Positions 1 to 64,000 of a stretch of 64,000 bases of DNA are shown here, one piece after another; the first letter of the stretch is position 1, and each line of letters begins with the position of its first letter. This DNA comes from Undibacterium parvum (GTDB lineage Bacteria; Pseudomonadota; Gammaproteobacteria; Burkholderiales; Burkholderiaceae_D): the NCBI RefSeq assembly GCF_003955735.1, contig NZ_CP034464.1, forward strand, positions 1,426,001 through 1,490,000, in the 5' to 3' direction. The notes under the pieces are model-generated. The model was not told where the DNA came from. It was given only the letters and a program-made list of their open reading frames with translations, and ran no database searches. The position numbers and the translations under genes are program-made.

Positions 1-632
1 TTGAGTTTAACGATGTAGTCATCCCAGCGTTCGCGCTTCAAATCGATGGCGCGCGTTTCGAAACGCGAGAACACTTCTTTTAACTCTTTGTCGTATTCTT
101 TTTCTATCTCGCTCAAGGCTGCCAGATCTTCACCAACGCGCTTATGCAGCTTGATCGCAGGCAGGGTTTGTTCGGTGGCGATGGCTTTTTGCAAGCGCAA
201 TAATATTTCGCGAAAAGCCAGACGATCGGCATCGAAAAGATCAGGGTTTGATTCTATGTAAGTGAGCATGGCATCGAAACTTTGTTCGCGCTCAGCAGGC
301 TTGGCGACCATCAGCTTTTGCAAGATCAGATCGAAGCTGGCCAGACGATTCAGATTCTCATGAAATAGCGCCTGACCTACGCGATTGGCCTGCTCAAGTT
401 CTTTCGCACTTAGCTTTTTTTCGTCGGCGAACAGCACAATAATTTTGCGATAAGCGAGCAGCAATTCATCAAATTCTTTGGGGACGCCAGCTACGCTGTT
501 GGCGCTAGCGGGCTCGGCACTTAGCACCGGACTTGCCAGTGCTTTAGCCGACTTCGGCAACCAAATTGCATAGGCCGCGCCTAGCAATGACAAAGCCGCG
601 AGCACGACGAGTATCCAGTGTTTTGTTTTCAT
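1..632 (-). CDS. Signal-anchored hypothetical protein, C-terminus outside the window
   Basis: An open frame runs from an ATG at 632 leftward off the window edge, giving about 210 visible residues without a stop. The N-terminus (MKTKHWILVVLAALSLLGAA) is a typical signal peptide or single membrane anchor. A short Ala/Ser/Pro-rich linker follows, then a charged, helix-forming region rich in Glu, Lys and Leu, so the bulk is probably a helical periplasmic or membrane-anchored domain. I recognise no family and see no catalytic motif. The next gene to the right is on the opposite strand, so the space between them is a divergent intergenic region. The frame and start are well supported by continuity and amino-acid composition; the function is unknown. 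Confidence 0.7.
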   Translation of the reverse strand, partial: MKTKHWILVVLAALSLLGAAYAIWLPKSAKALASPVLSAEPASANSVAGVPKEFDELLLAYRKIIVLFADEKKLSAKELEQANRVGQALFHENLNRLASFDLILQKLMVAKPAEREQSFDAMLTYIESNPDLFDADRLAFREILLRLQKAIATEQTLPAIKLHKRVGEDLAALSEIEKEYDKELKEVFSRFETRAIDLKRERWDDYIVKL

Positions 633-1054
633 AGAGAGAAGTGAAATTAAATCGTTCAAGAAGCTGAGTGCGTAATCCGCGCAAGGCGACATGATATTGC
701 AATTATGCAATCACTGGATAAAAACTCGCACCAGCATGCACACTTGCTCAAAGCATATTCACGCGGGCACTCAGCGCCAAACAGATCTTTGTAACAGAAC
801 ATTAGACAAATAAACCACAGTTCATTTCAGCACAGCAAGCTGATGCAGGATAGGACGGGCTAAGGCCAAGCTCCGCAAAGGCGCATGGACGCTGCGTCTA
901 GAGCGCTAGTCTAAGAAATATTTGGTGGTAAAACTCTAATGTGGCGGAGGCTAGACGCGCGCATCCACGTTACAATTTATTAAGAATTTATCTCCAAATA
1001 AACCTTCGATGTCCTCCCGAAAATCCCGGGCAGACCTCACGCTTAGATCAGATC
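633..1054. other. Divergent intergenic region, no gene seen
   Basis: About 420 bp between two divergent genes. No coding frame with convincing composition was seen. The part at roughly 870-960 is GC-rich with short self-complementary stretches, but I could not match it to the 57-bp palindrome found elsewhere in the window. Promoters for both flanking genes are presumably here; none is clear enough to place. Confidence 0.4.
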
Positions 1055-2095
1055 ATGAAATTATTCCTGCACGCTAGCCTAGTCCTCACTTTTGTCTTGA
1101 GCCTATCCGGCTGCGCCTCGCTGATACACGATAGTGAGCAATCCCTAAGCATCACGACCTATGATGAAAGCGGCAGCAAGATCAAAGGTGCAAGCTGCAA
1201 ATTGAGTAATGATTTCAGATCGAATACTTTCGATAATCAGGAGCTAGTCAAGGTGCACAGGTCGTATCGCGACCTGCAAATTGAGTGTAAAAAGAATGGC
1301 TATACTGACGCCACGGCGCGGGTAATTTCCAGCGTCAACGCGGGCATTTATGGCAATGTCGTGACAGCAGGAATCGGTGCCATCTTTGACCATGCACTAG
1401 GCTCGGCCTACACCTATCCGCAGCAATTGGATTTAGTGTTTGGAAAAGAACTGACGCTCAACAAACACAGTGAATCGGCGCGTCTGGCTAGCGAAAACGC
1501 CAGCACAGTCAGCCTGCCGTTGAAACCTAAGCCAGTCGCCGCCGTACCGACGCCTGCGCTTGCCGTTGCGCCCCCGGCAAATCCAGTCATAGCCAGTATT
1601 CCTTTAGCGAATCGCGCTGCTGGCAATTCGCTCAGCAATCCAGCTAGCAGCACTAGCAGCAAACCCGAATTAGTGGCGGCACCAGCCGCAGAATTGCCCG
1701 CCTCCAGAACTGCCGCCCTGTATGCCTTATCGAAGTGGCGCAGCGCCTGGATCAGCCGCGACCCGGCCACTTATTTTGGTATGTATGCAAAAAATTACAC
1801 CAGTAGTAGCGAGTGGACAGCGGCGCGCCAGGCGCGCTTAGCCTCGGCGGAAAAAATTACTTTGGAGCTCAGCAATATTGAGGTCAAGTTACAAGACGCT
1901 AAACATCTGACGATCAGTTTTCATCAAGACTATCGCTCGCCTAGCTATCAGGATGGCTCAGAGAAAATTTTGTATTGGGAAAAAATCGATGGCAACTGGC
2001 TCATCGTCAATGAAACCCTGGTGTCCGCCCCAACCGTCAAACTCAATGTCAAACACAGCGCGCCCAGCTTCCGACAACAGAACGCCAAGCTATAA
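1055..2095 (+). CDS. Lipoprotein with C-terminal Cds6-like (NTF2-fold) domain
   Basis: A 346-residue predicted lipoprotein. The ATG at 1055 is preferred over an in-frame upstream start at 941 because it begins a clean lipoprotein signal ending in the lipobox LSGC (Cys20). Residues about 25-140 resemble small lipoproteins with a beta-sandwich or carboxypeptidase-regulatory-like domain (inference). A low-complexity Ala/Pro/Ser linker follows at about 145-225. Residues about 235-345 match the pattern of the Cds6 C-terminal domain attached to many L,D-transpeptidases (W..AW..RD...Y...Y, W...R..RL, F.Q.Y.S..Y.DG..K.L.W...DG.W.I..E), an NTF2-like fold. No transpeptidase domain is present. A role at the cell envelope is likely but unproven. 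The stop is followed within 10 bp by a MITE-like element. Confidence 0.8.
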   Translation: MKLFLHASLVLTFVLSLSGCASLIHDSEQSLSITTYDESGSKIKGASCKLSNDFRSNTFDNQELVKVHRSYRDLQIECKKNGYTDATARVISSVNAGIYGNVVTAGIGAIFDHALGSAYTYPQQLDLVFGKELTLNKHSESARLASENASTVSLPLKPKPVAAVPTPALAVAPPANPVIASIPLANRAAGNSLSNPASSTSSKPELVAAPAAELPASRTAALYALSKWRSAWISRDPATYFGMYAKNYTSSSEWTAARQARLASAEKITLELSNIEVKLQDAKHLTISFHQDYRSPSYQDGSEKILYWEKIDGNWLIVNETLVSAPTVKLNVKHSAPSFRQQNAKL

Positions 2096-2105
2096 ATTTT
2101 TTGGC

Positions 2106-2179
2106 AACTGTTCAGCTCGCTATACAAAGCCCTTCTCCCGCCAGCGGGTGAGGGAGTTTTCATCGCTGACTGAACAGTT
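2106..2179. repeat. MITE-like element, shortest copy (M1)
   Basis: A 74-bp element with perfect 10-bp inverted ends (AACTGTTCAG and CTGAACAGTT). Between them are GCTATACAAAGCCC at the left, a CCCGC-CA-GCGGG hairpin, and GGGAGTTTTCATCGCT at the right. Copies at 8701, 26516 and 33148 share these ends but have longer interiors, so this copy looks internally deleted. It starts 10 bp after the stop of the lipoprotein gene and could serve as its terminator. Confidence 0.75.
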
Positions 2180-2217
2180 ACATTTTTTGGCTAAATTTTT
2201 TAAGCATGCCGCCAGCG

Positions 2218-2274
2218 CGCATATTCTATGCGGCTTGCCAGCCTGCCTGCCCGCAAACCCGCATGGGCTATGCG
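2218..2274. repeat. 57-bp palindromic repeat, copy R1
   Basis: First of twelve intergenic copies of a 57-bp imperfect palindrome (left arm CGCATAT.CCATGCGG, right arm CCGCATGG.ATATGCG). It lies between two convergent genes and could fold as a long hairpin. The left arm here has CTA where most copies have CCC or TCC, and the right arm is not compensated. Confidence 0.8.
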
Positions 2275-2324
2275 CGTCCAGCCTATGCCTTTTACAATTT
2301 TGTGTAGAAAAACTTAGCCTAGGC

Positions 2325-3128
2325 TTAACCGAACATCACTTTGAGCGCCATGCTGGCAGCGACCAGCAGCAGCAAAATAGCGAATAGATTTTGCACCGTT
2401 TTGGCGGGCAGATGCGCGACCAGGCGGCGTCCCAGCAACATGCCCACAATGGTGGCAGCGATGAAGATAAAACTAAATGTGTGCGGCAGGTCTACCCCAT
2501 GCGACAAGGCGCTGCTAACACCCACGCTGCCCACTAAGCCTATCGTCAGCAACGAGGTAGCGATGGCGCCATGCATGCTGAGATTGCTGTAATGGCGCAA
2601 TAAAGGCACGATCACGAAGCCACCACCGACGCCCAACAAACCGGTCATAAAACCGGCCACGCCGCCGATACTGGCAATCACCAGCGCGGTTTTTTGGCTC
2701 CAGTCAAAACGCCCGGTAAGCGGATTTAAGCGCGCCATCGTATGCGTGCTGTGAGTAGCAGCCTCAGCGGCAGTTTGCTCCTGACGATTGGCCATGAGCA
2801 GGCGGCTGCCCACCCACAGCAAGACCAAGGCGAAGCTGCCCATCAGCCATGCTTGTGGCAGTACCCGCGCCACTTGCACCCCGAGTACCGCACAGGGCGC
2901 GCCCATGGTCGCCATCAACAATGCAGCCCGATAGCGCACCAGCTTCTTGCGTAAGCCATCGATGGCGCCGATATACGCGCCAGCAGTCACCGCCATCAAG
3001 GCCAGCGGCGTAGCTTGCGCCATATTCCAATCGAGTAGCAAGACCAGAGCCGACAAGGCCAGCATACCGCCGCCAGCACCGGTTAAACCCATGATCACGC
3101 CGACCGGGATACCAATCAGCATAGGCAT
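2325..3128 (-). CDS. TauE/SafE (TSUP) family sulfite/sulfur-compound exporter
   Basis: A polytopic membrane protein of about 267 residues with the TSUP family hallmarks: the first helix followed by GLTGAGGG and a repeated second-half motif GLLGVGGGFV. It is expected to export sulfite or related sulfur oxyanions across the inner membrane. The ATG at 3128 puts the start directly before the first membrane helix; a TTG at 3230 would extend it by 34 residues and overlap the upstream repressor gene by 16 bp. It lies directly downstream of a BigR-type repressor and close to a persulfide dioxygenase. The dioxygenase makes sulfite, and an exporter removing that sulfite is a known pairing in bigR loci. 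Substrate assignment rests on this context. Confidence 0.88.
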   Translation of the reverse strand: MPMLIGIPVGVIMGLTGAGGGMLALSALVLLLDWNMAQATPLALMAVTAGAYIGAIDGLRKKLVRYRAALLMATMGAPCAVLGVQVARVLPQAWLMGSFALVLLWVGSRLLMANRQEQTAAEAATHSTHTMARLNPLTGRFDWSQKTALVIASIGGVAGFMTGLLGVGGGFVIVPLLRHYSNLSMHGAIATSLLTIGLVGSVGVSSALSHGVDLPHTFSFIFIAATIVGMLLGRRLVAHLPAKTVQNLFAILLLLVAASMALKVMFG

Positions 3129-3214
3129 CAGCCAGATCACGCGCTGACCCGTAGCAAATGGCGCAGTAGTGTTGGAATACTTGGCATGTGAACTCCAGAC
3201 GATAGGATAAGTCT

Positions 3215-3532
3215 TCAGTCTTGCGGACAATACGCGATATGCATGGCAGTCAATAGATCCAGCACCCGCGGATCTGCCACTGAATAATAAATACGTTTGC
3301 CATCGCGTCGGGTATTGACCACGCCTTCGCTGCGCAACACCCCGAGTTGCTGCGACAAGGTGGGCTGGCGTATATCGAGCAATTGTTCAAGTTCGCTGAC
3401 CGATTTTTCACCCAGACTGAGTTGGCACAGCAGCAGTAAGCGGTCTTCATTAGCCATGGCGCGCAAAGAGCTAACGGCAATTTTTGCCGAGGCCCGCATT
3501 TGCGCCATATCAAAAGGAGTAGGATATTCCAT
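3215..3532 (-). CDS. bigR: ArsR/SmtB-family persulfide-sensing repressor (BigR/SqrR-like)
   Basis: A 105-residue winged-helix repressor of the ArsR/SmtB family, with helix-turn-helix LLDIRQPTLSQQLGVLRSEGV and a wing RRDGKRIYYS. Two cysteines, Cys36 in LLLLCQLS and Cys102 near the C-terminus in AYCPQD, sit where BigR/SqrR/YgaV proteins carry the redox pair that forms a di- or tetrasulfide when cells meet reactive sulfur species (family knowledge). No metal-binding ELCVCDL motif is present. The ATG at 3532 is preferred over a TTG at 3538; AAAAGGAG-type bases are not obvious but AGGATATTCC places the start. It is divergent from the persulfide dioxygenase gene, with an AT-rich palindrome between, and is followed by the TSUP exporter. 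Confidence 0.88.
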   Translation of the reverse strand: MEYPTPFDMAQMRASAKIAVSSLRAMANEDRLLLLCQLSLGEKSVSELEQLLDIRQPTLSQQLGVLRSEGVVNTRRDGKRIYYSVADPRVLDLLTAMHIAYCPQD

Positions 3533-3573
3533 GATCAAAATTTAAATTTCTCTTGCGATCATTCTATTCTTTG

Positions 3574-3592
3574 ATATTATGTAAGTCAATAT
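3574..3592. promoter_or_regulatory. Candidate BigR operator
   Basis: The divergent region between the repressor and the persulfide dioxygenase holds an AT-rich inverted repeat, ATATT-N9-AATAT, in otherwise GC-richer DNA. BigR/SqrR proteins bind AT-rich dyads overlapping such promoters. Placement is by symmetry and context only. Confidence 0.45.
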
Positions 3593-3663
3593 ATTGTATT
3601 TGCGCATCACAGCATTCGCGGTATTCACAGTATTCACATTACTAATTGTTAGCGGGATATCTT

Positions 3664-4524
3664 ATGCAGCCACAGATACAAAGCTTTTTCGATCCTGTCA
3701 CCAACACCATCAGTCACGTGGTGTATGACCACCCTGGCGGGCATGCTGCCGTGATTGATCCTGTGCTTGATTTCGATGCTAAATCGGGACGTACCAGCAC
3801 CGTGGCCGCCGACCGTATTGCGCATTTTTTACTCCAGCAAGAATTGCATTTAGTCTGGATACTTGAGACCCATGCGCATGCCGATCATCTGTCTTCGGCC
3901 AAATATCTGCAGCGTCTGTTCGGTGGAAAAATCGCTATCGGCGCGCACATAGGCCAGGTGCAAAGCGCCTTTAAGCAGCTATTTAATCTGGAGCCAGAGT
4001 TTGCAGTGGACGGTTCGCAATTCGATGTCTTGCTGCACGATGATGAAGTTTTCCAGATCGGCGAGCTGCAGGCCAGAGCCATGTTGGTACCCGGTCACAC
4101 ACCAGCGGATATGGCGTATCAGGTCGGCGATGCGGTGTTCATAGGCGACACTTTATTCATGCCCGACACTGGCACCGCACGCTGTGATTTCCCCGGCGGC
4201 GATGCGCAGCAGCTGTATCGTTCTATCCAAAAAATATTCGCCCTACCTGGCCAGACCCGGCTATTTTTATGCCACGACTATCCACCTGCCGGGCGTTCGC
4301 CACAGATGCTCAGCACGGTGGCCCAACAAAGAGTGGCGAATATCCATGTCCACGACGGCATAGCCGAAGCCGCATTTATTCAGTTGCGGCTAGCGCGCGA
4401 TGCCACTCTGGCAGTACCGCAGTTGATCTTGCCAGCGGTGCAGGTAAATATTCGTGCCGGCGCTTTTCCTACGGCCGAAAGTAACGGGATCAGCTATCTG
4501 AAGATTCCACTCAATACCCTTTAA
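3664..4524 (+). CDS. blh: Persulfide dioxygenase (Blh/ETHE1-like MBL-fold)
   Basis: A 286-residue metallo-beta-lactamase-fold protein. The ETHE1-type motif is clear: ETHAHADHL (His70, His72, Asp74, His75), then GHTPAD and GDTLFMPDTGTARCDFPGGD. These provide the mononuclear iron ligands and substrate pocket of persulfide dioxygenases, which oxidise glutathione persulfide to sulfite and glutathione. There is no fused rhodanese domain, so it is the stand-alone Blh type. The ATG at 3664 fits homologues better than an in-frame TTG at 3646. It is divergent from bigR and followed 39 bp later by a small DUF2892 membrane protein, the usual arrangement for a sulfide-responsive operon. Confidence 0.92.
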   Translation: MQPQIQSFFDPVTNTISHVVYDHPGGHAAVIDPVLDFDAKSGRTSTVAADRIAHFLLQQELHLVWILETHAHADHLSSAKYLQRLFGGKIAIGAHIGQVQSAFKQLFNLEPEFAVDGSQFDVLLHDDEVFQIGELQARAMLVPGHTPADMAYQVGDAVFIGDTLFMPDTGTARCDFPGGDAQQLYRSIQKIFALPGQTRLFLCHDYPPAGRSPQMLSTVAQQRVANIHVHDGIAEAAFIQLRLARDATLAVPQLILPAVQVNIRAGAFPTAESNGISYLKIPLNTL

Positions 4525-4563
4525 ACTTAATTTCGATTTTTTTCACAGCAACAGGAGAGCAAG

Positions 4564-4755
4564 ATGAACTTCAACGTAGGTAGTACCGATCGCATCATCC
4601 GCATCGTGGTAGGTTTGGGTTTAATTGGCGCCACCTTAGGGGGCTATATCGGTGCCTGGGGTTGGCTAGGCGTAGTACCTGTACTCACCGGCACTTTCCG
4701 TTTTTGCCCGGCCTATCTGCCGTTTGGCATGTCGACCTGCCGCGTCAAGAAGTAG
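4564..4755 (+). CDS. DUF2892 (YgaP-like) small membrane protein
   Basis: A 63-residue protein with two closely spaced hydrophobic helices and the pattern of DUF2892 (N-terminal MNFNVGSTDRIIRIVVG, C-terminal FRFCPAYLPFG.STC). The same unit forms the membrane part of the E. coli rhodanese YgaP; here it stands alone. A good ribosome binding site (ACAGGAGAG) precedes it. Two conserved Cys (FRFCPAY and MSTC) could contact sulfane sulfur, which is inference. It sits between persulfide dioxygenase and phosphofructokinase, 4 bp from the latter. Confidence 0.88.
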   Translation: MNFNVGSTDRIIRIVVGLGLIGATLGGYIGAWGWLGVVPVLTGTFRFCPAYLPFGMSTCRVKK

Positions 4756-4759
4756 CACC

Positions 4760-5878
4760 ATGACTGCCGCCCCGCAACGTATCGCCATCAGCACCGGTGG
4801 CGGCGACGCGCCCGGTTTAAACGCCGTGATACGCGCGGTGGTGGTGGCCGCGGCACAGCGCGGCTGGGAGTGCTACGGCATACGCGAAGGCTTTAACGGC
4901 ATACTGCAAGCCGATCGCTACCCGGTCGATGGCGTGTTTCGCCTCAGCACTGAGATGGTGCGCGACATCAGTCATTTGGGTGGCACCATCTTAGGCACCA
5001 CTAATCACGGCAATCCGCTGCGTTATGCGATGCGTATGCCCGATGGCAGCATGCAGGAAGTAGACCGAAGCGGCGAGATCGTCAGTCACCTCAAAGCCTT
5101 AGGCATCGATGCCCTGATCTGTGTCGGTGGCGACGGCACCCTGACGATAGCGCATGCGCTACACCTCAAAGGTTTACGTGTGATCGGTGTGCCCAAGACC
5201 ATTGACAACGATCTGGATAAAACCTTCACCACCTTTGGATTCGACACGGCAGTCGCCTTTGCCACCGAATGCGTCGATAGACTACACAGCACTGCGGCCA
5301 GTCATCAGCGCATCATGGTGGTTGAAGTGATGGGACGCTATGCTGGCTGGATCGCACTGCACGGCGGCATCGCTGGCAATGCGCATGCGATCCTGATACC
5401 GGAAATCGACTACGACCTGAAACAGGTCGCGGCAAAAATCATGCAGCGCGATGCCACGGGACAGCATTACTCCATCGTCATGGTGGCCGAAGGTGCAGTT
5501 GCCGCGCATGGCGCGCACGCACTACAGGAAGCCGCCGGCGTCGGTAGCGTGGAGCGTTTAGGCGGCATAGCCGAAAGAGTAGCGCAAGAATTGCAAGAAC
5601 TGACCGGCAAGGAAGCCCGAGCGGTAGTGCTAGGCCATTTGCTACGCGGTGGTAGCCCAACCGCCTTCGACCGCGTCTCGGCACTACGCTTCGGCGCCGC
5701 CGCAGTACGCGCCCTGGATCAGGGCTACTCCGGCATCATGGTGGCCTTAGCCTTCCCGAATGTGAATTACGTAGCACTGGAAGAAGTCGCCGGTCGCATG
5801 AAAGGCGTACCTTTAGATGGCGACACCCTACAAACCGCCCGCGATTTGGGGATTAGTTTTGGGGATGAAGAGTCCTGA
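4760..5878 (+). CDS. pfkA: 6-phosphofructokinase, ambiguous phosphoryl donor type
   Basis: A 372-residue phosphofructokinase that phosphorylates fructose 6-phosphate to the 1,6-bisphosphate. Motifs are GGGDAPGLN (residues 13-21), GGDGT (123-127), PKTIDND (145-151), and the catalytic region MGRYAGWIA. The glycine in GGDGT is the ATP-type residue, while the lysine in PKTIDND is the pyrophosphate-type residue (ATP enzymes usually have PGTIDND). That mix is seen in the group III actinobacterial-like enzymes, some ATP- and some PPi-dependent, so the donor cannot be decided from sequence. The ATG at 4760 comes only 4 bp after the DUF2892 stop, so it is very likely co-transcribed with the sulfide genes. 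Confidence 0.92.
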   Translation: MTAAPQRIAISTGGGDAPGLNAVIRAVVVAAAQRGWECYGIREGFNGILQADRYPVDGVFRLSTEMVRDISHLGGTILGTTNHGNPLRYAMRMPDGSMQEVDRSGEIVSHLKALGIDALICVGGDGTLTIAHALHLKGLRVIGVPKTIDNDLDKTFTTFGFDTAVAFATECVDRLHSTAASHQRIMVVEVMGRYAGWIALHGGIAGNAHAILIPEIDYDLKQVAAKIMQRDATGQHYSIVMVAEGAVAAHGAHALQEAAGVGSVERLGGIAERVAQELQELTGKEARAVVLGHLLRGGSPTAFDRVSALRFGAAAVRALDQGYSGIMVALAFPNVNYVALEEVAGRMKGVPLDGDTLQTARDLGISFGDEES

Positions 5879-5896
5879 CTAGTGCCAGGCCGCACG

Positions 5897-5953
5897 CGCA
5901 TATCCAGTGCGGCCTGCAGCCCGGCATGCCCGCTGAGGCGCATGGGTGTTGGG
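5897..5953. repeat. 57-bp palindromic repeat, copy R2 (degenerate)
   Basis: A diverged copy just downstream of the phosphofructokinase gene. The left arm is recognisable (CGCATATCCAGTGCGG); the right arm retains GGCGCATGGG but its outer end has drifted. A G8 tract follows at about 5961-5968. Confidence 0.6.
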
Positions 5954-6003
5954 CGTTGGCAGGGGGGGGCGATTTCAAGCACATGCGCCTGATTACGTTT
6001 GGA

Positions 6004-6582
6004 TTAGAGGTACTTTACGATTTCGCCTGACTCGCGGCATAAGAAAAATTCAATATCCAGGAAAATATCGCATTCGCGCTTTAAGTGCTTGCTTAGACCA
6101 TCTTCAAAGAACCAAAGAGCAACCTGCTTGCCTGAACGCTTAACTTCTTGAACCAATGGCACATAATCTTCATCTCCAGCGACCAAAACAGCTACATCGT
6201 AGTTGTCGTGAAATGCGTGGCTTAACATTTCTGTCGCAAGCGTTATGTCTACTCTCTTTGAGCGGTTGCTGGTGTTTTTCTTGAACACCCTTGGATCACT
6301 TATGCCGCACTCGATGAGTTCATCTTGCAGGGTTTCAATTCGGTCATGGTCGCCCTTTGCACATGTATAGTAAAAGCTTCTGACTAACGAGCATTTACTA
6401 TGCGTATGCCTATTGGCGTATTGTGTCCATGTATATACATCCTGTACATGTTTAACGTGATTTGGGGCTTCAATTCCGTTTTTCTCTAGATGGTTTTTGT
6501 AACGGATAGAGAGATTCTCTCCATCAACGAATACCATGAACCGACTGTTGTTGGGCACCGATATTGGGAGATAGTTTGGCAA
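6004..6582 (-). CDS. NYN-domain (PIN-like nuclease fold) protein, probable integron cassette gene
   Basis: A 192-residue protein of the NYN/LabA-like DUF88 group. Acidic metal-site motifs of PIN-like nucleases are visible: FVDGEN (Asp20), KRVDITLATEML (Asp112) and VAGDEDYVPLV (Asp137, Asp139). Such proteins are presumed or known RNases. Here the start would be TTG at 6582; the next Met is residue 16 inside the first motif, so TTG is more plausible. It reads away from an attC-like site (6591-6680), 8 bp downstream of its GTTAGAG end, as expected for a gene inserted as an integron cassette. Base composition looks more AT-rich than the neighbouring genes, consistent with transfer. Biological role unknown; nucleic-acid processing or defence is possible. 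Confidence 0.8.
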   Translation of the reverse strand: MPNYLPISVPNNSRFMVFVDGENLSIRYKNHLEKNGIEAPNHVKHVQDVYTWTQYANRHTHSKCSLVRSFYYTCAKGDHDRIETLQDELIECGISDPRVFKKNTSNRSKRVDITLATEMLSHAFHDNYDVAVLVAGDEDYVPLVQEVKRSGKQVALWFFEDGLSKHLKRECDIFLDIEFFLCRESGEIVKYL

Positions 6583-6590
6583 GGCAGTAC

Positions 6591-6680
6591 CTCTAACGCC
6601 GAGATGACGAGATCGCCACGACGGTCATAAATTTAAGTGAAATATTCATTGGCGATTCTCTGTCGATTGACCTGTTAAGC
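6591..6680 (-). other. attC-like integron recombination site 2
   Basis: Read on the minus strand it begins GCTTAAC (fits RYYYAAC) and ends GTTAGAG (GTTRRRY with one mismatch). Inside is an imperfect inverted repeat (6606-6618 with 6650-6664) in which one arm has two extra unpaired bases, the extrahelical-base pattern typical of attC sites. The upstream ORF's TAA stop (6675-6677) lies inside GCTTAAC, as in classic cassettes. Confidence 0.6.
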
Positions 6681-6989
6681 ATCACGATTTACCCATGCGT
6701 CTTCACAACGCGCATAAACAACTAAACGTAAGTAACTCATTGGCTCTGGCTCTGGCAAGTCGATATATTCCTCTTTAACGTTGCAACCCAACCCAGCTTG
6801 AATTTCAGTGACTGCACAATTTAATGCTTCTAATGCAGACTCATGTAAAGCACCGTCTGAGTAAACACGAAAAAGCATATTATTTGAGGGCATATCAGTA
6901 TCAATCGAAATGCTTCGAACTCTCGGCGTGATGTGAGAAGTAAGCGCAATTTGTGTCCACGCACGTAATTCGATGTCGGATACATTCAT
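6675..6989 (-). CDS. Hypothetical protein, probable integron cassette gene
   Basis: A 104-residue soluble protein of unknown family starting at the ATG at 6989. That start lies 3 bp after a GTTAGGC core site (an upstream in-frame start at 7031 would lie inside the attC-like site and is rejected). The stop TAA is embedded in the next GCTTAAC core site. This ORF bracketed by attC-like sites is exactly how integron cassettes are built. The sequence has alternating hydrophobic strands, a central RVYSDG segment and a C-terminal LPEPEP...YLRLVVYARCEDAW segment; no catalytic motif or signal peptide is visible. Many cassette genes are similarly orphan. Confidence 0.65.
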   Translation of the reverse strand: MNVSDIELRAWTQIALTSHITPRVRSISIDTDMPSNNMLFRVYSDGALHESALEALNCAVTEIQAGLGCNVKEEYIDLPEPEPMSYLRLVVYARCEDAWVNRDA

Positions 6990-6992
6990 GAT

Positions 6993-7076
6993 GCCTAACG
7001 AATAGCATTTATCCGCCGCACCGGAACGCAAAAATAAAATCCGCTACCTGCTTGCGGCGGATAAACCTTGTTGGAC
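6993..7076 (-). other. attC-like integron recombination site 1
   Basis: On the plus strand it runs from GCCTAAC to GTTGGAC, matching RYYYAAC and GTTRRRY exactly. Perfect 13-bp inverted arms (TTTATCCGCCGCA at 7008-7020; its complement at 7053-7065) lie between, with unequal spacers to the core sites (8 and 4 bp). On the minus strand the GTTAGGC end is followed by ATC and the ATG of the hypothetical cassette gene. Confidence 0.7.
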
Positions 7077-7253
7077 TGAACCGCCTCCGTGGCGGTCACA
7101 CTGGGGATTGTAAGCGATGCGTTCGCAGTATTGCTAGTAATTCGACATGTAATTGCACCGACTCAACTCAGCAGGTCGCAATCTTTGCGTAGGGCGACAA
7201 TCGCCGCAGGCGTATTGCGCCGCGTAGAATCTCAAATACAGGCAACGCCACTG
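7077..7253. other. Intergenic stretch upstream of the cassette pair
   Basis: No convincing gene and no integron integrase gene. At about 7190-7230 there are short GC-rich inverted motifs of the kind often seen in dispersed repeats. Open frames here and through 8700 coincide with repeats and have no recognisable protein features. Confidence 0.4.
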
Positions 7254-7310
7254 CGCATATTCCATGCGCTTCTTCAAGCACATTGGCCTGTAGGGCGCAT
7301 GGAATATGCG
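7254..7310. repeat. 57-bp palindromic repeat, copy R3
   Basis: Forms one end of composite repeat A. The arms (CGCATATTCCATGCGC and GCGCATGGAATATGCG) pair over 16 bp. Confidence 0.8.
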
Positions 7311-7583
7311 CGTTGGCGGCATGTTGTTTTTGGTTTGCCGTGGCTTGGTCTTGTTTATATTTCTGTCGTTGTTGGGCGATTGCTGGCCGGTGGTAGACCG
7401 GCGGCTACTCCCTTTTCTTGCTTCGCCAAGAAAAGGAAGCAAAAGAAGGCGACGCAAAGTCGCTGCCCTGCGGGTTCCCGCCTGTGCAGGGCAAAAAATG
7501 GGAAAAGTTCGAAACTCGCTACGCTCAAACACGAACCTTTCTAATCCATTTTCTGCCCCGCACAAGCGGCAGCGCCACATGCG
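7254..7583 (-). repeat. Composite ~330-bp repeat, copy A (inverted)
   Basis: The minus strand of this segment matches, with moderate divergence, the segments at 7734-8064 and 8332-8662. All three begin CGCATGTGGCGCTGCC, contain a segment with GCGACTTTGCG and a palindrome GCCGGTCTACCACCGGC, and end with a 57-bp palindrome copy. This copy lies in the opposite orientation to the other two. Confidence 0.7.
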
Positions 7584-7667
7584 GAAAGCGAAAGTCAACA
7601 CATCCGTAGTGCGGCTTTCGTCTCTCCGCACACGCAATGCTCAAGCACATCGAGCTACGGCAAACTG

Positions 7668-7726
7668 CTGCTTTTGATCTGGGGTTTGACTTGGCTTTTG
7701 ACTTGGCTTTTGACTCTGCTTTTGAC
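7668..7726 (+). repeat. 12-bp minisatellite (GCTTTTGACTTG units), first tract
   Basis: About five slightly diverged tandem copies of a 12-bp unit near GCTTTTGACTTG. A matching tract precedes composite copy C. Frames through it give Lys/Gln/Ser/Val repeats that I regard as non-genic. Confidence 0.7.
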
Positions 7727-7733
7727 TAGAATT

Positions 7734-8064
7734 CGCATGTGGCGCTGCCAATTGTGCGGGGCGGAAAATGGATCAGAAGTGAAGCTGTCTGAGCGCAGCG
7801 AGTTTGCTTCATTTCCCATTTTACGACCTGCATAATTGGGCATCCCGCAGGGACAGCGACTTTGCGGCGCCTTTTTTGGCATACCTTTTTTGGCGAAGCA
7901 AAAAAGGTATGTAGTTGCCGGTCTACCACCGGCCAGCAATAGCACAACAACCAAAGAAGTCAAAACAAGACCAAGCAACAGCAAATAAAAACACCATCAA
8001 GCCACTGCGCATATCCCATGCGGGCTACAGGCAAGCATGCCCGCAAACCCGCATGGGATATGCG
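7734..8064 (+). repeat. Composite ~330-bp repeat, copy B
   Basis: Nearly identical to copy C (8332-8662) and same orientation; both are 331 bp. The similarity extends leftward through the minisatellite to about 7650. It carries 57-bp palindrome R4 at its right end. Confidence 0.8.
8008..8064. repeat. 57-bp palindromic repeat, copy R4
   Basis: Right end of composite copy B. One of the best copies: the outer ~21-bp arms pair almost perfectly (ATATCCC with GGGATAT). Confidence 0.85.
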
Positions 8065-8149
8065 TGATGGCCGGGTCGATTTTAAAAACCGTTACGGTAT
8101 AGCGAGGTACGTGCGATTACGCCTTGCTAATCGCACCTACCGAGCTAAA

Positions 8150-8237
8150 GTAGGGTGCGCCGTGCGCACCAATGGATAGACAGATACCACAAATATTTGT
8201 AAGGCGAGACATAAACGGTGCGCATGGCGCACCCTAC
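8150..8237. repeat. GTAGGGTGCGC-type inverted repeat
   Basis: Left arm 8150-8170 and right arm 8217-8237 are 21-bp inverted copies differing at one position (GTAGGGTGCGCC / GGCGCACCCTAC). This resembles dispersed GTAGGGTGCGC repeats seen in many proteobacterial genomes. A smaller dyad (GTGCGATTA...TAATCGCAC) lies just left at about 8111-8136. Confidence 0.65.
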
Positions 8238-8266
8238 GTTTGCTCCGAGTTACGGCAATCCGGTGC

Positions 8267-8324
8267 TGCTTTTGACCTGGCTTTTGACCTGGCTTTTGAC
8301 TTGGCTTTTGACTCTGCTTTTGAA
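8267..8324 (+). repeat. 12-bp minisatellite, second tract
   Basis: About five tandem 12-bp units (GCTTTTGACCTG/GCTTTTGACTTG) directly left of composite copy C, at the same relative position as the first tract. Confidence 0.75.
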
Positions 8325-8331
8325 TCGAATT

Positions 8332-8662
8332 CGCATGTGGCGCTGCCAATTGTGCGGGGCGGAAAATGGATCAGAAGTGAAGCTGTTTGAGCGCAGCGAG
8401 TTTGCTTCATTTCCCATTTTACGAGCTGCACAATTGGGCATCCCGCAGGGACAGCGACTTTGCGTCGCCTTTTTTGGCATACCTTTTTTGGCGAAGCAAA
8501 AAAGGTATGTAGTTGCCGGTCTACCACCGGCCAGCAATAGCACAACAACCAAAGAAGTCAAAACAAGACCAAGCAACAGCAAATAAAAACACCATCAAGC
8601 CACTGCGCATATTCCATGCGGGCTACAAGCAAGCATGCTCGCAAACCCGCATGGAATATGCG
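8332..8662 (+). repeat. Composite ~330-bp repeat, copy C
   Basis: Direct repeat of copy B, offset by 598 bp, with only scattered substitutions. Ends with 57-bp palindrome R5. High identity suggests a recent local duplication or gene conversion. Confidence 0.8.
8606..8662. repeat. 57-bp palindromic repeat, copy R5
   Basis: Right end of composite copy C. Relative to R4 both arms changed together (ATATTCC pairs with GGAATAT), a compensatory change that keeps the hairpin. Confidence 0.85.
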
Positions 8663-8700
8663 TGAGCGGCCATGCCATTAAAAATTTTCGGGGTTATTTT

Positions 8701-8896
8701 GACTGTTCAGTCCGCTATACAAAGCCCATCTCCCGCTTGTGGGAGATGGATAGCGATGGGGGTAGTTCAAATTTGTACAACGTACTTCATAGGGCTAAGC
8801 CCATCAGCTACCTGAAGGCTAGCGTTGCTCAATCACCCTCACCCCGGCCCTCTCCCGCCAGCGGGCGAGGGAGTTTTCATCGCTGACTGAATAGCG
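8701..8896. repeat. MITE-like element, copy M2
   Basis: A 196-bp copy with ends GACTGTTCAG and CTGAATAGCG, so the terminal repeats have decayed slightly. It has the full interior (GCTATACAAAGCCC, CTCCCGC hairpin, AGTTCAAATTTG, CTGAAGGCTAGCGTTGCTC, CCCGCCAGCGGGCGAGGGAG) without the nested insertion seen in M3 and M4. Its right end is 5 bp from the stop of the next gene. Confidence 0.75.
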
Positions 8897-8901
8897 ACCA
8901 G

Positions 8902-10203
8902 TTATTCCAATTGCTTAGGGTGGATACGTACCAGCAGGATGCGCGGGCCGTTCATCTTTTTAACTACCGCATCAAACTGCGGGAAGCCTATCTTTTGGCC
9001 TTCTACCGGCAGATCGCCCAGCTTCAACATAATCAGTCCGCCGATAGACTCGACCTCTTCACTATCGAGATCAATGCCCAGCGCTATCCCTAAGGTAAAC
9101 AATGGCAGACTGCCCTTGCCGATCAGGGTGCCATCGTCTAAGGTAGTCCAGTCATTTTCGTTTTGGCGGAACTCGTCGCGGATCTGGCCGACCAGGGCAC
9201 TGAGTAAATTATCCAGCGTCAAAAACCCGACTGGCTTACTGCCTTTATAGCCAACCATGGCGAAATGCGGTGCGCCTTTGCGAAAGCGCCGGAACAATTC
9301 CAGTGCTGGCATATTCGGCGGCACATATTCGACATGGCGCAGATGCTTACTCAGATCACTGAGGGTTTTACCACCTTGCTGCGCGAAAAATAAGTCTTTC
9401 AAGTGCAGCATCCCCAACACGGTTTCATCGTCCTTATCAAAATACGGATAACGGCTAAAACGGTTGCGGGTCGCGGTATCGATGTTTTCTTGTAGCGTCA
9501 GGTTCTTATGCATCGCCACTACTTCATTGATAGGGCGCATCAGATCCGAGATTTCCAGGTCTCCAAAATCGAGCATCTGGGCCATGATGCCCCACTCGTC
9601 CGGAGTCAGATTTTTACTTACATGACTGCCACGCAAAATGAGCTTGAGTTCTTCGGGAGAATAATGGGCATCGCCACCATGTGCGGCATCCAAGCCGGCC
9701 CAGGATAATATTTTATTCGCGCTGTTATTGAGTACCCAGATGACCGGATACATGGCCCAATAAAACACATACAGGGCTGGTGCGGTCCATAAAGAAATTT
9801 TTTCCGGCTGGCGTATCGCCATCGATTTCGGGGCTAATTCACCGATGACGATATGCAAAAAAGAAATCGTGAAGAAAGCGAAAAAGAAGGAAATGCCGTG
9901 CACTAATTTTGGTGCGGTGACCCCCAAGGCGGTCAATAATGGTTCGAGCAAGCGGGCAAAGGCCGGTTCGCCTATCCAACCCAGACCCAAAGATGCCAGC
10001 GTAATCCCTAATTGGCAGGCGGATAAATAGGCATCGAGTTTTTGATGCACGGTCGCCAGCAAACGCGCGCGCACACCACCGGATTTCGCCATACTGCGCA
10101 CCCGGGTCTGCCGCAACTTCACCAGACCGAACTCGGCCGCCACAAAAAAACCATTCAAAACCACCAAAAACAAGGCAGCAATCACAAGCAATAAATTATC
10201 CAA
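8902..10203 (-). CDS. CNNM/CBS/CorC-domain hemolysin-family membrane protein
   Basis: A 433-residue protein with the standard three-part layout of the HlyC/CorC (UPF0053) family. Residues about 1-190 form a DUF21/CNNM membrane domain with four helices and the motifs VVLNGFFVAAEFGLVKLRQTR and IGELAPKS. A CBS pair follows (about 205-335; LMRP...V.M and DETVLGMLHLKDL), then a CorC/HlyC C-terminal domain (about 345-425; GSLPLFTLGIALGI). Members are linked to magnesium or cobalt efflux and ion homeostasis; the hemolysin name is historical. The ATG at 10203 gives the expected length. The neighbours suggest no operon. Confidence 0.92.
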   Translation of the reverse strand: MDNLLLVIAALFLVVLNGFFVAAEFGLVKLRQTRVRSMAKSGGVRARLLATVHQKLDAYLSACQLGITLASLGLGWIGEPAFARLLEPLLTALGVTAPKLVHGISFFFAFFTISFLHIVIGELAPKSMAIRQPEKISLWTAPALYVFYWAMYPVIWVLNNSANKILSWAGLDAAHGGDAHYSPEELKLILRGSHVSKNLTPDEWGIMAQMLDFGDLEISDLMRPINEVVAMHKNLTLQENIDTATRNRFSRYPYFDKDDETVLGMLHLKDLFFAQQGGKTLSDLSKHLRHVEYVPPNMPALELFRRFRKGAPHFAMVGYKGSKPVGFLTLDNLLSALVGQIRDEFRQNENDWTTLDDGTLIGKGSLPLFTLGIALGIDLDSEEVESIGGLIMLKLGDLPVEGQKIGFPQFDAVVKKMNGPRILLVRIHPKQLE

Positions 10204-10481
10204 CTGTACACTTTCTTTTCTGAGAACAAACGCTACTGTAGACTAGATCGGCACGCAGTGCAGCATAATTGCATACTTATCAGCCTTCCATTTAGCATAA
10301 AAATGAGCCAAAGCTCCAGTCACCGATGCCGCAGGCGGGCCGCTGGACTATTGCAAATACGGCATTTGCCCCCATTTAAAAAAGTCGAGATAATGCCGCA
10401 GTAGCGCTGACTAAGCGGCCATGTGCCCCGCCCGCGTGCGAAAATCGAATAGCGATGGATGGCAAACAATAGGAGAGTCCC

Positions 10482-12491
10482 TTGTCAATAGACACTATTC
10501 TGCAACGTATCAGCCTGGCCACCGAGCAAGACCCACAGTATCGCGAGATCGCCTTGTTACGCGAATTAGTGGCCAGCCTAAGGCCAAAAAAAATCGACGA
10601 TGTGGCGCAAGCGAGCGACAATATCCGCGCCCTCTGCTATCTGCTAGAACAACAGCCGGCCTACCAAGTCGCGCTACGTGTGTATCTGTTGCAAGTGTGC
10701 GTCTCGCGTAAATTATTGCACCTGCTGACCGATACGGGCATCACGCAAAACAAGGGATTCTGGGGCGCCGCCTGGCAAACCATGATGGATAAATTTTTAC
10801 CGCCCTTGATCAATGATGACTACATCAAAGATATCTTTGGCCAGTTATTTGAGCACAAACAGGATCATCTCTGGGTGCGCGGGGTTGCGGATAAAATCTG
10901 GCTGGATTTGATCAAGCTGCTGGCTTTTATTCCACAACGCTCTGGCCCTATCTACGCTAGCCTGACAGGCGAAACCTTAAGCGCGGTACAGGTCTTATCG
11001 TATCGCATCAGCGCGATTGGACTGGAATCAGAGTTGGTCAGGAACTATCCTGACATAGAGCGCTTCGAGTCGCCCTTTTTGCGCCAGAACGACGAAGTGA
11101 ATAATTACGTGATTCGCTACAGCAACTCGCTGGTCGACAGCGCGGTGCAGCCAGAAGATGCGGGGCAAATTGAGGTGCTGTTGCTGCAATGCGAAGAGGT
11201 AGTGCAAAAAATACGCCGCATCGCTGCAGTGCAAGGGGTCTCTATCAGCCTGACCAGGTTGCTGCTGCGCCTGACCCAGAGTATTAACCGGCTGCGGCAT
11301 TTACTGACGCTGCTAGACGCCCAGCAATCAGGTGAAGCTGCGCAAATTAGCGTAGACCTGCTCAAGGAATTGGTGCTAGCCGACAACCAGCGGCATAGCC
11401 TGCGCCAATTAGTACGCAGCAATACAGAATTACTCTCGCTGCAAATGACCGAACGCGCCGGTAAAAGCGGTGAGCACTATGTCACGGCTAACCGGGCAGA
11501 ATGGCTAGCCATGCTGTACTCCACCATGGGCGCCGGCTTCATCGTTGGCTTCATGGCGATGATCAAGATTATTTTCGGCACACTAGCCTTAGCACCATTT
11601 GGCTTTGCCCTGCTGTATAGCCTTAATTATTCTACCGGCTTCATTTTGGTACACGTATTGCATTTTACGATAGCCACCAAACAGCCCGCCATGACGGCCG
11701 CCCTGATCGCCAAAGCCATCGATGACGGCAATCAAAAACTCGAAGAACTGGTAGAGCTGATAGTGCGCGTACTGCGCTCACAATTTATTGCCATCATAGG
11801 CAATATCGCACTTGCCATGCCTACCGCCTACGCGATTGCCTGGGCTTGGTATGGCATCTACGGCACGCACTTAGCCAACCCAGAGAAGGCCGCGCATCTA
11901 TTGCATGACATAGATCCGCTGAGTAGCCTGGCACTGCCGCATGCGGCAATTGCCGGGGTCTGCCTGTTTTTGTCCGGTTTGATTTCGGGCTACTACGACA
12001 ATACTGCCAGCTACGCGAATATCCCAGCGCGCCTGCGCCAATTAAATTGGCTAAAGCGTCTGCTCGGTGAGCGCCGCCTGCTCAGCATGACTACCTACAT
12101 AGGAAATAATTTGGGCGCCTTAACTGGTAACCTGTTCTTTGGCATCATGTTAGGCACCATAGGCCAACTCGGTGTGTTTTTCGGACTGCCTATCGATATC
12201 CGTCACATCACCTTCTCTAGCGCGAATTTCTCGTTTGCCTTAGTGGGACTGGATCATCAGATGAGCTGGCAAGTGGTGCTGACTTCATTGACCGGCATCC
12301 TCTTGATAGGTCTGGTGAATTTGGGCGTCAGTTTTACTCTGGCTATGCTGGTCGCATTACGCTCACGCCGGGTCAGCCTGGATCAGGAAAGAACGATCTC
12401 TAGAATGATATGGCGACGCTTTCTATCTGGCCCCAGAGATTTTTTCTTTCCGCCTAAGTCTGAAGCTAAAAGTTCCACACTGACGCACTAA
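10482..12491 (+). CDS. Gcr-family 'site-specific recombinase' (COG4389-type membrane protein)
   Basis: A 669-residue protein of the family annotated as site-specific recombinase Gcr in beta- and gammaproteobacteria. Start is TTG at 10482, supported by AGGAGAG a few bases upstream. The N-terminal ~340 residues are helical and soluble. The C-terminal half has at least five membrane segments (for example GFIVGFMAMIKIIFGTLALA, FIAIIGNIALAMPTAYAIAW, AIAGVCLFLSGLISG and a final LLIGLVNLGVSFTLAMLVAL). I see no Ser- or Tyr-recombinase catalytic motif, so the historical name is doubtful and an integral-membrane function is more likely. Family membership is firm from overall pattern; function is not. 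Confidence 0.8.
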   Translation: MSIDTILQRISLATEQDPQYREIALLRELVASLRPKKIDDVAQASDNIRALCYLLEQQPAYQVALRVYLLQVCVSRKLLHLLTDTGITQNKGFWGAAWQTMMDKFLPPLINDDYIKDIFGQLFEHKQDHLWVRGVADKIWLDLIKLLAFIPQRSGPIYASLTGETLSAVQVLSYRISAIGLESELVRNYPDIERFESPFLRQNDEVNNYVIRYSNSLVDSAVQPEDAGQIEVLLLQCEEVVQKIRRIAAVQGVSISLTRLLLRLTQSINRLRHLLTLLDAQQSGEAAQISVDLLKELVLADNQRHSLRQLVRSNTELLSLQMTERAGKSGEHYVTANRAEWLAMLYSTMGAGFIVGFMAMIKIIFGTLALAPFGFALLYSLNYSTGFILVHVLHFTIATKQPAMTAALIAKAIDDGNQKLEELVELIVRVLRSQFIAIIGNIALAMPTAYAIAWAWYGIYGTHLANPEKAAHLLHDIDPLSSLALPHAAIAGVCLFLSGLISGYYDNTASYANIPARLRQLNWLKRLLGERRLLSMTTYIGNNLGALTGNLFFGIMLGTIGQLGVFFGLPIDIRHITFSSANFSFALVGLDHQMSWQVVLTSLTGILLIGLVNLGVSFTLAMLVALRSRRVSLDQERTISRMIWRRFLSGPRDFFFPPKSEAKSSTLTH

Positions 12492-12618
12492 AGATCAAAA
12501 CAAAATGCGCAATAAAAATAATTTTATGTCATCCCTTTTTGATCTGAGACGTTGTCGGAAGATGCCCTAGAAAAGCTGGGGCTAAGCCGCATAAACACGC
12601 TTTTTTTGAAAGAGAAAA

Positions 12619-13599
12619 ATGATCTATCCGTCCAAAATCAGTATTGCACTATTGAGCCTGACACTCTGCCATGCCGCTTCGGCGCATGAATATTCGGCAC
12701 AACTGAGGGCAAAAAAATATGCCGAAGTAGAGCAAGCGGTCGCGGCAAAACTGGCGGTCGATGCCACCAACCTTGATGCTCTGGTGGCAAAAACCCAGTT
12801 GATCATTCTTGAGGGCAAAGAAAGCCGTCTGGACGAGGCGAGCAAAATCGCGGAAACCTGCATCAGCGCACATCCTCAAAGTTCCGATTGCCATCAAGCC
12901 TTAGGCAATGTTTTAGGCACCAAGGCGATTACTGCGGGCATCATGTCGGCCATGAGTTATGCCGGAAAGATTCGTGACTCCTTCCAAAAGGCCATAGAGC
13001 TGGATGCGCAAAATTACAAGGCCAGAGCCTCGCTTTTGCAGTTCTATTTGCAAGCACCCAGCTTCGTCGGCGGTGGCAAAGGCAAAGCGCAGACTTTGAT
13101 CAAGGAAACCAATCAGCTTAACCCTACAGCAGGCATGCTGATGCAGGCCAATTTTGATCTCAGCGATGAGAAAAATGCCCAGGCTGAAGCACTCGCCTTA
13201 AAAGCCAATACGGCCGGATCAGATGTGTTTTTAGATATGCAAAGAGATGTCTTGGTGAGCCTGGGGCATAGCTATGTACAAGAGAAAAAATTTGCCGATA
13301 GCGAACGCGTTTTTCGCGACCTGAGCCTGCGTTTTCCACATCAAGCCGTAGGTAGTTATGGCATGGGTAAGTCGCTGCAAGAACAAGGCAAACTCAAAGA
13401 AGCCATCTCCTACCTAGAAAAATCCATCAGTATAGAAAACAGTGCGTATGCCTACTATCGGATAGGCCAATGCTGGCAAGCGAGTAAGGACAATGCCAAA
13501 GCCATTCTGGCCTACGAAAAAGCACTCAGCATCAAACCTGAACTACGAAAAAAAATAAAGACGGATGTGGAAGAACAACTGAAAAGTTTGAAAGCCTGA
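12619..13599 (+). CDS. Periplasmic TPR-repeat protein
   Basis: A 326-residue protein with a cleavable signal peptide (MIYPSKISIALLSLTLCHAASA), so exported. The rest is helical with tetratricopeptide repeats; clear TPR-like units lie at about 75-140 (A.KI...C...HP...DC.QALGNV) and 205-320, ending with AKAILAYEKALSIKPELRK. An AGAGAAAAATG context precedes the ATG at 12619. TPRs mediate protein-protein contact; no enzymatic motif is present. It is monocistronic, ending at a strong bidirectional terminator. Confidence 0.8.
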   Translation: MIYPSKISIALLSLTLCHAASAHEYSAQLRAKKYAEVEQAVAAKLAVDATNLDALVAKTQLIILEGKESRLDEASKIAETCISAHPQSSDCHQALGNVLGTKAITAGIMSAMSYAGKIRDSFQKAIELDAQNYKARASLLQFYLQAPSFVGGGKGKAQTLIKETNQLNPTAGMLMQANFDLSDEKNAQAEALALKANTAGSDVFLDMQRDVLVSLGHSYVQEKKFADSERVFRDLSLRFPHQAVGSYGMGKSLQEQGKLKEAISYLEKSISIENSAYAYYRIGQCWQASKDNAKAILAYEKALSIKPELRKKIKTDVEEQLKSLKA

Positions 13600-13631
13600 G
13601 CTGGCTAAACTGGCTAAGCTGTGTTGCAGGG

Positions 13632-13668
13632 CGAAAAAAAAGGAGATTTTTCATCTCCTTTTTTTTCG
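13632..13668. terminator. Bidirectional intrinsic terminator
   Basis: Perfect stem AAAAAAAAGGAGAT / ATCTCCTTTTTTTT around a TTTTTC loop, flanked by A and T tracts, between two convergent genes. It can terminate both. Confidence 0.9.
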
Positions 13669-13684
13669 TCGCTTTTACACAAAA

Positions 13685-14494
13685 TTAAGCCATAGTCCGA
13701 TCAAAACTAGGGATCACTATATGTCTAAATTTATTCGAAAACCTTACTTGTTTCGGCATATGTTTTTTGGCGATATGGCGTGCTACTTCGCGTAGCGTAT
13801 GACTACTCATACGCTCAAAAAAATGCATGATAGATTTCTTTTCAGTTTGCGCATTCACCAAGGATATGAGTTGTTCAGGACTGAGAAAATATTCATACCC
13901 TTTGCCTAGCCGATTCGAGAGTACCGCCTGAGAATCGAGTACCACATAATTATGAAACACTGGCTGCAGCTCACGGCCAAAACGGGTAGGTAGATCCATA
14001 TATCTGAGCAAGCGTTTCAAGGTGATTTTATTACGCTTGAGCTGCTGAATCGGCGAGGGGATGGCGCAGGACTCGGAACGCTCGTCAGTGCTAGTGAAAT
14101 GCCTATCCATACTGAGCGTAATTTTGCGCTCGGCAGTTCTCGATTCGACAATAAATATATGGAAATTATCGGTGATAAACAAATGATCGATATGCAGATG
14201 CCCTTCATCTACAGAAAAACGCAGGTCATGCAAGACCGCCACATCCTGCCTATCTTCAAAAATAGCATTGAAGTCATCAGCCGTCACATAGGTGGCGTCA
14301 ATCGCACTTTGGGTCTTTTTTTTATCCAGAAATAGTTGGCGCTGATCTGAATTGGCGACCAGCTTCAAGCGCGACTCGGCATAATCCAAATGGGTAGGGA
14401 CTGGCTGTAGACGTTTAATAAGCACTAGATTATTCCTGTAGCGATGTTGCCATTGCGATATTTTTTCGCGGCATTTTAAAAATATTTTAATCAT
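13685..14494 (-). CDS. NERD-like (nuclease-related) domain protein
   Basis: A 269-residue protein. Residues about 80-175 fit the NERD pattern: a lead segment DVAVLHDLRF, then HIDHLFITDNFHIFIVESRTAERK, and a downstream PIQQLKRNK segment. The core resembles restriction-endonuclease-like folds in which an Asp and an E.K pair bind metal. Here the expected ETK/ExK is ESR, so catalytic competence is uncertain. No membrane segment or other domain is evident. It is convergent with the TPR gene, sharing its terminator. NERD proteins are often found as accessory or defence-related genes, but no partner is visible here. Confidence 0.65.
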   Translation of the reverse strand: MIKIFLKCREKISQWQHRYRNNLVLIKRLQPVPTHLDYAESRLKLVANSDQRQLFLDKKKTQSAIDATYVTADDFNAIFEDRQDVAVLHDLRFSVDEGHLHIDHLFITDNFHIFIVESRTAERKITLSMDRHFTSTDERSESCAIPSPIQQLKRNKITLKRLLRYMDLPTRFGRELQPVFHNYVVLDSQAVLSNRLGKGYEYFLSPEQLISLVNAQTEKKSIMHFFERMSSHTLREVARHIAKKHMPKQVRFSNKFRHIVIPSFDRTMA

Positions 14495-14745
14495 AACATC
14501 AGATATTCCTTGTAATACTTAGTTACACCTATTTGTCACAATCTGTCACCAGCCACTTACCCGGTACGGCTTATCTAAACACCACTAATTTTTGGTAACT
14601 TGCGTCCACATTTACAAAATACCTCAACAAGTTGCCTCAAGCAGGCCATTTATGTAGCTAACTAGCATCAAAATGAACGCGCAAGCATGACCGCGGCCAG
14701 AATAAGGACTATTGTTATGAATGCACAACACGCTATAAAAAAACC

Positions 14746-16197
14746 ATGGCTTTACGCAAGTCTAATGGCCTACGCCCCCCGATTTTCGCTGCTATTTGTC
14801 TGAGCGGGATACTGCTCGGCTGTCGTACTCAGCCTAGCCATCCCGAGCGCAGCATGCTGGAGACGGCAGCCAGCGAATGGCAAACTGCTTTGCCATCGAC
14901 AGAAAATGCCAGCACGTTGAGCAACTGGTGGGCTAGTTGGAATGACCCTAGCCTGTCCGAACTGCTAGACCTGGCGCAGCAAAATAGCCCAACGATGGCG
15001 CAGGCCAGTGCCCGCATTACTCAGGCACGCGTCACTGCCAGCGCCGCCGGCGCACGCTTATGGCCAAACATGGATTTCAACGCCAGTTATATTCGCGGGC
15101 ACTATCCGCTGCTGCCTAAGGGGGTAGACCAGACGGTGCTGAGCACAGGTCTGGATGCCCGCTGGGAAATTGATCTATTTGGCGCCAATGCAGCGACCCA
15201 CGACAGTCTGCTGGCACGTCTCAGCGCGCGCGAATACGAATGGCATGACGCGCGCATCAGCTTGGCCGCGGAAGTCGCCAATACCTATCTCGCCTTGCGC
15301 AGTTGCGAGGCGCAGACGCAAGACGCGCAAGCAATCTTGAATTCGCAAAAAATCACTCAGCGCCTGTATCAGGAAAAAATTGCGGTCGGTTTTAGCTCTG
15401 CCAATGAGCTGGTGCAGCAAGCGGCCATGCTGGCGAGCGTGACCACGCAAGCGCAACAGCAGCAAAGCGAGTGTGCAATTTTACTCAAATCTCTGGTGGT
15501 CTTGATAGCCCTGCCGGAACCGGAGTTACGCGAAAAACTCACAGCCGGCCATGCCAAATTGCCACAGGCTGGTCAATTTATTGTCGCGAAGCTGCCTATC
15601 GAGGCTTTGCTCAAGCGCCCCGACATGCGTGCCGCCATGCAAAATTTGATGGCAAGCGCGGCGGAGATCGATGCGGCACAGGCACGGCGCTACCCATCGA
15701 TTTCCTTACTCGGCTCTATCAATTTATATGGCATACAAATTTCTGGGCAAACTGCCAATCTCAAGGGCTGGTCATTTGGGCCTAGTCTAAACCTGCCGCT
15801 GTTCGATGCCGGCGCCCGCAAAGCCGATGTAGTGCAGGCACAGGCGCGCCATACAGAAAGCCAAGCTGGTTTTCGGCGGCAAACGCTGATGGCAGTGCAA
15901 GAGACCGAAGTGGCCATGCTCAGACTGGATCTGGCGAATCATCAACTAGAGCAACAGCAACAGATACTCGCTGCGAAAAAATTTGCCTTGCAGGGCACTG
16001 AGGCCGGTTGGAAATTCGGTAGCGTCAGTCTGCTAGAACGAGAAGAAAGCCTGCGTCAGGAACTGGCAGCGCAGAGTATCCAATGGCAATTGCAACGCCT
16101 GCGTGGCAGTGCCTGGATCGCGTTGTATAAGGCGGTCGGTGGTGATTGGCAAGATCCTATTATCGAAGGCAGCGAGAACAAAATAGCCAGCCCTTGA
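14746..16197 (+). CDS. RND efflux outer-membrane factor, NodT/OprM-type lipoprotein
   Basis: A 483-residue outer-membrane channel of the TolC/OprM (NodT) family. It has a lipoprotein signal with lipobox ILLGC (Cys26), then the typical W.....LSELLDLAQQNSPTMAQASARITQAR helix and the repeat counterpart LNLPLFDAGARKADVVQAQARH. The ATG at 14746 gives a proper signal; an ATG at 14717 is in another frame. It is the first gene of a three-gene operon with a membrane-fusion protein and an inner-membrane pump, so it forms the exit duct of that system. Confidence 0.93.
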   Translation: MALRKSNGLRPPIFAAICLSGILLGCRTQPSHPERSMLETAASEWQTALPSTENASTLSNWWASWNDPSLSELLDLAQQNSPTMAQASARITQARVTASAAGARLWPNMDFNASYIRGHYPLLPKGVDQTVLSTGLDARWEIDLFGANAATHDSLLARLSAREYEWHDARISLAAEVANTYLALRSCEAQTQDAQAILNSQKITQRLYQEKIAVGFSSANELVQQAAMLASVTTQAQQQQSECAILLKSLVVLIALPEPELREKLTAGHAKLPQAGQFIVAKLPIEALLKRPDMRAAMQNLMASAAEIDAAQARRYPSISLLGSINLYGIQISGQTANLKGWSFGPSLNLPLFDAGARKADVVQAQARHTESQAGFRRQTLMAVQETEVAMLRLDLANHQLEQQQQILAAKKFALQGTEAGWKFGSVSLLEREESLRQELAAQSIQWQLQRLRGSAWIALYKAVGGDWQDPIIEGSENKIASP

Positions 16198-16301
16198 GCC
16201 ATCGAATCCACCGAACGCATCAAAAGCCGCAATACACCCAACACTGAGCTGATCGCCAGAATTTCCTGGCAGAGCAGCCCGCAACGAAGTGGAGCAGCAT
16301 C

Positions 16302-17477
16302 ATGAAAGCCGTATTCGACAAACGCATCATCTGGGGTCTGCTGGCGACGCTGCCACTGATAGGCGTTTTGCTGTTTTCCAGCAAAAAAGCCGAGACCGCC
16401 GATGCAGCCCAAGCTCAGGCAGGCAATGCCGCCTTAACTGTCACTGTCTCAGTCCCCCTCAGTAGCAGCTGGAATACCAGCCTGACTGCCAGCGGCGGTG
16501 TGGCGGCATGGCAAGAGGCCATCATAGGTAGCGAACTCAATGGCGTGCGGCTGCAAGAATTATTGGTGCAAGTCGGTGATCAGGTGAAACGTGGCCAATT
16601 GCTCGCCACTTTCTCCAACGAGATACTCAGCACCGAGCAGGCACAGCAAAGTGCCGCTCTGGCCGAGGCCGAAGCGATTTTTGCTGAAGCCAATAGCAAC
16701 GCCAGACGCGCCATGCAATTGAAAGAAAGCGGCTCACTCAGCGACCAGCAAATCAATCAATACGCGACCGCCAGAAACACTGCGGCGGCGCGGGTTTCAG
16801 CGGCCAAAGCCAGCCTGCAAGCGGCCACAGTCAGGCTGCAACATGCACGAATACTGGCTCCCGACGATGGCATTATCTCGGCGCGCAGCGCCACGGTAGG
16901 TGCGGTACCGCAATATGGTCAGGAATTATTTCGGCTGATACGCCAGAGCAAACTGGAATGGCGCCCCGAGCTCAGTGCCGATGAGAGCATGCGCCTGAAT
17001 GCAGGACAAGCCGTCAGCGTTTTTAATGGCGATGCTGAGCCTATCAAGGGAAAACTCAGAATACTCGCGCCCACACTTGATCCGCACACCCGCAAGGCTT
17101 TGGCCTACGTCGATCTGGAGCCAGCCGCCAACAGCAAGCTTAGACCAGGGATGTTTGTCAAAGGCGAATTTTTTATGGGTGAGAGCATGGCGCTGTCGGT
17201 GCCTAGTAGTGCGGTGCTGATGCGCGACGGTTACGCCAGCGTGTTCGTATTGGAAAACGCCAACAAAGTAAAACAAGTGCGTGTCAGCACAGGTCGCATA
17301 CAACAGGGCCGCATAGAAATTACCAAGGGCCTGAGCACTAGCGCCAAAGTGGTCGATAGTGGCGCCGGCTTTTTGGGCGACGGCGATACCGTCAAATTAG
17401 TCAGCGCCCAAACTAGTACTAGCCAAAACTCCGGCAAAGAAAAGAGCGGCAGTATTAAGGCGGCCTCAGGAAAATGA
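16302..17477 (+). CDS. RND efflux periplasmic adaptor (membrane fusion protein)
   Basis: A 391-residue HlyD/AcrA-type adaptor. It has an uncleaved or cleavable N-terminal hydrophobic segment (residues 9-25), a lipoyl half-motif VQVGDQVKRGQLLATF, an alpha-helical hairpin (about 105-180), the second lipoyl half (ARILAPDDGIISARSATVGAV), then beta-barrel and membrane-proximal domains. It couples the inner-membrane pump to the outer-membrane channel encoded by the flanking genes. There is a 104-bp gap to the upstream channel gene and only 1 bp between its stop and the pump ATG, so tight translational coupling with the pump is likely. No regulator is adjacent. Confidence 0.93.
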   Translation: MKAVFDKRIIWGLLATLPLIGVLLFSSKKAETADAAQAQAGNAALTVTVSVPLSSSWNTSLTASGGVAAWQEAIIGSELNGVRLQELLVQVGDQVKRGQLLATFSNEILSTEQAQQSAALAEAEAIFAEANSNARRAMQLKESGSLSDQQINQYATARNTAAARVSAAKASLQAATVRLQHARILAPDDGIISARSATVGAVPQYGQELFRLIRQSKLEWRPELSADESMRLNAGQAVSVFNGDAEPIKGKLRILAPTLDPHTRKALAYVDLEPAANSKLRPGMFVKGEFFMGESMALSVPSSAVLMRDGYASVFVLENANKVKQVRVSTGRIQQGRIEITKGLSTSAKVVDSGAGFLGDGDTVKLVSAQTSTSQNSGKEKSGSIKAASGK

Positions 17478-17478
17478 C

Positions 17479-20400
17479 ATGATCAATTTTTCTTCCTGGT
17501 CGATCAAGACACCGATCCCCGCCCTGCTGTTATTTATCTTGCTGTCGCTGGCAGGCTTAACTGCCTTCCACAAGATGAAGGTGCAGGATTTCCCTGACAT
17601 CGATCTGCCCATGGTGACGGTGGCCACTGCGCTACCCGGCGCGGCACCGGCCCAGATAGAAAGCGAGATCACGCGCAAACTTGAGAATGCCTTTGGCACG
17701 CTGCAAGGCGTCAAACACATCTATTCCACGGTGCAAGATGGGCTCTCGATTACCACCGTTGAGTTCGTCATGGAGAAACCCGTCAACGAAGCCATGGAAG
17801 ACGTGCGCAATGCGGTCAGCACCGTTAGAGGTGAGCTACCGGGAGACACCAAAGACCCTATCATCAGCAAAATAGAATTTTCCGGTGTGCCGTTTTTGGT
17901 CTACACGGTCGCCTCCAGTAAACTCGATGAAGAAGGCCTGTCCTGGTTAGTCGATAATCAAGTCACCAAGGCTTTGATGTCGGTACCGGGCTTGGGTAAA
18001 GTCGTCAGAGTAGGTGGTGTCAATCGCGAGATACGAGTAGAACTCGATAGCGAAAAAATGGCAGGCTTAAATGTCTCGGCCGCCGAAATTTCGCGCTTAC
18101 TTCCGCAGATACAGCGCGATGCCTCCGGCGGGCGCAGCACTGTCGGCAATACCGAGCAAGCGATACGCACACTGGCAGGCGCCAGTGACGCAGAACAATT
18201 GGGGCAGCTAGAATTAGCGCTCAATGATGGCCGCAGACTACAACTAAGACAGATTGCCAAGGTGCTCGACACCGTGGCGGAGCGCCGCTCGATTGCCCTG
18301 CTCGATGGTAAGCCCGTGGTTGGGTTTGAACTCACACGCAGCCGTGGTTCTAGCGAAATCACCGTCGCCAACGGCGTCCACCAGGCACTCAAAAAACTGC
18401 AATTAAGCCATCCCGATGTCAAGCTAGATGAAGCCTACAATATGGTCGATCCGGTTCAGGAATCCTTCAGCGGCTCCATGTACGTGTTGATAGAAGGTGC
18501 GCTGCTGGCAGTATTGGTGGTCTGGTGGTTTTTACGCGACTGGCGCGCCACGCTGGTCTCGGCGGCAGCCCTGCCGCTGTCCGTGATCCCTACCTTTTTA
18601 GGCATGTATCTATTCGACTTCACGCTCAACACCATTACCCTGTTGGCACTAGCTCTGGTGGTTGGGATCTTGGTAGATGACGCCATCGTCGAAATCGAAA
18701 ACATCGTGCGCCATCTGCGCATGGGCAAGACACCGTATCAGGCAGCGATGGAAGCGGCCGATGAGATCGGGCTGGCGGTGATCGCCACCACCTTCACGCT
18801 GGTGGCAGTGTTCTTGCCTACCGCTTTCATGAGCGGCATAGTCGGTAAATTTTTTAAGCAATTTGGTTGGACTGCGGCCATGGCAGTGATGACCTCATTA
18901 GTGGTAGCGCGTTTGCTGACCCCGATGATGGCGGCCTATTTGCTTAAACCGATACTGCATGAGACTAGCGACGGCAAGATCATGCAGCAGTATATGCGTT
19001 TAGCCAAATGGTGTCTGGAGCACAGACTGATGACCAGCATTTTGGCAGGGCTATTTTTCTTTGGCTCACTAGCGCTGGTGCCGCTACTCCCTACCGGTTT
19101 TATCCCGCCCGACAATCGCTCGCAAACCGTGGTCAGATTAGAACTGGCACCGGGCGCGCGTTTTGACGACAGTATGGCAATGGCTGAGCAGGCCAGTAAG
19201 ATACTCAAACAGCGCAGCGACATCAGCAAAATTTACACCACCATAGGCAGCGGCAATGCTGGCTCCGACCCCTTTGCACCGGGTGGAAATAGCAGCGTGA
19301 ATAAAGTTAATCTCACACTCACCCTGCTGCCGCGTTCGCAGCGTGCCGCCACCAAGAGCGAGATAGAAAACCAATTAAGACAAGCTCTGCAAGTCTTGCC
19401 CGGGGTGCGTATCACCATAGGCATAGGCAATGCCGGCGAAAAATTTCAGCTGGTCTTGACCGGCGAAAATCCCGACACTTTAAGCAGTGCCGCCGAAGCG
19501 GTGCAACGCGATCTGCGTACCTTGCCAGGGATAGGCGCGATCAACTCCAGTGCTAGTCTGCTGCGCCCCGAAGTCATCATCAAACCCGATCTGGCGAAAG
19601 CGGCCGACCTGGGAGTGAGCACCAGCGCGATTGCCGACGCCATACGCATCGCCAGCATAGGCGATTTTGATACCAGCCTGGCCAAGCTCAATCTACCGGA
19701 ACGGCAACTCCCTATCGTGGTCAGATTTGCGGAAAACGCGCGTAGCGATCTGGCGCAATTGGCGCGCCTCAATGTCGCCGGAAAAAACGGCGATGTCATG
19801 CTGGGTCAGGTGGCCAATCTTAGTCTGGGCAGCGGCCCCACTCAAATCAGTCGCATGGATAGATCGCGCAACGTCAGCTTTGACATAGAATTGAATGGCA
19901 AAACTCTGGGTGAAGTGAGCGACGCCGCCGACCGCCTGCCCAGCCTGAAAAATCTACCGGCCGGTATCGTCCGGCGCGAAGTGGGCGATGCCGAAGAGAT
20001 GAAATCGCTGTTCGCCAGTTTTGGTTTAGCCATGTTCACCGGTGTCTTATGCATCTACATGGTGTTGGTGTTGCTGTTCCATGATTTCATGCAGCCGGTC
20101 ACGATTTTGGCCGCGCTACCACTCTCTATCGGCGGCGCCTTCATCGCCTTACTGGTCACCGGCAGCGCCTTCTCCATGCCTTCGCTCATCGGTCTGATCA
20201 TGTTGATGGGGATAGCCACCAAAAATTCTATCTTGCTGGTCGAATATGCGATCGTGGCAAGGCATGGCGGCATGTCACGCAAAGCGGCCTTACTAGACGC
20301 CGGCCATAAACGCGCTCGGCCGATAGTCATGACCACCATCGCCATGGGTGCCGGTATGCTACCGATCGCACTCGGCATAGGCATAGACCCTAGCTTCAGA

Positions 20401-20535
20401 GCGCCGATGGCGATCTCGGTGATAGGCGGCCTGATCACCTCCACCTTCCTCTCGCTACTGGTAGTGCCGGTGGTGTTTACCTACGTCGATGACCTGGTGC
20501 AAAAATTTCTAAAAAAACCGAATAAGGCGCATTAA
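17479..20535 (+). CDS. RND efflux pump, HAE1-like inner-membrane permease
   Basis: A 1018-residue resistance-nodulation-division permease with the expected two sets of six helices and two large periplasmic loops. Helix 4 holds the proton-relay acidic pair in GILVDDAIVEIENIVRHL, and helix 10/11 has GIATKNSILLVEYAI. The spacing and absence of CzcA-type metal signatures point to organic solutes or drugs (HAE1-like). Together with the channel and adaptor upstream it would form a complete tripartite exporter using proton motive force. Substrates cannot be deduced. Confidence 0.93.
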   Translation: MINFSSWSIKTPIPALLLFILLSLAGLTAFHKMKVQDFPDIDLPMVTVATALPGAAPAQIESEITRKLENAFGTLQGVKHIYSTVQDGLSITTVEFVMEKPVNEAMEDVRNAVSTVRGELPGDTKDPIISKIEFSGVPFLVYTVASSKLDEEGLSWLVDNQVTKALMSVPGLGKVVRVGGVNREIRVELDSEKMAGLNVSAAEISRLLPQIQRDASGGRSTVGNTEQAIRTLAGASDAEQLGQLELALNDGRRLQLRQIAKVLDTVAERRSIALLDGKPVVGFELTRSRGSSEITVANGVHQALKKLQLSHPDVKLDEAYNMVDPVQESFSGSMYVLIEGALLAVLVVWWFLRDWRATLVSAAALPLSVIPTFLGMYLFDFTLNTITLLALALVVGILVDDAIVEIENIVRHLRMGKTPYQAAMEAADEIGLAVIATTFTLVAVFLPTAFMSGIVGKFFKQFGWTAAMAVMTSLVVARLLTPMMAAYLLKPILHETSDGKIMQQYMRLAKWCLEHRLMTSILAGLFFFGSLALVPLLPTGFIPPDNRSQTVVRLELAPGARFDDSMAMAEQASKILKQRSDISKIYTTIGSGNAGSDPFAPGGNSSVNKVNLTLTLLPRSQRAATKSEIENQLRQALQVLPGVRITIGIGNAGEKFQLVLTGENPDTLSSAAEAVQRDLRTLPGIGAINSSASLLRPEVIIKPDLAKAADLGVSTSAIADAIRIASIGDFDTSLAKLNLPERQLPIVVRFAENARSDLAQLARLNVAGKNGDVMLGQVANLSLGSGPTQISRMDRSRNVSFDIELNGKTLGEVSDAADRLPSLKNLPAGIVRREVGDAEEMKSLFASFGLAMFTGVLCIYMVLVLLFHDFMQPVTILAALPLSIGGAFIALLVTGSAFSMPSLIGLIMLMGIATKNSILLVEYAIVARHGGMSRKAALLDAGHKRARPIVMTTIAMGAGMLPIALGIGIDPSFRAPMAISVIGGLITSTFLSLLVVPVVFTYVDDLVQKFLKKPNKAH

Positions 20536-20612
20536 GGTACATCACCAAATGCAGCCTATCGTGAGCCAGGAACACGCGCCCACACAGTTTTTAAATAGCC
20601 ACTAGCCCAACG

Positions 20613-20669
20613 CGCATATTCCATGCGCCTTACCGAGCACACAGCCTGAAGACCCGCATGGAATATGCG
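20613..20669. repeat. 57-bp palindromic repeat, copy R6
   Basis: Good copy (CGCATATTCCATGCGC ... CGCATGGAATATGCG) downstream of the RND operon and 16 bp from the left end of the IS30 element. Confidence 0.85.
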
Positions 20670-20684
20670 CCTTAGGCCTATGCT

Positions 20685-21742
20685 GCGAATTCAAGTTCGA
20701 AATGCGACGGAATTAGGTGTTAAATTAAATAGTACTTCATGTGGCGTTTTGTAGCCTAAAGTTTTTCTGGGGCGATGATTCAGGCGGTCTTCAATGTGTT
20801 GAATGCGCGCCCTGGAAAGTGTCTTCAGACGCATTCTTTTTGGTATGTATTGACGGATCAAACCATTGGTATTTTCATTGCGGGAGCGCTGCCGAGGGCG
20901 ACCAGGATCGGCAAAGAAGACCGGTAAGCCCATGTCTTTAAAGTGCGCAAATTCACAGCCATTATCTAAGGTCAGTGAAAGGGCGGGCAATCCATTGAGT
21001 TCTTTTCCAACCGCAGCGGCAACAAGGATGGCCGTCTTTTGCAAGACGGGCGAGATTTTGGTGTACAAGCTTTTGCGTTCGACCAAGGTGAGTAGGCAGT
21101 GATGATGTGACTGTCCGCGGATGGTGTCGCCCTCCCAGTGACCGGCAATCTCTCTTGCCAGCGCGTCTTTGGGACGCTGTCGAATACTCTTGCGACCGGC
21201 CGGATAGCTAGATTTGGCGGGCTTCCAGACCTTGGCAAGCTGATAGCGACGTAGTTTTTTATTCAAAGCACTCTTGGTACGCCGGATCCAGTTGTAGATC
21301 GTTTGGTGACTGATAGACCAATTCTCTTCGCTGCCAGCAATCCGCAAACGTGCACTAATTTCGTCTGGAGACCATTCCTGATTTAATAAATGACGTACCA
21401 GTGGCCATATTTCTTTGGACTTCGTTGGATGATTGGCTGCGCTTTTGGCAATGCGTTTAAGCGCTCTTTCATTGGACGCGAGGGCGTTGTATTTTTGATT
21501 TACTTTGCCTCGCTTGATCTCGCGATAAATGGTCGAACGATCTACCCCAACTGCTGTGGCAATCTTGCTTACGCTGGTTTTTGACGCTAGCAGGCGTTCA
21601 ATTTGCGAGCGCTGTTTAGCTCTGAGGTGAGTAAATTCCATTGCGATTTCCTTGGGTTAAGAACAATACAAAGGTACTCCTGTAACGAGTAAAATCTTTG
21701 TATTTCTATCCTTATGCCGTCGCAATTCGAACTTTAATTCGC
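20685..21742 (-). mobile_element. IS30-family insertion sequence
   Basis: A 1058-bp element with imperfect terminal inverted repeats of about 32 bp (left GCGAATTCAAGTTCGA..., right complement GCGAATTAAAGTTCGA...; both continue into TGCGACGG and end AGG). It holds one intact transposase gene. I see no convincing target duplication in the flanks. It lies between the RND operon and a Sel1 gene. Confidence 0.85.
20691..21641 (-). CDS. IS30-family transposase
   Basis: A 316-residue intact transposase. The N-terminal helix-turn-helix (KIATAVGVDRSTIYREIKRG) is the IS30 DNA-binding signature. The DDE catalytic residues are visible as GHWEGDTI (Asp), LTLDNGCEF (Asp) and RSRNENTNGLIRQYIPK (Glu). Length and motif order match IS30 family members, which move by a copy-paste route through joined-end intermediates. 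The ORF fills the element between the inverted repeats. No frameshift is seen, so it may be active. Confidence 0.95.
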   Translation of the reverse strand: MEFTHLRAKQRSQIERLLASKTSVSKIATAVGVDRSTIYREIKRGKVNQKYNALASNERALKRIAKSAANHPTKSKEIWPLVRHLLNQEWSPDEISARLRIAGSEENWSISHQTIYNWIRRTKSALNKKLRRYQLAKVWKPAKSSYPAGRKSIRQRPKDALAREIAGHWEGDTIRGQSHHHCLLTLVERKSLYTKISPVLQKTAILVAAAVGKELNGLPALSLTLDNGCEFAHFKDMGLPVFFADPGRPRQRSRNENTNGLIRQYIPKRMRLKTLSRARIQHIEDRLNHRPRKTLGYKTPHEVLFNLTPNSVAFRT

Positions 21743-21838
21743 ATATGCCCGTTACATCAATTGCGGCGATTCCGCACACAAACTCCTAGCACCAAACATC
21801 TGCCAGCCAAGCGCAAGTTCAAACAAAAATAAAACGGC

Positions 21839-22627
21839 TCATTGATAACGGTTCCAGCGCAAACTTCTTTCGTCATTGGCTTCCTTGATTAAATGACGTG
21901 CCGCCAGAGCGTTTTCGCCCGCTTGATCCTGATTCGCTGTCAGGCTTAAGGCCAGCTCGTGTATCGCCACCGGATAATCGCCTTCGGCCGATTTTTCCAA
22001 CCATTTTTGTGTCAGGTCAGCATTCTTTGCGACGCCCTCACCGACTGCGTAGGCATTGGATAATAAAAACATGGCTTGCGCATTGCCAGCCTCACTGGCC
22101 TGCTGCAAATAGTGCACCGAGAGCGCCAGATCGAGGGGGGCGCCTTCACCATACTTAGCCATTCTGGCCAACATGAAACTGGCTTTGGTGTTTTCTTGCA
22201 TGGCCGCTGCCGCATACCATTTCCAGGCTAGCGCATAGTTTTGCGGCACGCCTAGTTTTGCCTTGTAATGCGCCTCGGCCAAGACAAATTGTGCCTCGTT
22301 ATCTCCGGCCAGCGCGGCTTTATTTAGCCAGCTAACAGCCTGTGGCAGATCAGTGCCGGCGCTGGCTAATACCAGGCCCAATTCGCGTTGCGCCGCTGGC
22401 ATACCTTGTTGCGCCCACTGCGACAAACTCGCCATGGAGGCGGGAGTCTGGGCATTGATGGCGAGTACTCCCGCGCTTTCAATTTGTGCCGAAGTTGGTG
22501 TCGGGCTAGCATTGAAATAGGTTATTGAGGCAAAGCCCAGACCGCAAGCTAACAGCAACATGCTGACAAACGAAAAAATCAAGGATGGACGTGCTCTTAA
22601 AAAAAATTTGCGGTAGTTCAATTTCAT
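21839..22627 (-). CDS. Membrane-anchored Sel1-repeat protein
   Basis: A 262-residue protein with an N-terminal membrane segment (residues about 15-38) and then Sel1-like TPR repeats: A..EL.LVLA..GTDLPQAVSWLNKAALAGDNEAQF, followed by YALAWKWYAAAAMQENTKASF, LALSVHYLQQASEAGNAQAMF and ADLTQKWLEKSAEGDYPVA. It is probably anchored in the inner membrane with the repeats in the periplasm. Sel1 proteins are scaffolds or adaptors; no specific partner can be named. It is downstream, same strand, of the 5'-nucleotidase-like gene with a 91-bp gap. Confidence 0.82.
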   Translation of the reverse strand: MKLNYRKFFLRARPSLIFSFVSMLLLACGLGFASITYFNASPTPTSAQIESAGVLAINAQTPASMASLSQWAQQGMPAAQRELGLVLASAGTDLPQAVSWLNKAALAGDNEAQFVLAEAHYKAKLGVPQNYALAWKWYAAAAMQENTKASFMLARMAKYGEGAPLDLALSVHYLQQASEAGNAQAMFLLSNAYAVGEGVAKNADLTQKWLEKSAEGDYPVAIHELALSLTANQDQAGENALAARHLIKEANDERSLRWNRYQ

Positions 22628-22718
22628 CTTCTTTAAAGAAAAATGCTACTTCCAGCATCGGAAGTAGCATCAAATCAAGGTATTAATTCAAGACATAAAT
22701 TCTGCGAAAATCGTGAAT

Positions 22719-24794
22719 TTACTGACTCAAATCTATTGAATATTTTGCGAATCCGCTAGCATCCAAACTGCCTTCTGCCTTCACGCGCGTCAAACCCAGA
22801 TTTTGCGCTACGCTTAATTTACCCGGCGCAGAACGTAAAATCACCGGGCCTTGCGTCGTCACTTTGACGAAGCTCCAGCTCTGCGCAGTACCATTCGCCG
22901 CAGCAGTAATCTTGCCCTGTTTTTTTAGGAAATTACTCACCACCGCTTGGCTGGCATCGGGCGACTTGATGATGGTTTTACTACCGTCTATGCCCGGCAC
23001 TTTGCCACCGCCACCGGCACGATAATCATTGGTGGCAACGATGAAGTCATCGCTGTCAGCGATAGCCTTGCCCAGGTAGCTCAAATTGGCGATGCGGCTG
23101 CCGACTGCTTTGGTGACATCAATCTGGTACTTCAATGCATTGTTCTCGGCATAGAACACATCGTAGTTAAAAATAAAAGCGTAAGACGGTACCAGGTCTT
23201 GCTCGGTCGTCACAGCGGGGTCGATTTTTCCAAATTGTCCGGCTGCTGCTTCCAGCCAGTTTTTCAAATCCGAACCTTTGATCTTTACCGCTTGCAGATT
23301 GTTATTTCCATACAAATACAAGTCACCCGGGTTACGCACTTGCAAGCCAAATGGCGTGGCCACTGTCGCAGTAGGGGCCACATCAGTAAAATCTGTAGGG
23401 CCATTGCGACCAGCTTTAAACGGTGCGCTGCAAGAGATCACAGGGATAGATTTATAACTTGCGATGGTGGCGTCGGTTGAGGCAGCGATAAAACTTTTTA
23501 CGTAATCGATCTGCGCCTGATTCACGATCTGGATCGCGCTGACATCGCCGACCAAAGCGAAGAAGGCCGACATTTCAAAATCTGTCGTCGTGCCTAAGGC
23601 TTGCGTGGCATACGCCAGCGTTGCCTTATGCTCGGCATCGACCAGCGGCGCGATACTAGGATCAGCCGCCACGATGCTAGTGCCATCGGTATATTTAAAA
23701 CCGCGCGCCTCAACCTTGGTTTTATCTTTTTGCACCACCCATTTACCGGACTGGTAAATCAGCGTCATCTGGATAATCCCCAGACGACGGCCCCAGCTTT
23801 GCGCCATCACGGCAGGGACACCGTTGACGAAGCCGTTGATGGGATCTACCTGAGCGGGCGGCAACGTGCTCAGCGCACCATCCAGTGCTGGGCCGTTAGT
23901 TTCTTTCGCCTTAGGGAAAATCAAATGCGCATGACCTAGCATCAGTGCATCAATGCCGGTGCTGGCCAGATGCAGGCTGCCGTTTTCCATCTTAGGGCTA
24001 TACGGCGAAGCATCCAGACCGCCATGCGAGAGCGCCACGATCAAGTCGGCACCTTTGCTGCGTAACTCAGGCACATACTTGAGCGCAGACTCCTGCACCC
24101 CATTCACCATGACTTTTCCAGCCAGGTGTTTTTGATCCCAATCCATCACTTGCGGCGGTACAAAACCCATGATGCCGACATTGAGTTGCACGTTCATGCT
24201 AGTGCCGTCCGGCTTAGTGGCAGTGAATTGCTTAGGCAGTATCGAGTAAGGATTGAAGATGGGCTTCTGGCTAGTGACACCGACCACGTTCGACAGCACC
24301 ACAGGGAAATTCGGTGCGCCACAATTGGCGCCCTTTTGTACGCCCTCAACACCAAAATCGGTGTTGGTGATCTGGCTCAGGAAATTTAAGCCGTAATTAA
24401 ATTCATGGTTACCGACGCCTGCGCCATCGTATTTCAGCGCGTTCATGACCTTGTGTACCGCCAGCGTGCCGCTGCAAGTGACAGGCGCGGCGACCGCTTG
24501 ATAATCGCCCAGCAAAGTGCCTTGAATCACGTCGCCGTCATCGAGCAAAACGTTATTTGGATTTTCGGCGCGGGCCGCGCTGATCAAGGTGGCAGTACGT
24601 TCCAGACCTAAGCTGGTATCGGCTTTCAAGCCGTAATAATCATAACTCAGGATGTTTTGATGGAGGTCGGTGGTTTCCAGCAAAGCCACCTTCAGGATGG
24701 TGCCTTCTGGCACCGCATTCGGGTCTTCCGAGGTCTTACCACATCCGGCCAGGCTGATGATAGCCAAGGCCGACAAATACATTTTTTGTTTCAT
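22719..24794 (-). CDS. cpdB: 2',3'-cyclic-nucleotide 2'-phosphodiesterase/5'-nucleotidase, lipoprotein
   Basis: A protein of about 691 residues of the UshA/CpdB calcineurin-like family. The start at 24794 gives a lipoprotein signal ending LAGC (Cys18); an in-frame start at 24824 would bury it. Metal-site motifs are TTDLHQN (Asp43, His45), DDGDVIQG, GNHEFNYG and LSHGGLD, with GHAH nearby. A C-terminal nucleotide-binding domain follows, ending in the conserved NDYRAGGGG.  It should hydrolyse 2',3'-cyclic nucleotides and 3'-nucleotides outside the inner membrane for nucleoside or phosphate salvage. CpdB rather than UshA is chosen by length and the ETTDLHQN start motif. Confidence 0.88.
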   Translation of the reverse strand: MKQKMYLSALAIISLAGCGKTSEDPNAVPEGTILKVALLETTDLHQNILSYDYYGLKADTSLGLERTATLISAARAENPNNVLLDDGDVIQGTLLGDYQAVAAPVTCSGTLAVHKVMNALKYDGAGVGNHEFNYGLNFLSQITNTDFGVEGVQKGANCGAPNFPVVLSNVVGVTSQKPIFNPYSILPKQFTATKPDGTSMNVQLNVGIMGFVPPQVMDWDQKHLAGKVMVNGVQESALKYVPELRSKGADLIVALSHGGLDASPYSPKMENGSLHLASTGIDALMLGHAHLIFPKAKETNGPALDGALSTLPPAQVDPINGFVNGVPAVMAQSWGRRLGIIQMTLIYQSGKWVVQKDKTKVEARGFKYTDGTSIVAADPSIAPLVDAEHKATLAYATQALGTTTDFEMSAFFALVGDVSAIQIVNQAQIDYVKSFIAASTDATIASYKSIPVISCSAPFKAGRNGPTDFTDVAPTATVATPFGLQVRNPGDLYLYGNNNLQAVKIKGSDLKNWLEAAAGQFGKIDPAVTTEQDLVPSYAFIFNYDVFYAENNALKYQIDVTKAVGSRIANLSYLGKAIADSDDFIVATNDYRAGGGGKVPGIDGSKTIIKSPDASQAVVSNFLKKQGKITAAANGTAQSWSFVKVTTQGPVILRSAPGKLSVAQNLGLTRVKAEGSLDASGFAKYSIDLSQ

Positions 24795-25001
24795 TATTAT
24801 TCCGGAGCAGAGAGCGCTAAGCATGATTAATCGAGAAATTCAGACACGAAAACGAGGCGAGCAACAGCCCGCCTACTTTCGCATTTGTAGAATTATCAAC
24901 ATTAATTATGTCGGGAGTATGACGAAACAGAATAGTTAGGCGCTCAATCGGTCACGATGGGCTTGATACGCTGCGTCATTGCTGCCAGGGAAGGCGCAGC
25001 G

Positions 25002-25012
25002 CCCCCCCCCCC
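25002..25012 (+). repeat. C11 homopolymer
   Basis: Eleven consecutive C bases 15 bp beyond the stop of the MATE gene. Prone to slippage, or to sequencing error, but outside any coding frame. Confidence 0.8.
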
Positions 25013-25027
25013 AGTTCACATCAACAG

Positions 25028-26389
25028 TTAAGCAGCTGCAGCCGCCGCCGCATCGCGTTCCAGTTTACCCAGTACGTGAAAACAGAGCCAGACGCCGGCT
25101 ACGCCAAAAAACACTACGCCCAGGCCGTAGCCAGCCAGTACGCCGATGGCGCCATACCAGTGGCTGCCTAACCAGACGAAGGGGATCACGCCCAAGGTAG
25201 AACGGCCCCAGTTCAGCATGGTTGAATACAGCGGATAGCCGAGATTATTGAAAGCCGCATTGGCCACGAACAGACAGCCGTTAAACAGAAAGCTGCCAGC
25301 CACAAACAGGCAAAAGAACACGATGATCTCGCGTCCCAGATCGAGCGCACCAAAAGCGCTGGCGATGTGGCTGCCAGCCAGCGCCAGCAAGGCCCACATC
25401 ACACAGACATAGATCAGGGTAAACTTCAGGCTGTCGCGCATGGTAGAGCGCAATCTATCGTAGCGTTTCGCGCCCAGATTTTGCCCCAGGATAGGGCCGA
25501 CCGCGCCGGACAGCGCAAACAGGCCAGCGAACGCCACCGGGATCAAACGCCCCACCACCGCCCAGCCAGCCACCGCGTTATCACCATATTTGGCAATCGC
25601 TGCGGTCACCGCGGCATTGCCAACCGGGGTTGCTACCTGGGTCAAAATCGCCGGGATGCCGATCGCAAAAAACGGTTTAAGCCCCTGCATGAAAGCGGTG
25701 CGACTTGGCCGGGCATACAGGTGGTGGATAGTGAATACGCCATGCAGGCCTATGCTAATCAAGACCATGCGGGCGCAAATATTGGCGTAAGCGGCACCAT
25801 CCAGACCGAGCCCGAAGCCAAAAATAAACAGGGGGTCAAGCACTGCGGTGGCTGCCGCCGCACCGAGCGTCACATACATCGCGCGCTTAGCGTCACCGAC
25901 TGCGCGCAGCAAGGCGCTCAGGCACATGCCCAGCGCCAGCAAGGGGATAGACGGCAACACCATGGCGCAAAAGCGCTGCGCCAGTCGCGCCGTTTCACCC
26001 TGCGCGCCCAGCATCTGCAACAGAGCAGGCATCAAGGGGTAAGTGAGTAAAGTGAGCAGCAAACTGAGCGCGCCTATGATGAGTAGCGCCGTGCCGGCTA
26101 ATTGTTTCGCGGCGGCCAGGCCACCGGCACCGATCGCGCGCGACACCAGGGCGGTGGCGGCGATGGTCAAACCGATCGCAATCGAGGTGTGGAAAAACAG
26201 CAAAGTGCTGGCATAGCCGATTGCCGCTGCCAATTCTTGTTGGCCTAGTTGCGAGATATAAAACAGATTTAAGACATCGACCAGAAACACCGCGATCAAG
26301 CCTATGGAACTGGTGGCAGTCATGGTGACGACGTGACGCATGGTCGAGCCAGTGGTAAATTTTCCGACGATCGCTTGCTGGGTAGCCAT
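25028..26389 (-). CDS. MATE-family efflux transporter
   Basis: A 453-residue, twelve-helix transporter of the MATE (NorM/DinF) superfamily. Two homologous halves are visible: the first with FLVDVLNLFYISQLGQQELAAAIGYAS and SRAIGAG, the second with GAVGPILGQNLGAKRYDRLR. The length is typical and the ATG at 26389 is the obvious start. It should export cationic drugs or metabolites using sodium or proton gradients. The C-terminus ends in an Ala run (DAAAAAAA). It stands alone, with repeats upstream and a divergent promoter region not evident. Confidence 0.92.
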   Translation of the reverse strand: MATQQAIVGKFTTGSTMRHVVTMTATSSIGLIAVFLVDVLNLFYISQLGQQELAAAIGYASTLLFFHTSIAIGLTIAATALVSRAIGAGGLAAAKQLAGTALLIIGALSLLLTLLTYPLMPALLQMLGAQGETARLAQRFCAMVLPSIPLLALGMCLSALLRAVGDAKRAMYVTLGAAAATAVLDPLFIFGFGLGLDGAAYANICARMVLISIGLHGVFTIHHLYARPSRTAFMQGLKPFFAIGIPAILTQVATPVGNAAVTAAIAKYGDNAVAGWAVVGRLIPVAFAGLFALSGAVGPILGQNLGAKRYDRLRSTMRDSLKFTLIYVCVMWALLALAGSHIASAFGALDLGREIIVFFCLFVAGSFLFNGCLFVANAAFNNLGYPLYSTMLNWGRSTLGVIPFVWLGSHWYGAIGVLAGYGLGVVFFGVAGVWLCFHVLGKLERDAAAAAAA

Positions 26390-26515
26390 ATTGTTCGATT
26401 CTTGAAGTCTTGCGGGCGGTGAAAAAACGAGTGCGCCATTTTCACCGCTTTTGGCAATTCTTGCTGAGAACTTTGATTTCGCTGTGCTGTACGGGGCGAA
26501 CTAGCGAATTGCTAT

Positions 26516-26794
26516 AACTGTTCAGCTCGCTATACTAAGCCCTTCTCCCGCTCGCGGGAGAAGGGTTGGGATGAGGGTAGTTCAAATTTGCACAATGTTT
26601 GATTTTTCATAGCGCTAAGCGCATCAACTATTTGAAGGCAAGCGTTGCTCAATCACCCTCCCTTGCAGGGCGCATATTCGCTTATGAGCGAATATTGCTA
26701 CACAGGTGGATGGCATGCCATCCAAATTCCCTGTTCCGCCCCCGGCCCTCTCCCGCCAGCGGGCGAGGGAGTTTTCATCGCTGGCCGAACAGTG
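26516..26794. repeat. MITE-like element, copy M3 (with nested insertion)
   Basis: A 279-bp copy with ends AACTGTTCAG and CCGAACAGTG. The outer and inner segments match M2, but about 80 bp is inserted after CAATCACCCTC. Confidence 0.8.
26660..26740. repeat. Nested ~80-bp insertion inside M3
   Basis: Absent from M2 at the same point and present at the same point in M4. It contains two palindromes, ATTCGCT-TATG-AGCGAAT and the perfect 16-mer GGATGGCATGCCATCC, and is bounded by GCAGGG and CCCTGT. Confidence 0.7.
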
Positions 26795-26832
26795 ACGAAT
26801 TACTAGGGTTTTAAAAAGCACCTGCCCCACTG

Positions 26833-26889
26833 CGCATATCCCATGCGGGCTGCAGGCAGGCATGGCTGCAAACCCGCATCGGCTATGCG
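26833..26889. repeat. 57-bp palindromic repeat, copy R7
   Basis: Good left arm (CGCATATCCCATGCGGG); the right arm has GGCTATGCG. Lies 38 bp beyond M3, between a MATE gene and a diguanylate cyclase gene. Confidence 0.8.
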
Positions 26890-26911
26890 CCTGCGGGCAG
26901 CTGCCATTTTT

Positions 26912-28144
26912 TTATGCTTGCAATACCGAATTATAGAACAGGCAGTGTTCGCTAGAGATGCGGTTGCGGCCCTGGGTTTTGGCGTCGTACAGACGCAGAT
27001 CAGCAGCCTTGATCAAGTCTTCCAGGCTGTCCTTATCGACGCTACCGGCCACCCCGAAACTGGCAGTCAGCATGATAGATTTCGATTCTACCGGCAGCCC
27101 CAGCGCTTCCAAAGAAGCACGCACGCGTTCAGCGAACAGGCAAGCCTGATCCATATCGGTCTCTGGCAATAAGATCAAAAATTCTTCACCGCCCCAGCGC
27201 GACAACAGATCGCCAGCGCGGCAGGCTTGCTCGATTAATTCAGCGCTCGCTTGCAGCGCGCGGTCACCGGCATCATGGCCGTGCTGATCGTTGATACGCT
27301 TAAAGTGATCCAGATCGATCATGATCATGCTGAGCGGGCGCTGCTTGCGCTGGGCATTACTCCACAAGGGCTTAGCCATATCCAGAAAGGCGCGGCGGTT
27401 ATGCAGACCGGTCAAAGAATCATGGCAAGCCAGATGCATGGCTCTGGCACCGGCAAATTGATGGCGGCGCGCTTGCTGCGCCAGTGCCAAGCCTAGAAAA
27501 GTCAGCTCAGCGATCAGGGCTAACTCCAGCGCCTGATAAGTCGCGGCATTTAAAGGCAAGTGATTCAGTGCCACTACCGCACACACCCCAGCCACCACGA
27601 AGGAGGCCAGCGTGGCCAGAAAAAAGTAACGGGCAATCGCCCCCAGGCTGGCGATACAGCGCAGCGCAATCAAGACCCGATAACCCAACCACAGCGCCAA
27701 TAAAAACAGACCGACATTGGCCGCCGCCCTATCGCGCCCCAAGGCCACGTACACCAGCACGATGCTCAAGCCAATATTGCTGAGCACTTGCACCACCTGG
27801 CTCACCGCCAGTGGCGGCCTTTGCAATTGCAGAAAATGGCTAGCCACCAGCAGACAGCTACAGCTAAAACCCACCATCAAAGCCAGCATGCCGTACAAAG
27901 ACCATTCTTGCTTAGTCCACAAAAAACTCAGTTGATGGCCGTTATAGTCAAACTTCAACAAGATCAGGCTCAGCAGATAAAGCGCGTACAAAAAAACGCT
28001 AGGTTGATGACGCCCGGCCTCAGTCAAAGCCTGCCACAGCGAGCCACCCAAGCGATGCTCGGAGTTGGCCGCATCAAAGGCGTGCGCCTCATCATTGCTG
28101 GCCGGGTCGTAGCTGCTATGTACTGGAAGCTTGATTTGTTTCAT
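26912..28144 (-). CDS. Membrane-bound diguanylate cyclase (GGDEF)
   Basis: A 410-residue protein. The N-terminal ~225 residues hold about six or seven hydrophobic helices (a 7TM-like sensor without a named family). A GGDEF domain occupies about 235-400 with HDSLTGLHNRRAF, DLDHFKRINDQHGHDAGD and the active-site loop GGEEF. The inhibitory I-site RAGD sits five residues before GGEEF, so product feedback by cyclic di-GMP is expected. No EAL domain is present. It should synthesise c-di-GMP in response to an unknown membrane signal. The upstream gene (Ser/Thr kinase) is divergent, 356 bp away. Confidence 0.93.
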   Translation of the reverse strand: MKQIKLPVHSSYDPASNDEAHAFDAANSEHRLGGSLWQALTEAGRHQPSVFLYALYLLSLILLKFDYNGHQLSFLWTKQEWSLYGMLALMVGFSCSCLLVASHFLQLQRPPLAVSQVVQVLSNIGLSIVLVYVALGRDRAAANVGLFLLALWLGYRVLIALRCIASLGAIARYFFLATLASFVVAGVCAVVALNHLPLNAATYQALELALIAELTFLGLALAQQARRHQFAGARAMHLACHDSLTGLHNRRAFLDMAKPLWSNAQRKQRPLSMIMIDLDHFKRINDQHGHDAGDRALQASAELIEQACRAGDLLSRWGGEEFLILLPETDMDQACLFAERVRASLEALGLPVESKSIMLTASFGVAGSVDKDSLEDLIKAADLRLYDAKTQGRNRISSEHCLFYNSVLQA

Positions 28145-28500
28145 TGCAAAACCTCAGGACTGAGAAAACTAATTAAAGGAAATAATCGACTACCAGCGAC
28201 CAGTACGGCATTTTTTGCTTGCACTCCTCAGCCAGTCTAAGATGCTTGCCAGACTGCTTATTGTCACGATATTGCCACGATATTGCTGCGATACAGCTAC
28301 ATTCGCAAGTTACGTGCCAGCTCCAGAGTACTTAATAAAACGACTACAACTCCCCTAGCCATCCCCGATTGCGTCGGTGTTTTTACATGTAAATAGTCGA
28401 TCTCTTTACACAACTTGCTTTTCCTTTACATGTCATTGACAATACGCCACAGTAAAATTCTACAAACACTACTTTTTTCGACAACCAGGCAAATCCGGCA
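28145..28500. other. Divergent intergenic region with possible regulator sites
   Basis: 356 bp between the diguanylate cyclase and the kinase. It contains a perfect palindrome TTTACATGTAAA (28382-28393) and a second TTTACATGT (28425-28433), 43 bp apart, ahead of the kinase gene. These could be a repeated operator, but no known regulator is assigned. Direct repeats of ACGATATTGC occur near 28266-28290. Confidence 0.35.
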
Positions 28501-30840
28501 ATGACAGTTTCAGCTTCAGACTCAGCGACAGTAGCGAACCCAGCAGCAGCGTCTGATCTGCCCACGCTCAGCCATTACCAGATCCGCGCTCAGCTTGGCG
28601 AAGGCGGCTTTGGCGATGTCTACGAAGCCTGGGACAGCAAGCTGCGTCGCAGCGTCGCCATCAAGCGCATGAAGCATGTGCCAAATGCGCCAACTAGCCT
28701 CTTGAAAGAAGCGCGGCTGGCGGCTTCGCTACAACACGCCGCCTTTGTCAAAATATTTGCGATAGAAGAAGACGGCGACAGCACCGCCATCGTGATGGAA
28801 CTGGTGCCCGGCATCACCCTCAGAGTCTGGGGTCATGGCCAGCCGCAAGAGGTTGCCCAGGTGCTGGAGCTGATACGCCAGGTTGCCGATGCCATGCAAG
28901 AAGCGCATGCCGCTGGCCTTACCCACGGTGATTTAAAACCCTCGAATCTGATACTCGAACCTGGCGGCAAGCTGCGCATCCTCGATTTTGGTCTGGCCAC
29001 CCAGACCGATAGTCAGGCTACCGCCTCGGTCAGCCAGCTAGACCCGCAAGGCACCATCGCCTACATGGCTCCCGAACTGATGCTAGGCACGCTGGCCAAT
29101 GCCAAGAGCGACATCTATGCGCTGGGTGTGATCTGCTACGAACTGCTCAACGGTAGCCGCCCGCATGCCCATCTGAGCGGGCTGGCACTGGCAGCCGCGC
29201 ATATGCAAGCCAGCTCAGACGGTTGGGATTACCCCGCCAATTTACCGACCCCGGTGATCCAGCTGATCCGCAGCATGACCGCCAGTAAGCCCGAGCTAAG
29301 GCTGTCCAGCATGGCCGCCGTAGTCGAGCAGATCAAGGCGATTAGCCAGCGCATTAGCGACAACCCGCACAGTGCCAGCATACCAGCGCACGTGAGTAAT
29401 CCGTTTGCAACTACGCTCAATGCGGCAGCCGGCAATCCGGTCAGCGTCACCCTCAGCGCCCCGCTCAGCATTGCAGGTTTAGCCGCCACCACATCAGCAC
29501 CAGCAGCGGCTACTAAGCAGCCGCTCAGCCAGCCGCTGCGCTGGGGCATCGCGACCTTCAGTCTGACGCTGCTGACAGGGCTACTGGTCTGGCAAATTGT
29601 TCCGCGCCTCAGCCCCGCAGTTAGCTCCGCAATGACGAATACCGGCAACCCAGCAGCAGTCATCACCTCGCCAGCCGGCCCGTATTCAGAAGCGCTAGAG
29701 ATGCAGCAAGGTCTAGCCGCCCTCAAGCTATTTGATAGACCCGGCAGCCTGGATGCAGCGGACAAAAATTTCAATACCATACTTAGCCACAACCCGAATA
29801 ATGCGGCGGCAGCGGCGGGTCTGTCGCTGCTCTATAGCTTTCGTTATCGTAGCGATGAGCAAGACGAGGTCTGGCTGCAAAAAGCCGATGCCAGCGCCCA
29901 GCAAGCGCTCAAACTCAATGGGCAATTAGCCCTCAGTCATGTTGCCAAGGGCTTAGTACTGGATCTGCAAGGTAAAGCCGAACTCGGTCTGGCCGAGCAA
30001 GAGAAGGCGCTGAGTCTGGACCCTAAAAATTTCTTCGCCTGGAATGAAAAAACCAATGCCCTCAGAAGTCTGCGGCGCTATGCCGATGCCAAAAAGAATG
30101 CCGAATTAGCGCGGCAGCACTTCCCGCAAGAGAGAATCTTCGCCGACCAGCTGGGCAGTATCCACTACGCGCAAGACGACTACAAGGCGGCCGAAGCCGC
30201 CTTCAAGCTCAGCATACAATTGCAACCGGATGCAGTATTTTCCTACGCCAATCTGAGTGGTGCCCTTATGAGCCAGAACCGCAATGACGAGGCGCTAGAG
30301 GTCTTGCAACAAGGTCTGCAACTACGTCCTAGTGCCATGCTGTACGGCAATCTAGGCAATGCCCAATTCTTGCGCGGCGATTATGTCGCCGCTGCTGCCG
30401 CCTTTGAACTGGCAGTATCACCCGACAAAGGCAACCCGGCAGACTATCTGGGTTGGGCCAATCTAGCCGATACCCTGCTGTGGATACCCGGGCGCAAGGA
30501 AGAGGCACGTAAGGCCTACGACAAAGCAAAACTCTTACTTGCACCGAAGCTGGCACGTAGCCAAAATGATGCCACTTTAACGTCACGTATGGGCTTGTAT
30601 GCGGCACGTACTGGCGACAAGAGCAAAGGTTTAGAATTATTGCAAAAGTCGGTCAACCTGGCTCCGGAAGACGCCGCTGTGTTGTTCTACGCTGGACTAG
30701 GATATGAATTACTGGGAAACAGGGCGGAAGCGCTAGAGGCTATCGCCAAGGCTAAGAAGTTTGGTTATCCCATCAGCTTCATAGAAAACGAGCCGGATCT
30801 ATTAGCACTACGCAGAGATGCGCGCTATTCGCGCCCTTAG
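28501..30840 (+). CDS. Membrane Ser/Thr protein kinase with periplasmic TPR domain
   Basis: A 779-residue Hanks-type kinase. Residues about 25-285 form the kinase domain: G-loop GEGGFG (33-38), VAIK with Lys55, catalytic HGDLKPSN (Asp144; Gly replaces the Arg of HRD, common in bacterial kinases), DFG (162-164), and APE (190-192). An Ala/Thr-rich juxtamembrane stretch leads to one membrane helix (about 349-366). The C-terminal ~400 residues are TPR repeats, expected outside the inner membrane. It likely phosphorylates Thr/Ser on cytoplasmic partners in response to an external cue. A small orphan gene follows and a regulator with an FHA-like domain is convergent 500 bp away; FHA domains bind phosphothreonine, so that regulator is a candidate substrate. 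Confidence 0.9.
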   Translation: MTVSASDSATVANPAAASDLPTLSHYQIRAQLGEGGFGDVYEAWDSKLRRSVAIKRMKHVPNAPTSLLKEARLAASLQHAAFVKIFAIEEDGDSTAIVMELVPGITLRVWGHGQPQEVAQVLELIRQVADAMQEAHAAGLTHGDLKPSNLILEPGGKLRILDFGLATQTDSQATASVSQLDPQGTIAYMAPELMLGTLANAKSDIYALGVICYELLNGSRPHAHLSGLALAAAHMQASSDGWDYPANLPTPVIQLIRSMTASKPELRLSSMAAVVEQIKAISQRISDNPHSASIPAHVSNPFATTLNAAAGNPVSVTLSAPLSIAGLAATTSAPAAATKQPLSQPLRWGIATFSLTLLTGLLVWQIVPRLSPAVSSAMTNTGNPAAVITSPAGPYSEALEMQQGLAALKLFDRPGSLDAADKNFNTILSHNPNNAAAAAGLSLLYSFRYRSDEQDEVWLQKADASAQQALKLNGQLALSHVAKGLVLDLQGKAELGLAEQEKALSLDPKNFFAWNEKTNALRSLRRYADAKKNAELARQHFPQERIFADQLGSIHYAQDDYKAAEAAFKLSIQLQPDAVFSYANLSGALMSQNRNDEALEVLQQGLQLRPSAMLYGNLGNAQFLRGDYVAAAAAFELAVSPDKGNPADYLGWANLADTLLWIPGRKEEARKAYDKAKLLLAPKLARSQNDATLTSRMGLYAARTGDKSKGLELLQKSVNLAPEDAAVLFYAGLGYELLGNRAEALEAIAKAKKFGYPISFIENEPDLLALRRDARYSRP

Positions 30841-30960
30841 TATCGACAAGACATATCGTATTGGCATGAAAATTGCTAAATAGCCGCATAGTACTTGCTT
30901 TCTATTGCTAGAAATCTTGCCCTATGTTTTACCCCTCTTGTTAACTTTAAGGATATATCG

Positions 30961-31335
30961 ATGACCACGTTTACCTATACCGTCAACTGCCCGCCGGGCG
31001 TCGCAGGACAAGTTACCAATACCACGTGCACTCTAGCGCCCGCTGGCGACATCTACGATAACGATTTAATTGAATTTGTGTTTGTAGATAGTACAGGTGC
31101 AACAACCATACCTTTCGCCTGTACCATGCTGGTCATCAAAGCCCCGGGTAACCCGCATGAAGTGATGGAGCCCTTTGTCGGCTACAAGGGACAAACCTGC
31201 ATCAATTTGCTCACACTTACGACACCACTGACGATACGCCCTAGTGTTTCTGGTGCCTGGTCATTCTCGCTGCTATTTGTAGTCGATGGTCAAGCTTATT
31301 TCCTTGATCCAGTAATCATTATCAAACCCAACTAA
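30961..31335 (+). CDS. Small orphan protein beside the Ser/Thr kinase
   Basis: A 124-residue protein of unknown family. The ATG at 30961 has AAGGATATATCG upstream, a clear ribosome site; an in-frame start at 30895 lies next to the kinase stop and is less likely. The sequence is strand-rich with Thr, Val and Pro, no signal peptide, no membrane segment, and Cys residues at CPPG, TTCTLAP, FACTML and QTCIN. It reads like a compact beta-sandwich. Same strand as the kinase and 120 bp downstream, so it may be co-transcribed. Function unknown. Confidence 0.75.
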   Translation: MTTFTYTVNCPPGVAGQVTNTTCTLAPAGDIYDNDLIEFVFVDSTGATTIPFACTMLVIKAPGNPHEVMEPFVGYKGQTCINLLTLTTPLTIRPSVSGAWSFSLLFVVDGQAYFLDPVIIIKPN

Positions 31336-31342
31336 TCCCCCA

Positions 31343-32932
31343 TCACCCCAGCAAACCCAAGCCCCGCAGATGACGCCGCAAGGCTTCGCTCGGGGTTTTG
31401 AGTAAGGCGGCGCAGCGTTCTACGTCGCCGCCACTGTTTGCCAGTGCCGCGCGCATTTCTTCCAGCGCGATTTGTTCTACCCTGCGTATCTGGCTATGCG
31501 TCTCTAGCAGCTTATACATAGAGGGACGCGAGACCCCCAGTTGTTGCGCGGCGGCCTGGATGTACCAGTCGTTTTCTTCCATCGCGCTCAGCACTTCGGC
31601 CTCGCTCAGTTCAGTCAATTTTTTGCGCACCGGTGCTGCTGGCGTGGCCGCGGCGTTGGCGCTGCTGGCGGTGTTGTTGCTCGTTGCGGGCGCTGCACTC
31701 GCCCCCAGCACGGTACACGCACTGAGTGTTGCGCTAGACAGAAAACTACTGGTGATACGCTCGGGCGAAATTTTCACCAAGGTCTCGAACAGAGGCACCT
31801 CTCCCATTTGCAGGGCCAGCATCACGCGCTTAAGTACATGCGCCAGCTGCCGGATATTCCCGGGCCAATCGTAACGCGCAAAATCGGTAATCAAAGAGTG
31901 CGGCAAACTCAAGCCCAGTTCTGCCATCTGAGTATTACTCTTGAGCAGATGCTGCATCAAGACGCCGATATCTTCACGGCGCGCGCGCAGCGGCGGCAGC
32001 TGGATCACAAAACTTTCCAGACGACGCAACAGGGCTTGATTGAAATGATCGCTATCGAGATCCTGATCGGTAGCGGCGATTAGCCGGGCGCTAGAGTGCT
32101 GATCGTGCTGCGCACCGAGCGGGCGATAATCGCCGCCCTCTAACACTCGCAATAGCATGGGCTGCACGCTGTCCGGCGTATTGCCGATTTCATCAAGAAA
32201 CAGGGTGGCGCCTTCGGCTTCGGCAAACAGACCTTTGCGGCCGGTTTGCGCGCCAGTGTAGGCACCCTTAACCGCGCCGAACAGATCGGCGGCGGCCAGC
32301 GATTCATTCAGGGCCGCCATATTCACGGTAACTAAAGCACTCTTGGCGCGCAGGCTTAGGGCATGCACGGCACGCGCCGCGATCTCTTTGCCGGTGCCGG
32401 TTTCGCCCAGCAACAAGACCGGCAAATCGGTGCCGGCGACCTGACGAATCTGGTCGCGCGCCACGATGGCATGGCTGCCGACACCGAGCAAACCAGTCAC
32501 CGGATTATTCTTGGGCAGGCAGCGCATCCAGTGCAGGCACAAGATGATGCTGCGCCCCAGACCGAGTATCTGGCCGCCTTCGATTTGATCGGCACTCAGG
32601 CTATGCGGTGCCAGCAGCTCTTCACCATTCAGTTCAACCACCATGCGGCTGGCCGACGGTACGATCTGCAAGCCGTTCTCGGCGTCGCGCACCAGCTTAA
32701 GCGGATCGCGCGAAATCCCGCCATGCCCAAGCGCTAAGCCCTCAGCACCAGGGCGGCGAAACAGCGGCAAGTAGCGACTTACTTCCAACACCCCGGCTCC
32801 ACTACCGGCGATAAATTGCTCGCCTATGCGACTCGCATCGGGATGCCAGACTATCGTCAAGCCCAGCAAAGGATTGGCATCCTGACTGAGGGTAGACAAG
32901 GGCGAGGTAAGGGTGTGCTCGGTATCGATCAT
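31343..32932 (-). CDS. Sigma54-dependent activator with N-terminal FHA-like domain
   Basis: A 529-residue bacterial enhancer-binding protein. The N-terminal ~135 residues have the strand pattern of an FHA domain ([40 protein letters not shown]), which usually reads phosphothreonine. The AAA+ domain shows Walker A GETGTGKE (176-183), GAYTGA (223-228, the loop contacting sigma54, with Tyr in place of the common Phe), Walker B LFLDEIG, and an arginine finger region. A C-terminal Fis-type helix-turn-helix ([18 protein letters not shown]) follows. It activates RpoN-dependent promoters; the targets are unknown. It is convergent with the kinase and its small neighbour. Confidence 0.88.
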
Positions 32933-33053
32933 GGCGTCGCTGCAGGCTTAAAAATACGTAAGCTGCTATTTTCACCGTTTTTGCGGATTTACGCTGGAAT
33001 GCTTTGGGGAGTGTGGGTATTTTGAAGCGTTTTGAAAAGGCATAGGCCGGACG

Positions 33054-33110
33054 CGCATATCCCATGCGGCTTGGCAGCCATGCTGGCCTGCAAGGCGCAT
33101 GGAATATGCG
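33054..33110. repeat. 57-bp palindromic repeat, copy R8
   Basis: Left arm CGCATATCCCATGCGGC, right arm GCGCATGGAATATGCG. The arms differ by one uncompensated position. Lies upstream of the sigma54 activator, close to M4. Confidence 0.8.
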
Positions 33111-33147
33111 CGCTGGCGGCATGCCCTGTTGCGATCGCAATTACTGT

Positions 33148-33415
33148 TACTGTTCAACTCGCTCTACAAAGTCCTTCTCCCGCTCGCGGGAGAAGGGTAG
33201 TTCAAGTTACGCGTAATATTCGATTTTTCGTAGTGTTAAGCGTATCAGCTATTTGAAGGCAAGCGTTACTCAATCACCCTCCCTTGCAGGGCGCATATTC
33301 GCTTACGAGCGAATATTGCTACACAGGTGGATGGCATGCCATCCAAATTCCCTGTTACGCCCCCGGCCCTCTCCCGCCAGCGGGCGAGGGAGTTTTCATC
33401 GCTCGCTGAACAGTT
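33148..33415. repeat. MITE-like element, copy M4 (with nested insertion)
   Basis: A 268-bp copy with ends TACTGTTCAA and CTGAACAGTT. It carries the same nested insertion as M3 at the same position, so both descend from one composite ancestor. Confidence 0.8.
33281..33361. repeat. Nested ~80-bp insertion inside M4
   Basis: Matches the insertion in M3 almost base for base, including GGATGGCATGCCATCC and the ATTCGCT/AGCGAAT dyad. Confidence 0.7.
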
Positions 33416-33443
33416 AGCAATGACTGCGCAACCAAGCGCAGAC

Positions 33444-33833
33444 TCAGTCGCAGCTTTGATACAACTCTAAAGGCAAGCCGTCCGGGTCGGCGAAAAACAC
33501 GAAGGGCTGGCCGGTGTATTCATCGATGCGTATTGCTTCGAGCGCGATGCCTTTCGCTTCCAGCGTCGCCTTGCACAGTGCTACATCGTCCACCGCAAAC
33601 GCCAGATGCCGCAAGCCGCGTGCTTCCGGGTAAGAGGGGCGCGGCGGTGCATCCGCAAATGAAAATAGCTCGATTTGCGAGCCATCCGGCAAAGCAAGAT
33701 CGAGCTTATACGATAGTCTTTGCTCACGATAATGTTCAGCCAGGACGCGCAGGCCGAGCAGCTCGGTATAAAAATGGCGCGAGACCTGGTAGTCAGAACA
33801 AATGATGGCGGCGTGATGCAGGCGTTTTAGCAT
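33444..33833 (-). CDS. gloA2: VOC-superfamily protein, GloA2/YaeR-like
   Basis: A 129-residue single-domain vicinal-oxygen-chelate protein. The pattern closely follows E. coli YaeR/GloA2: LHHAAIICSDYQVSRHFYTELLG, KLDLALPDGSQIELFSF, RPSYPEARGLRHLAFAVDD, PFVFFADPDGLPLELYQ. Metal ligands expected are the His of HHAAI, Glu of IELFSF, His of RHLAF and Glu of LELYQ; all are present. It is probably a metal-dependent glyoxalase-like enzyme; the true substrate is not established in this subfamily. It is 8 bp from the next VOC gene upstream on the same strand, so the two are likely one operon. Confidence 0.85.
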   Translation of the reverse strand: MLKRLHHAAIICSDYQVSRHFYTELLGLRVLAEHYREQRLSYKLDLALPDGSQIELFSFADAPPRPSYPEARGLRHLAFAVDDVALCKATLEAKGIALEAIRIDEYTGQPFVFFADPDGLPLELYQSCD

Positions 33834-33841
33834 GGTCGAGC

Positions 33842-34276
33842 TTAAGCTGAGTGGGCTGGCATATCGGATCGCGCATAAGGCGGCCCCTTGAGTTCGACCA
33901 CATTGCCTTCCGGGTCATTGAGGTAGAGCGAGGGGCCATCGCCTTCGGCACCATAACGGGTATCCACCGCACCGACCGTTATCCCCTTGGCCTGCAAAAA
34001 TTCGCGGATGGCGTCGGCATCGAAGGGCTCTAAGCGCAGACAAAAATGATCGAGATTGCGCCCGCCAGCGCCAGCAGCGGCACCGCCACTCTTGCCCAGC
34101 ACGCCGTCTACCGGCACCAGATCAATTAAATGCTGACCAGCGCGCAATTGCACCAGACCGATATCGTCCAGCCTGCGCTCTACGCTACAGCCCAAAACGC
34201 CACAGTAAAAATCCAGCATGCGATCGAGATCGCTGACACGTAACACCAGATGATCTATACCAACAATATGTATCAT
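33842..34276 (-). CDS. VOC-superfamily protein (glyoxalase/dioxygenase-like)
   Basis: A 144-residue single-domain VOC protein. It opens with the beta-alpha-beta unit GIDHLVLRVSDLDRMLDFYCGVLGCSVERR, then GLVQLRAGQHLIDLVPVD, NLDHFCLRLEPFD and SLYLNDPEGNVVELKG. Putative metal ligands are His of DHLVL, the acidic region in the third strand, His of DHFCL, and Glu of VVELKG. The family includes glyoxalase I, extradiol dioxygenases and fosfomycin-resistance enzymes; the short form here resembles uncharacterised 'virulence-associated' VOC proteins. Same strand and 8 bp upstream of the YaeR-like gene. Confidence 0.85.
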   Translation of the reverse strand: MIHIVGIDHLVLRVSDLDRMLDFYCGVLGCSVERRLDDIGLVQLRAGQHLIDLVPVDGVLGKSGGAAAGAGGRNLDHFCLRLEPFDADAIREFLQAKGITVGAVDTRYGAEGDGPSLYLNDPEGNVVELKGPPYARSDMPAHSA

Positions 34277-34390
34277 ATTTTCTTTCTAACGAGGCCTGAC
34301 TAAGGCGAGGTTTTCTTCCGTTAAGCGGGCAAAAATCAAGCACAAGATAAAACGCAATCAAGCGCTTAGTTTACTGCTTTTTGGACGGCA

Positions 34391-34915
34391 TCACTTGTCG
34401 CTGCAATCGCAGACCTCGTTACCCTTATCAAAAATGATGCGCCAGCTACCCTCCGCCTCTAGCCGCCAGATAGAAGAAAACCTGGCGATCAGCTTCCCCT
34501 TAGCGTTGTACACAGGGCCAGAACTGTGTGCCAGCGTGCCGCTGGCTAGTACTTCTATCTGATCGGCTGCCCAACTAAACGGTGCCTGGCTTTTGAGGAA
34601 ATACGGCCGCCATCCTTCAGCCACCTGCGACTTGCCGCGCAACACTTTATCCTCAGAAAAGAACACTGCTTCTTCCGATAAAAATTGGTTGAAAGCAGCA
34701 TGATCGCGTTGCGCCATGCTGGCAGCAAAAGCTGTTTCGGCAGAACGGACTTGCTGCTGCAGTAGTGCCAGATTTTGCGGCTGAACTTGCGCTTTAGATT
34801 CAGCCTGATGTTGAGCCGGATGTTGAGCCGACATTGGCGACATACTGCTGCAGCCAGCGACTTGCGTCAGCCCAAAGAGCAGCAACGAGAGCGAGATGAA
34901 TTTAAGTTTAGGCAT
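34391..34915 (-). CDS. Lipoprotein with DUF4440/SnoaL-like domain
   Basis: A 174-residue predicted lipoprotein with lipobox QVAGC (Cys22), a His/Gln/Ser-rich linker containing a short AQHPAQHQAE repeat, and a C-terminal NTF2-like DUF4440 domain (residues about 55-165; AFAASMAQRDHAAFNQFLSE, FFSEDKVLRGKSQVAEGW, GKLIARFSSIWR, GSWRIIFDKG). The last residues hold a CDCSDK tail. Such domains bind small molecules or act as isomerase-like folds; no function can be assigned. It is separated from the VOC pair by 114 bp. Confidence 0.82.
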   Translation of the reverse strand: MPKLKFISLSLLLFGLTQVAGCSSMSPMSAQHPAQHQAESKAQVQPQNLALLQQQVRSAETAFAASMAQRDHAAFNQFLSEEAVFFSEDKVLRGKSQVAEGWRPYFLKSQAPFSWAADQIEVLASGTLAHSSGPVYNAKGKLIARFSSIWRLEAEGSWRIIFDKGNEVCDCSDK

Positions 34916-35260
34916 AGCTAACTCCTTAAAAAACCACAGCCTAGCATAGGCAAATCTTCATTTGTTTTTTGCAAGTTAGCGCCTAAGCAGTGCAATCACC
35001 TGATTTTCAAACAGCATAGGCCAGAGGCGCAGTATCCATGCGGGTTTGTAGCCATGCATGCCCGCAAGGCGCATGGGATATGCGCGTTGGCGAGGGTGCT
35101 GGTTAATTATCAATTCAGCTTACTCCGCCTAACCCAATTTGATACGCGTCAACAAAAGCGCGGCTAAATTGACGGCTATGGTTTTGTGGCGCAAGCTGGG
35201 CTTACAATCCGCGCGTTAGCTCTATCCTCAATGTCAATTTTCACCGTCACTCCTTAAGCC
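34916..35260. other. Divergent intergenic region
   Basis: 345 bp between divergent genes. Apart from the 57-bp repeat R9 I see no gene or clear regulatory site. Confidence 0.4.
35028..35084. repeat. 57-bp palindromic repeat, copy R9
   Basis: CGCAGTATCCATGCGGG at left (one inserted or substituted base pair in the arm) and GCGCATGGGATATGCG at right. Confidence 0.75.
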
Positions 35261-35902
35261 ATGTCTACTGTTACGCCGCCTACCGTCCCTGCCCCGCTCG
35301 CACCGCATACCTTGTTTGAAGATATGCTGGCGATTTTTACCGGCACCCTGTTTGTCTCGCTCGGTGTGGCAATGTTTAATCAGGTCGGCTTACTCACGGG
35401 CGGCACTGCGGGTCTGGCGTTTTTGCTGCACTACCGCACTGGCCTGTCGTTTGGTCTCTTGTTTTTTTTGATTAATCTGCCGTTCTACTGGCTGGCCTGG
35501 CGGCGCATGGGTTGGCGCTTTACGCTCAAAACCTTTTGCTCGGTGGCGCTGGTGTCGCTCATGTCTGGCCTGCATCCTAAGCTGCTGTCGCTGGCGACGC
35601 TCTCTGCCATCACGCCGTTTTATGTCGCCATCATTGGCGGCTTAATGATGGGGGTGGGCTTTATCGTCTTGTTCCGGCATCAGGCCAGCCTGGGTGGTAT
35701 CAATATCCTGGCGCTGTATCTGCAAGACAAGCACGGCATACGCGCCGGTAAGCTGCAGATGGGCATGGATGTGGTGATCGTGATGGCTTCACTGTTAGTG
35801 GTCAGCCCGCTGGCCTTAGCGGCATCGATACTCGGTGCGGTAGTCTTGAATCTGGCGATTACACTCAATCACCGGCCGGGCCGTTATATGGCGCTGTCTT
35901 AA
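35261..35902 (+). CDS. YitT-family membrane protein
   Basis: A 213-residue polytopic protein with five or six membrane helices matching the YitT/DUF161 family: LAIFTGTLFVSLGVAMFNQVGLLTGGTAGLAFLL, GVGFIVLFRHQASLGGINILALYLQ, and RAGKLQMGMDVVIVMASLLVV. The C-terminal cytosolic domain seen in Bacillus YitT is missing, as is usual in the short form. Function unknown; some are proposed transporters. The ATG at 35261 follows a short upstream region. No operon partner; the next gene starts 91 bp later. Confidence 0.85.
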   Translation: MSTVTPPTVPAPLAPHTLFEDMLAIFTGTLFVSLGVAMFNQVGLLTGGTAGLAFLLHYRTGLSFGLLFFLINLPFYWLAWRRMGWRFTLKTFCSVALVSLMSGLHPKLLSLATLSAITPFYVAIIGGLMMGVGFIVLFRHQASLGGINILALYLQDKHGIRAGKLQMGMDVVIVMASLLVVSPLALAASILGAVVLNLAITLNHRPGRYMALS

Positions 35903-35993
35903 TCTCGAGCACACGGCAAACAGGATTCTAAGCAGAGCGGGCACGGATAGAAGATAATGGCATTTTTATTATCTGCCCACGGGTATCGCTCTC

Positions 35994-37100
35994 ATGAAAA
36001 CCAAAGCCGCAGTCGCCTGGAAAGCTGGCGCACCTCTAACCATAGAAGAAGTCGATCTGCAAGGACCGCAAGCCGGTGAAGTCTTAATCGAGATCAAGGC
36101 CACCGGGATTTGCCATACCGATTACTACACGCTATCCGGTGCTGATCCGGAAGGTCTGTTTCCGGCAATTTTAGGGCATGAAGGCGCGGGCATCGTGGTC
36201 GATACCGGCCCCGGCGTGACTAGCTTGCAGCAGGGCGACCATGTGATACCGCTGTACACGCCAGAATGCCGCCAGTGCAAATACTGCCTGTCGCGCAAGA
36301 CCAATCTGTGTCAGGCGATCCGCTCTACCCAAGGGCGCGGCTTGATGCCAGACGCCACTTCGCGCTTCTCACTCGATGGCAAACCTTTGTTTCATTACAT
36401 GGGCACTTCGACCTTTTCCAACTACATCGTGGTACCCGAAATCGCGGTGGCCAAAGTGCGCAGCGATGCGCCTTTCGACAAGATCTGCTACATCGGCTGC
36501 GGCGTGACGACCGGCGTCGGTGCCGTGGTGTTTAGCGCCAAGGTCGAAGCTGGTGCCAATGTCGTTGTGTTTGGTTTGGGCGGTATCGGTCTGAACGTGA
36601 TCCAGGCCGCCAAGATGGTCGGTGCCGACAAGATCATCGGTGTCGATATCAATCCAAGGCGCGAAGCGATGGCGCGCAAATTCGGCATGACGCATTTCAT
36701 CAATCCAAACGAGGTTGCCAACGTGGTCGACCATATCGTGCAACTGACCGACGGCGGTGCCGATTATTCATTTGAATGCATAGGCAATACCAAGGTCATG
36801 CGGCAGGCGCTGGAATGCTGTCACAAGGGCTGGGGCCAATCTTTCATCATCGGTGTGGCGGAAGCCGGTGCAGAAATCAGCACCCGCCCTTTCCAGCTAG
36901 TCACCGGGCGCGAATGGAAGGGCTCAGCCTTCGGCGGCGCGCGTGGCCGCACCGATGTACCAAAAATCGTCGACTGGTATATGGAAGGCAAACTGAATAT
37001 CGACGATTTGATTACCCACCGATTACCGTTGGAACGCATCAATGAAGGCTTCGATCTGATGAAGAGCGGCGAATCGATACGTTCAGTCGTCTTGTTTTAA
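35994..37100 (+). CDS. frmA: S-(hydroxymethyl)glutathione dehydrogenase / class III alcohol dehydrogenase
   Basis: A 368-residue zinc dehydrogenase that oxidises S-hydroxymethylglutathione with NAD, the main formaldehyde detoxification route, and also reduces S-nitrosoglutathione. Catalytic zinc ligands are Cys40 (GICHTDY) and His62-Glu63 (GHEGAG), with the later CGVTTG cysteine. The structural zinc has Cys92, Cys95, Cys98 and Cys106. The NAD fold shows FGLGGIGLNV. Class III signatures (NLCQAIRSTQGRGLMPD) are present and the length is normal. The usual S-formylglutathione hydrolase gene (fghA) is not next to it and no FrmR is visible. A terminator follows, so it is monocistronic. Confidence 0.96.
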   Translation: MKTKAAVAWKAGAPLTIEEVDLQGPQAGEVLIEIKATGICHTDYYTLSGADPEGLFPAILGHEGAGIVVDTGPGVTSLQQGDHVIPLYTPECRQCKYCLSRKTNLCQAIRSTQGRGLMPDATSRFSLDGKPLFHYMGTSTFSNYIVVPEIAVAKVRSDAPFDKICYIGCGVTTGVGAVVFSAKVEAGANVVVFGLGGIGLNVIQAAKMVGADKIIGVDINPRREAMARKFGMTHFINPNEVANVVDHIVQLTDGGADYSFECIGNTKVMRQALECCHKGWGQSFIIGVAEAGAEISTRPFQLVTGREWKGSAFGGARGRTDVPKIVDWYMEGKLNIDDLITHRLPLERINEGFDLMKSGESIRSVVLF

Positions 37101-37111
37101 TTGCCATGCCA

Positions 37112-37153
37112 AGCAGCCGACATCAGCGGCTTGGCAGCTGGTCGGCTGCTTTT
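37112..37153 (+). terminator. Intrinsic terminator after frmA
   Basis: A stem AGCAGCCGAC / GTCGGCTGCT with a 19-base loop, followed by TTTT, 11 bp after the stop. Confidence 0.7.
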
Positions 37154-37393
37154 ACAACAGTCCCCCAGGCGACATGAGCAAGATCAAGTTTGTCTGAAAT
37201 AGTTCCTGAAATTTTACTGTATTTTTAACATTATCACGGCATTCACTGGCCAAAACGAAGTGTCAGTACACACTTACATTACTCGAATAAGCATTCTATT
37301 TAGCCTGTAAATATTCTTTCAGTTTGGCAAAATTGTGTAAAATTGAGCGACATGGTCGCGCATCGCGCCCACCCCCAATAAGAAAGTAATACG

Positions 37394-38518
37394 ATGAGCA
37401 AAGTAGTCATCAGCGGCACCGGTCTGTACACCCCATCCAACTCCATCTCCAACGCCGAACTGGTCAGCAGTTTTAATGCTTACGTGGCGCAATTTAATCT
37501 CGATAACGCCGCTGCAATTGCCGATGGCTCGGTCACCGCCTTAGAAGCGTCGAGCGTAGAATTTGTCGAAAAAGTCTCGGGCATCAAATCACGTTTTGTC
37601 ATGGAAAAAGCAGGCATCCTGGACATCACGCGCATGGTGCCACGGATACCGGAACGCAGCGATGACGAACCTTCCATCATGTGCGAAATGGCAGTTGCCG
37701 CATCGCTGCAAGCCCTAGAACGCGCCGGTAAAACTGCCGCCGATGTCGATGCCGTCATCGTTGCCTGCAGCAATCTGCAACGCGGCTACCCTGCCATTGC
37801 GGTAGAAGTACAAGGCGCACTGGGCATAGAAGGTTATGGCTACGACATGAACGTGGCTTGCTCTTCAGCCACCTTTGGGATACAGGCAGCAGTCAGTGCG
37901 ATCCAGAGCGGCCAGGCCCGTGCGGTGCTGGTAGTCAGCCCGGAAATCACCAGCGGCCATCTGAACTGGCGCGATCGCGACAGCCATTTTATTTTCGGCG
38001 ATGCCTGCACTGCCATCCTGTTAGAGCGCGCCGACCTAGCCACCTCCCAGCACCAGTTTGAAGTGGTGGCGGTGAAGCTAAAGACCCAATTCTCCAACAA
38101 CATCCGGAATAATTTTGGTTTCTTAAACCGTGCCGACGAATCCGGCATAGGCAAGCCAGACAAACTGTTCCGCCAGCAAGGCCGTAAAGTCTTCAAAGAC
38201 GTCTGCCCTATGGCTGCCGCCATGATCACTTCGACCACGGCCGCCGCTGACATCCAGATCAGCGACATCAAGCGCTTCTGGCTGCATCAGGCTAATCTCA
38301 ACATGAACCTCTTGATCGCCCGCCTGATCCTGGGACGTGACGCGACCACCGAAGAATCGCCAACGATTTTGGACACCTACGCCAACACCTCGTCGGCTGG
38401 CTCCATCATCGCCTTCCACAAACATCAGGAAGATCTGGCCAGCGGCGCAATCGGCGTGATCTGCTCATTCGGCGCAGGTTATTCGATAGGCTGTGTGGTG
38501 GTCAAAAAGCTGGGATAA
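37394..38518 (+). CDS. Beta-ketoacyl-ACP synthase III (FabH family, long form)
   Basis: A 374-residue thiolase-fold enzyme. The catalytic triad of KAS III is visible: Cys156 in NVACSSATFG, His298 in WLHQANLNMN, and Asn331 in NTSSAGS. Typical FabH is about 320 residues; the extra residues lie in an N-terminal insertion (about 30-95) and at the end, as in several betaproteobacterial FabH-like paralogues. It condenses an acyl-CoA with malonyl-ACP to start fatty acid or related chain synthesis. No fatty-acid genes are adjacent, so it may be a paralogue with a specialised starter unit. It lies 240 bp after a terminator and is followed by its own, so it is a single-gene unit. Confidence 0.9.
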   Translation: MSKVVISGTGLYTPSNSISNAELVSSFNAYVAQFNLDNAAAIADGSVTALEASSVEFVEKVSGIKSRFVMEKAGILDITRMVPRIPERSDDEPSIMCEMAVAASLQALERAGKTAADVDAVIVACSNLQRGYPAIAVEVQGALGIEGYGYDMNVACSSATFGIQAAVSAIQSGQARAVLVVSPEITSGHLNWRDRDSHFIFGDACTAILLERADLATSQHQFEVVAVKLKTQFSNNIRNNFGFLNRADESGIGKPDKLFRQQGRKVFKDVCPMAAAMITSTTAAADIQISDIKRFWLHQANLNMNLLIARLILGRDATTEESPTILDTYANTSSAGSIIAFHKHQEDLASGAIGVICSFGAGYSIGCVVVKKLG

Positions 38519-38533
38519 ATTCTCTGCACTCGT

Positions 38534-38563
38534 AAAAAAGCTCGCCGCGTGCGAGCTTTTTTT
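38534..38563 (+). terminator. Intrinsic terminator after the KAS III gene
   Basis: AAAAAAGCTCGC-CGCGT-GCGAGCTTTTTTT, a perfect 12-bp stem with a T run, 15 bp after the stop. Confidence 0.92.
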
Positions 38564-38659
38564 ATGCGCGCAGCCACTGCCGGTACTGGCCGCCACTGAC
38601 ACCAGGAGTTATAAAGGATACAATGCTTTGCATCAAGCTTAAACTCACACCTCATATTT

Positions 38660-39163
38660 ATGCTGCACGCCATGCCAGATCTACAGCTGATCACACAAAG
38701 CTTGTTTGATCCAAATAAATTCCGCTACAGCGCACCACAAAAAGAAGCGGAAAGCGCCGAGTACGCAGCTGCCAGTTTTACCCTGAACGGCAAGGCGATA
38801 CGCTTTCGGCTCTCCAAAATTACGCCGACCAAGATCGGTCAATTTGTCACGCTGTGGAAGCGCATAGGACAAGGCACGATACAGCCATTTGATGTTGACG
38901 ACAGACTAGATTACGCCTTGATCGCATGCCGCCACGCAGAAAATTTTGGGCTGTTTATCTTCCCCAAGACATGCTTGCTACAACAGGATATCGTGGCGCA
39001 AAACGGGCAAGGTGGCAAACGCGCCATCCGCGTCTATCCGCCATGGGATAAAACGTTCAGCCGGCAGGCGCAGCGCACGCAAGCCTGGCAGCTCAACTAC
39101 TTTCTAAATCTTAGCGGCAACACGCCTATCGATATGCAGCGCGCCCTCAAGCTATTTGCCTAA
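38660..39163 (+). CDS. MepB-family protein
   Basis: A 167-residue protein (or 163 if it starts at the Met5 codon, 38672) with the MepB pattern: EYAAASFTLNGKAIRFRLSKITPTKIGQFVTLWKR, DYALIACRHAENFGLFIFPK, and GKRAIRVYPPWD. MepB was named from the S. aureus mepRAB operon; its function is unknown. It looks soluble with no catalytic signature I know. The next gene (lipase-like hydrolase) begins 24 bp downstream on the same strand, suggesting co-transcription. Confidence 0.8.
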   Translation: MLHAMPDLQLITQSLFDPNKFRYSAPQKEAESAEYAAASFTLNGKAIRFRLSKITPTKIGQFVTLWKRIGQGTIQPFDVDDRLDYALIACRHAENFGLFIFPKTCLLQQDIVAQNGQGGKRAIRVYPPWDKTFSRQAQRTQAWQLNYFLNLSGNTPIDMQRALKLFA

Positions 39164-39187
39164 AGCCTCAGCCCAACAGGAAACCAG

Positions 39188-40756
39188 ATGCCGACCACCA
39201 CGACAGTAACGACGACAAGCCCAGAGCAATCCAGAAAATTATGCGTGGTATTTGTACACGGCTGGAGTGTCAGTAATACCGACACTTACGGTGCCTTACC
39301 CGAGCGCTTGCGTGCGCATGCTCAGGCCGCCGGGCTCACGCTGAAATTGCAGGATATTTTTCTGGGACGCTACATCAGTTTCCATGATGAAGTCCGGCTG
39401 AGCGATATTGCGCAAGCCTTCGAGGCCGCCGTCCGCGATCAAATGGCCGCGGTGCTGGCCGACGGCAGCCGCTTCATCTGCATCACCCACTCCACCGGCG
39501 GCCCAGTGGTGCGCGACTGGTGGCATCGCTATTATCAAAATATGCCCAAGGCAGGCATCTGCCCGATGAGCCATTTAATCATGCTGGCTCCCGCCAATTA
39601 CGGCTCGGCCTTAGCCCAACTGGGCAAGCAGCGCATAGGCAGATTAAAAGCCTGGATGGGCGGAGCAGAACCCGGCCAAGGTGTACTCGATTGGCTAGAA
39701 CTGGGAAGCGCCGAGGCTTGGGATCTGAATGCAGACTGGATCACCGCGGGCGATCAACATATCTCTGAAACCGGCGTCTTTCCTTTCGTACTCACCGGGC
39801 AAAGCATAGACCGCGCCTTTTACGACAACCTCAACACCTATACCGGTGAGGCCGGCTCCGACGGTGTGGTGCGCACCGCTGCCGCCCATCTGCAAGGTAC
39901 GTATCTGGGCCTGGTGCAAGAGGCGGCTAGTGCTGATCCCGCTACGCCTGGCAAGTATCTGGCGCAGCGACTAGAAGTGGGTAAATATCAGCAAGGGCCA
40001 GAAACAGCGCTGTTAGTATTAGCTGGAAAATCGCATTCAGGCGAAAAAATGGGCATCATGCGCAGCGTCACTGCCGAGCTTGACGACCGCGCCAGCCTCG
40101 CCACCTTAGAGGCGCTGCTAGCCTGTATCAAACTCAACAGCACCGCCGAATACCGCGCGCTGTGCGCAGCATTTGCAAGCGCCACGGCCGCCGTGCAAAA
40201 ACGCGAAGTGCTGGAAGTAGAAAAACATTATCTGGTTGCCGACACCCATTTTTTTCACGACAAATATTCTATGCTGATCTTCCGAGTGCGCGATGACGAA
40301 GGCCATCCCATCAGCGATTTCGATTTAATTCTCACCGCTGGCCCCGATGCCGATCCAAATCATCTACCCAAGGGTTTTTTTGTCGACCGCCAACGCAATC
40401 TACGCAACCCCGAGATCATCACTTACTACTTCAACCGCGATGTCATGAAGGGTTGCGAGGAAGTGCGCGATGCCGAGGGCCAATTGGTGCGCCCCGCCCT
40501 ACCGGGTGCCGGCATGCTGGGCTTTCAGATCATCGCCAGACCGGATCAGGGCTTCGTGCATTATCTGCCCTGCGAAATTAAGGCATCGCCAGAAATGCTG
40601 GAATCCGCCCTACACCGCAATAGCACCACCCTGGTCGATATCCGCCTGCGCCGCATTATCAACAAAAGCGTATTCGAAACCGGCCCAGTCTTAAAGGGTG
40701 GCAAATCAGTCGATTTTTCCGAGGTCAAACCGGGGCCTGGGATAGTTAGCAAATAA
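39188..40756 (+). CDS. Lipase-like alpha/beta hydrolase with C-terminal extension
   Basis: A 522-residue protein. Residues about 15-270 form an alpha/beta hydrolase: FVHGWS (oxyanion strand, 22-27), nucleophile elbow THSTGG with Ser102, and an acid/His in the GSDGVVR region. The elbow and length are like lipases and phospholipases of the PGAP1/Tle type, but I cannot place the exact family. The C-terminal ~200 residues look beta-rich (YSMLIFRVRDDEGHPISDFDLIL, GFQIIARPDQGFVHYLP) and may be an accessory or substrate-binding domain. No signal peptide is visible. It follows MepB by 24 bp. A secreted effector role is only speculation; no VgrG or immunity gene is near. Confidence 0.75.
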   Translation: MPTTTTVTTTSPEQSRKLCVVFVHGWSVSNTDTYGALPERLRAHAQAAGLTLKLQDIFLGRYISFHDEVRLSDIAQAFEAAVRDQMAAVLADGSRFICITHSTGGPVVRDWWHRYYQNMPKAGICPMSHLIMLAPANYGSALAQLGKQRIGRLKAWMGGAEPGQGVLDWLELGSAEAWDLNADWITAGDQHISETGVFPFVLTGQSIDRAFYDNLNTYTGEAGSDGVVRTAAAHLQGTYLGLVQEAASADPATPGKYLAQRLEVGKYQQGPETALLVLAGKSHSGEKMGIMRSVTAELDDRASLATLEALLACIKLNSTAEYRALCAAFASATAAVQKREVLEVEKHYLVADTHFFHDKYSMLIFRVRDDEGHPISDFDLILTAGPDADPNHLPKGFFVDRQRNLRNPEIITYYFNRDVMKGCEEVRDAEGQLVRPALPGAGMLGFQIIARPDQGFVHYLPCEIKASPEMLESALHRNSTTLVDIRLRRIINKSVFETGPVLKGGKSVDFSEVKPGPGIVSK

Positions 40757-41169
40757 GCTAATTGATGGCGCAACCTCACACTGAGGCGCGAGCCAGTTCT
40801 AGTAATCCCATCCATCCAATATACTCCCTAGTGTATAACAATCCGTCTTAGAATTGCGCATGTATTCATTGCGTAATTTACTTAGCGATGCCTATACTCC
40901 CCACAAAACCATAAATATCACGGTTAGCAAAGAGTGCGAAGCGCACCCAGAAATCGGCACTTTTCCGCATTAGCAAAGCTCACTCCCAGTATTGCCGGCC
41001 CTGCAAGCATCCAAGTGCCAACACATCTCATCCCCGTAATTTGACGCTTCATCCCTCTAAAATCGCCATTCAAAACTTTGGCTCTTGAAACGGCTTGCTT
41101 GCGCGGTGATACTCCAGCATCCGTATTCCCCCATTTCCGACCAATTTTCTGTAGCTCTAGGGATCTATC
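40757..41169. other. Intergenic region upstream of the second RND operon
   Basis: About 413 bp, with an AT-rich part at 40815-40920. No gene, repeat copy or convincing operator was found. It presumably carries the promoter for the adaptor/pump genes. Confidence 0.4.
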
Positions 41170-42378
41170 ATGTTACGTAAAACACTCATCGCGCTTGCCA
41201 TCACTGCCACTCTGGCAGCCTGTAGTCATGAAAAGGAAAAAGATCCCAAGAGCGGCGAGGCTTCAGCTTCCGCCAGCGCGGTAGCCGAAAAAGCCAGCGA
41301 TGACAAAAGCAAGGCAGAAAAACCCGCACCGAAATTACTGATAGCCGCCGAAGACATCATGACGGTACAGAGCAATGCGCTCGCCTCTGGCCCGGTGGTG
41401 ACCGGCTCGATACAGCCTGAGCGCAAGGCTGATCTGCGCTCGGAAGTGTCGGCCGTGGTGCTACAGGTATTAAAAGAAAATGGAGAGAGCGTCAAGCGCG
41501 GTGATGTCTTGGTTAAACTCGATGAAACCTCGATCCGCGACAATCTTAATTCTGCCGAAGACAATGCGCGTAGCGCCGCCATGTCCTTGGATCAGGCCGA
41601 ACGCGCCTTGCAGCGCCTCAAGACCTTACGCGCCTCGGGCATGGCTTCATTACAGGCTTTAGATGAAGCGGAGGTGCGCAAGAACACCGCTCAGAGCGAA
41701 CTATCAGCATCTAAAGCGCGCGCCTCGGCAGCACGTCAGCAATTGCAGCGCACTGTGGTGCGAGCACCGTTTGACGGCATCGTCAGCGAACGCAAAGTAT
41801 CCAATGGCGACACCGCCTCCATCGGTAAGGAACTGGTCAAGGTGATCGATCCGACCAGCATGCGTTTTGCCGGGCGCGTCTCTACCGACAAGATTGCCAT
41901 GGTCAAAGTTGGCCAGGCGGTGAGTTTTCGCATTAATGGTTATGCAGGACAAGAGTTTCGCGGCAAGGTCACGCGGGTAGATCCGGCCGCCAACGATGTC
42001 ACGCGCCAGGTCGAAGTTTTGGTGGCGTTTGCTGATGCCACCCAGCCTAAGGTTTCCGGTCTATACGCGGAAGGCAATATCGAGGCGCAGAGCGTGAATG
42101 CCTTGACCCTGCCAGAAGCTGCATTGGTGAAAACCGGCGATAAATCCTACGCCTGGCAAATCAAGGGCAAGAGTCTGGCACGCGTCGATCTGCAAATCGG
42201 CAAACGCGATCCACGCACCGGCAACTTCGAGATTCTTAAAGGCCTGAGCGCTGGCGACATCGTGATGCGCAGCCCTAGCTCTAGTTTTAAAGACGGCCAG
42301 AGCATAGAGATGGCGGTGCCTAAAGCAGTCATCCCTAAGCTCGCCTTGGCTGACAACGCCGCTGCGCAAGGAAAATAA
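41170..42378 (+). CDS. RND efflux periplasmic adaptor, lipoprotein
   Basis: A 402-residue membrane-fusion protein with a lipoprotein signal (TLAAC, Cys18), a Lys/Glu/Ser-rich linker, and the standard lipoyl, helical-hairpin, second lipoyl (RTVVRAPFDGIVSERKVSNGD) and beta-barrel parts. It is like MexE/AcrA-type adaptors. The pump gene starts 2 bp after its stop. No outer-membrane factor follows, so it must borrow a TolC/OprM-type channel, perhaps the one at 14746. Confidence 0.93.
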   Translation: MLRKTLIALAITATLAACSHEKEKDPKSGEASASASAVAEKASDDKSKAEKPAPKLLIAAEDIMTVQSNALASGPVVTGSIQPERKADLRSEVSAVVLQVLKENGESVKRGDVLVKLDETSIRDNLNSAEDNARSAAMSLDQAERALQRLKTLRASGMASLQALDEAEVRKNTAQSELSASKARASAARQQLQRTVVRAPFDGIVSERKVSNGDTASIGKELVKVIDPTSMRFAGRVSTDKIAMVKVGQAVSFRINGYAGQEFRGKVTRVDPAANDVTRQVEVLVAFADATQPKVSGLYAEGNIEAQSVNALTLPEAALVKTGDKSYAWQIKGKSLARVDLQIGKRDPRTGNFEILKGLSAGDIVMRSPSSSFKDGQSIEMAVPKAVIPKLALADNAAAQGK

Positions 42379-42380
42379 TC

Positions 42381-45300
42381 ATGTTCCTCTCCGACTTCAG
42401 CATTAAACGACCGACCGCAACTATCGTCCTGATCCTGGCTCTGATGGCGATGGGTTTGCTGGCCATGACAAAACTGCGCGTGAATCAAAACCCCGATGTC
42501 GAGGTGCCGGGTCTGGAAGTATCGATCGCCTATCCCGGCGCATCACCCGACACGGTAGAGCGTGAAATTATCAACCGCATAGAAAAATCCCTGCAAAGTA
42601 TCTCCGGCGTGACCGAGGTGTATTCCAGCGCAAAAGAAGGTAGCGCCAGTTTCGAGGTCTTGTTTTCCTTCAAGAAAAACATGATAGAAGCCAGTGACGA
42701 GGTCCGCAATGTGATCTCTAGCGTGCGCTATAAACTGCCTAGCGAAATGCGCGAGCCGGTACTCACGCGCTTTGATCCGTCTACCCAGCCTATCATGAAT
42801 ATGGCACTGTCTTCCAGCAGCCAGAGCCATGCAGAAATCTCGCGTCTGGCCGAAGACACACTTGCCAATAAATTGCGCGGCATCAGCGGGGTCGCCACCG
42901 TGGTGGTGAACGGCGCACTGAAACGCGAACTGTCGGTACTGTTACGGGCAGAAAAACTGCGCGAATACAATGTCTCGGTAGGCGAAGTGGTCACCGCATT
43001 GCGCAACCAGAATACCAATGCGCCAGTCGGAAAAGTACGCGGTGCACTCGATGAGGAAAGCATACGTCTGGTGGGCCGCATAGAGTCACCCGAAGAGTTC
43101 CAGAATATCGTGGTCAAGCGTAATGGCGAACAGATCGTGCGTCTGGCACAAGTGGCTAGCATACAAGACGGCTTTGCCGACCTCAATGGAATGAGCATAC
43201 GCAGCGGCAAACCGAATGTAGGCATACAGGTGACCCGTTCACGCGATGCCAGCACCGTCAGCGTCGCCACTGCAGTGCGCGAGATGGTCAAAGAAATCAA
43301 TAAAGATCTGGAGAAAACCCAGCCAGGCACCAAGCTGGAAGTAACGCGCGATGGCGGTAAAGATGCGCAAAATAGTCTGAACAATGTGATCGAATCACTG
43401 ATTTTCGGCGCAGTGCTAACGATTTTTGTGGTGTATGCATTTTTAAATTCATGGCGTTCTACCCTGATCACCGCACTGAGTTTGCCAACTTCGGTGATTG
43501 CAGCTTTTATCGCAGTCTGGCTGTGCGGTTTCACCCTCAACTTTATGACTCTGCTGGGACTGTCTTTAGCGATAGGTGTGCTAATCGATGATGCGATTGT
43601 GGTACGCGAAAACATCGTGCGTCACATGCAACGCGGCTCAGACCGACGCACCGCGGCACTTGAAGGTACGGCAGAAATCGGTATGGCAGTGGCCTCGACT
43701 ACTTTCTCCATCATCGCCGTGTTCATCCCGGTAGCCTTCATGCCTGGCATGCCGGGCGAGTGGTTCCGCCCGTTTGCCTTAACCGTGACTTGCTCGGTAC
43801 TGGTCAGCCTGGGAATCTCCTTTACGCTCGATCCTATGTTGTCGGCTTACTGGGGCGACCCGGCCGACCACCACAAAGCACCGAAAAAAGGCATCAGTCT
43901 GCTATTGGCGCGCTTTAACGACTGGTTTGATCATCAGGCCGATCGCTATGGCAATCTGATCGCCTGGGCCTTGCATCACCGACGTGCCATGGGTGCGATT
44001 GCCTTAGTCAGCCTCGTCAGCGCACTGGCCTTGCAGGTGAAGTTTGGCGGCACCAGTTTCTTGCCGGTGGCCGACTCTGGCAATCTAATGATACAAGTGC
44101 GCACACCATCATCGTCGTCGCTAGAATATGCCCGTTTGAAAATGGAGAGAGCCGCCGAAATCGCCCGCAGCCTGCCAGAAACCAAGGACACCAATAGCAA
44201 TATCACGACCGCCGGCGGCCGCATCTATGTCGATATTGGCAAACGCAATGAAAGAAAACGCAGCGCCAAGGAAATCGCGGTCGAATTGCGTGAAAAAGTG
44301 AAGGTCTTGGTCGGTGCCGAATATGTAGTACTCGATGATTTGAACAACGGTGCCCGCAAACCGGTGCAAATAGAATTTACCGGACCCGATTCGCGCAAGC
44401 TATTGGAGATCACCAACGCCTACATGGATAAATTGCGCCTGGTGCCGGGTGCTGTGGATATCGGCTTATCGGAGCAAGATCCTAAGAAAGAATTGAAGAT
44501 AGAACTTAATCGCGGTCTGGCCAACTCTATGGGGATCTCGGCCAATGATGCGGCACAAGCCCTGCGCGTGGCGTTTGCCGGTATCGAAGTGGGCGATTGG
44601 GTAGATCCTACCGGCGAGGCGCGTGATGTGGCGGTACGCCTGCATCCGGATGACAGGGTCAGCAAAGAAAATATCGAACGTCTGCCGATCGCGGTCACTG
44701 GTACCAATCAAATGGTGCCCTTAGATCAGATCGCCAGCCTGAGCATGGGCAAGGGCCCGTCCGGCATAGAACACGCCAACGGCAAACGCACCATCACGGT
44801 ATCCGCTAATGCCCAAGGTCGTTCCAACGGCGAAGTGATCGCCGATGCCATGAAACTGGCCGAGTCCTTCAACTATCCGCCTGGTTACGGCCTGTCGCTG
44901 GGTGGCTCGGGGCAAGATCAGCAAGAAGTATTTGGTGCCATGTTGATCGCGCTCTTGTCGGGCATAGGCTTGATGTATTTGATCTTGGTGATACAGTTTG
45001 GTTCTTTCACGGCACCGCTGGGCGTGATGCTGTCTTTACCGCTGTCACTGATCGGTGTGGTCTTGGCGCTGATGGCCACCGGCAGCACGCTTAATCTGAT
45101 GAGCTTCATCGGCATCATTATGCTAATGGGTCTGGTCGCTAAAAACGCCATTTTGTTATTGGATGCAGCCCGCAAACAAGAAGCCGAAGGCGCCAGCCGC
45201 GAAGATGCCTTAATGCAGGCCGGCCGCATGCGCCTGCGCCCTATTCTGATGACCACCTTTGCCCTGATCGCCGGCATGATGCCGGTCGCGATAGGCCTGG

Positions 45301-45620
45301 GTGAAGGTGGTGAGTTTTACCGCCCACTGGCAATCGCCATCATAGGCGGCACCATCACCTCGACTATCCTGACCTTGCTGGTAGTACCGACCTTCTACGA
45401 CAGCATAGAAATAGCACGTGATCGCATGATGGAGAAAATGAGGTCGCGCATGGAACGTTATAACCCGTTAGTCGGATTTTGCCTGACCATGCTAGAGGCG
45501 CTGATGACCTTGAGTCTGCTGCGCGCACTGTATCGCGCTGCGAAAAAACTTGTGACTATGATCGCCCAACGTCGTAACAAGAGCAAGCCCTTAGCCACGG
45601 TGCAGATCGTCAACAACTAA
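42381..45620 (+). CDS. RND efflux pump, HAE1-like inner-membrane permease
   Basis: A 1079-residue RND permease. It has GVLIDDAIVVRENIVRHMQ in helix 4 and GLVAKNAILLLDAARKQ in the second half. Its adaptor partner is upstream by 2 bp. The C-terminal ~60 residues (after the last membrane helix, with SLLRALYRAAKKL) form an unusual hydrophobic and basic extension. A strong terminator follows. A fragment matching residues about 680-755 of this protein is found as a pseudogene at 47571-47776, showing that a duplicate once existed nearby. Confidence 0.93.
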   Translation: MFLSDFSIKRPTATIVLILALMAMGLLAMTKLRVNQNPDVEVPGLEVSIAYPGASPDTVEREIINRIEKSLQSISGVTEVYSSAKEGSASFEVLFSFKKNMIEASDEVRNVISSVRYKLPSEMREPVLTRFDPSTQPIMNMALSSSSQSHAEISRLAEDTLANKLRGISGVATVVVNGALKRELSVLLRAEKLREYNVSVGEVVTALRNQNTNAPVGKVRGALDEESIRLVGRIESPEEFQNIVVKRNGEQIVRLAQVASIQDGFADLNGMSIRSGKPNVGIQVTRSRDASTVSVATAVREMVKEINKDLEKTQPGTKLEVTRDGGKDAQNSLNNVIESLIFGAVLTIFVVYAFLNSWRSTLITALSLPTSVIAAFIAVWLCGFTLNFMTLLGLSLAIGVLIDDAIVVRENIVRHMQRGSDRRTAALEGTAEIGMAVASTTFSIIAVFIPVAFMPGMPGEWFRPFALTVTCSVLVSLGISFTLDPMLSAYWGDPADHHKAPKKGISLLLARFNDWFDHQADRYGNLIAWALHHRRAMGAIALVSLVSALALQVKFGGTSFLPVADSGNLMIQVRTPSSSSLEYARLKMERAAEIARSLPETKDTNSNITTAGGRIYVDIGKRNERKRSAKEIAVELREKVKVLVGAEYVVLDDLNNGARKPVQIEFTGPDSRKLLEITNAYMDKLRLVPGAVDIGLSEQDPKKELKIELNRGLANSMGISANDAAQALRVAFAGIEVGDWVDPTGEARDVAVRLHPDDRVSKENIERLPIAVTGTNQMVPLDQIASLSMGKGPSGIEHANGKRTITVSANAQGRSNGEVIADAMKLAESFNYPPGYGLSLGGSGQDQQEVFGAMLIALLSGIGLMYLILVIQFGSFTAPLGVMLSLPLSLIGVVLALMATGSTLNLMSFIGIIMLMGLVAKNAILLLDAARKQEAEGASREDALMQAGRMRLRPILMTTFALIAGMMPVAIGLGEGGEFYRPLAIAIIGGTITSTILTLLVVPTFYDSIEIARDRMMEKMRSRMERYNPLVGFCLTMLEALMTLSLLRALYRAAKKLVTMIAQRRNKSKPLATVQIVNN

Positions 45621-45631
45621 ACTAAAAAATG

Positions 45632-45653
45632 CAGCCTGGCGCATCAGCCAGGC
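45632..45653 (+). terminator. Minor hairpin after the second RND operon
   Basis: CCTGGC-GCATCA-GCCAGG followed by CAAAAAAG. No T-run, so it is a weaker candidate than the hairpin 40 bp further on. Confidence 0.35.
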
Positions 45654-45673
45654 AAAAAAGATTTCCGCTTTTG

Positions 45674-45698
45674 GGCCTGCGCTTGCAGGCCTTTTTTT
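45674..45698 (+). terminator. Intrinsic terminator after the second RND operon
   Basis: GGCCTGC-GCTT-GCAGGCC then TTTTTTT, a perfect 7-bp stem with a long T run. Confidence 0.9.
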
Positions 45699-45719
45699 AT
45701 CGGCACTAAATTTAGTAGT

Positions 45720-46625
45720 TCAGCTAGGCTGATCCCGAATTTTTTGTTTAAAAAATGCAATAAACGCCTCCACCTTGACTGGATAACGAGTCGCCTTGGG
45801 TAATATCGCATATATACCAGGCAACTCTGATGGCCTCTTGACTATATAATCATCAAGTACCGACACCAGTTGCCCTGACTTCAGATCCTGTCTTAACAAC
45901 CATGTTGGCTGCCTCGTCACACCTAGTCCCGCACGTGCCCAGGTCAGTAAAGCGTTGGTTTCGTTGCTATGCAAATTTCCCTTCACCAAGATTTTTTGCG
46001 TTTTATCACCTACGCAAAATTCCCAATAAACTGGCTGCCTATCGTGTTGATACAACAGGCATCTATGTGCGACTAACTCATCAGGATGCTCGGGCCGGCC
46101 ATACGCCGCCAGATAGGCTGGGCTGGCATATAAAGCTCTTTGATACTGCAACAAAGGTCTGGCTACCAGATCAGAGTCTTTCAAGCGCCCCACCCTTAAT
46201 GCCATATCAAAACCGTGTTCCAATAGATCTACGGTTCTGTCACTGACCTGTAGATCTAGTTCTATCAAGGGGAATTGCCTAGAAAATTCTTGCAGATGCG
46301 GATAGACGAAAGTCGTCGCGACACCAAGCGGCAAGCTCAGGCGCAACAGCCCACGCGGCTCGGACGACAAACCTCTGACCGCATCTTCGGCTACGGCTGA
46401 CTCTTCCAATATTCGCTTGGCATAGGTATACCAGATCTGCCCCGCTTCGGTCGGGTTCAAGCGCCGTGTGGTGCGATCGAGTAGGCGCACACCCAGCCTT
46501 TTCTCGCTGGCGGCGAGTACCCCGGTCACCGTAGCTGGCGCAATGCCCAGCGTTCTGGCGGCGGATGCCATGCTGCCTGAGTCGATTATCTGACAGAACA
46601 CGCCCATGCTAAAAAGTTGATCCAC
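45720..46625 (-). CDS. LysR-family transcriptional regulator
   Basis: A 301-residue LysR protein starting at a GTG. The N-terminal helix-turn-helix (SGSMASAARTLGIAPATVTGVLAASEKRLGVRLLDRTTRRL) is diagnostic and the rest is the periplasmic-binding-like effector domain. It resembles the PecT/DsdC-like 'GstR' branch that often sits divergent to a glutathione-S-transferase-type gene, exactly the context here. The inducer is unknown. Confidence 0.93.
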   Translation of the reverse strand: MDQLFSMGVFCQIIDSGSMASAARTLGIAPATVTGVLAASEKRLGVRLLDRTTRRLNPTEAGQIWYTYAKRILEESAVAEDAVRGLSSEPRGLLRLSLPLGVATTFVYPHLQEFSRQFPLIELDLQVSDRTVDLLEHGFDMALRVGRLKDSDLVARPLLQYQRALYASPAYLAAYGRPEHPDELVAHRCLLYQHDRQPVYWEFCVGDKTQKILVKGNLHSNETNALLTWARAGLGVTRQPTWLLRQDLKSGQLVSVLDDYIVKRPSELPGIYAILPKATRYPVKVEAFIAFFKQKIRDQPS

Positions 46626-46735
46626 TTCGCACCATTATTAAGATTTAATGAATTATCTATTAAGTATACGCCCCTTTATTTGGATATTAATGTGAGATAA
46701 GCTTTACTCTCCATATGATACTGATAGGAAAAAGC

Positions 46736-47431
46736 ATGACTAACAAGGACGACAGCAGTCAAAATATATATCTGCTCATAGGTAACAAAAATTATTCCAC
46801 ATGGTCACTCCGGGCTTGGCTATGTTGTCGTAAGGCAGGCGTCATCTTTACTGAAATCAAGAAAGCACTGTACGTCGATGGCTACCAGGAGAAACTTTTG
46901 GAATATGGGCCAACTGGATTGGTACCAGTGCTGATTCAGAAAGATCTGAGGATTTGGGACAGTCTTGCTATTTGCGAGACCATCGCGGAGCGCAATCCTA
47001 AGATGTGGCCCTTAGATGCCAGTCAGCGCGCTCATGCACGCGCCATCTGTGCCGAGATGCACTCAGGATTTAGAGCTATTCGGAGCCAAATTCCTATGAA
47101 CTGTAGAGCCAACAAGCGGAAGCTCATGTTCAGCCCCGAGTTACAAGCAGAAATACGTAGAGTCGAAGAGATCTGGACTAGCTGTCTGCGTCAGCAGCAT
47201 TCCAAATCATCTCCATGGTTGTTTGGGGAATTTACCATTGCCGACGCCATGTATGTGCCGCTGGTATTACATTTCAAAACGTATGGCGTCGTCATGAACC
47301 AGATCTGCAGCACATATATGCAGATGGTACTGAACGACGCGGACGTAAAGACATGGTTAGCAGCAGCCTTGCTTGAAGAAGAAATTATCGCCGAATGTGA
47401 AGTTGGCGTTGTTTGCGATACGCTCGCCTAA
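46736..47431 (+). CDS. Glutathione S-transferase family protein (YfcF-like)
   Basis: A 231-residue GST. The N-terminal thioredoxin-like domain has GNKNYSTWSLRAWLCCRKAGV (catalytic Ser/Tyr region), and VPVLIQKDLRIWDSLAICETIAE binds glutathione. The C-terminal helical domain ends near residue 220. The ATG at 46736 is preceded by TAGGAAAAAGC, a good ribosome site; an in-frame ATG at 46715 is rejected. It is divergent from the LysR gene, which probably controls it. Confidence 0.88.
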   Translation: MTNKDDSSQNIYLLIGNKNYSTWSLRAWLCCRKAGVIFTEIKKALYVDGYQEKLLEYGPTGLVPVLIQKDLRIWDSLAICETIAERNPKMWPLDASQRAHARAICAEMHSGFRAIRSQIPMNCRANKRKLMFSPELQAEIRRVEEIWTSCLRQQHSKSSPWLFGEFTIADAMYVPLVLHFKTYGVVMNQICSTYMQMVLNDADVKTWLAAALLEEEIIAECEVGVVCDTLA

Positions 47432-47499
47432 TCGCCACAGAATAGCGCACACGATTGTGCAATCCAGCCACAACTGGATTGCCTTACTGGCGACCTCTT

Positions 47500-47576
47500 G
47501 AATTACTTGGCGTTGACGGTTCCACGGAAATCGAAAGGCACGACGATAGTCGTTGACTTTACCGTTGGCGACGCCT
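47500..47576 (-). pseudogene. Decayed 3' end of an SPFH/prohibitin-like gene
   Basis: The minus strand matches the last ~24 codons and stop of the SPFH gene at 48717-49520, with a 1-bp insertion after GVANGKVN that shifts the frame (GTCAACGACTATC against GTCAATACCATC). Only this tail is present, ending at a junction shared with an RND fragment. Confidence 0.75.
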
Positions 47577-47776
47577 AAATGAACAAATTGTGCCTGGTGC
47601 CGTGGATATCGAAGTACCCGAGCAAGATCCCAAGAAAAAATTGAAGATAGAACTCAATCGCGGCGTGGCCAAATCTATGGGAATCTAGGCCAATGATGCC
47701 GCGCAAGTTTTGCGGCTGGCGTTTGCCAGTATCGACGTGGATGATTGGGTAGATCCTAGCGGCGAGGCGCGCGATC
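47571..47776 (+). pseudogene. Decayed internal fragment of an RND permease gene
   Basis: About 200 bp matching the RND pump at 42381-45620 around its residues 680-755 (LRLVPGAVD..., VDPTGEARD). A 7-bp deletion near the start shifts the frame and ATCTCG has become ATCTAG, a stop. It is clearly non-functional. Confidence 0.8.
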
Positions 47777-47796
47777 TTGATTAAAAAAAATGAGCA

Positions 47797-47830
47797 AAAA
47801 AGATCGCGTGAAATAATCACGCGATCTTTT
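47797..47830. terminator. Bidirectional terminator
   Basis: AAAAGATCGCGTGA-AATAA-TCACGCGATCTTTT, a perfect 14-bp stem with A and T flanks. It probably ends the PEP-CTERM gene on the minus strand. Confidence 0.88.
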
Positions 47831-47860
47831 CTAAGATGAAGCTATGTTCTAGCTTTTAGC

Positions 47861-48556
47861 TTATTCCGCTTGTTTTCTTTTACGTGCCATGCCGGCAAAT
47901 AGACCCAGACCCGCCAACAACATGGCATAGGTTTCTGGCTCAGGCACCGGCGCCGTCATGCTGGCCACTTGGCTGGCGTTCAGTGCGTGGTCATAAGTGC
48001 GGATATAGTCGACTGCGCCAGCACCAGCTTCACGTTGACTAGTAGCGAGATCATCGATAAAAAAGTGCGCGGGATTACTGCCGAAATTGGCGCGACCAAT
48101 CGTATCGCTAAAACTAACTGCTTTCGCACCATTCACATACATAGTGAAGATAGAACTGGCGTCGCGCGTCAAGGTCAATCGTGTATCAACACCATTAGAC
48201 AGATTGGAAACAGAATCACTGACTGGATAAAAAATAAAATTATTACCCAAAGCATACATACCAGTATCGCTCACCAGATTATTGAAATCGACTATCTTTT
48301 GATAACCACCCAGATTATTAAAATGGAAGCTCATATCCAAAGTGTAGACGCCGCCCAAAGCCACATCCATCTTCAAACCCTGGTTTTTAGCAAAGCTGTA
48401 GTCGTTAGCGCTCAGGCTACCACCGGCACTAATCAAAGCGGGACCACCGAAATCGTCATTCAGATTGCCATTTAAACGGTATTGATGGGATTGAGCAGCA
48501 GCGCTACCAGCGATTGCCAGCAACATAGCTGCGCTTAGTGCAAATTTCAATTTCAT
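47861..48556 (-). CDS. PEP-CTERM sorted protein with LamG-like domain
   Basis: A 231-residue secreted protein: signal peptide (cleaved near AAA-Q, residues 1-21), then a concanavalin/LamG-like beta-sandwich (YRLNGNLNDDFGG ... GVDTRLTLTRDASSIFTMYVNG ... FFIDDLATSQREAGAGAVDYIRTYDHALNASQVASM), then the exosortase signal VPEPETYAMLLAGLGLFAG followed by MARKRK. It would be cut by EpsH-type exosortase and released to the outer surface, often with exopolysaccharide. No exosortase is in this window. The gene ends at a strong terminator. Confidence 0.92.
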   Translation of the reverse strand: MKLKFALSAAMLLAIAGSAAAQSHQYRLNGNLNDDFGGPALISAGGSLSANDYSFAKNQGLKMDVALGGVYTLDMSFHFNNLGGYQKIVDFNNLVSDTGMYALGNNFIFYPVSDSVSNLSNGVDTRLTLTRDASSIFTMYVNGAKAVSFSDTIGRANFGSNPAHFFIDDLATSQREAGAGAVDYIRTYDHALNASQVASMTAPVPEPETYAMLLAGLGLFAGMARKRKQAE

Positions 48557-48716
48557 GAAAAGCCTTCGGAAAGATTATAAAAAAATAAGCTCCGAGTATC
48601 CCTAGTCAGACATCCTTAGTCAAACAAAATTTTGTAAATAAAGCATCTAATCTTGTAACAACTGAAGCAACATTTACATGTTGCCCCACAAACTGCAAGC
48701 GCAACGCATTGTTCAA

Positions 48717-49520
48717 TTACTTGGCGTTGACGATGCCACGGAAATCGAAAGGCACCACGATGGTATTGACTTTTCCGTTAGCGACGCCTTCGGCTATTTT
48801 CAGGTTGGCCATCGCGTTCATGTAGCCTATCGCTCCGGCATTGGCATTGAGTGCGGCAATCCGCTCCGCTTCTTTTTTAGCCGTCTGCACTTCTACTTCT
48901 TTGGTCTTGAGTTCATTCTGGGCGCGTACCAATTCATTGGCGCTATTGACGATGATGTCGGCGGGAGTGATTGCACGCACCTGTATCTGCGAAACCGTAA
49001 TTTTGTCGGCCAGTTTTTCTTCGGTTAAAGTTTTGATGATGTTTTCGCGTATCTGCTGCTCGATCAAGGGGCGATTATCGGCCATCTTGAGCGACTCATA
49101 ACCGCGCGCCACCTTGTAGGCTGCATTGCGCGCACTTAGTGCCACATAATTTTGCATCAGTAAGATGTCTTTTTCAGAGATTCCGTGAAAAGTACGGTTT
49201 TTGGTGGTCCACAATTCAGATACCGCCGTAGGATTGATGTTGTACACCACCGTCATATCGAAATCCTTGATGGTCGAATTATCCGAAGCCAGCGGCGTCA
49301 TATTATCGACCGCCACCGCCACATCCTGGATCTTGAAAGTGAGGATATCGCCGATGACGGTTTGATTAAAGGTGCCAGGCAAACGCTCGGCTGGATCGGT
49401 GGTCTTATCAAAATTAATCCGCAAGCCAACTTCGCCTGTGCCTATGCGAGTACAAGCGCTACTCAGCAAGAGCATGGAAATGAGCAGCAGCGCAGGAATT
49501 GGGGTGTAAAGTTTTTTCAT
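48717..49520 (-). CDS. SPFH/band-7 domain lipoprotein (prohibitin-like)
   Basis: A 267-residue protein starting at the ATG at 49520, which has AAGGAAT upstream; an ATG at 49541 would place that Shine-Dalgarno inside the gene. The signal is a lipobox-like LLLSSAC. Residues about 25-220 are an SPFH domain (GTGEVGLRINFDKTT, IGDILTFKIQDVAVAVDNM, DFDMTVVYNINPTAVSEL, EKLADKITVSQIQVRAITPADIIVNS), followed by a coiled coil (ELKTKEVEVQTAKKEAERIAAL). Such proteins oligomerise in membranes and organise or protect partners; none is visible here. Confidence 0.85.
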   Translation of the reverse strand: MKKLYTPIPALLLISMLLLSSACTRIGTGEVGLRINFDKTTDPAERLPGTFNQTVIGDILTFKIQDVAVAVDNMTPLASDNSTIKDFDMTVVYNINPTAVSELWTTKNRTFHGISEKDILLMQNYVALSARNAAYKVARGYESLKMADNRPLIEQQIRENIIKTLTEEKLADKITVSQIQVRAITPADIIVNSANELVRAQNELKTKEVEVQTAKKEAERIAALNANAGAIGYMNAMANLKIAEGVANGKVNTIVVPFDFRGIVNAK

Positions 49521-49884
49521 CTTGCGGTATTCCTTAGGCATATTAATTGGAGATCAAATCAATTCACTTTTGTTAGGTTTTTAACACCTAGCTACAAACG
49601 ATACACGCAAGAGAATACCTCAAATAGAGGCCGATAGCTTTTTAGGCAAGAGTAACGACCAGGCTGATGATAGCACTAGCGTGGGCATAAAATAAAATGA
49701 GGCCGTAACACGCAACCTAGCTGCGGCTTACAGGGCAGATAGGCCGGAAAGGCGCATGGAATATGCGCGCTGGGCCTATGGTTTTTTTTACTAGAGATAG
49801 ATGTAAGTCGAAACTAAACCAGCGACTCAAAGGCTGCATGTCATCGATAGTTTGACTAGCGAGACGAAGCTTAAACCAATCCTG
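49521..49884. other. Intergenic region between SPFH and small membrane gene
   Basis: 364 bp; apart from the decayed repeat R10 nothing recognisable is present. Confidence 0.4.
49711..49767. repeat. 57-bp palindromic repeat, copy R10 (degenerate)
   Basis: The right arm GGCGCATGGAATATGCG is well kept; the left arm is decayed (CGCAACCTAGCTGCGGC). The 57-bp span is preserved. Confidence 0.55.
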
Positions 49885-50139
49885 CTAGTTTATTTTTTTT
49901 GGAAGGAGATGACGGAGAACAATTCCGACACAGGGGAGAGCAATGATCAATACACAAAACACCAGGCTGGCGCGCAGCATACCAAAAAGCCAACTGGCAT
50001 TTAAAACGCAAAAATACAAAATAAGGCCAACAAGGAATAATCCAGCGATTGCTGTGCCAGCGATACGCGCTGATATTTTTTTACTGCTTGACTTTGGTGC
50101 CTGAATATCGACAGCGGTATTCACTAATTGCGCTTGCAT
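49885..50139 (-). CDS. Small two-helix membrane protein
   Basis: An 84-residue hypothetical protein with a polar N-terminus (MQAQLVNTAVDIQAPKSSSKK) and two hydrophobic helices (IAGTAIAGLFLVGLILYFCV and ASLVFCVLIIALPCVGIVL), ending KKIN. No family is recognised and no strong ribosome site was seen, though the composition and size suggest a real gene. Neighbours give no functional hint. Confidence 0.55.
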   Translation of the reverse strand: MQAQLVNTAVDIQAPKSSSKKISARIAGTAIAGLFLVGLILYFCVLNASWLFGMLRASLVFCVLIIALPCVGIVLRHLLPKKIN

Positions 50140-50374
50140 GACAGGTTTAATTTCGACTAAATTTGAGAGTCAAAATTATATTTCCATATGGAATTAATTG
50201 CCAATTGTTATTTTACATAACTGAAATCACGGAGGTAGCGCTCATGCATAATTGGCGAAAACACCAATTCATCATTGTTAGTGTGGATCTATAAATTCGC
50301 AACTATTCGCCAGCAAGCATCACCGCTATCAGGCGCGCGCCACGCCTGATCCTTATTTACAGTATTAACTCTTT

Positions 50375-50530
50375 CTATTTTTTTGTTTTTTTCTGCTCAG
50401 CTAGGGTTTCTTCTTCCATCTTACGCAAGAAAAAACGGATAAAAAACACGCCCATGCCTAACATGAAGATGATCCCAGCGATGCTGGCACGACCCGAGTC
50501 GCTAGAAAAAAGTTCGCTTAACAGTCTCAT
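50375..50530 (-). CDS. DUF3149 small membrane protein
   Basis: A 51-residue protein, too short for most gene finders. It matches DUF3149 (MRLLSELFSSDSGRASIAGI, then FMLGMGVFFIRFFLRKMEEE): a short amphipathic start, one membrane helix and a charged tail. The ATG at 50530 has a near-perfect Shine-Dalgarno, AAAGGAGGTTGAG, so it is preferred over a longer in-frame start at 50599. It lies downstream of nirN on the same strand, 94 bp away. Function unknown. Confidence 0.85.
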   Translation of the reverse strand: MRLLSELFSSDSGRASIAGIIFMLGMGVFFIRFFLRKMEEETLAEQKKTKK

Positions 50531-50624
50531 CTCAACCTCCTTTAATTTGTATCGTTCAGTATGAAGCTGTTTTATTTGGCAAGTCTTGATCTTGCTCAAG
50601 TGCGGCCGTTTCCTCGTTTATTAA

Positions 50625-52217
50625 CTAGTGACTGGTGCCGGCCGAACGTGAAATTTTATTGAAAATATTGTACTTGCCACTAGGTTTTTTCATGGGCAGG
50701 CGTTTCACTACCTGCAGGGTCTTGGCGTCGTAAATCACCAATTCGCCATCGTTCTCCCATATGCTGACCAGTGCGTATTTACCATCACGGGTGAACTCGG
50801 TATGCGCCGCAACTTTGCCAGGACTAGGTCGCAGCTGGGCGATCACTTCAAGTTTTTGCTTGTCGATGATCTGGATCACGTCGCGGTCTTTAGTGCCGTT
50901 AAATACATCGACCCAGGCGTAAGGCGTATTTTCGTGGCTGCGCATGAAGAAACCCGGCCCCAGAGTTGGGATTTGTTTTTCGGTTTGCCAGGTGTTCATA
51001 TCGACGATGGTGACCACAGCTTCTTTCAGGTTGGGCGTTGCCAGTACTGGCTTACCCTGATATTCCCAGGTAATGCCGGAACCCAGATGCGGCATGCCGG
51101 GTAAGGCAACACTGGTGATTTTCTTGCCGGCATCGAGATCGATGACCTGGCCGACGCCGCCGCGCGACGAACCTATCAGATGCTGGTAGCTAGCATCAAA
51201 GAAAAAATCATCCAGATAATCATCGAGTCGTAAGCGACGCGGCTGAAACGATGGCTCCTCGATTTTTTTGCTGTTCAGCCTGTCCGTTTTTGCGTCATAG
51301 CTAAATTCCCAGACTTCAGGAATGTCTTTCAACGCAGCGATAAAACTCTTGCGCGGCGCAGCGTCATACACGGCAGACACCCGTGAGGATTTGCCGCTGT
51401 CATCGGTCACGTCGACGATCTTGAGCGGAGTAAGGTTTTTGGTATCTAACACCACCATGGTATGCGGCAGATAATTGGCGATCATGGCATAACGACCGTC
51501 GCTAGAGATCGCCAGATTGCGGGTATTGATGCCGACCCTAATTTCCGAGATCAGTTTCAGGTTCCAGATATCGTATTTGGCGACCCAGCCATCGCGCGAG
51601 GCAAAGTACACATAACGGCCATCCGGTGAAAACTTGGGGCCGCCATGCAGCGCATAACGGGTAGCGAAACGCGTAATCGGCTCAAACTTATCGCCATCAA
51701 GGATAGTCGCGTGATGATCACCGAGTTCAACCACGATAAACAAATTGAGCGGATCAGCCTTGAACACCGGCTTGTCTTGCAATTTACCGGTTTGATGCGC
51801 GATACGCGAAGCCCGCATTTCGCGCATGCCCCAGGCTGGCGTGGTGGCCAGCGGCGTGTAGATCAATTCGGTCAGCGCTGTCACTTCGGCGCTGCTCAGC
51901 TTATCGCCAAAACCAGGCATCTGGGTGGCAATGCGTCCTTCGGCGATGGTTTTGATCGCATCCGGACGACGTAAGCGCTCTAGGTTACCCGGCAATAAGG
52001 CCGGGCCGTTGATACCTAGTCTGTCCGCGCCGTGGCAGGACGCGCAATTGGCTTGATACAGGGCATTGCCGTCTATTTTTGCGGCCGCTGGCGCGAGTGC
52101 AACATCGGCCGCATTCGCAAACGAGGATGCCGCCAGCAAGCACAAAAAAAAAGTATTCAGAGGGTGCGGTCTAAGGCTAACGCTAAGCCTAAGTCTAATT
52201 CTAATTCTGGATATCAT
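50625..52217 (-). CDS. nirN: NirN, cytochrome c/d1-type protein, dihydro-heme d1 dehydrogenase
   Basis: A 530-residue periplasmic protein. After a signal peptide (about 1-37) comes a c-type heme site CASCH (Cys58, Cys61, His62), then an eight-blade d1-type beta-propeller (HGGPKFSPDGRYVYFASRDGWVAKYD and similar) ending MKKPSGKYNIFNK, the conserved NirN/NirS tail. NirN catalyses the last step of heme d1 synthesis, oxidising dihydro-heme d1. It lacks the other N-terminal features of NirS, so NirN is the best call, though NirS-type reductase was considered. The ATG overlaps the nirJ stop by 4 bp (ATGA), so translation is coupled. Confidence 0.88.
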   Translation of the reverse strand: MISRIRIRLRLSVSLRPHPLNTFFLCLLAASSFANAADVALAPAAAKIDGNALYQANCASCHGADRLGINGPALLPGNLERLRRPDAIKTIAEGRIATQMPGFGDKLSSAEVTALTELIYTPLATTPAWGMREMRASRIAHQTGKLQDKPVFKADPLNLFIVVELGDHHATILDGDKFEPITRFATRYALHGGPKFSPDGRYVYFASRDGWVAKYDIWNLKLISEIRVGINTRNLAISSDGRYAMIANYLPHTMVVLDTKNLTPLKIVDVTDDSGKSSRVSAVYDAAPRKSFIAALKDIPEVWEFSYDAKTDRLNSKKIEEPSFQPRRLRLDDYLDDFFFDASYQHLIGSSRGGVGQVIDLDAGKKITSVALPGMPHLGSGITWEYQGKPVLATPNLKEAVVTIVDMNTWQTEKQIPTLGPGFFMRSHENTPYAWVDVFNGTKDRDVIQIIDKQKLEVIAQLRPSPGKVAAHTEFTRDGKYALVSIWENDGELVIYDAKTLQVVKRLPMKKPSGKYNIFNKISRSAGTSH

Positions 52218-53416
52218 GCTATTTTTACCCCGCGAATCGGGATATAAGGAGATAGGGTCACACGCTCGCGTTCACCGCTAACGCCGATCTCCTCGTCGGA
52301 CAAATAACAGGCCGGATCTTCCTGCCATGGATCATCGGTCAGTTGCAGGGCGCGCACGCGGGTGTTGCCGCCGCATACATCAAAATAGCTGCACTCACCG
52401 CATCGCCCCTTGATCTGGCGCGGCACCGCTTTCAGGCCCGCCATCAGAGGATCGGACACGTCGGTCCAGATATCGGAGAACTTACGCTCGCGCACATTAC
52501 CCAGCGGATAGTGCCACCAGAAAGTATCGGGATGTACCACTCCCAGATTGTCGATATTGGCGACATTCACGCCTGAAGAATTGCCACCCCACTGCGCCAA
52601 CTTGGCACGCAATGCCGCTTCGCGCTCAGGGAAACGGGCGCGTACCCATTGCAATAGGTAGACGCCATCGGCATCGTTATTACCGGTGACAAATTCTTTT
52701 TCCAGACCGCGCTGCAGGTAATCCCAGCAGGTATCAAACAACAGATCCATGGCGTTACGGGTGGTCTGCAGGAAAGCGTCACGGCCACGGTTCTTGTTGC
52801 CGCGTCCCGCGTAATTGAGGTGCGACAAGTAAAATTTGTCTATGCCTTCGTCCTCCACTAATTTGAGCAAGGCGGGCAAATCGTGAGCGTTGTCTTGCGT
52901 CAGCGTGAAGCGCACACCGATCTTGATACCGGCATCGCGACACAGGCGCACGCCATGCAGCGATGCATCAAACGCGCCTTGCTTGCGGCGGAATTCATCA
53001 TGGGTTTCGCGCATGCCATCTAAGCTAATGCCGACATAATCAAAACCGATTTCGGCGATTTGCGCGATATTGCTTTCATCGATCAGGGTGCCGTTAGTCG
53101 ACAGGCCGACATAAAAACCCATCTGTTTGGCGCGTCTGGCGATCTGGTAAATATCGGGACGCAATAGCGGCTCACCGCCCGATAGTATCAGCACCGGCAC
53201 CCCGAAACTCTTCAGGTCATCCATGGTGGTATAGACTTCGGCCGTGCTCAGTTCACCGGCAAAATCCTTGTCAGCAGAAATCGAATAGCAGTGTTTGCAA
53301 GTGAGGTTGCAACGGCGTATTAAATTCCAGATCACCACTGGCCCAGGCGGATTGCGCTTAGGTCCTAACGGGCTTGGTGCGGCGATTTCACGCATGTATT
53401 GGCTGATACGAAACAT
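52214..53416 (-). CDS. nirJ: NirJ, radical SAM enzyme of heme d1 synthesis
   Basis: A 400-residue radical SAM protein. The cluster motif is CNLTCKHC (Cys36, Cys40, Cys43), and the C-terminal SPASM-like region has CGECSYFDVCGG and a later Cys. NirJ removes the propionate side chains of 12,18-didecarboxysiroheme, creating the oxo groups precursor (family knowledge). The GGEP motif (LSGGEPLLRP) is also seen. It sits between nirH and nirN and overlaps nirN by 4 bp. Confidence 0.93.
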   Translation of the reverse strand: MFRISQYMREIAAPSPLGPKRNPPGPVVIWNLIRRCNLTCKHCYSISADKDFAGELSTAEVYTTMDDLKSFGVPVLILSGGEPLLRPDIYQIARRAKQMGFYVGLSTNGTLIDESNIAQIAEIGFDYVGISLDGMRETHDEFRRKQGAFDASLHGVRLCRDAGIKIGVRFTLTQDNAHDLPALLKLVEDEGIDKFYLSHLNYAGRGNKNRGRDAFLQTTRNAMDLLFDTCWDYLQRGLEKEFVTGNNDADGVYLLQWVRARFPEREAALRAKLAQWGGNSSGVNVANIDNLGVVHPDTFWWHYPLGNVRERKFSDIWTDVSDPLMAGLKAVPRQIKGRCGECSYFDVCGGNTRVRALQLTDDPWQEDPACYLSDEEIGVSGERERVTLSPYIPIRGVKIA

Positions 53417-53427
53417 AATTTTTTCCT

Positions 53428-54027
53428 CTATGCGGTAGTAGACTGAATTGCTTCAGTTGGCGCAGTTTTTATGCGATTTTTTTCGTGATTTTTTTCGTGA
53501 TTTTTTTCTGACAATCTCAAGCCAGTTTTTTTCAAAATACGGGTGCTGTACAGGACCTGGTGCGCACGCACCGGCTCGCCCTGCAATTGCGTCAGCAAAG
53601 CGGCGATACTGGCCACCTGGACTTCAACTTCTTCACGGGTTTTGCCATGCACCATGGCAAACAAGTTGTACGGCCATTGCGGCAAATGGCGCGGACGTCG
53701 GTAGCAATGGCTGACGTAAGGCAGCTTACCGACCTGCTCGCCGAGCAGGTCTATCATCTGGTCCGGCACATCCCAGACCGACATGCCATTGGCGCGAAAC
53801 CCTAGCGCGTAATGATTCGGCACCACGCCGATGCGACGTATCACGCCACTGCCCTGCATCTGCGTCATGCGCTGCATCAGCAACTCAGGGCTGATCTGCA
53901 ATTGTCCGGCAATCTGATGGTAGGGGCGCGCCACCAGCGGCAAACCGCCCTGGGTGGCGACGATGATGGAACGGTCGAGCTCGCTGTAATCCATATTGCT
54001 GTGATCGGTAGTATTCATATTCTTCAT
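53428..54027 (-). CDS. nirH: NirH-like siroheme decarboxylase subunit (AsnC/Lrp fold)
   Basis: A 199-residue Lrp/AsnC-like protein. It has an N-terminal winged helix (LDRSIIVATQGGLPLVARPYHQIAGQL) and a RAM-like domain with HCYRRPRHLPQWPYNLFAMVHGKTREEVE. Together with NirD, NirL and NirG it forms the siroheme decarboxylase that makes 12,18-didecarboxysiroheme. The last ~35 residues hold a tandem repeat, EKNHEKNHEKN, from a 12-bp DNA triplication (about 53470-53515), a non-conserved tail. Overlaps nirG by 4 bp. Confidence 0.88.
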   Translation of the reverse strand: MKNMNTTDHSNMDYSELDRSIIVATQGGLPLVARPYHQIAGQLQISPELLMQRMTQMQGSGVIRRIGVVPNHYALGFRANGMSVWDVPDQMIDLLGEQVGKLPYVSHCYRRPRHLPQWPYNLFAMVHGKTREEVEVQVASIAALLTQLQGEPVRAHQVLYSTRILKKTGLRLSEKNHEKNHEKNRIKTAPTEAIQSTTA

Positions 54028-54473
54028 GCGCGCAGCTTTAGCTCGACAAAATATTCCTTACTCTTAGGAAAATTAAACACGGCACATCCGGTCTGTTGCT
54101 CTATCAGTTTGATGACATCAAAAATTTGTTCCGGCGTTTCGGTAGCGACCACAAACCACATATTGAGTTCATGCTCGCGCTCATAGTTATGCGCCACCTC
54201 TGGCAAGGCGTTCACTTTGGCGGCAATCGCATCATAATCTTCCGGGGGGGCATGCAAGGCCGCCAGCGTGAAAGCGCCACCAGCGCGTTCGATCTGGAAC
54301 AGCGGACCGATGCGTGTCAGAACGCCGCGCTCAAGCAGGCTAGCCAAACGCGTGATTAACTCGTCTTCGACTATGCCTAGTTCATTGGCAGCCACCAGAT
54401 ACGGCCGCTCGCACACCTGCAAACCGCCCTGTAGATGATTGATGATGGCTTTATCTAAGTCATCCATGCGCAA
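54024..54473 (-). CDS. nirG: NirG-like siroheme decarboxylase subunit
   Basis: A 149-residue Lrp-like protein with LDKAIINHLQGGLQVCERPY and the conserved NYEREHELNMWFVVATETPEQI segment of NirG and NirD. It partners the neighbouring subunits in decarboxylating siroheme. Its start overlaps the nirDL stop by 14 bp and its stop overlaps the nirH start by 4 bp, so the genes are tightly coupled. Confidence 0.9.
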   Translation of the reverse strand: MRMDDLDKAIINHLQGGLQVCERPYLVAANELGIVEDELITRLASLLERGVLTRIGPLFQIERAGGAFTLAALHAPPEDYDAIAAKVNALPEVAHNYEREHELNMWFVVATETPEQIFDVIKLIEQQTGCAVFNFPKSKEYFVELKLRA

Positions 54474-55518
54474 GTTCTTTCATTTGTTCTTGATTGGCGC
54501 TAGCGTTGATGTAATGCGCGCCGCGCTGCTTGTAGCGGGTTTGGCTAAACAGGGTATTGTGCGGATACTGATCCAAACCGCAGGCCTGCGCTAGCGCGAC
54601 GATACGCGCTTCGACTTCGGCACGGTCTTTGCCATGGATCATACAAAACAAATTGTAAGGCCAGTGCGGCAACTGCCTTGGCCTTCGATAACACAGGGTC
54701 ACTCGGCCGGAAGCGGCAATCCGGCGCCCGACTTCATTGACCTCGGCATCGGGCACATCCCAGACCACCATGGCGTTGGCCTTAAAGCCCAGCTCATGAT
54801 GGCGCACGATGACACCGAAGCGTTTGATCACGCCTTGCTGGCACCAGCGCTGTATCGTCTCCAATGCAAATGCTTGCGGCACCCCCAGTTCGCCAAACGG
54901 CTGTGCGACCAGCGGCAAGCCGTTTTGCAGTGCCTCCAGCAAAATTTTCTCGTGCTGATCCAAGTGCATTATTTGATCAGGTGTAGTACACCGCGCGCTA
55001 AGGCCAGACGCACGCGGTTCGCGATAGTGTGGACCGCAGCGGCTCAGATCAAAGCCCAGATCGATATGAAAATCTTCCAGCATAGGTAGTATCAGGACCG
55101 CGCCACAATCACACGCCAGTTCTATCTCATGCAGGGCCGCATGCAGACATTCCTGGGTGGCAGCGCTTGCCACAAACCACAGGTTGTAGTGATGCTCGCG
55201 TTCATAATTGTGATTGACTTCGGCGCGGGCGCTGACCAAAGCGGCCACTTCGGCCAGTCGTTCGGCGGGCACCGCCAGCGCCGCCAAGGCACTGGCACCG
55301 ATGGCGTTGGGGCGAAATACCGCGCCGACCCGGCTAATGGCGCCGCTTTGCTGCAAATCACGCAAGCTGGCGATGACCGTAGCTTCATCACTGTCCAATT
55401 GCTGCGCGAGCGCCGCATAGGGTCTGGCGAGCAAAGGAAAATCCCGCTGAAAGCTATTGAGCAAACTGAACTCAAACGCATGCATAGGCTGGCGAAGGCT
55501 AGCTAGAGGCGCATTCAT
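54460..55518 (-). CDS. nirDL: NirDL fusion, siroheme decarboxylase subunits
   Basis: A 352-residue fusion of two Lrp-like units. Residues 1-165 are NirD-like (LLNSFQRDFPLLARPYAALAQ; NHNYEREHHYNLWFVAS). Residues about 185-340 are NirL-like (LDQHEKILLEALQNGLPLVAQPF; CYRRPRQLPHWPYNLFCMIHGKDRAEVE). Such nirD-L fusions occur in several proteobacteria. The conserved His residues in YEREHHYN and the RRPRQLPHWPYN loop bind siroheme substrate (family knowledge). It is 3 bp from nirF. Confidence 0.92.
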   Translation of the reverse strand: MNAPLASLRQPMHAFEFSLLNSFQRDFPLLARPYAALAQQLDSDEATVIASLRDLQQSGAISRVGAVFRPNAIGASALAALAVPAERLAEVAALVSARAEVNHNYEREHHYNLWFVASAATQECLHAALHEIELACDCGAVLILPMLEDFHIDLGFDLSRCGPHYREPRASGLSARCTTPDQIMHLDQHEKILLEALQNGLPLVAQPFGELGVPQAFALETIQRWCQQGVIKRFGVIVRHHELGFKANAMVVWDVPDAEVNEVGRRIAASGRVTLCYRRPRQLPHWPYNLFCMIHGKDRAEVEARIVALAQACGLDQYPHNTLFSQTRYKQRGAHYINASANQEQMKELAHG

Positions 55519-55521
55519 TTT

Positions 55522-56721
55522 TTAAAATCCTATCCTTGCTGCGCGATGCGTAAAGAAGATGCCACTGGGAGCCTGTGCCGGTAATTCCTTACGCACCGCA
55601 AAATTACTAGTGTCGTAGACCACCACACGATTATCATCGCGCGCCGAAATCCAGACCGCTTCGCCACGCGGGGTAAATTCCATATGCAGTACCGCTTTAC
55701 CTGGTTGCAGATGCTTGATCACGTTGCGGGTTTCGACATCGATCACCTGCACCTGGCCATTGTCAGGAAAGGCAAAATTCACCCAGATCTGACGGCCATC
55801 TGGGCGTGCAATCACGAACACCGGTTGCCCCGCGACCTTGACGCGCGCCACTTCTTTCCAGCTTTCGGTATCCATCACCAGCACTTCATGGCGACCTATC
55901 GCCGGCACGTAAGCGAAACGCCCTGCCACCGCCCAGCCGCGCAAGTGCGGCATCTTGTACACAGGAAGTTTTTCACTGCCCTTGCCATAACCATCGAGGA
56001 TACGGCGCACGCCTTTTTCCGGATGCCACATATCGAGCAGGGCCATACCATCTTCGCCGAACAAGCCGGCCATGTAATAGCGACCGTCAGGCGTGATCAG
56101 GCCGTCATACGGTTCACGACCTATGTTTTTAAATTTTTCCACGCGCGGTGTTTTGATGTCACTCACATCGGCGGTCCAAATTTCACCGGCATCAAACAGG
56201 CTCCAGACAAAGCGGTTACCCGGTGCATCGGCCAAGCCCACCACTTTGGAAAATTTGCCTTCACTGCCATAGGCAGCTGGAATATCGGCCACCAGTTCCA
56301 GGGTATCGGCCTTAAAAATTTTGACGCCGCCCGGGGTGTAATTTTGTGCCGCGACAAAGCGGCCGTCTTGCGAGATTGCGCCGCCTATACTGTTACCGGC
56401 TTGCATGACGCGTAAGGCGATTGCGCCTTTGAGCAAATCGACCTTAGTTAAACCACCATCGCGCCCGAACACGTAGGCATAACGCCCGTCACGAGAATAC
56501 ACCAGCGATGCATGCGACAGGTCACCCAAGCCGGGCACGCTGGCGATCGATGTCAGCTGGCTGCTATCGACGATCTGTACGCTACCGCTGGCGCGTTCTA
56601 TGATCACGCCCAAGTCGCCAGTGCCACGTAATGCAGATGGCATGTTATAGCCTGAGCTGGCACACGCGCCGAGCAAGGCCACGCTAGCTAGGCACAGCAT
56701 GCGGCTTAATTTATTTATCAT
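55522..56721 (-). CDS. nirF: NirF, heme d1 biosynthesis lipoprotein
   Basis: A 399-residue d1-type propeller protein without a c-heme motif. The signal ends in lipobox LLGAC (Cys20), so it is a periplasm-facing lipoprotein. Beta-propeller repeats (SRDGRYAYVFGRDGGLTKVD; TPDGRYYMAGLFGEDGMALLD; RPDGRQIWVNFAFPDNGQVQVID) are clear. NirF acts late in heme d1 synthesis. Its start overlaps the nirC stop by 11 bp. Confidence 0.92.
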   Translation of the reverse strand: MINKLSRMLCLASVALLGACASSGYNMPSALRGTGDLGVIIERASGSVQIVDSSQLTSIASVPGLGDLSHASLVYSRDGRYAYVFGRDGGLTKVDLLKGAIALRVMQAGNSIGGAISQDGRFVAAQNYTPGGVKIFKADTLELVADIPAAYGSEGKFSKVVGLADAPGNRFVWSLFDAGEIWTADVSDIKTPRVEKFKNIGREPYDGLITPDGRYYMAGLFGEDGMALLDMWHPEKGVRRILDGYGKGSEKLPVYKMPHLRGWAVAGRFAYVPAIGRHEVLVMDTESWKEVARVKVAGQPVFVIARPDGRQIWVNFAFPDNGQVQVIDVETRNVIKHLQPGKAVLHMEFTPRGEAVWISARDDNRVVVYDTSNFAVRKELPAQAPSGIFFTHRAARIGF

Positions 56722-57094
56722 CGGGAAATCCTTTTTGTAACTGCTGCACTATCCATTGCGCTTCTGCCTCGCTCAAAAAACGCTGCCAGGGTGGCATCGC
56801 GCTACCGGGGCGGCCATGCAAGATAGTCGCCACCAGGCTGCTGTCCGGCTTATCTTTGAGCGCCTCCGGCAATAAGGCAGGGCCAAGGCCACCCTTGAGT
56901 GTCAAGCCGTGGCAAGAGCCGCAATCCTGGCGCACCAGCGTAATCAGTTCGGCACGGCGCTCCATTTTTGGCGCCACTGGCACGGGCTCTGCAGTCAGCG
57001 CTGTTGCGGCCCTAGGCAAAGACATGGCGCCCAGCAGTAGTAGCGAGAGCAGCGCTTTGGCCGGAATACCGAGCGTGGATAGCTGTGATTTCAT
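56711..57094 (-). CDS. nirC: NirC, c-type cytochrome (c55x)
   Basis: A 127-residue exported protein with a signal peptide, one heme motif CGSCH (Cys58, Cys61, His62) and an axial Met in the GSAMPPW loop. This is the small c55x cytochrome of nir operons, an electron carrier, possibly to NirN or NirS. It is the first gene of the minus-strand cluster, ending with an 11-bp overlap into nirF. Confidence 0.9.
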   Translation of the reverse strand: MKSQLSTLGIPAKALLSLLLLGAMSLPRAATALTAEPVPVAPKMERRAELITLVRQDCGSCHGLTLKGGLGPALLPEALKDKPDSSLVATILHGRPGSAMPPWQRFLSEAEAQWIVQQLQKGFPDDK

Positions 57095-57223
57095 GCGGGC
57101 ACTCCTTTCAAAAAAATGGAACTCATGAGGTAGGTGAATCGCTTCAGCAAGGGCGGCGCACTACACCACGCCAGCCAAGCTTGCCGAATGCCATCAGATT
57201 ACTCTGAGCGAAATTCTTGTTCA

Positions 57224-57237
57224 TTGACTAGCATCAA
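57224..57237. promoter_or_regulatory. FNR/Dnr-type box
   Basis: TTGAC-TAGC-ATCAA matches the FNR/CRP-family anaerobic box (TTGAT-N4-ATCAA) with one difference. It lies between divergent nirC and nirE. Its centre is 41.5 bp upstream of a start point predicted from the -10 element TAGAAT (57260-57265), the class II layout, so anaerobic or NO-dependent activation of nirE is likely. It may also serve nirC. Confidence 0.75.
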
Positions 57238-57259
57238 CGATTTTCTAGCTATGTCGCTT

Positions 57260-57265
57260 TAGAAT
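57260..57265 (+). promoter_or_regulatory. -10 element of the nirE promoter
   Basis: TAGAAT, placed with its centre about 32 bp from the centre of the FNR/Dnr box, giving a predicted start near 57272 and a 27-base leader before the nirE ATG. Confidence 0.55.
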
Positions 57266-57298
57266 CAATTTATCCAGAACAGCAAGCAGAGCATCCAC

Positions 57299-58147
57299 AT
57301 GAGCCAGCCGTCCGCAACATCACTCCCCCTCAAAAAGCACAGCATGGGCAGGGTCTATCTGGTAGGCGCGGGCCCCGGTGACCCCGAGCTATTAACGGTA
57401 CGCGCCGCACGCTTACTGGGGCAAGCCGATGCCGTGGTGTACGACCATCTGGTCAGCAGCGAAATCCTGGCCCTGATCAAGCCAGAGGCCGAACTAATCT
57501 ATGTAGGCAAACAGGAAAGCCGGCACAGCCTGCCGCAAGACGGTATCAATGCTTTGCTAGTGCGGCTGGCTAAACAAGGTAAAAGTGTGGTGCGTCTCAA
57601 GGGCGGCGACCCTTTCATCTTTGGGCGTGGCGGCGAAGAAGCTGAAGTGCTGGTGGCTGAACAAGTCAGCTTTGAGGTGGTGCCCGGCATCACCAGTGCC
57701 AGCGGTGCCTCGGCCTATGCCGGGATACCTCTGACGCATAGAGACTATGCACAGTCTTGCGTCATTACCACCGGCCACCTGAAAGATGGCAGCCTCAATC
57801 TAGCCTGGGATACGCTGGTGCAGCCGCGCCAGACTGTGGTCATTTACATGGGCCTGGGAGCATTGCCAGAAATCAGCCGTCAACTCATCGCGCATGGTCA
57901 AACACCAGCGATGGCGGTAGCCGTCATAGAAAACGGTACGACGCAACGCCAACGCGTCATCACCGGTAATCTGAGCGACATCGCGACCAAGGTCAAGACC
58001 GAAGGATTTCAGTCGCCCTGTCTGATCATCATTGGTGAGGTAGTGCGCCTGCGCGAGAAATTACAGTGGCGTATGCCTGCAGAAGCAGCCAACATCTGCG
58101 TTGAAAATTGCATAGAAAAAGACGTAGCCGCATTGGCCTACGCTTAA
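57299..58147 (+). CDS. nirE: Uroporphyrinogen-III C-methyltransferase (NirE/CobA type)
   Basis: A 282-residue SUMT enzyme that methylates uroporphyrinogen III twice to precorrin-2, the precursor of siroheme and heme d1. Motifs are [17 protein letters not shown] (residues 20-36) and [15 protein letters not shown]; the fold is the tetrapyrrole methylase family. Stand-alone SUMT (without the CysG oxidase/chelatase part) next to nir genes is normally NirE. It is divergent from nirC and carries its own FNR-type promoter. Confidence 0.93.
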
Positions 58148-58168
58148 AAAAACGACCCTAGCCCAAGC

Positions 58169-58225
58169 CGCATATCCCATGCGGTCTGCAGGCCAGACAG
58201 GCTGGAAACCCGCATGGATACTGCG
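58169..58225. repeat. 57-bp palindromic repeat, copy R11
   Basis: Left arm CGCATATCCCATGCGG, right arm CCCGCATGGATACTGCG (two positions drifted). Immediately downstream of nirE, possibly helping to terminate it. Confidence 0.75.
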
Positions 58226-58300
58226 CCAGCGGCAGGGTCACTATTTATATATTCAATTTAAAGTGCCTTGCCGTTTTCTAGCAAATAGCTGCTTCCAGGC

Positions 58301-58472
58301 AACTGTTCAGTCTACTAGATAAATGATAAAAAGCTTTTGCCGCAGAGGCGCAAAGAACGCAGAGAAAAGAGAGAAAGAGCGACTCTGCGTACTCCGCGCC
58401 TCTGCGGCAAAGATTTTTCGTTCTTGCGTTTTTCTTGTTTATTTACCCTTGTTCCCCGCTAGCTGAATAGTT
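58301..58472. repeat. MITE-like element, copy M5 with a different core
   Basis: Ends AACTGTTCAG and CTGAATAGTT match the family. Its interior differs: it holds a 16-bp stem TTTGCCGCAGAGGCGC (58336-58351) paired with 58396-58411, a hairpin of the GCAGAGGCGC type seen dispersed in other genomes. It is either a relative with another cargo or an element interrupted by another. Confidence 0.6.
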
Positions 58473-58503
58473 ACTCTTCCAGAGACGATAGAGCTTACTC
58501 GCC

Positions 58504-60009
58504 TCAGTACTGGCTGGCTTTCAGCACCACTACCCAACTATCAATATCCGCACCCTGATCTTGGCGTGCGATTGCTGCTTGCATTTCGGCGATGCTAAAG
58601 CCATGTTGGTGAGCCAGACGCTGCACATAAGTGCCGCTATGGGCGTAGCGATGCGAGGCCTGCAAATAAAAATCTTCAGACTGCGTGGCACTGCCCTGTT
58701 CTACCGAGAACGCAAACAAGCCGCCACTGCGCAGCGCCAGTTTGGCAGCTGCGAACAGCGCAGCTAAGTCGCCGATATACACCAGCACATCGGCCGCCAT
58801 GATCAAATCGAAACGCGCTGGCTGCTTCATCAAGTAGACACTCAACTCGGCGCACGTCAGCTCATCGTACAAGCTAGTTTGCGCCGCTTGCTCCAGCATT
58901 TTTTCTGACAAATCGACACCGCTGAGACTGTGTGAATAAGGCCGCAGATACGGCCCGCACAAGCCGGTGCCGCAACCGGCATCCAGAGTAGCGAGTTGCT
59001 GCGCCGGCCGCTGCCGCGTGATCGCTGCATCCAGCAAAGCGGGCAGCTGATAGCCGAGCACAGTTTGTAGGTGCTGATCAAAATGTCCTGCGTACTGATC
59101 AAACAATTGCCTGACGTAGGCAGACGGTGCGGTGACTGGCGTCGCCCCCACGCCTAAAGTGGCCAACAAATAATCAAGCTGAGATGCGTCGCCACCGCAG
59201 GCCAGGGCTTGCTGATACGCTGCGATTGCTTGCTGCGGCTGTTCCAGTGCGCACCAGACATTGCCGCAATATTCATGCGCCTTGGCGTAATCAGGACGGA
59301 TTTCCAGCGCATGCTGATAGCTATCGAGCGCCGCCTCATACTCTTGCAATTTATGCAGAGCGCTACCACGATTACACCATGCTTCGGCGTAGTCTGGCTG
59401 TAGCCTGAGTGCGTTCTCATATTCTGCAATGGCAGCTTCGTAGTGCTGCAAACTATGCAGGGCGACACCGCTGGCACATAGCGCTTGCGGATAGCGAGCT
59501 CGCAGTTGCAAGGCCTGCTGATAATCGTCCAGCGCCGCTTGAGATTGGCCTAATGCCTGGTAGCAGAGACCGCGATGGTAGAAGGCTTCGGGATAGTCGG
59601 GCAGGATCGCCAGCGCCGCATCGTAACTCAGTAAGGCGGCGTCTACGCGGCCCAGGATGCGCAAGGCATTGCCACGATTTTGCAAGGCCATCGCATAGTC
59701 GGGTTTGAGACAGATAGCCCGCTCGTAACTGGCCAGCGCGGCCTCGGGCTGGCCCAAGTCTTGCAGCGCCGCACCCAGATTGCAATGCGCCACTGCCTGG
59801 CTGGCATCGATTGCCAGAGCCTGACGAATTAACTCAACGGCGGCCTGCGCCTCACCGTTTTGCCTGGCAATCACCCCCAATAAATGCAGAGCATCAAAAT
59901 GCTGCGGCTGTTTTTCCAGCACCTGCCGGTACAGTTCCGCCGCCGGCCGCAAGTCACCCGCTTGATGCAGCGCCAGGGCTTGCTGCAGCAAAGCTGTGAG
60001 ATCGCTCAC
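58504..60009 (-). CDS. TPR-repeat SAM-dependent methyltransferase
   Basis: A 501-residue two-part protein. Residues about 1-280 carry at least seven TPR repeats (A..LY...L...P..FDAL.LLGVI style). Residues about 305-495 are a class I methyltransferase with motif I LDAGCGTGL (342-350), followed by SLSGVDLSEKMLEQA and FDLIMAADVLVYIG. The TPRs suggest protein binding, so the target may be a protein or a lipid/sugar partner; it is unknown. Same strand as the FKBP gene, 8 bp apart. Confidence 0.88.
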   Translation of the reverse strand: MSDLTALLQQALALHQAGDLRPAAELYRQVLEKQPQHFDALHLLGVIARQNGEAQAAVELIRQALAIDASQAVAHCNLGAALQDLGQPEAALASYERAICLKPDYAMALQNRGNALRILGRVDAALLSYDAALAILPDYPEAFYHRGLCYQALGQSQAALDDYQQALQLRARYPQALCASGVALHSLQHYEAAIAEYENALRLQPDYAEAWCNRGSALHKLQEYEAALDSYQHALEIRPDYAKAHEYCGNVWCALEQPQQAIAAYQQALACGGDASQLDYLLATLGVGATPVTAPSAYVRQLFDQYAGHFDQHLQTVLGYQLPALLDAAITRQRPAQQLATLDAGCGTGLCGPYLRPYSHSLSGVDLSEKMLEQAAQTSLYDELTCAELSVYLMKQPARFDLIMAADVLVYIGDLAALFAAAKLALRSGGLFAFSVEQGSATQSEDFYLQASHRYAHSGTYVQRLAHQHGFSIAEMQAAIARQDQGADIDSWVVVLKASQY

Positions 60010-60017
60010 TGTCGCTA

Positions 60018-60506
60018 TTACTTAACGTTGAGCAGTTCTATATCAAACACCAGATGGGTATTCGGTGGGATGCCGTTCGAGCCGTTGGTGCTATACGCCA
60101 GATAGCTAGGAATGATCAGGGTGCGTTTGCCGCCCACCTTCATGCCCTGCACGCCCATATCCCAACCCTTGATGACCTGACGCGCGCCCAACATAAAGGC
60201 AAATGGCGCACCACCATTGCGCGAGCTATCGAATTGCGCGCCGTGCAAATCGGCAGCCTTATTGTTATAGATCCAGCCCGTGTAATGCACTTCTACATTC
60301 GCGCCATAAGTGGCTTCCGTGCCGGTGCCAACCAGGGTATCGGTCTTGATCAGGGAGCTGACGTTTTTCGGTGCGGCCGGCTGTTCGGCAAGCACAGCGC
60401 TGGCGGGGCTAACCGCAACTGCAGCAGGCATGTCTTGTGCCTGCAAACTAGTACCGATGAGGGCGCTAGCGCAGACGAGGCCAGAAAAAAATAGACTAGG
60501 TTTCAT
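60018..60506 (-). CDS. FKBP-type peptidyl-prolyl cis-trans isomerase, periplasmic
   Basis: A 162-residue isomerase with a cleavable signal (residues 1-23) and one FKBP domain: VEVHYTGWIYNNKAADLHGAQFDSSRNGGAPFAFMLGARQVIKGWDMGVQGMKVGGKRTLIIPSYLAY. The conserved Tyr, Asp, Phe and Trp of the active pocket are present. It speeds proline isomerisation during periplasmic protein folding. It is followed 8 bp later by the TPR-methyltransferase gene. Confidence 0.93.
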   Translation of the reverse strand: MKPSLFFSGLVCASALIGTSLQAQDMPAAVAVSPASAVLAEQPAAPKNVSSLIKTDTLVGTGTEATYGANVEVHYTGWIYNNKAADLHGAQFDSSRNGGAPFAFMLGARQVIKGWDMGVQGMKVGGKRTLIIPSYLAYSTNGSNGIPPNTHLVFDIELLNVK

Positions 60507-60582
60507 TTAAATCGCTTTCAAAATGGGCATGCAGCCTGAATCGCTAAATTTGCATGCGCATTTTACCCTGCTTATTCCGGCC

Positions 60583-61980
60583 TTACCACTGCGCACTATG
60601 CGTGCCTAAAGGCACTGGCGGCTTATCAAAATATGCTGGTGTTGCGCTCATCTGCTCGACCGGGCTTACCGCGCTGATCTGGCCGTAGGCGCTGTTGCTC
60701 ACTTGTAAGCTGGCGGCAATTTCGGCCGGACTTAGTTCTGCCGCATTCTCGTGCAAGCCGCGCCTGGCCATACTCTGCAACCAGTGTCCTGTTTGCGCCA
60801 GCGATACCCTGACCTGCCAACTGCCGCCTTCTTGCGCCCGTTTTTGCAGCGCCAGCATGGTGGCGAATGCCGCCAGATAGCCGGTGGCGTGATCGAGTGC
60901 CTGGCAAGGCAATTTACCAGGTCCGGCCAAACCAGCGACCTGCCCTTCTTCAAAAGCGATACCACTGGCCGATTGCACCAGACTATCGAAGCCACGCCGC
61001 TCTGCCCACGGCCCCACATGGCCATACGCCGACAGGCTGACGTGAATGATGCCTGGGTATTGCTGCGCCATTTCCTGCGCCGAAAAACCCTGTGCCGACA
61101 AAGCGCCGGGACGATAGGCTTGTAAAAACACATCAGTATCGCGCAGTAAATGGTGCAACTGCGCCCGCCCACTATCCTCACGCAAATCGAGCTGTGCCGA
61201 ACGTTTACCGCGTCCGGTATCGATCAGCAGCGGCATAATATTCGGCAGATGGGCGGCGCTAATCGCCAACACATCGGCACCGTGTTGCGCCAGACAACGC
61301 GCAGCCACCGGAGCCGCGATGACACGCGACAAATCAAGCACTTTCAGCCCGCTCAGGGGCCGCGCATTTTGTGTTGTACAAATATCTGAAAAAGGCCGTG
61401 GCGGAGCATCGCCTATGCGTTCGATCTCAAACAAGGGCAAGGCCGCGATCGCCCTCGCCTGAGCATGCGCCTGCCACTCTTGCGGTGTGCGTATCATAGA
61501 TGCACACATACCGGCCTGCGCCAGCTGCGACTCAAGCTCAGCCGCTTGCCACCCGCTAATTGCCTGCGCCACTGCCGCCCTATCATCAGCGCATTGCAAG
61601 AGCTTAAGCACGCCGTCGCGATGATGCGGGAAATTGGTATGTAGTTGTATCCAGCGGCCGTCACCACACTGGTAATAACCGGCGATAGGACTCCATGGAT
61701 CCGCCTGAGCCTGGCCGTCTAGCCTCAGATAACGCTCGCTGCGAAACATCGCCAGCGCATGTCTTTGATCTATGCATACTTGCTGCACAGCGCCGCCTCG
61801 CTGATGCCAGATCTGCGCTGCCATCAGCGCTTGCGCCGCAATACTGGCAGAGGCAATATCACCGACCTGAAACACCGAGGGTAATTGTGCGCTAGCACCG
61901 GTAAATTGCAGATGCCGTAAAAAATCAGGATGGCCTCCGGCGAATTTCCAGAGCGCATGTAGTGTGCTTGTTGCCGACAT
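60583..61980 (-). CDS. Family III CoA-transferase (CaiB/BaiF), fused arrangement
   Basis: A 465-residue protein. The second half (about 208-440) is a standard CaiB/BaiF unit beginning GLKVLDLSRVIAAPVAARCLAQHGADVL with the catalytic Asp in QALDHATG (Asp-thioester nucleophile in this family). The first half (about 10-190) resembles another degenerate CaiB-type segment (GRWIQLHTNFPHHRDGVLKLL). This long form occurs in several Burkholderiales. It moves CoA between carboxylic acids; the substrate is unknown. It is divergent from a citrate-synthase-like gene, 130 bp apart, and the two may act in one pathway. Confidence 0.85.
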   Translation of the reverse strand: MSATSTLHALWKFAGGHPDFLRHLQFTGASAQLPSVFQVGDIASASIAAQALMAAQIWHQRGGAVQQVCIDQRHALAMFRSERYLRLDGQAQADPWSPIAGYYQCGDGRWIQLHTNFPHHRDGVLKLLQCADDRAAVAQAISGWQAAELESQLAQAGMCASMIRTPQEWQAHAQARAIAALPLFEIERIGDAPPRPFSDICTTQNARPLSGLKVLDLSRVIAAPVAARCLAQHGADVLAISAAHLPNIMPLLIDTGRGKRSAQLDLREDSGRAQLHHLLRDTDVFLQAYRPGALSAQGFSAQEMAQQYPGIIHVSLSAYGHVGPWAERRGFDSLVQSASGIAFEEGQVAGLAGPGKLPCQALDHATGYLAAFATMLALQKRAQEGGSWQVRVSLAQTGHWLQSMARRGLHENAAELSPAEIAASLQVSNSAYGQISAVSPVEQMSATPAYFDKPPVPLGTHSAQW

Positions 61981-62110
61981 AAATAAACTCCATAAACGCG
62001 ATAAAACCTAAGACAATAGGGACATTTGTCATGCCACAGGATGAAGATTAGTCTAGGTGCTGGCGCCAGTGAGCGTCAATCTTGATTGCTGCAATCAATA
62101 CAAAAATAAA

Positions 62111-63325
62111 ATGTCATCGACCAAAGCAACTTTCAGCGCCAAGCAAGCGGCGCAAATTCTCGGCGTCAGCCTGGCCACCCTGTACGCCTATGTCAGCCAT
62201 GGCCTGTTAGTCTCGATGGTGGCCGACGTTAAACGCAGCAAAACCTATGCTCAAGATGAAGTATTGCGCTTAGCTGCGCGCAATGCGGATAGCCGCCGCG
62301 CTGGCCACACCGCACAGGCAACGATAGACTGGGGAGTACCGATACTCGAATCACGCATCAGCCTGATTGCCGACGGCAAGTTACGCTATCGCGGCCACGA
62401 TGTCGTACAACTGGCGCAAAACGCCAGCCTGGAGCAGGCCGCCCTGCTTTTATGGGATCAGCCCAAGCGCAATTATTTTGAGATCGCGCCTCCTGCCACG
62501 CCCCACTATTGGAATGCATTAAATACCGCGCTCGCCAATCAAAGCGCGCTGAACCGGGCCATGAGCATGCTGGCGGCATTGGCTCCAAGCGAGGCTGGCA
62601 CAACTACCGAAGCGACTGGCACGGGCGCGCAACTGATGCGCATGCTCGCCTCCGCCTTGCTAGGTACGCCAATACTTGATCTGGCGCTACACCAGCAATT
62701 GGCGCAAGCCTGGCAATTGCCGGCACAGACGGCGCAGGCGGTCCGCGCAGCACTGGTGATCTGCGCCGATCACGAACTCAATGTCTCCACCTTTGCGGTG
62801 CGCTGCGTCATCTCAAGCGGAGCCGAATTAAGTGCCGCCTTGAGCGCTGGCTTAGCCGCCCTGTCGGGGCCCAAGCACGGCGGCGAAAGCCTGCGCGTAG
62901 GCCGTTTTTTACGTGAGGCACTGGCACTACCCGATAGCCAACTACACGACTATCTGCAACTATGCCTGCAGCAAGCCTTGCCGCATCATGGCTTTTCCAG
63001 TGGGTTACCGGGTTTTGGCCACCCGCTATATCCGGGGGGCGATCCGCGTGGTAAATTTTTACTCTCTTTACTCCCTGAGCAAGACCAGGCAAGATTTCAA
63101 CAACTGCAAGCGCTCGCATCGGCACTCAGCGGGCAGCAGCCAAATCTTGATTTTGGCTTGGCAGCGCTGGAATACTGTTTTGCGCTACCACTAGGCGCAG
63201 CTCAGATTATCTTTGCCTTAGGCCGCTCGGCCGGCTGGATCGCCCATGCGGCAGAACAAATCGAATATGGCCAGCTGATACGACCGCGCGCACGCTATGT
63301 CGGTAATTTTGAATTTACCGACTAA
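62111..63325 (+). CDS. Citrate-synthase-family protein with N-terminal helix-turn-helix
   Basis: A 404-residue protein starting at the ATG at 62111; the in-frame ATG at 62057 lacks conserved residues before it. Residues about 8-55 are a MerR/excisionase-like helix-turn-helix (SAKQAAQILGVSLATLYAYVSHG). The rest is citrate-synthase-like with all three catalytic residues: His221 in ADHELN, His304 in GFGHPLY, and Asp347 in NLDFG, plus GPKHGGE. Such HTH-fused forms occur next to a CoA-transferase in proteobacteria. The reaction is probably condensation of an acyl-CoA with an alpha-keto acid, but the true substrate is unknown and a regulatory role is possible. Confidence 0.88.
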   Translation: MSSTKATFSAKQAAQILGVSLATLYAYVSHGLLVSMVADVKRSKTYAQDEVLRLAARNADSRRAGHTAQATIDWGVPILESRISLIADGKLRYRGHDVVQLAQNASLEQAALLLWDQPKRNYFEIAPPATPHYWNALNTALANQSALNRAMSMLAALAPSEAGTTTEATGTGAQLMRMLASALLGTPILDLALHQQLAQAWQLPAQTAQAVRAALVICADHELNVSTFAVRCVISSGAELSAALSAGLAALSGPKHGGESLRVGRFLREALALPDSQLHDYLQLCLQQALPHHGFSSGLPGFGHPLYPGGDPRGKFLLSLLPEQDQARFQQLQALASALSGQQPNLDFGLAALEYCFALPLGAAQIIFALGRSAGWIAHAAEQIEYGQLIRPRARYVGNFEFTD

Positions 63326-63348
63326 TGCAAACAGCAGCACCCCGCTCA

Positions 63349-63405
63349 CGCATATCCCATGCGGCTTTGCGGGCAGATGCCGCCAGCAGGCGCATGGAAT
63401 ATGTG
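63349..63405. repeat. 57-bp palindromic repeat, copy R12
   Basis: Left arm CGCATATCCCATGCGGC, right arm GGCGCATGGAATATGTG. Lies between convergent genes. Confidence 0.75.
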
Positions 63406-63430
63406 CGCTGGCAGTGCCGGTTTTAGAACT

Positions 63431-64000
63431 CTATTTAGTCAGTGATTGATAGCGCGTGTAAAAGCGCAAATTGGCGCGGTGCATGGGCACGAAAGAAAAA
63501 CTACCGAATCCATGTTGCTTGAATAATTGCTGAATATTCGCCTTGTTGAAGATCGCCAGATGCTCGGTAGGACGCAACTCTGACCAGGAAATCAGATCTG
63601 TCTTAGAGACCCGGAAATGACCGGAATCGGGTGTGGTAAAAAACAGGATGGCGTGCGGATTCAAGACCTGGGTCAGGGCTTGCATAAAGCCGTGCAGATC
63701 GCGTACATGCTCTATCACTTCGGTACAGAACACGATATCGAATTTCTCACCGCGCGCAGTAAAGGTTTCTAAAGTCTCGTTATAGAAACGGCAGTCTGGC
63801 CAGAGTTTTTTGGCATGCGCAATGGCGCTGGGGCCGACGTCGATGCCGACTGCATCGCAGCCCATGGCGTGCGCCGCCGACACCATACTGCCGACATTAC
63901 AACCGATATCGAGAAATTTTCTGCCCGGTGCCAGTAAGCGTAGCAACCAAACCCGCAAACGAAAACGCAGCCATTTTTTTCTGGGATTAACCACCCGTTC
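63431..64000 (-). CDS. Class I SAM-dependent methyltransferase, N-terminus outside the window
   Basis: At least 187 residues and open to the right edge; a GTG at 63994 is in frame but the frame continues upstream. The glycine-rich motif I LDIGCNVGSMVSAA, GIDVGPSAIAHAKK, FDIVFCTEVIEHV and LNPHAILFFTTPDSGHF are typical of class I methyltransferases acting on sugars, lipids or quinones (UbiG-like fold). The substrate cannot be told. It is convergent with the citrate-synthase-like gene. Confidence 0.85.
   Translation of the reverse strand, partial: ERVVNPRKKWLRFRLRVWLLRLLAPGRKFLDIGCNVGSMVSAAHAMGCDAVGIDVGPSAIAHAKKLWPDCRFYNETLETFTARGEKFDIVFCTEVIEHVRDLHGFMQALTQVLNPHAILFFTTPDSGHFRVSKTDLISWSELRPTEHLAIFNKANIQQLFKQHGFGSFSFVPMHRANLRFYTRYQSLTK

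Follow-up and report, generated by a model that had tools for sequence, protein, structure and literature searches.

A CALIN is defined by at least two attC sites with no integrase nearby. Such clusters, together with the single attC sites (SALIN) that likewise lie apart from an integron integrase, are described in PMC9229058, and the locus reported here resembles both in that cassette genes and attC sites are scattered in the chromosome with no intI nearby; it differs in that one of its two sites is, on our reading, a transposon terminus, and in that such tips head several clusters of the host genome. Insertion of cassettes into genomes at attG (Loot et al. 2024, as cited in PMC12901181 and PMC11023631) is a further way for cassettes to land outside integrons, and one that could conceivably apply to our locus. 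Other mobile elements tied to attC sites, the IS1111-attC elements and group IIC-attC introns, invade attC as described in PMC9229058, whereas the type-1 elements defined below bring an attC-like end of their own and leave the neighbouring cores readable.

The IS91 family provides the closest comparisons. As portrayed in PMC6218425, ISCR1 carries outward promoters on its oriIS side, and ISCR1 and IS91 share with our elements the IS91-family transposase, variable genes of the same direction on the oriIS side and a link to class 1 integrons; our elements differ in having an attC-like end and a gene for a tyrosine recombinase, and in their location at attI or attC rather than at the 3′ conserved segment that figures in that account. 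An IS91-like element forming a cassette-like unit in an integron has been reported in one case, ISShvi3, the end of which is undescribed. What we find is instead a group of elements with an attC-shaped end in many genera, the contrast with ISShvi3 being drawn from its published description. In the open-access literature searched ISShvi3 was the nearest case, and no account of a group of IS91 elements ending in attC was found there, accounts elsewhere being possible. We consider it probable that the locus consists of the decayed tip of an IS91-family transposon that integron integrases could move as a gene cassette, followed by two cassettes stranded outside any integron.

Results

The window (the whole 64,000-nucleotide stretch of Undibacterium parvum DNA that was analysed) contains, in minus-strand order, site 1 (7076-6993), an ORF of 104 aa (6675..6989), site 2 (6680-6591) and an ORF of 192 aa with a TTG start (6582-6004). 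The ATG of the 104-aa ORF is at 6989, 3 bp past the GTTAGGC of site 1, and its stop codon (6677-6675) lies inside the GCTTAAC (6680-6674) of site 2. The sequence-only reading had described two minus-strand ORFs, each behind a palindromic element flanked by cores and packed as in integron cassettes, and both the arrangement and the packing are present in the sequence. The 104-aa protein had no match in the local Pfam, NCBIfam or PADLOC collections, and its relatives carry a precomputed PF26541 assignment. The second protein matched PF01936 (E 1.1e-23), in agreement with its earlier description as a NYN-domain, PIN-like protein; it has 484 homologues, the best of them 92% identical, and a PDB sequence search with it returned none at E ≤ 1. 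It also matched the PADLOC candidate-defence model HEC-09 (E 2.4e-12). Each of the two genes was found in one of 43 Undibacterium genomes, the host's own, and the NYN gene in none of 299 other Burkholderiales genomes (300 searched, the host's own being the only one with the gene, at E ≤ 1e-25); close relatives of both proteins are present in a large protein collection.

The NYN gene ends with a stop codon inside AGTACCTCTAAT (6003..6014, minus strand), which repeats the cassette start at 6586-6596 in inverted form over 11 bp (inverted repeat I25). Since AGTACCTCTAAT and the cassette start resemble the R″ and R′ of one attC, the attC of the NYN cassette was probably cut off at this point, 6003..6014 likely being its R″ side with the rest missing; behind the NYN gene there was no further attC match in the window with the covariance model R2 introduced below. 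We read the 104-aa and NYN genes as two integron gene cassettes without an integrase, the second of which has a truncated attC.

No integron integrase reached the curated cut-off in the host genome, which comprises 4.91 Mb in one contig and is 97.95% complete (best score 81.8 bits against 265), and the lack of an intI gene noted from the letters of this stretch extends to the whole genome. Measured against the CALIN definition, the locus has one canonical attC and one attC-like tip, in a genome from which intI is absent. A full intI was present in 14 of the 41 relatives' genomes searched, several of them from the same genus. Broken or partial intI-like genes were seen in some Undibacterium genomes (contig C148 of G006, and others), which points to repeated loss of the integrase.

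The locus is flanked by two conserved genes, presumably phosphofructokinase-like and CorC-like. Their aligned blocks are 3.0 kb apart in the window genome, 55 bp in G020, ~1 kb in G057, 3.8 kb in G006 and 4.1 kb in G014, and since the length of the gap varies among relatives, it appears to be a place that takes insertions. The search of relatives that had been proposed did find genomes without the two ORFs, given the close spacing in G020 and the presence of each gene in a single genome of the genus. The stretch from the tip to the CorC-like gene is filled by a 300-bp direct repeat (97%; 7666-7965 and 8264-8563) and by long inverted repeats, with inverted partners at 7328-7583; related intergenic repeats lie beside other tips in the host genome.

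Site 2 (6591..6680, minus strand) has the cores R″ GCTTAAC (6680-6674) and R′ GTTAGAG (6597-6591). The single core mismatch reported earlier, in R′ relative to GTTRRRY, is confirmed, and the extrahelical bases read from the sequence are three single extra bases, all on the left arm, rather than two. Folding energy did not set site 2 apart from shuffles (z −0.2 to −0.9). Because folding energy alone gave this site no support, covariance models were built, trained on 20 attCs from outside the window, one of them from the host genome. Model R1 was given an automatic structure, which kept 6 pairs, and in model R2 the R and L stems were specified by hand. When run over the window without filters, R2 placed site 2 at the top with 26.3 bits (E 5.4e-5 in 64 kb, minus strand), in gene orientation, the next-best place scoring 13.2 bits, 13 bits below it; R1 also ranked site 2 first in the window (E 0.14). 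The covariation score of R2 was reached by none of 500 shuffles, a result that, as the tool warns, kinship alone can produce without structure. As controls outside the training set, the attC after aac(6′)-IIa scored 41.0 bits with R2 and the site after aadA4 41.6 bits. A genome-wide R2 search gave at least 12 matches and is no census, 150 of 1046 candidates having been scored and site 2 itself missed. Rfam returned no match over the window, its holding an attC family not being presupposed. With its R″ and R′ cores, extrahelical bases on one arm, cassette orientation and covariance-model match, site 2 is by sequence a canonical attC, that of cassette 1. A scan for cores plus stem recovered the two sites and, in the rest of the window, a single weaker place (33152-33212), which was absent from the R2 matches there. 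The same scan over 685 kb of other loci, picked for units (site 1 plus its leader, see below) and integrases, gave 27 non-unit matches, compared to 2-5 in shuffled sequence.

Site 1 (6993..7076, minus strand) fits both cores, as had been stated, with R″ GTCCAAC at 7076-7070 and R′ GTTAGGC at 6999-6993 around a hairpin whose stem is a perfect 13-bp palindrome (arms 7065-7053 and 7020-7008), and its folding energy is distinct from that of shuffles (z −3.2). Its stem contains no extrahelical bases, which counts against the cassette reading, and R2 gave no match to it at E ≤ 10 in the window; the canonical model also missed, at E ≤ 1, the tip of the pM216_AC2 element described below. The covariance-model check suggested for the two attC-like sites, carried out with a model built here, therefore upheld one of them, site 2.

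The 301 bases around site 1 match 13 places in the host genome, the window included, as whole or partial copies, and the part common to them is site 1 together with ~75 bp upstream in gene orientation, which we call the leader (7077..7152 in the window, minus strand). The hairpin is spanned by nine of the 13 copies, among which L047 has a short leader and L048 a damaged right core, while the other four are partial, two of them consisting of the leader only. The leader also occurs without an attC-like hairpin at L051 4000-4073, L053 2885-2961 and L070 7419-7492. Behind the nine hairpin copies the sequence differs each time and a start codon follows within ~50 bp; some other tips are followed by genes with canonical attCs behind them (L050 7424-7513 and 10973-11036, L052 4187-4276, and L049 5306-5377, the last of which belongs to the model training set). 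The integrase-free cassette cluster proposed at first is thus real as regards its two cassettes but is not alone, as there are nine hairpin tips in the chromosome and canonical attCs after at least three others. No transposase, recombinase or integrase remnants were found near the host genome's tips, which counts against the cassette reading. The unit of site 1 plus leader had matches in 15 of 43 genomes of the genus, and a search of GTDB species genomes for one of its 20-mers gave 58 stretches with an exact match, 50 of them with record titles that indicate Betaproteobacteria; no match to the window unit was found among plasmids. Two other interpretations of the unit were rejected: a MITE-like unit sharply bounded on the left, since homology among the host's own copies extends beyond that edge, though fading, and the unit is accounted for by complete elements, and a promoter-only cassette, as the GTT core was not seen at the left edge of the unit. 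The leader contains a conserved TACAAT motif and a small hairpin and, together with R″, forms the inner copy of the inverted repeat of the element described next. As a weaker suggestion, by analogy with the outward promoters of ISCR1, the gene behind the tip may be transcribed from the TACAAT region.

In two genomes of the same genus (G016 and G020) the unit follows a transposase gene, and in G020 the transposase contains the domains Y2_Tnp and Zn_Tnp_IS91, with a tyrosine recombinase ahead of it. The combination that marks the IS91 family, a Y2 transposase with the IS91 zinc-binding domain, was found at L063 (PF04986, E 2.6e-54; PF14319, E 4.7e-33). The 58 stretches contain 60 sites, and 11 of these had a transposase match upstream, six of the 11 with the recombinase as well; this is a lower bound, as 300 bp of upstream sequence were available for 49 of the 60 sites and 2500 bp for 32. 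Relatives of the transposase were present in 23 of 399 genomes of the order (E ≤ 1e-30), and an attC-like site lay 244-331 bp behind the transposase match in 16 of 36 loci scanned, with three more such loci identified by eye (L195, L201 and L089). By sequence these attC-like ends fall into three types: type 1, to which the end in the window belongs, measures ~84 bp, type 2 ~59 bp and type 3 61-64 bp. Type-3 transposases are ~34% identical to those of type 1, the two lying far apart in a midpoint-rooted tree, and a further transposase group with ~45% identity ends differently. In related elements with IS91 and recombinase genes at four loci (L202, L203, L204 and L205) a terminal hairpin headed by GTCCAAC or GTTCAAC is kept behind the transposase gene, without a GTTR edge.

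A complete element is ~2.5 kb long and runs from TTGAAC through a tyrosine recombinase gene, a Y2 transposase gene and ~250-330 bp of further sequence to the attC-like terminus, ending at G^TT. Its left end, GTTGAACTAAACCGC, is an inverted copy of the R″-core sequence, which in the window unit shows agreement at 13 of the first 15 bases. The elements are spread mainly among Betaproteobacteria, in several families of the order. We considered whether the element's recombinase could be an IntI and rejected this, since it gave partial TIGR02249 matches of ~105-117 bits against a cut-off of 265 and forms a clade of its own beside IntI and Xer. From the cores, the hairpin, the repeat copies, the ORF behind it and its place in complete elements, we conclude that site 1 represents the 3′ end of an element of the IS91 family and not an ordinary attC, in contrast to its earlier reading as one of two attC-like cassette sites. 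Read in this way, the window holds a decayed 3′ element end, cassette 1, a canonical attC, and cassette 2 with its attC cut off.

We examined 69 type-1 ends (the 60 sites and nine of the host's own), in 63 of which the right arm was recognised. In these 63, conservation is gone within seven bases after G^TT, save for a C at the ninth. GTT itself is present in 54 of the 63 ends and conforms to GTTRRRY in 31 of the 54, as against 5.5% of other GTTs. Of the 60 ends with enough sequence, 45 have an ATG ORF of at least 80 aa that starts within 60 bp behind the tip, compared to 6.1% of random places.

The type-1 elements with a visible left end number 12, a sample on which the following share rests, and in ten of them this end is at attI or attC, although for one the match is weak. 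Two are directly behind an attC (L129, the attC of which is in the training set, and L119). At L102, L147, L148 and L197 the last 20 bases of the left flank agree at 16-19 positions with sequence found upstream of intI elsewhere, a presumed attI. The weak match is the left flank of L198, with 14 of 20 bases (p 0.02); the same attI test gave p 0.007 for the flank of L129, which is an attC, so that single values of this test mislead. The element in G426 begins 314 bp from an intI match, and that of L116 at a distance of ~200 bp from a 42-bp piece of intI-like coding sequence, with no full intI found in its genome. The tenth is carried by plasmid pM216_AC2 (E. coli, human source; L254, NZ_AP018145.1 118259-129458), where a complete element takes the place of a gene cassette within a clinical class 1 integron; the genes run intI1, aac(6′)-IIa, recombinase, IS91-family transposase, aadA4, qacEdelta1 and sul1. 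Its left edge is the exact end of the aac(6′)-IIa attC, and at its right edge the attC-like tip is followed by GTTAGGC and aadA4. At megablast level pM216_AC2 is the sole holder of its element among 72,556 plasmid records, no match was found in complete E. coli genomes, and a term search of the main text of the pM216_AC2 paper found no mention of IS91.

The other two of the 12 elements (L255 and L209), on the Polaromonas plasmid pA29BJ2 and in G306, lie off any recognised integron site, which counts against the cassette reading. The pA29BJ2 element is complete, and its tip is followed by GTTGTTA and then by the gene of a tyrosine recombinase that is not IntI; the G306 element is cut off by the contig end. 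Judged by position, ten of the 12 type-1 elements have the form of a cassette, lying between integron sites, beginning with TTRRRY and ending at the G of their own attC. A full intI was present in nine of 11 distinct genomes with elements of types 1-3, compared to the 14 of 41 relatives. Type-3 elements gave a different picture: at four of eight loci (L094, L222, L224 and L088) they are found at an attC but turned the other way round, as though the inverse core served as target, and the others are away from attCs, which also counts against the cassette reading. In G202, three type-3 copies share exactly the sequence from GTTGAAC to CTTATTCGTTG, one being at an attC and two elsewhere. The type-3 pattern fits a transposase with a GTTR target.

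Discussion

The left edge of the complete element, G^TTGAAC, is an R′-like core, and with the right-hand hairpin it supplies the two ends that a cassette needs, from which we infer that integron integrases would move the element as a gene cassette. In the host genome, a transposon-cassette and the cassettes behind it would then have come to lie outside any integron, whether by the action of an integrase since lost, of one supplied in trans or of the transposase that the element itself encoded; decay would subsequently have reduced the element to about its last 160 bp. We read the tip and the two cassettes as an old arrangement outside any integron, and one-ended IS91 transposition may have acted as a carrier of cassettes. 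Since IntI and a transposase with a GTTR target leave the same junctions, the sequence does not tell the two apart.

These identical junctions also suit the strongest alternative, IS91-type transposition alone, which we regard as possible but rather unlikely. In this case the hairpin would be the rolling-circle end joined to a GTTR target, its likeness to attC a by-product, integron sites would be struck because their cores begin with GTTRRR, and IntI would never act. In PMC6218425 the mode of movement given for the family is rolling-circle replication that starts at oriIS and stops at terIS, and transposition would account for the G202 copies away from any attC, the reversed orientation of type-3 elements at attCs and the type-1 element on the Polaromonas plasmid. 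A four-base target would, however, scatter the elements, whereas ten of the 12 type-1 elements are at attI or attC, in cassette orientation where this is visible, and their R′ fits GTTRRRY far beyond GTTR. It is improbable that site 1 is instead the genus's own type of attC, with IS91 genes beside it by chance. The attC part is indeed alike across Undibacterium, and many chromosomal integrons have attCs that are alike in sequence (PMC8618304), yet this end recurs 244-331 bp behind transposase genes in several families, in three sequence types with the same left end, and the arrays adjoining the tip use quite different attCs. That chance palindromes happen to lie beside unrelated ORFs can practically be dismissed; folding did fail to single out site 2, but the R2 match at that site, the ORF starts and GTTRRRY cores behind the tips and the excess of cores-plus-stem matches over shuffled sequence refute it.

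Beyond movement as a cassette, we tentatively raise the doubtful idea that a group of the IS91 family fused its rolling-circle terminus with an attC, such that one single-stranded hairpin would serve two enzymes. The guide sequences of other HUH transposons pair with their target. By this idea R″ (GTCCAAC), which would be the inner copy of the inverted repeat, could pair with a GTTR target and would also be the core for IntI. If so, the elements could exit integrons by means of their transposase, be recollected as cassettes, and plant attC-like sites in genomes; in the boldest form of the idea, the terminal hairpins of such elements would be the source of some attC sites.

Since the canonical attC model misses the tips, such elements may have been overlooked. 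They may also go some way to explaining why some cassettes are found far from any integrase. The formation of new gene cassettes is described as an outstanding question (PMC8618304), for which a transposon with an attC-like end, located at integron sites, would offer a concrete carrier of attC-like sites.
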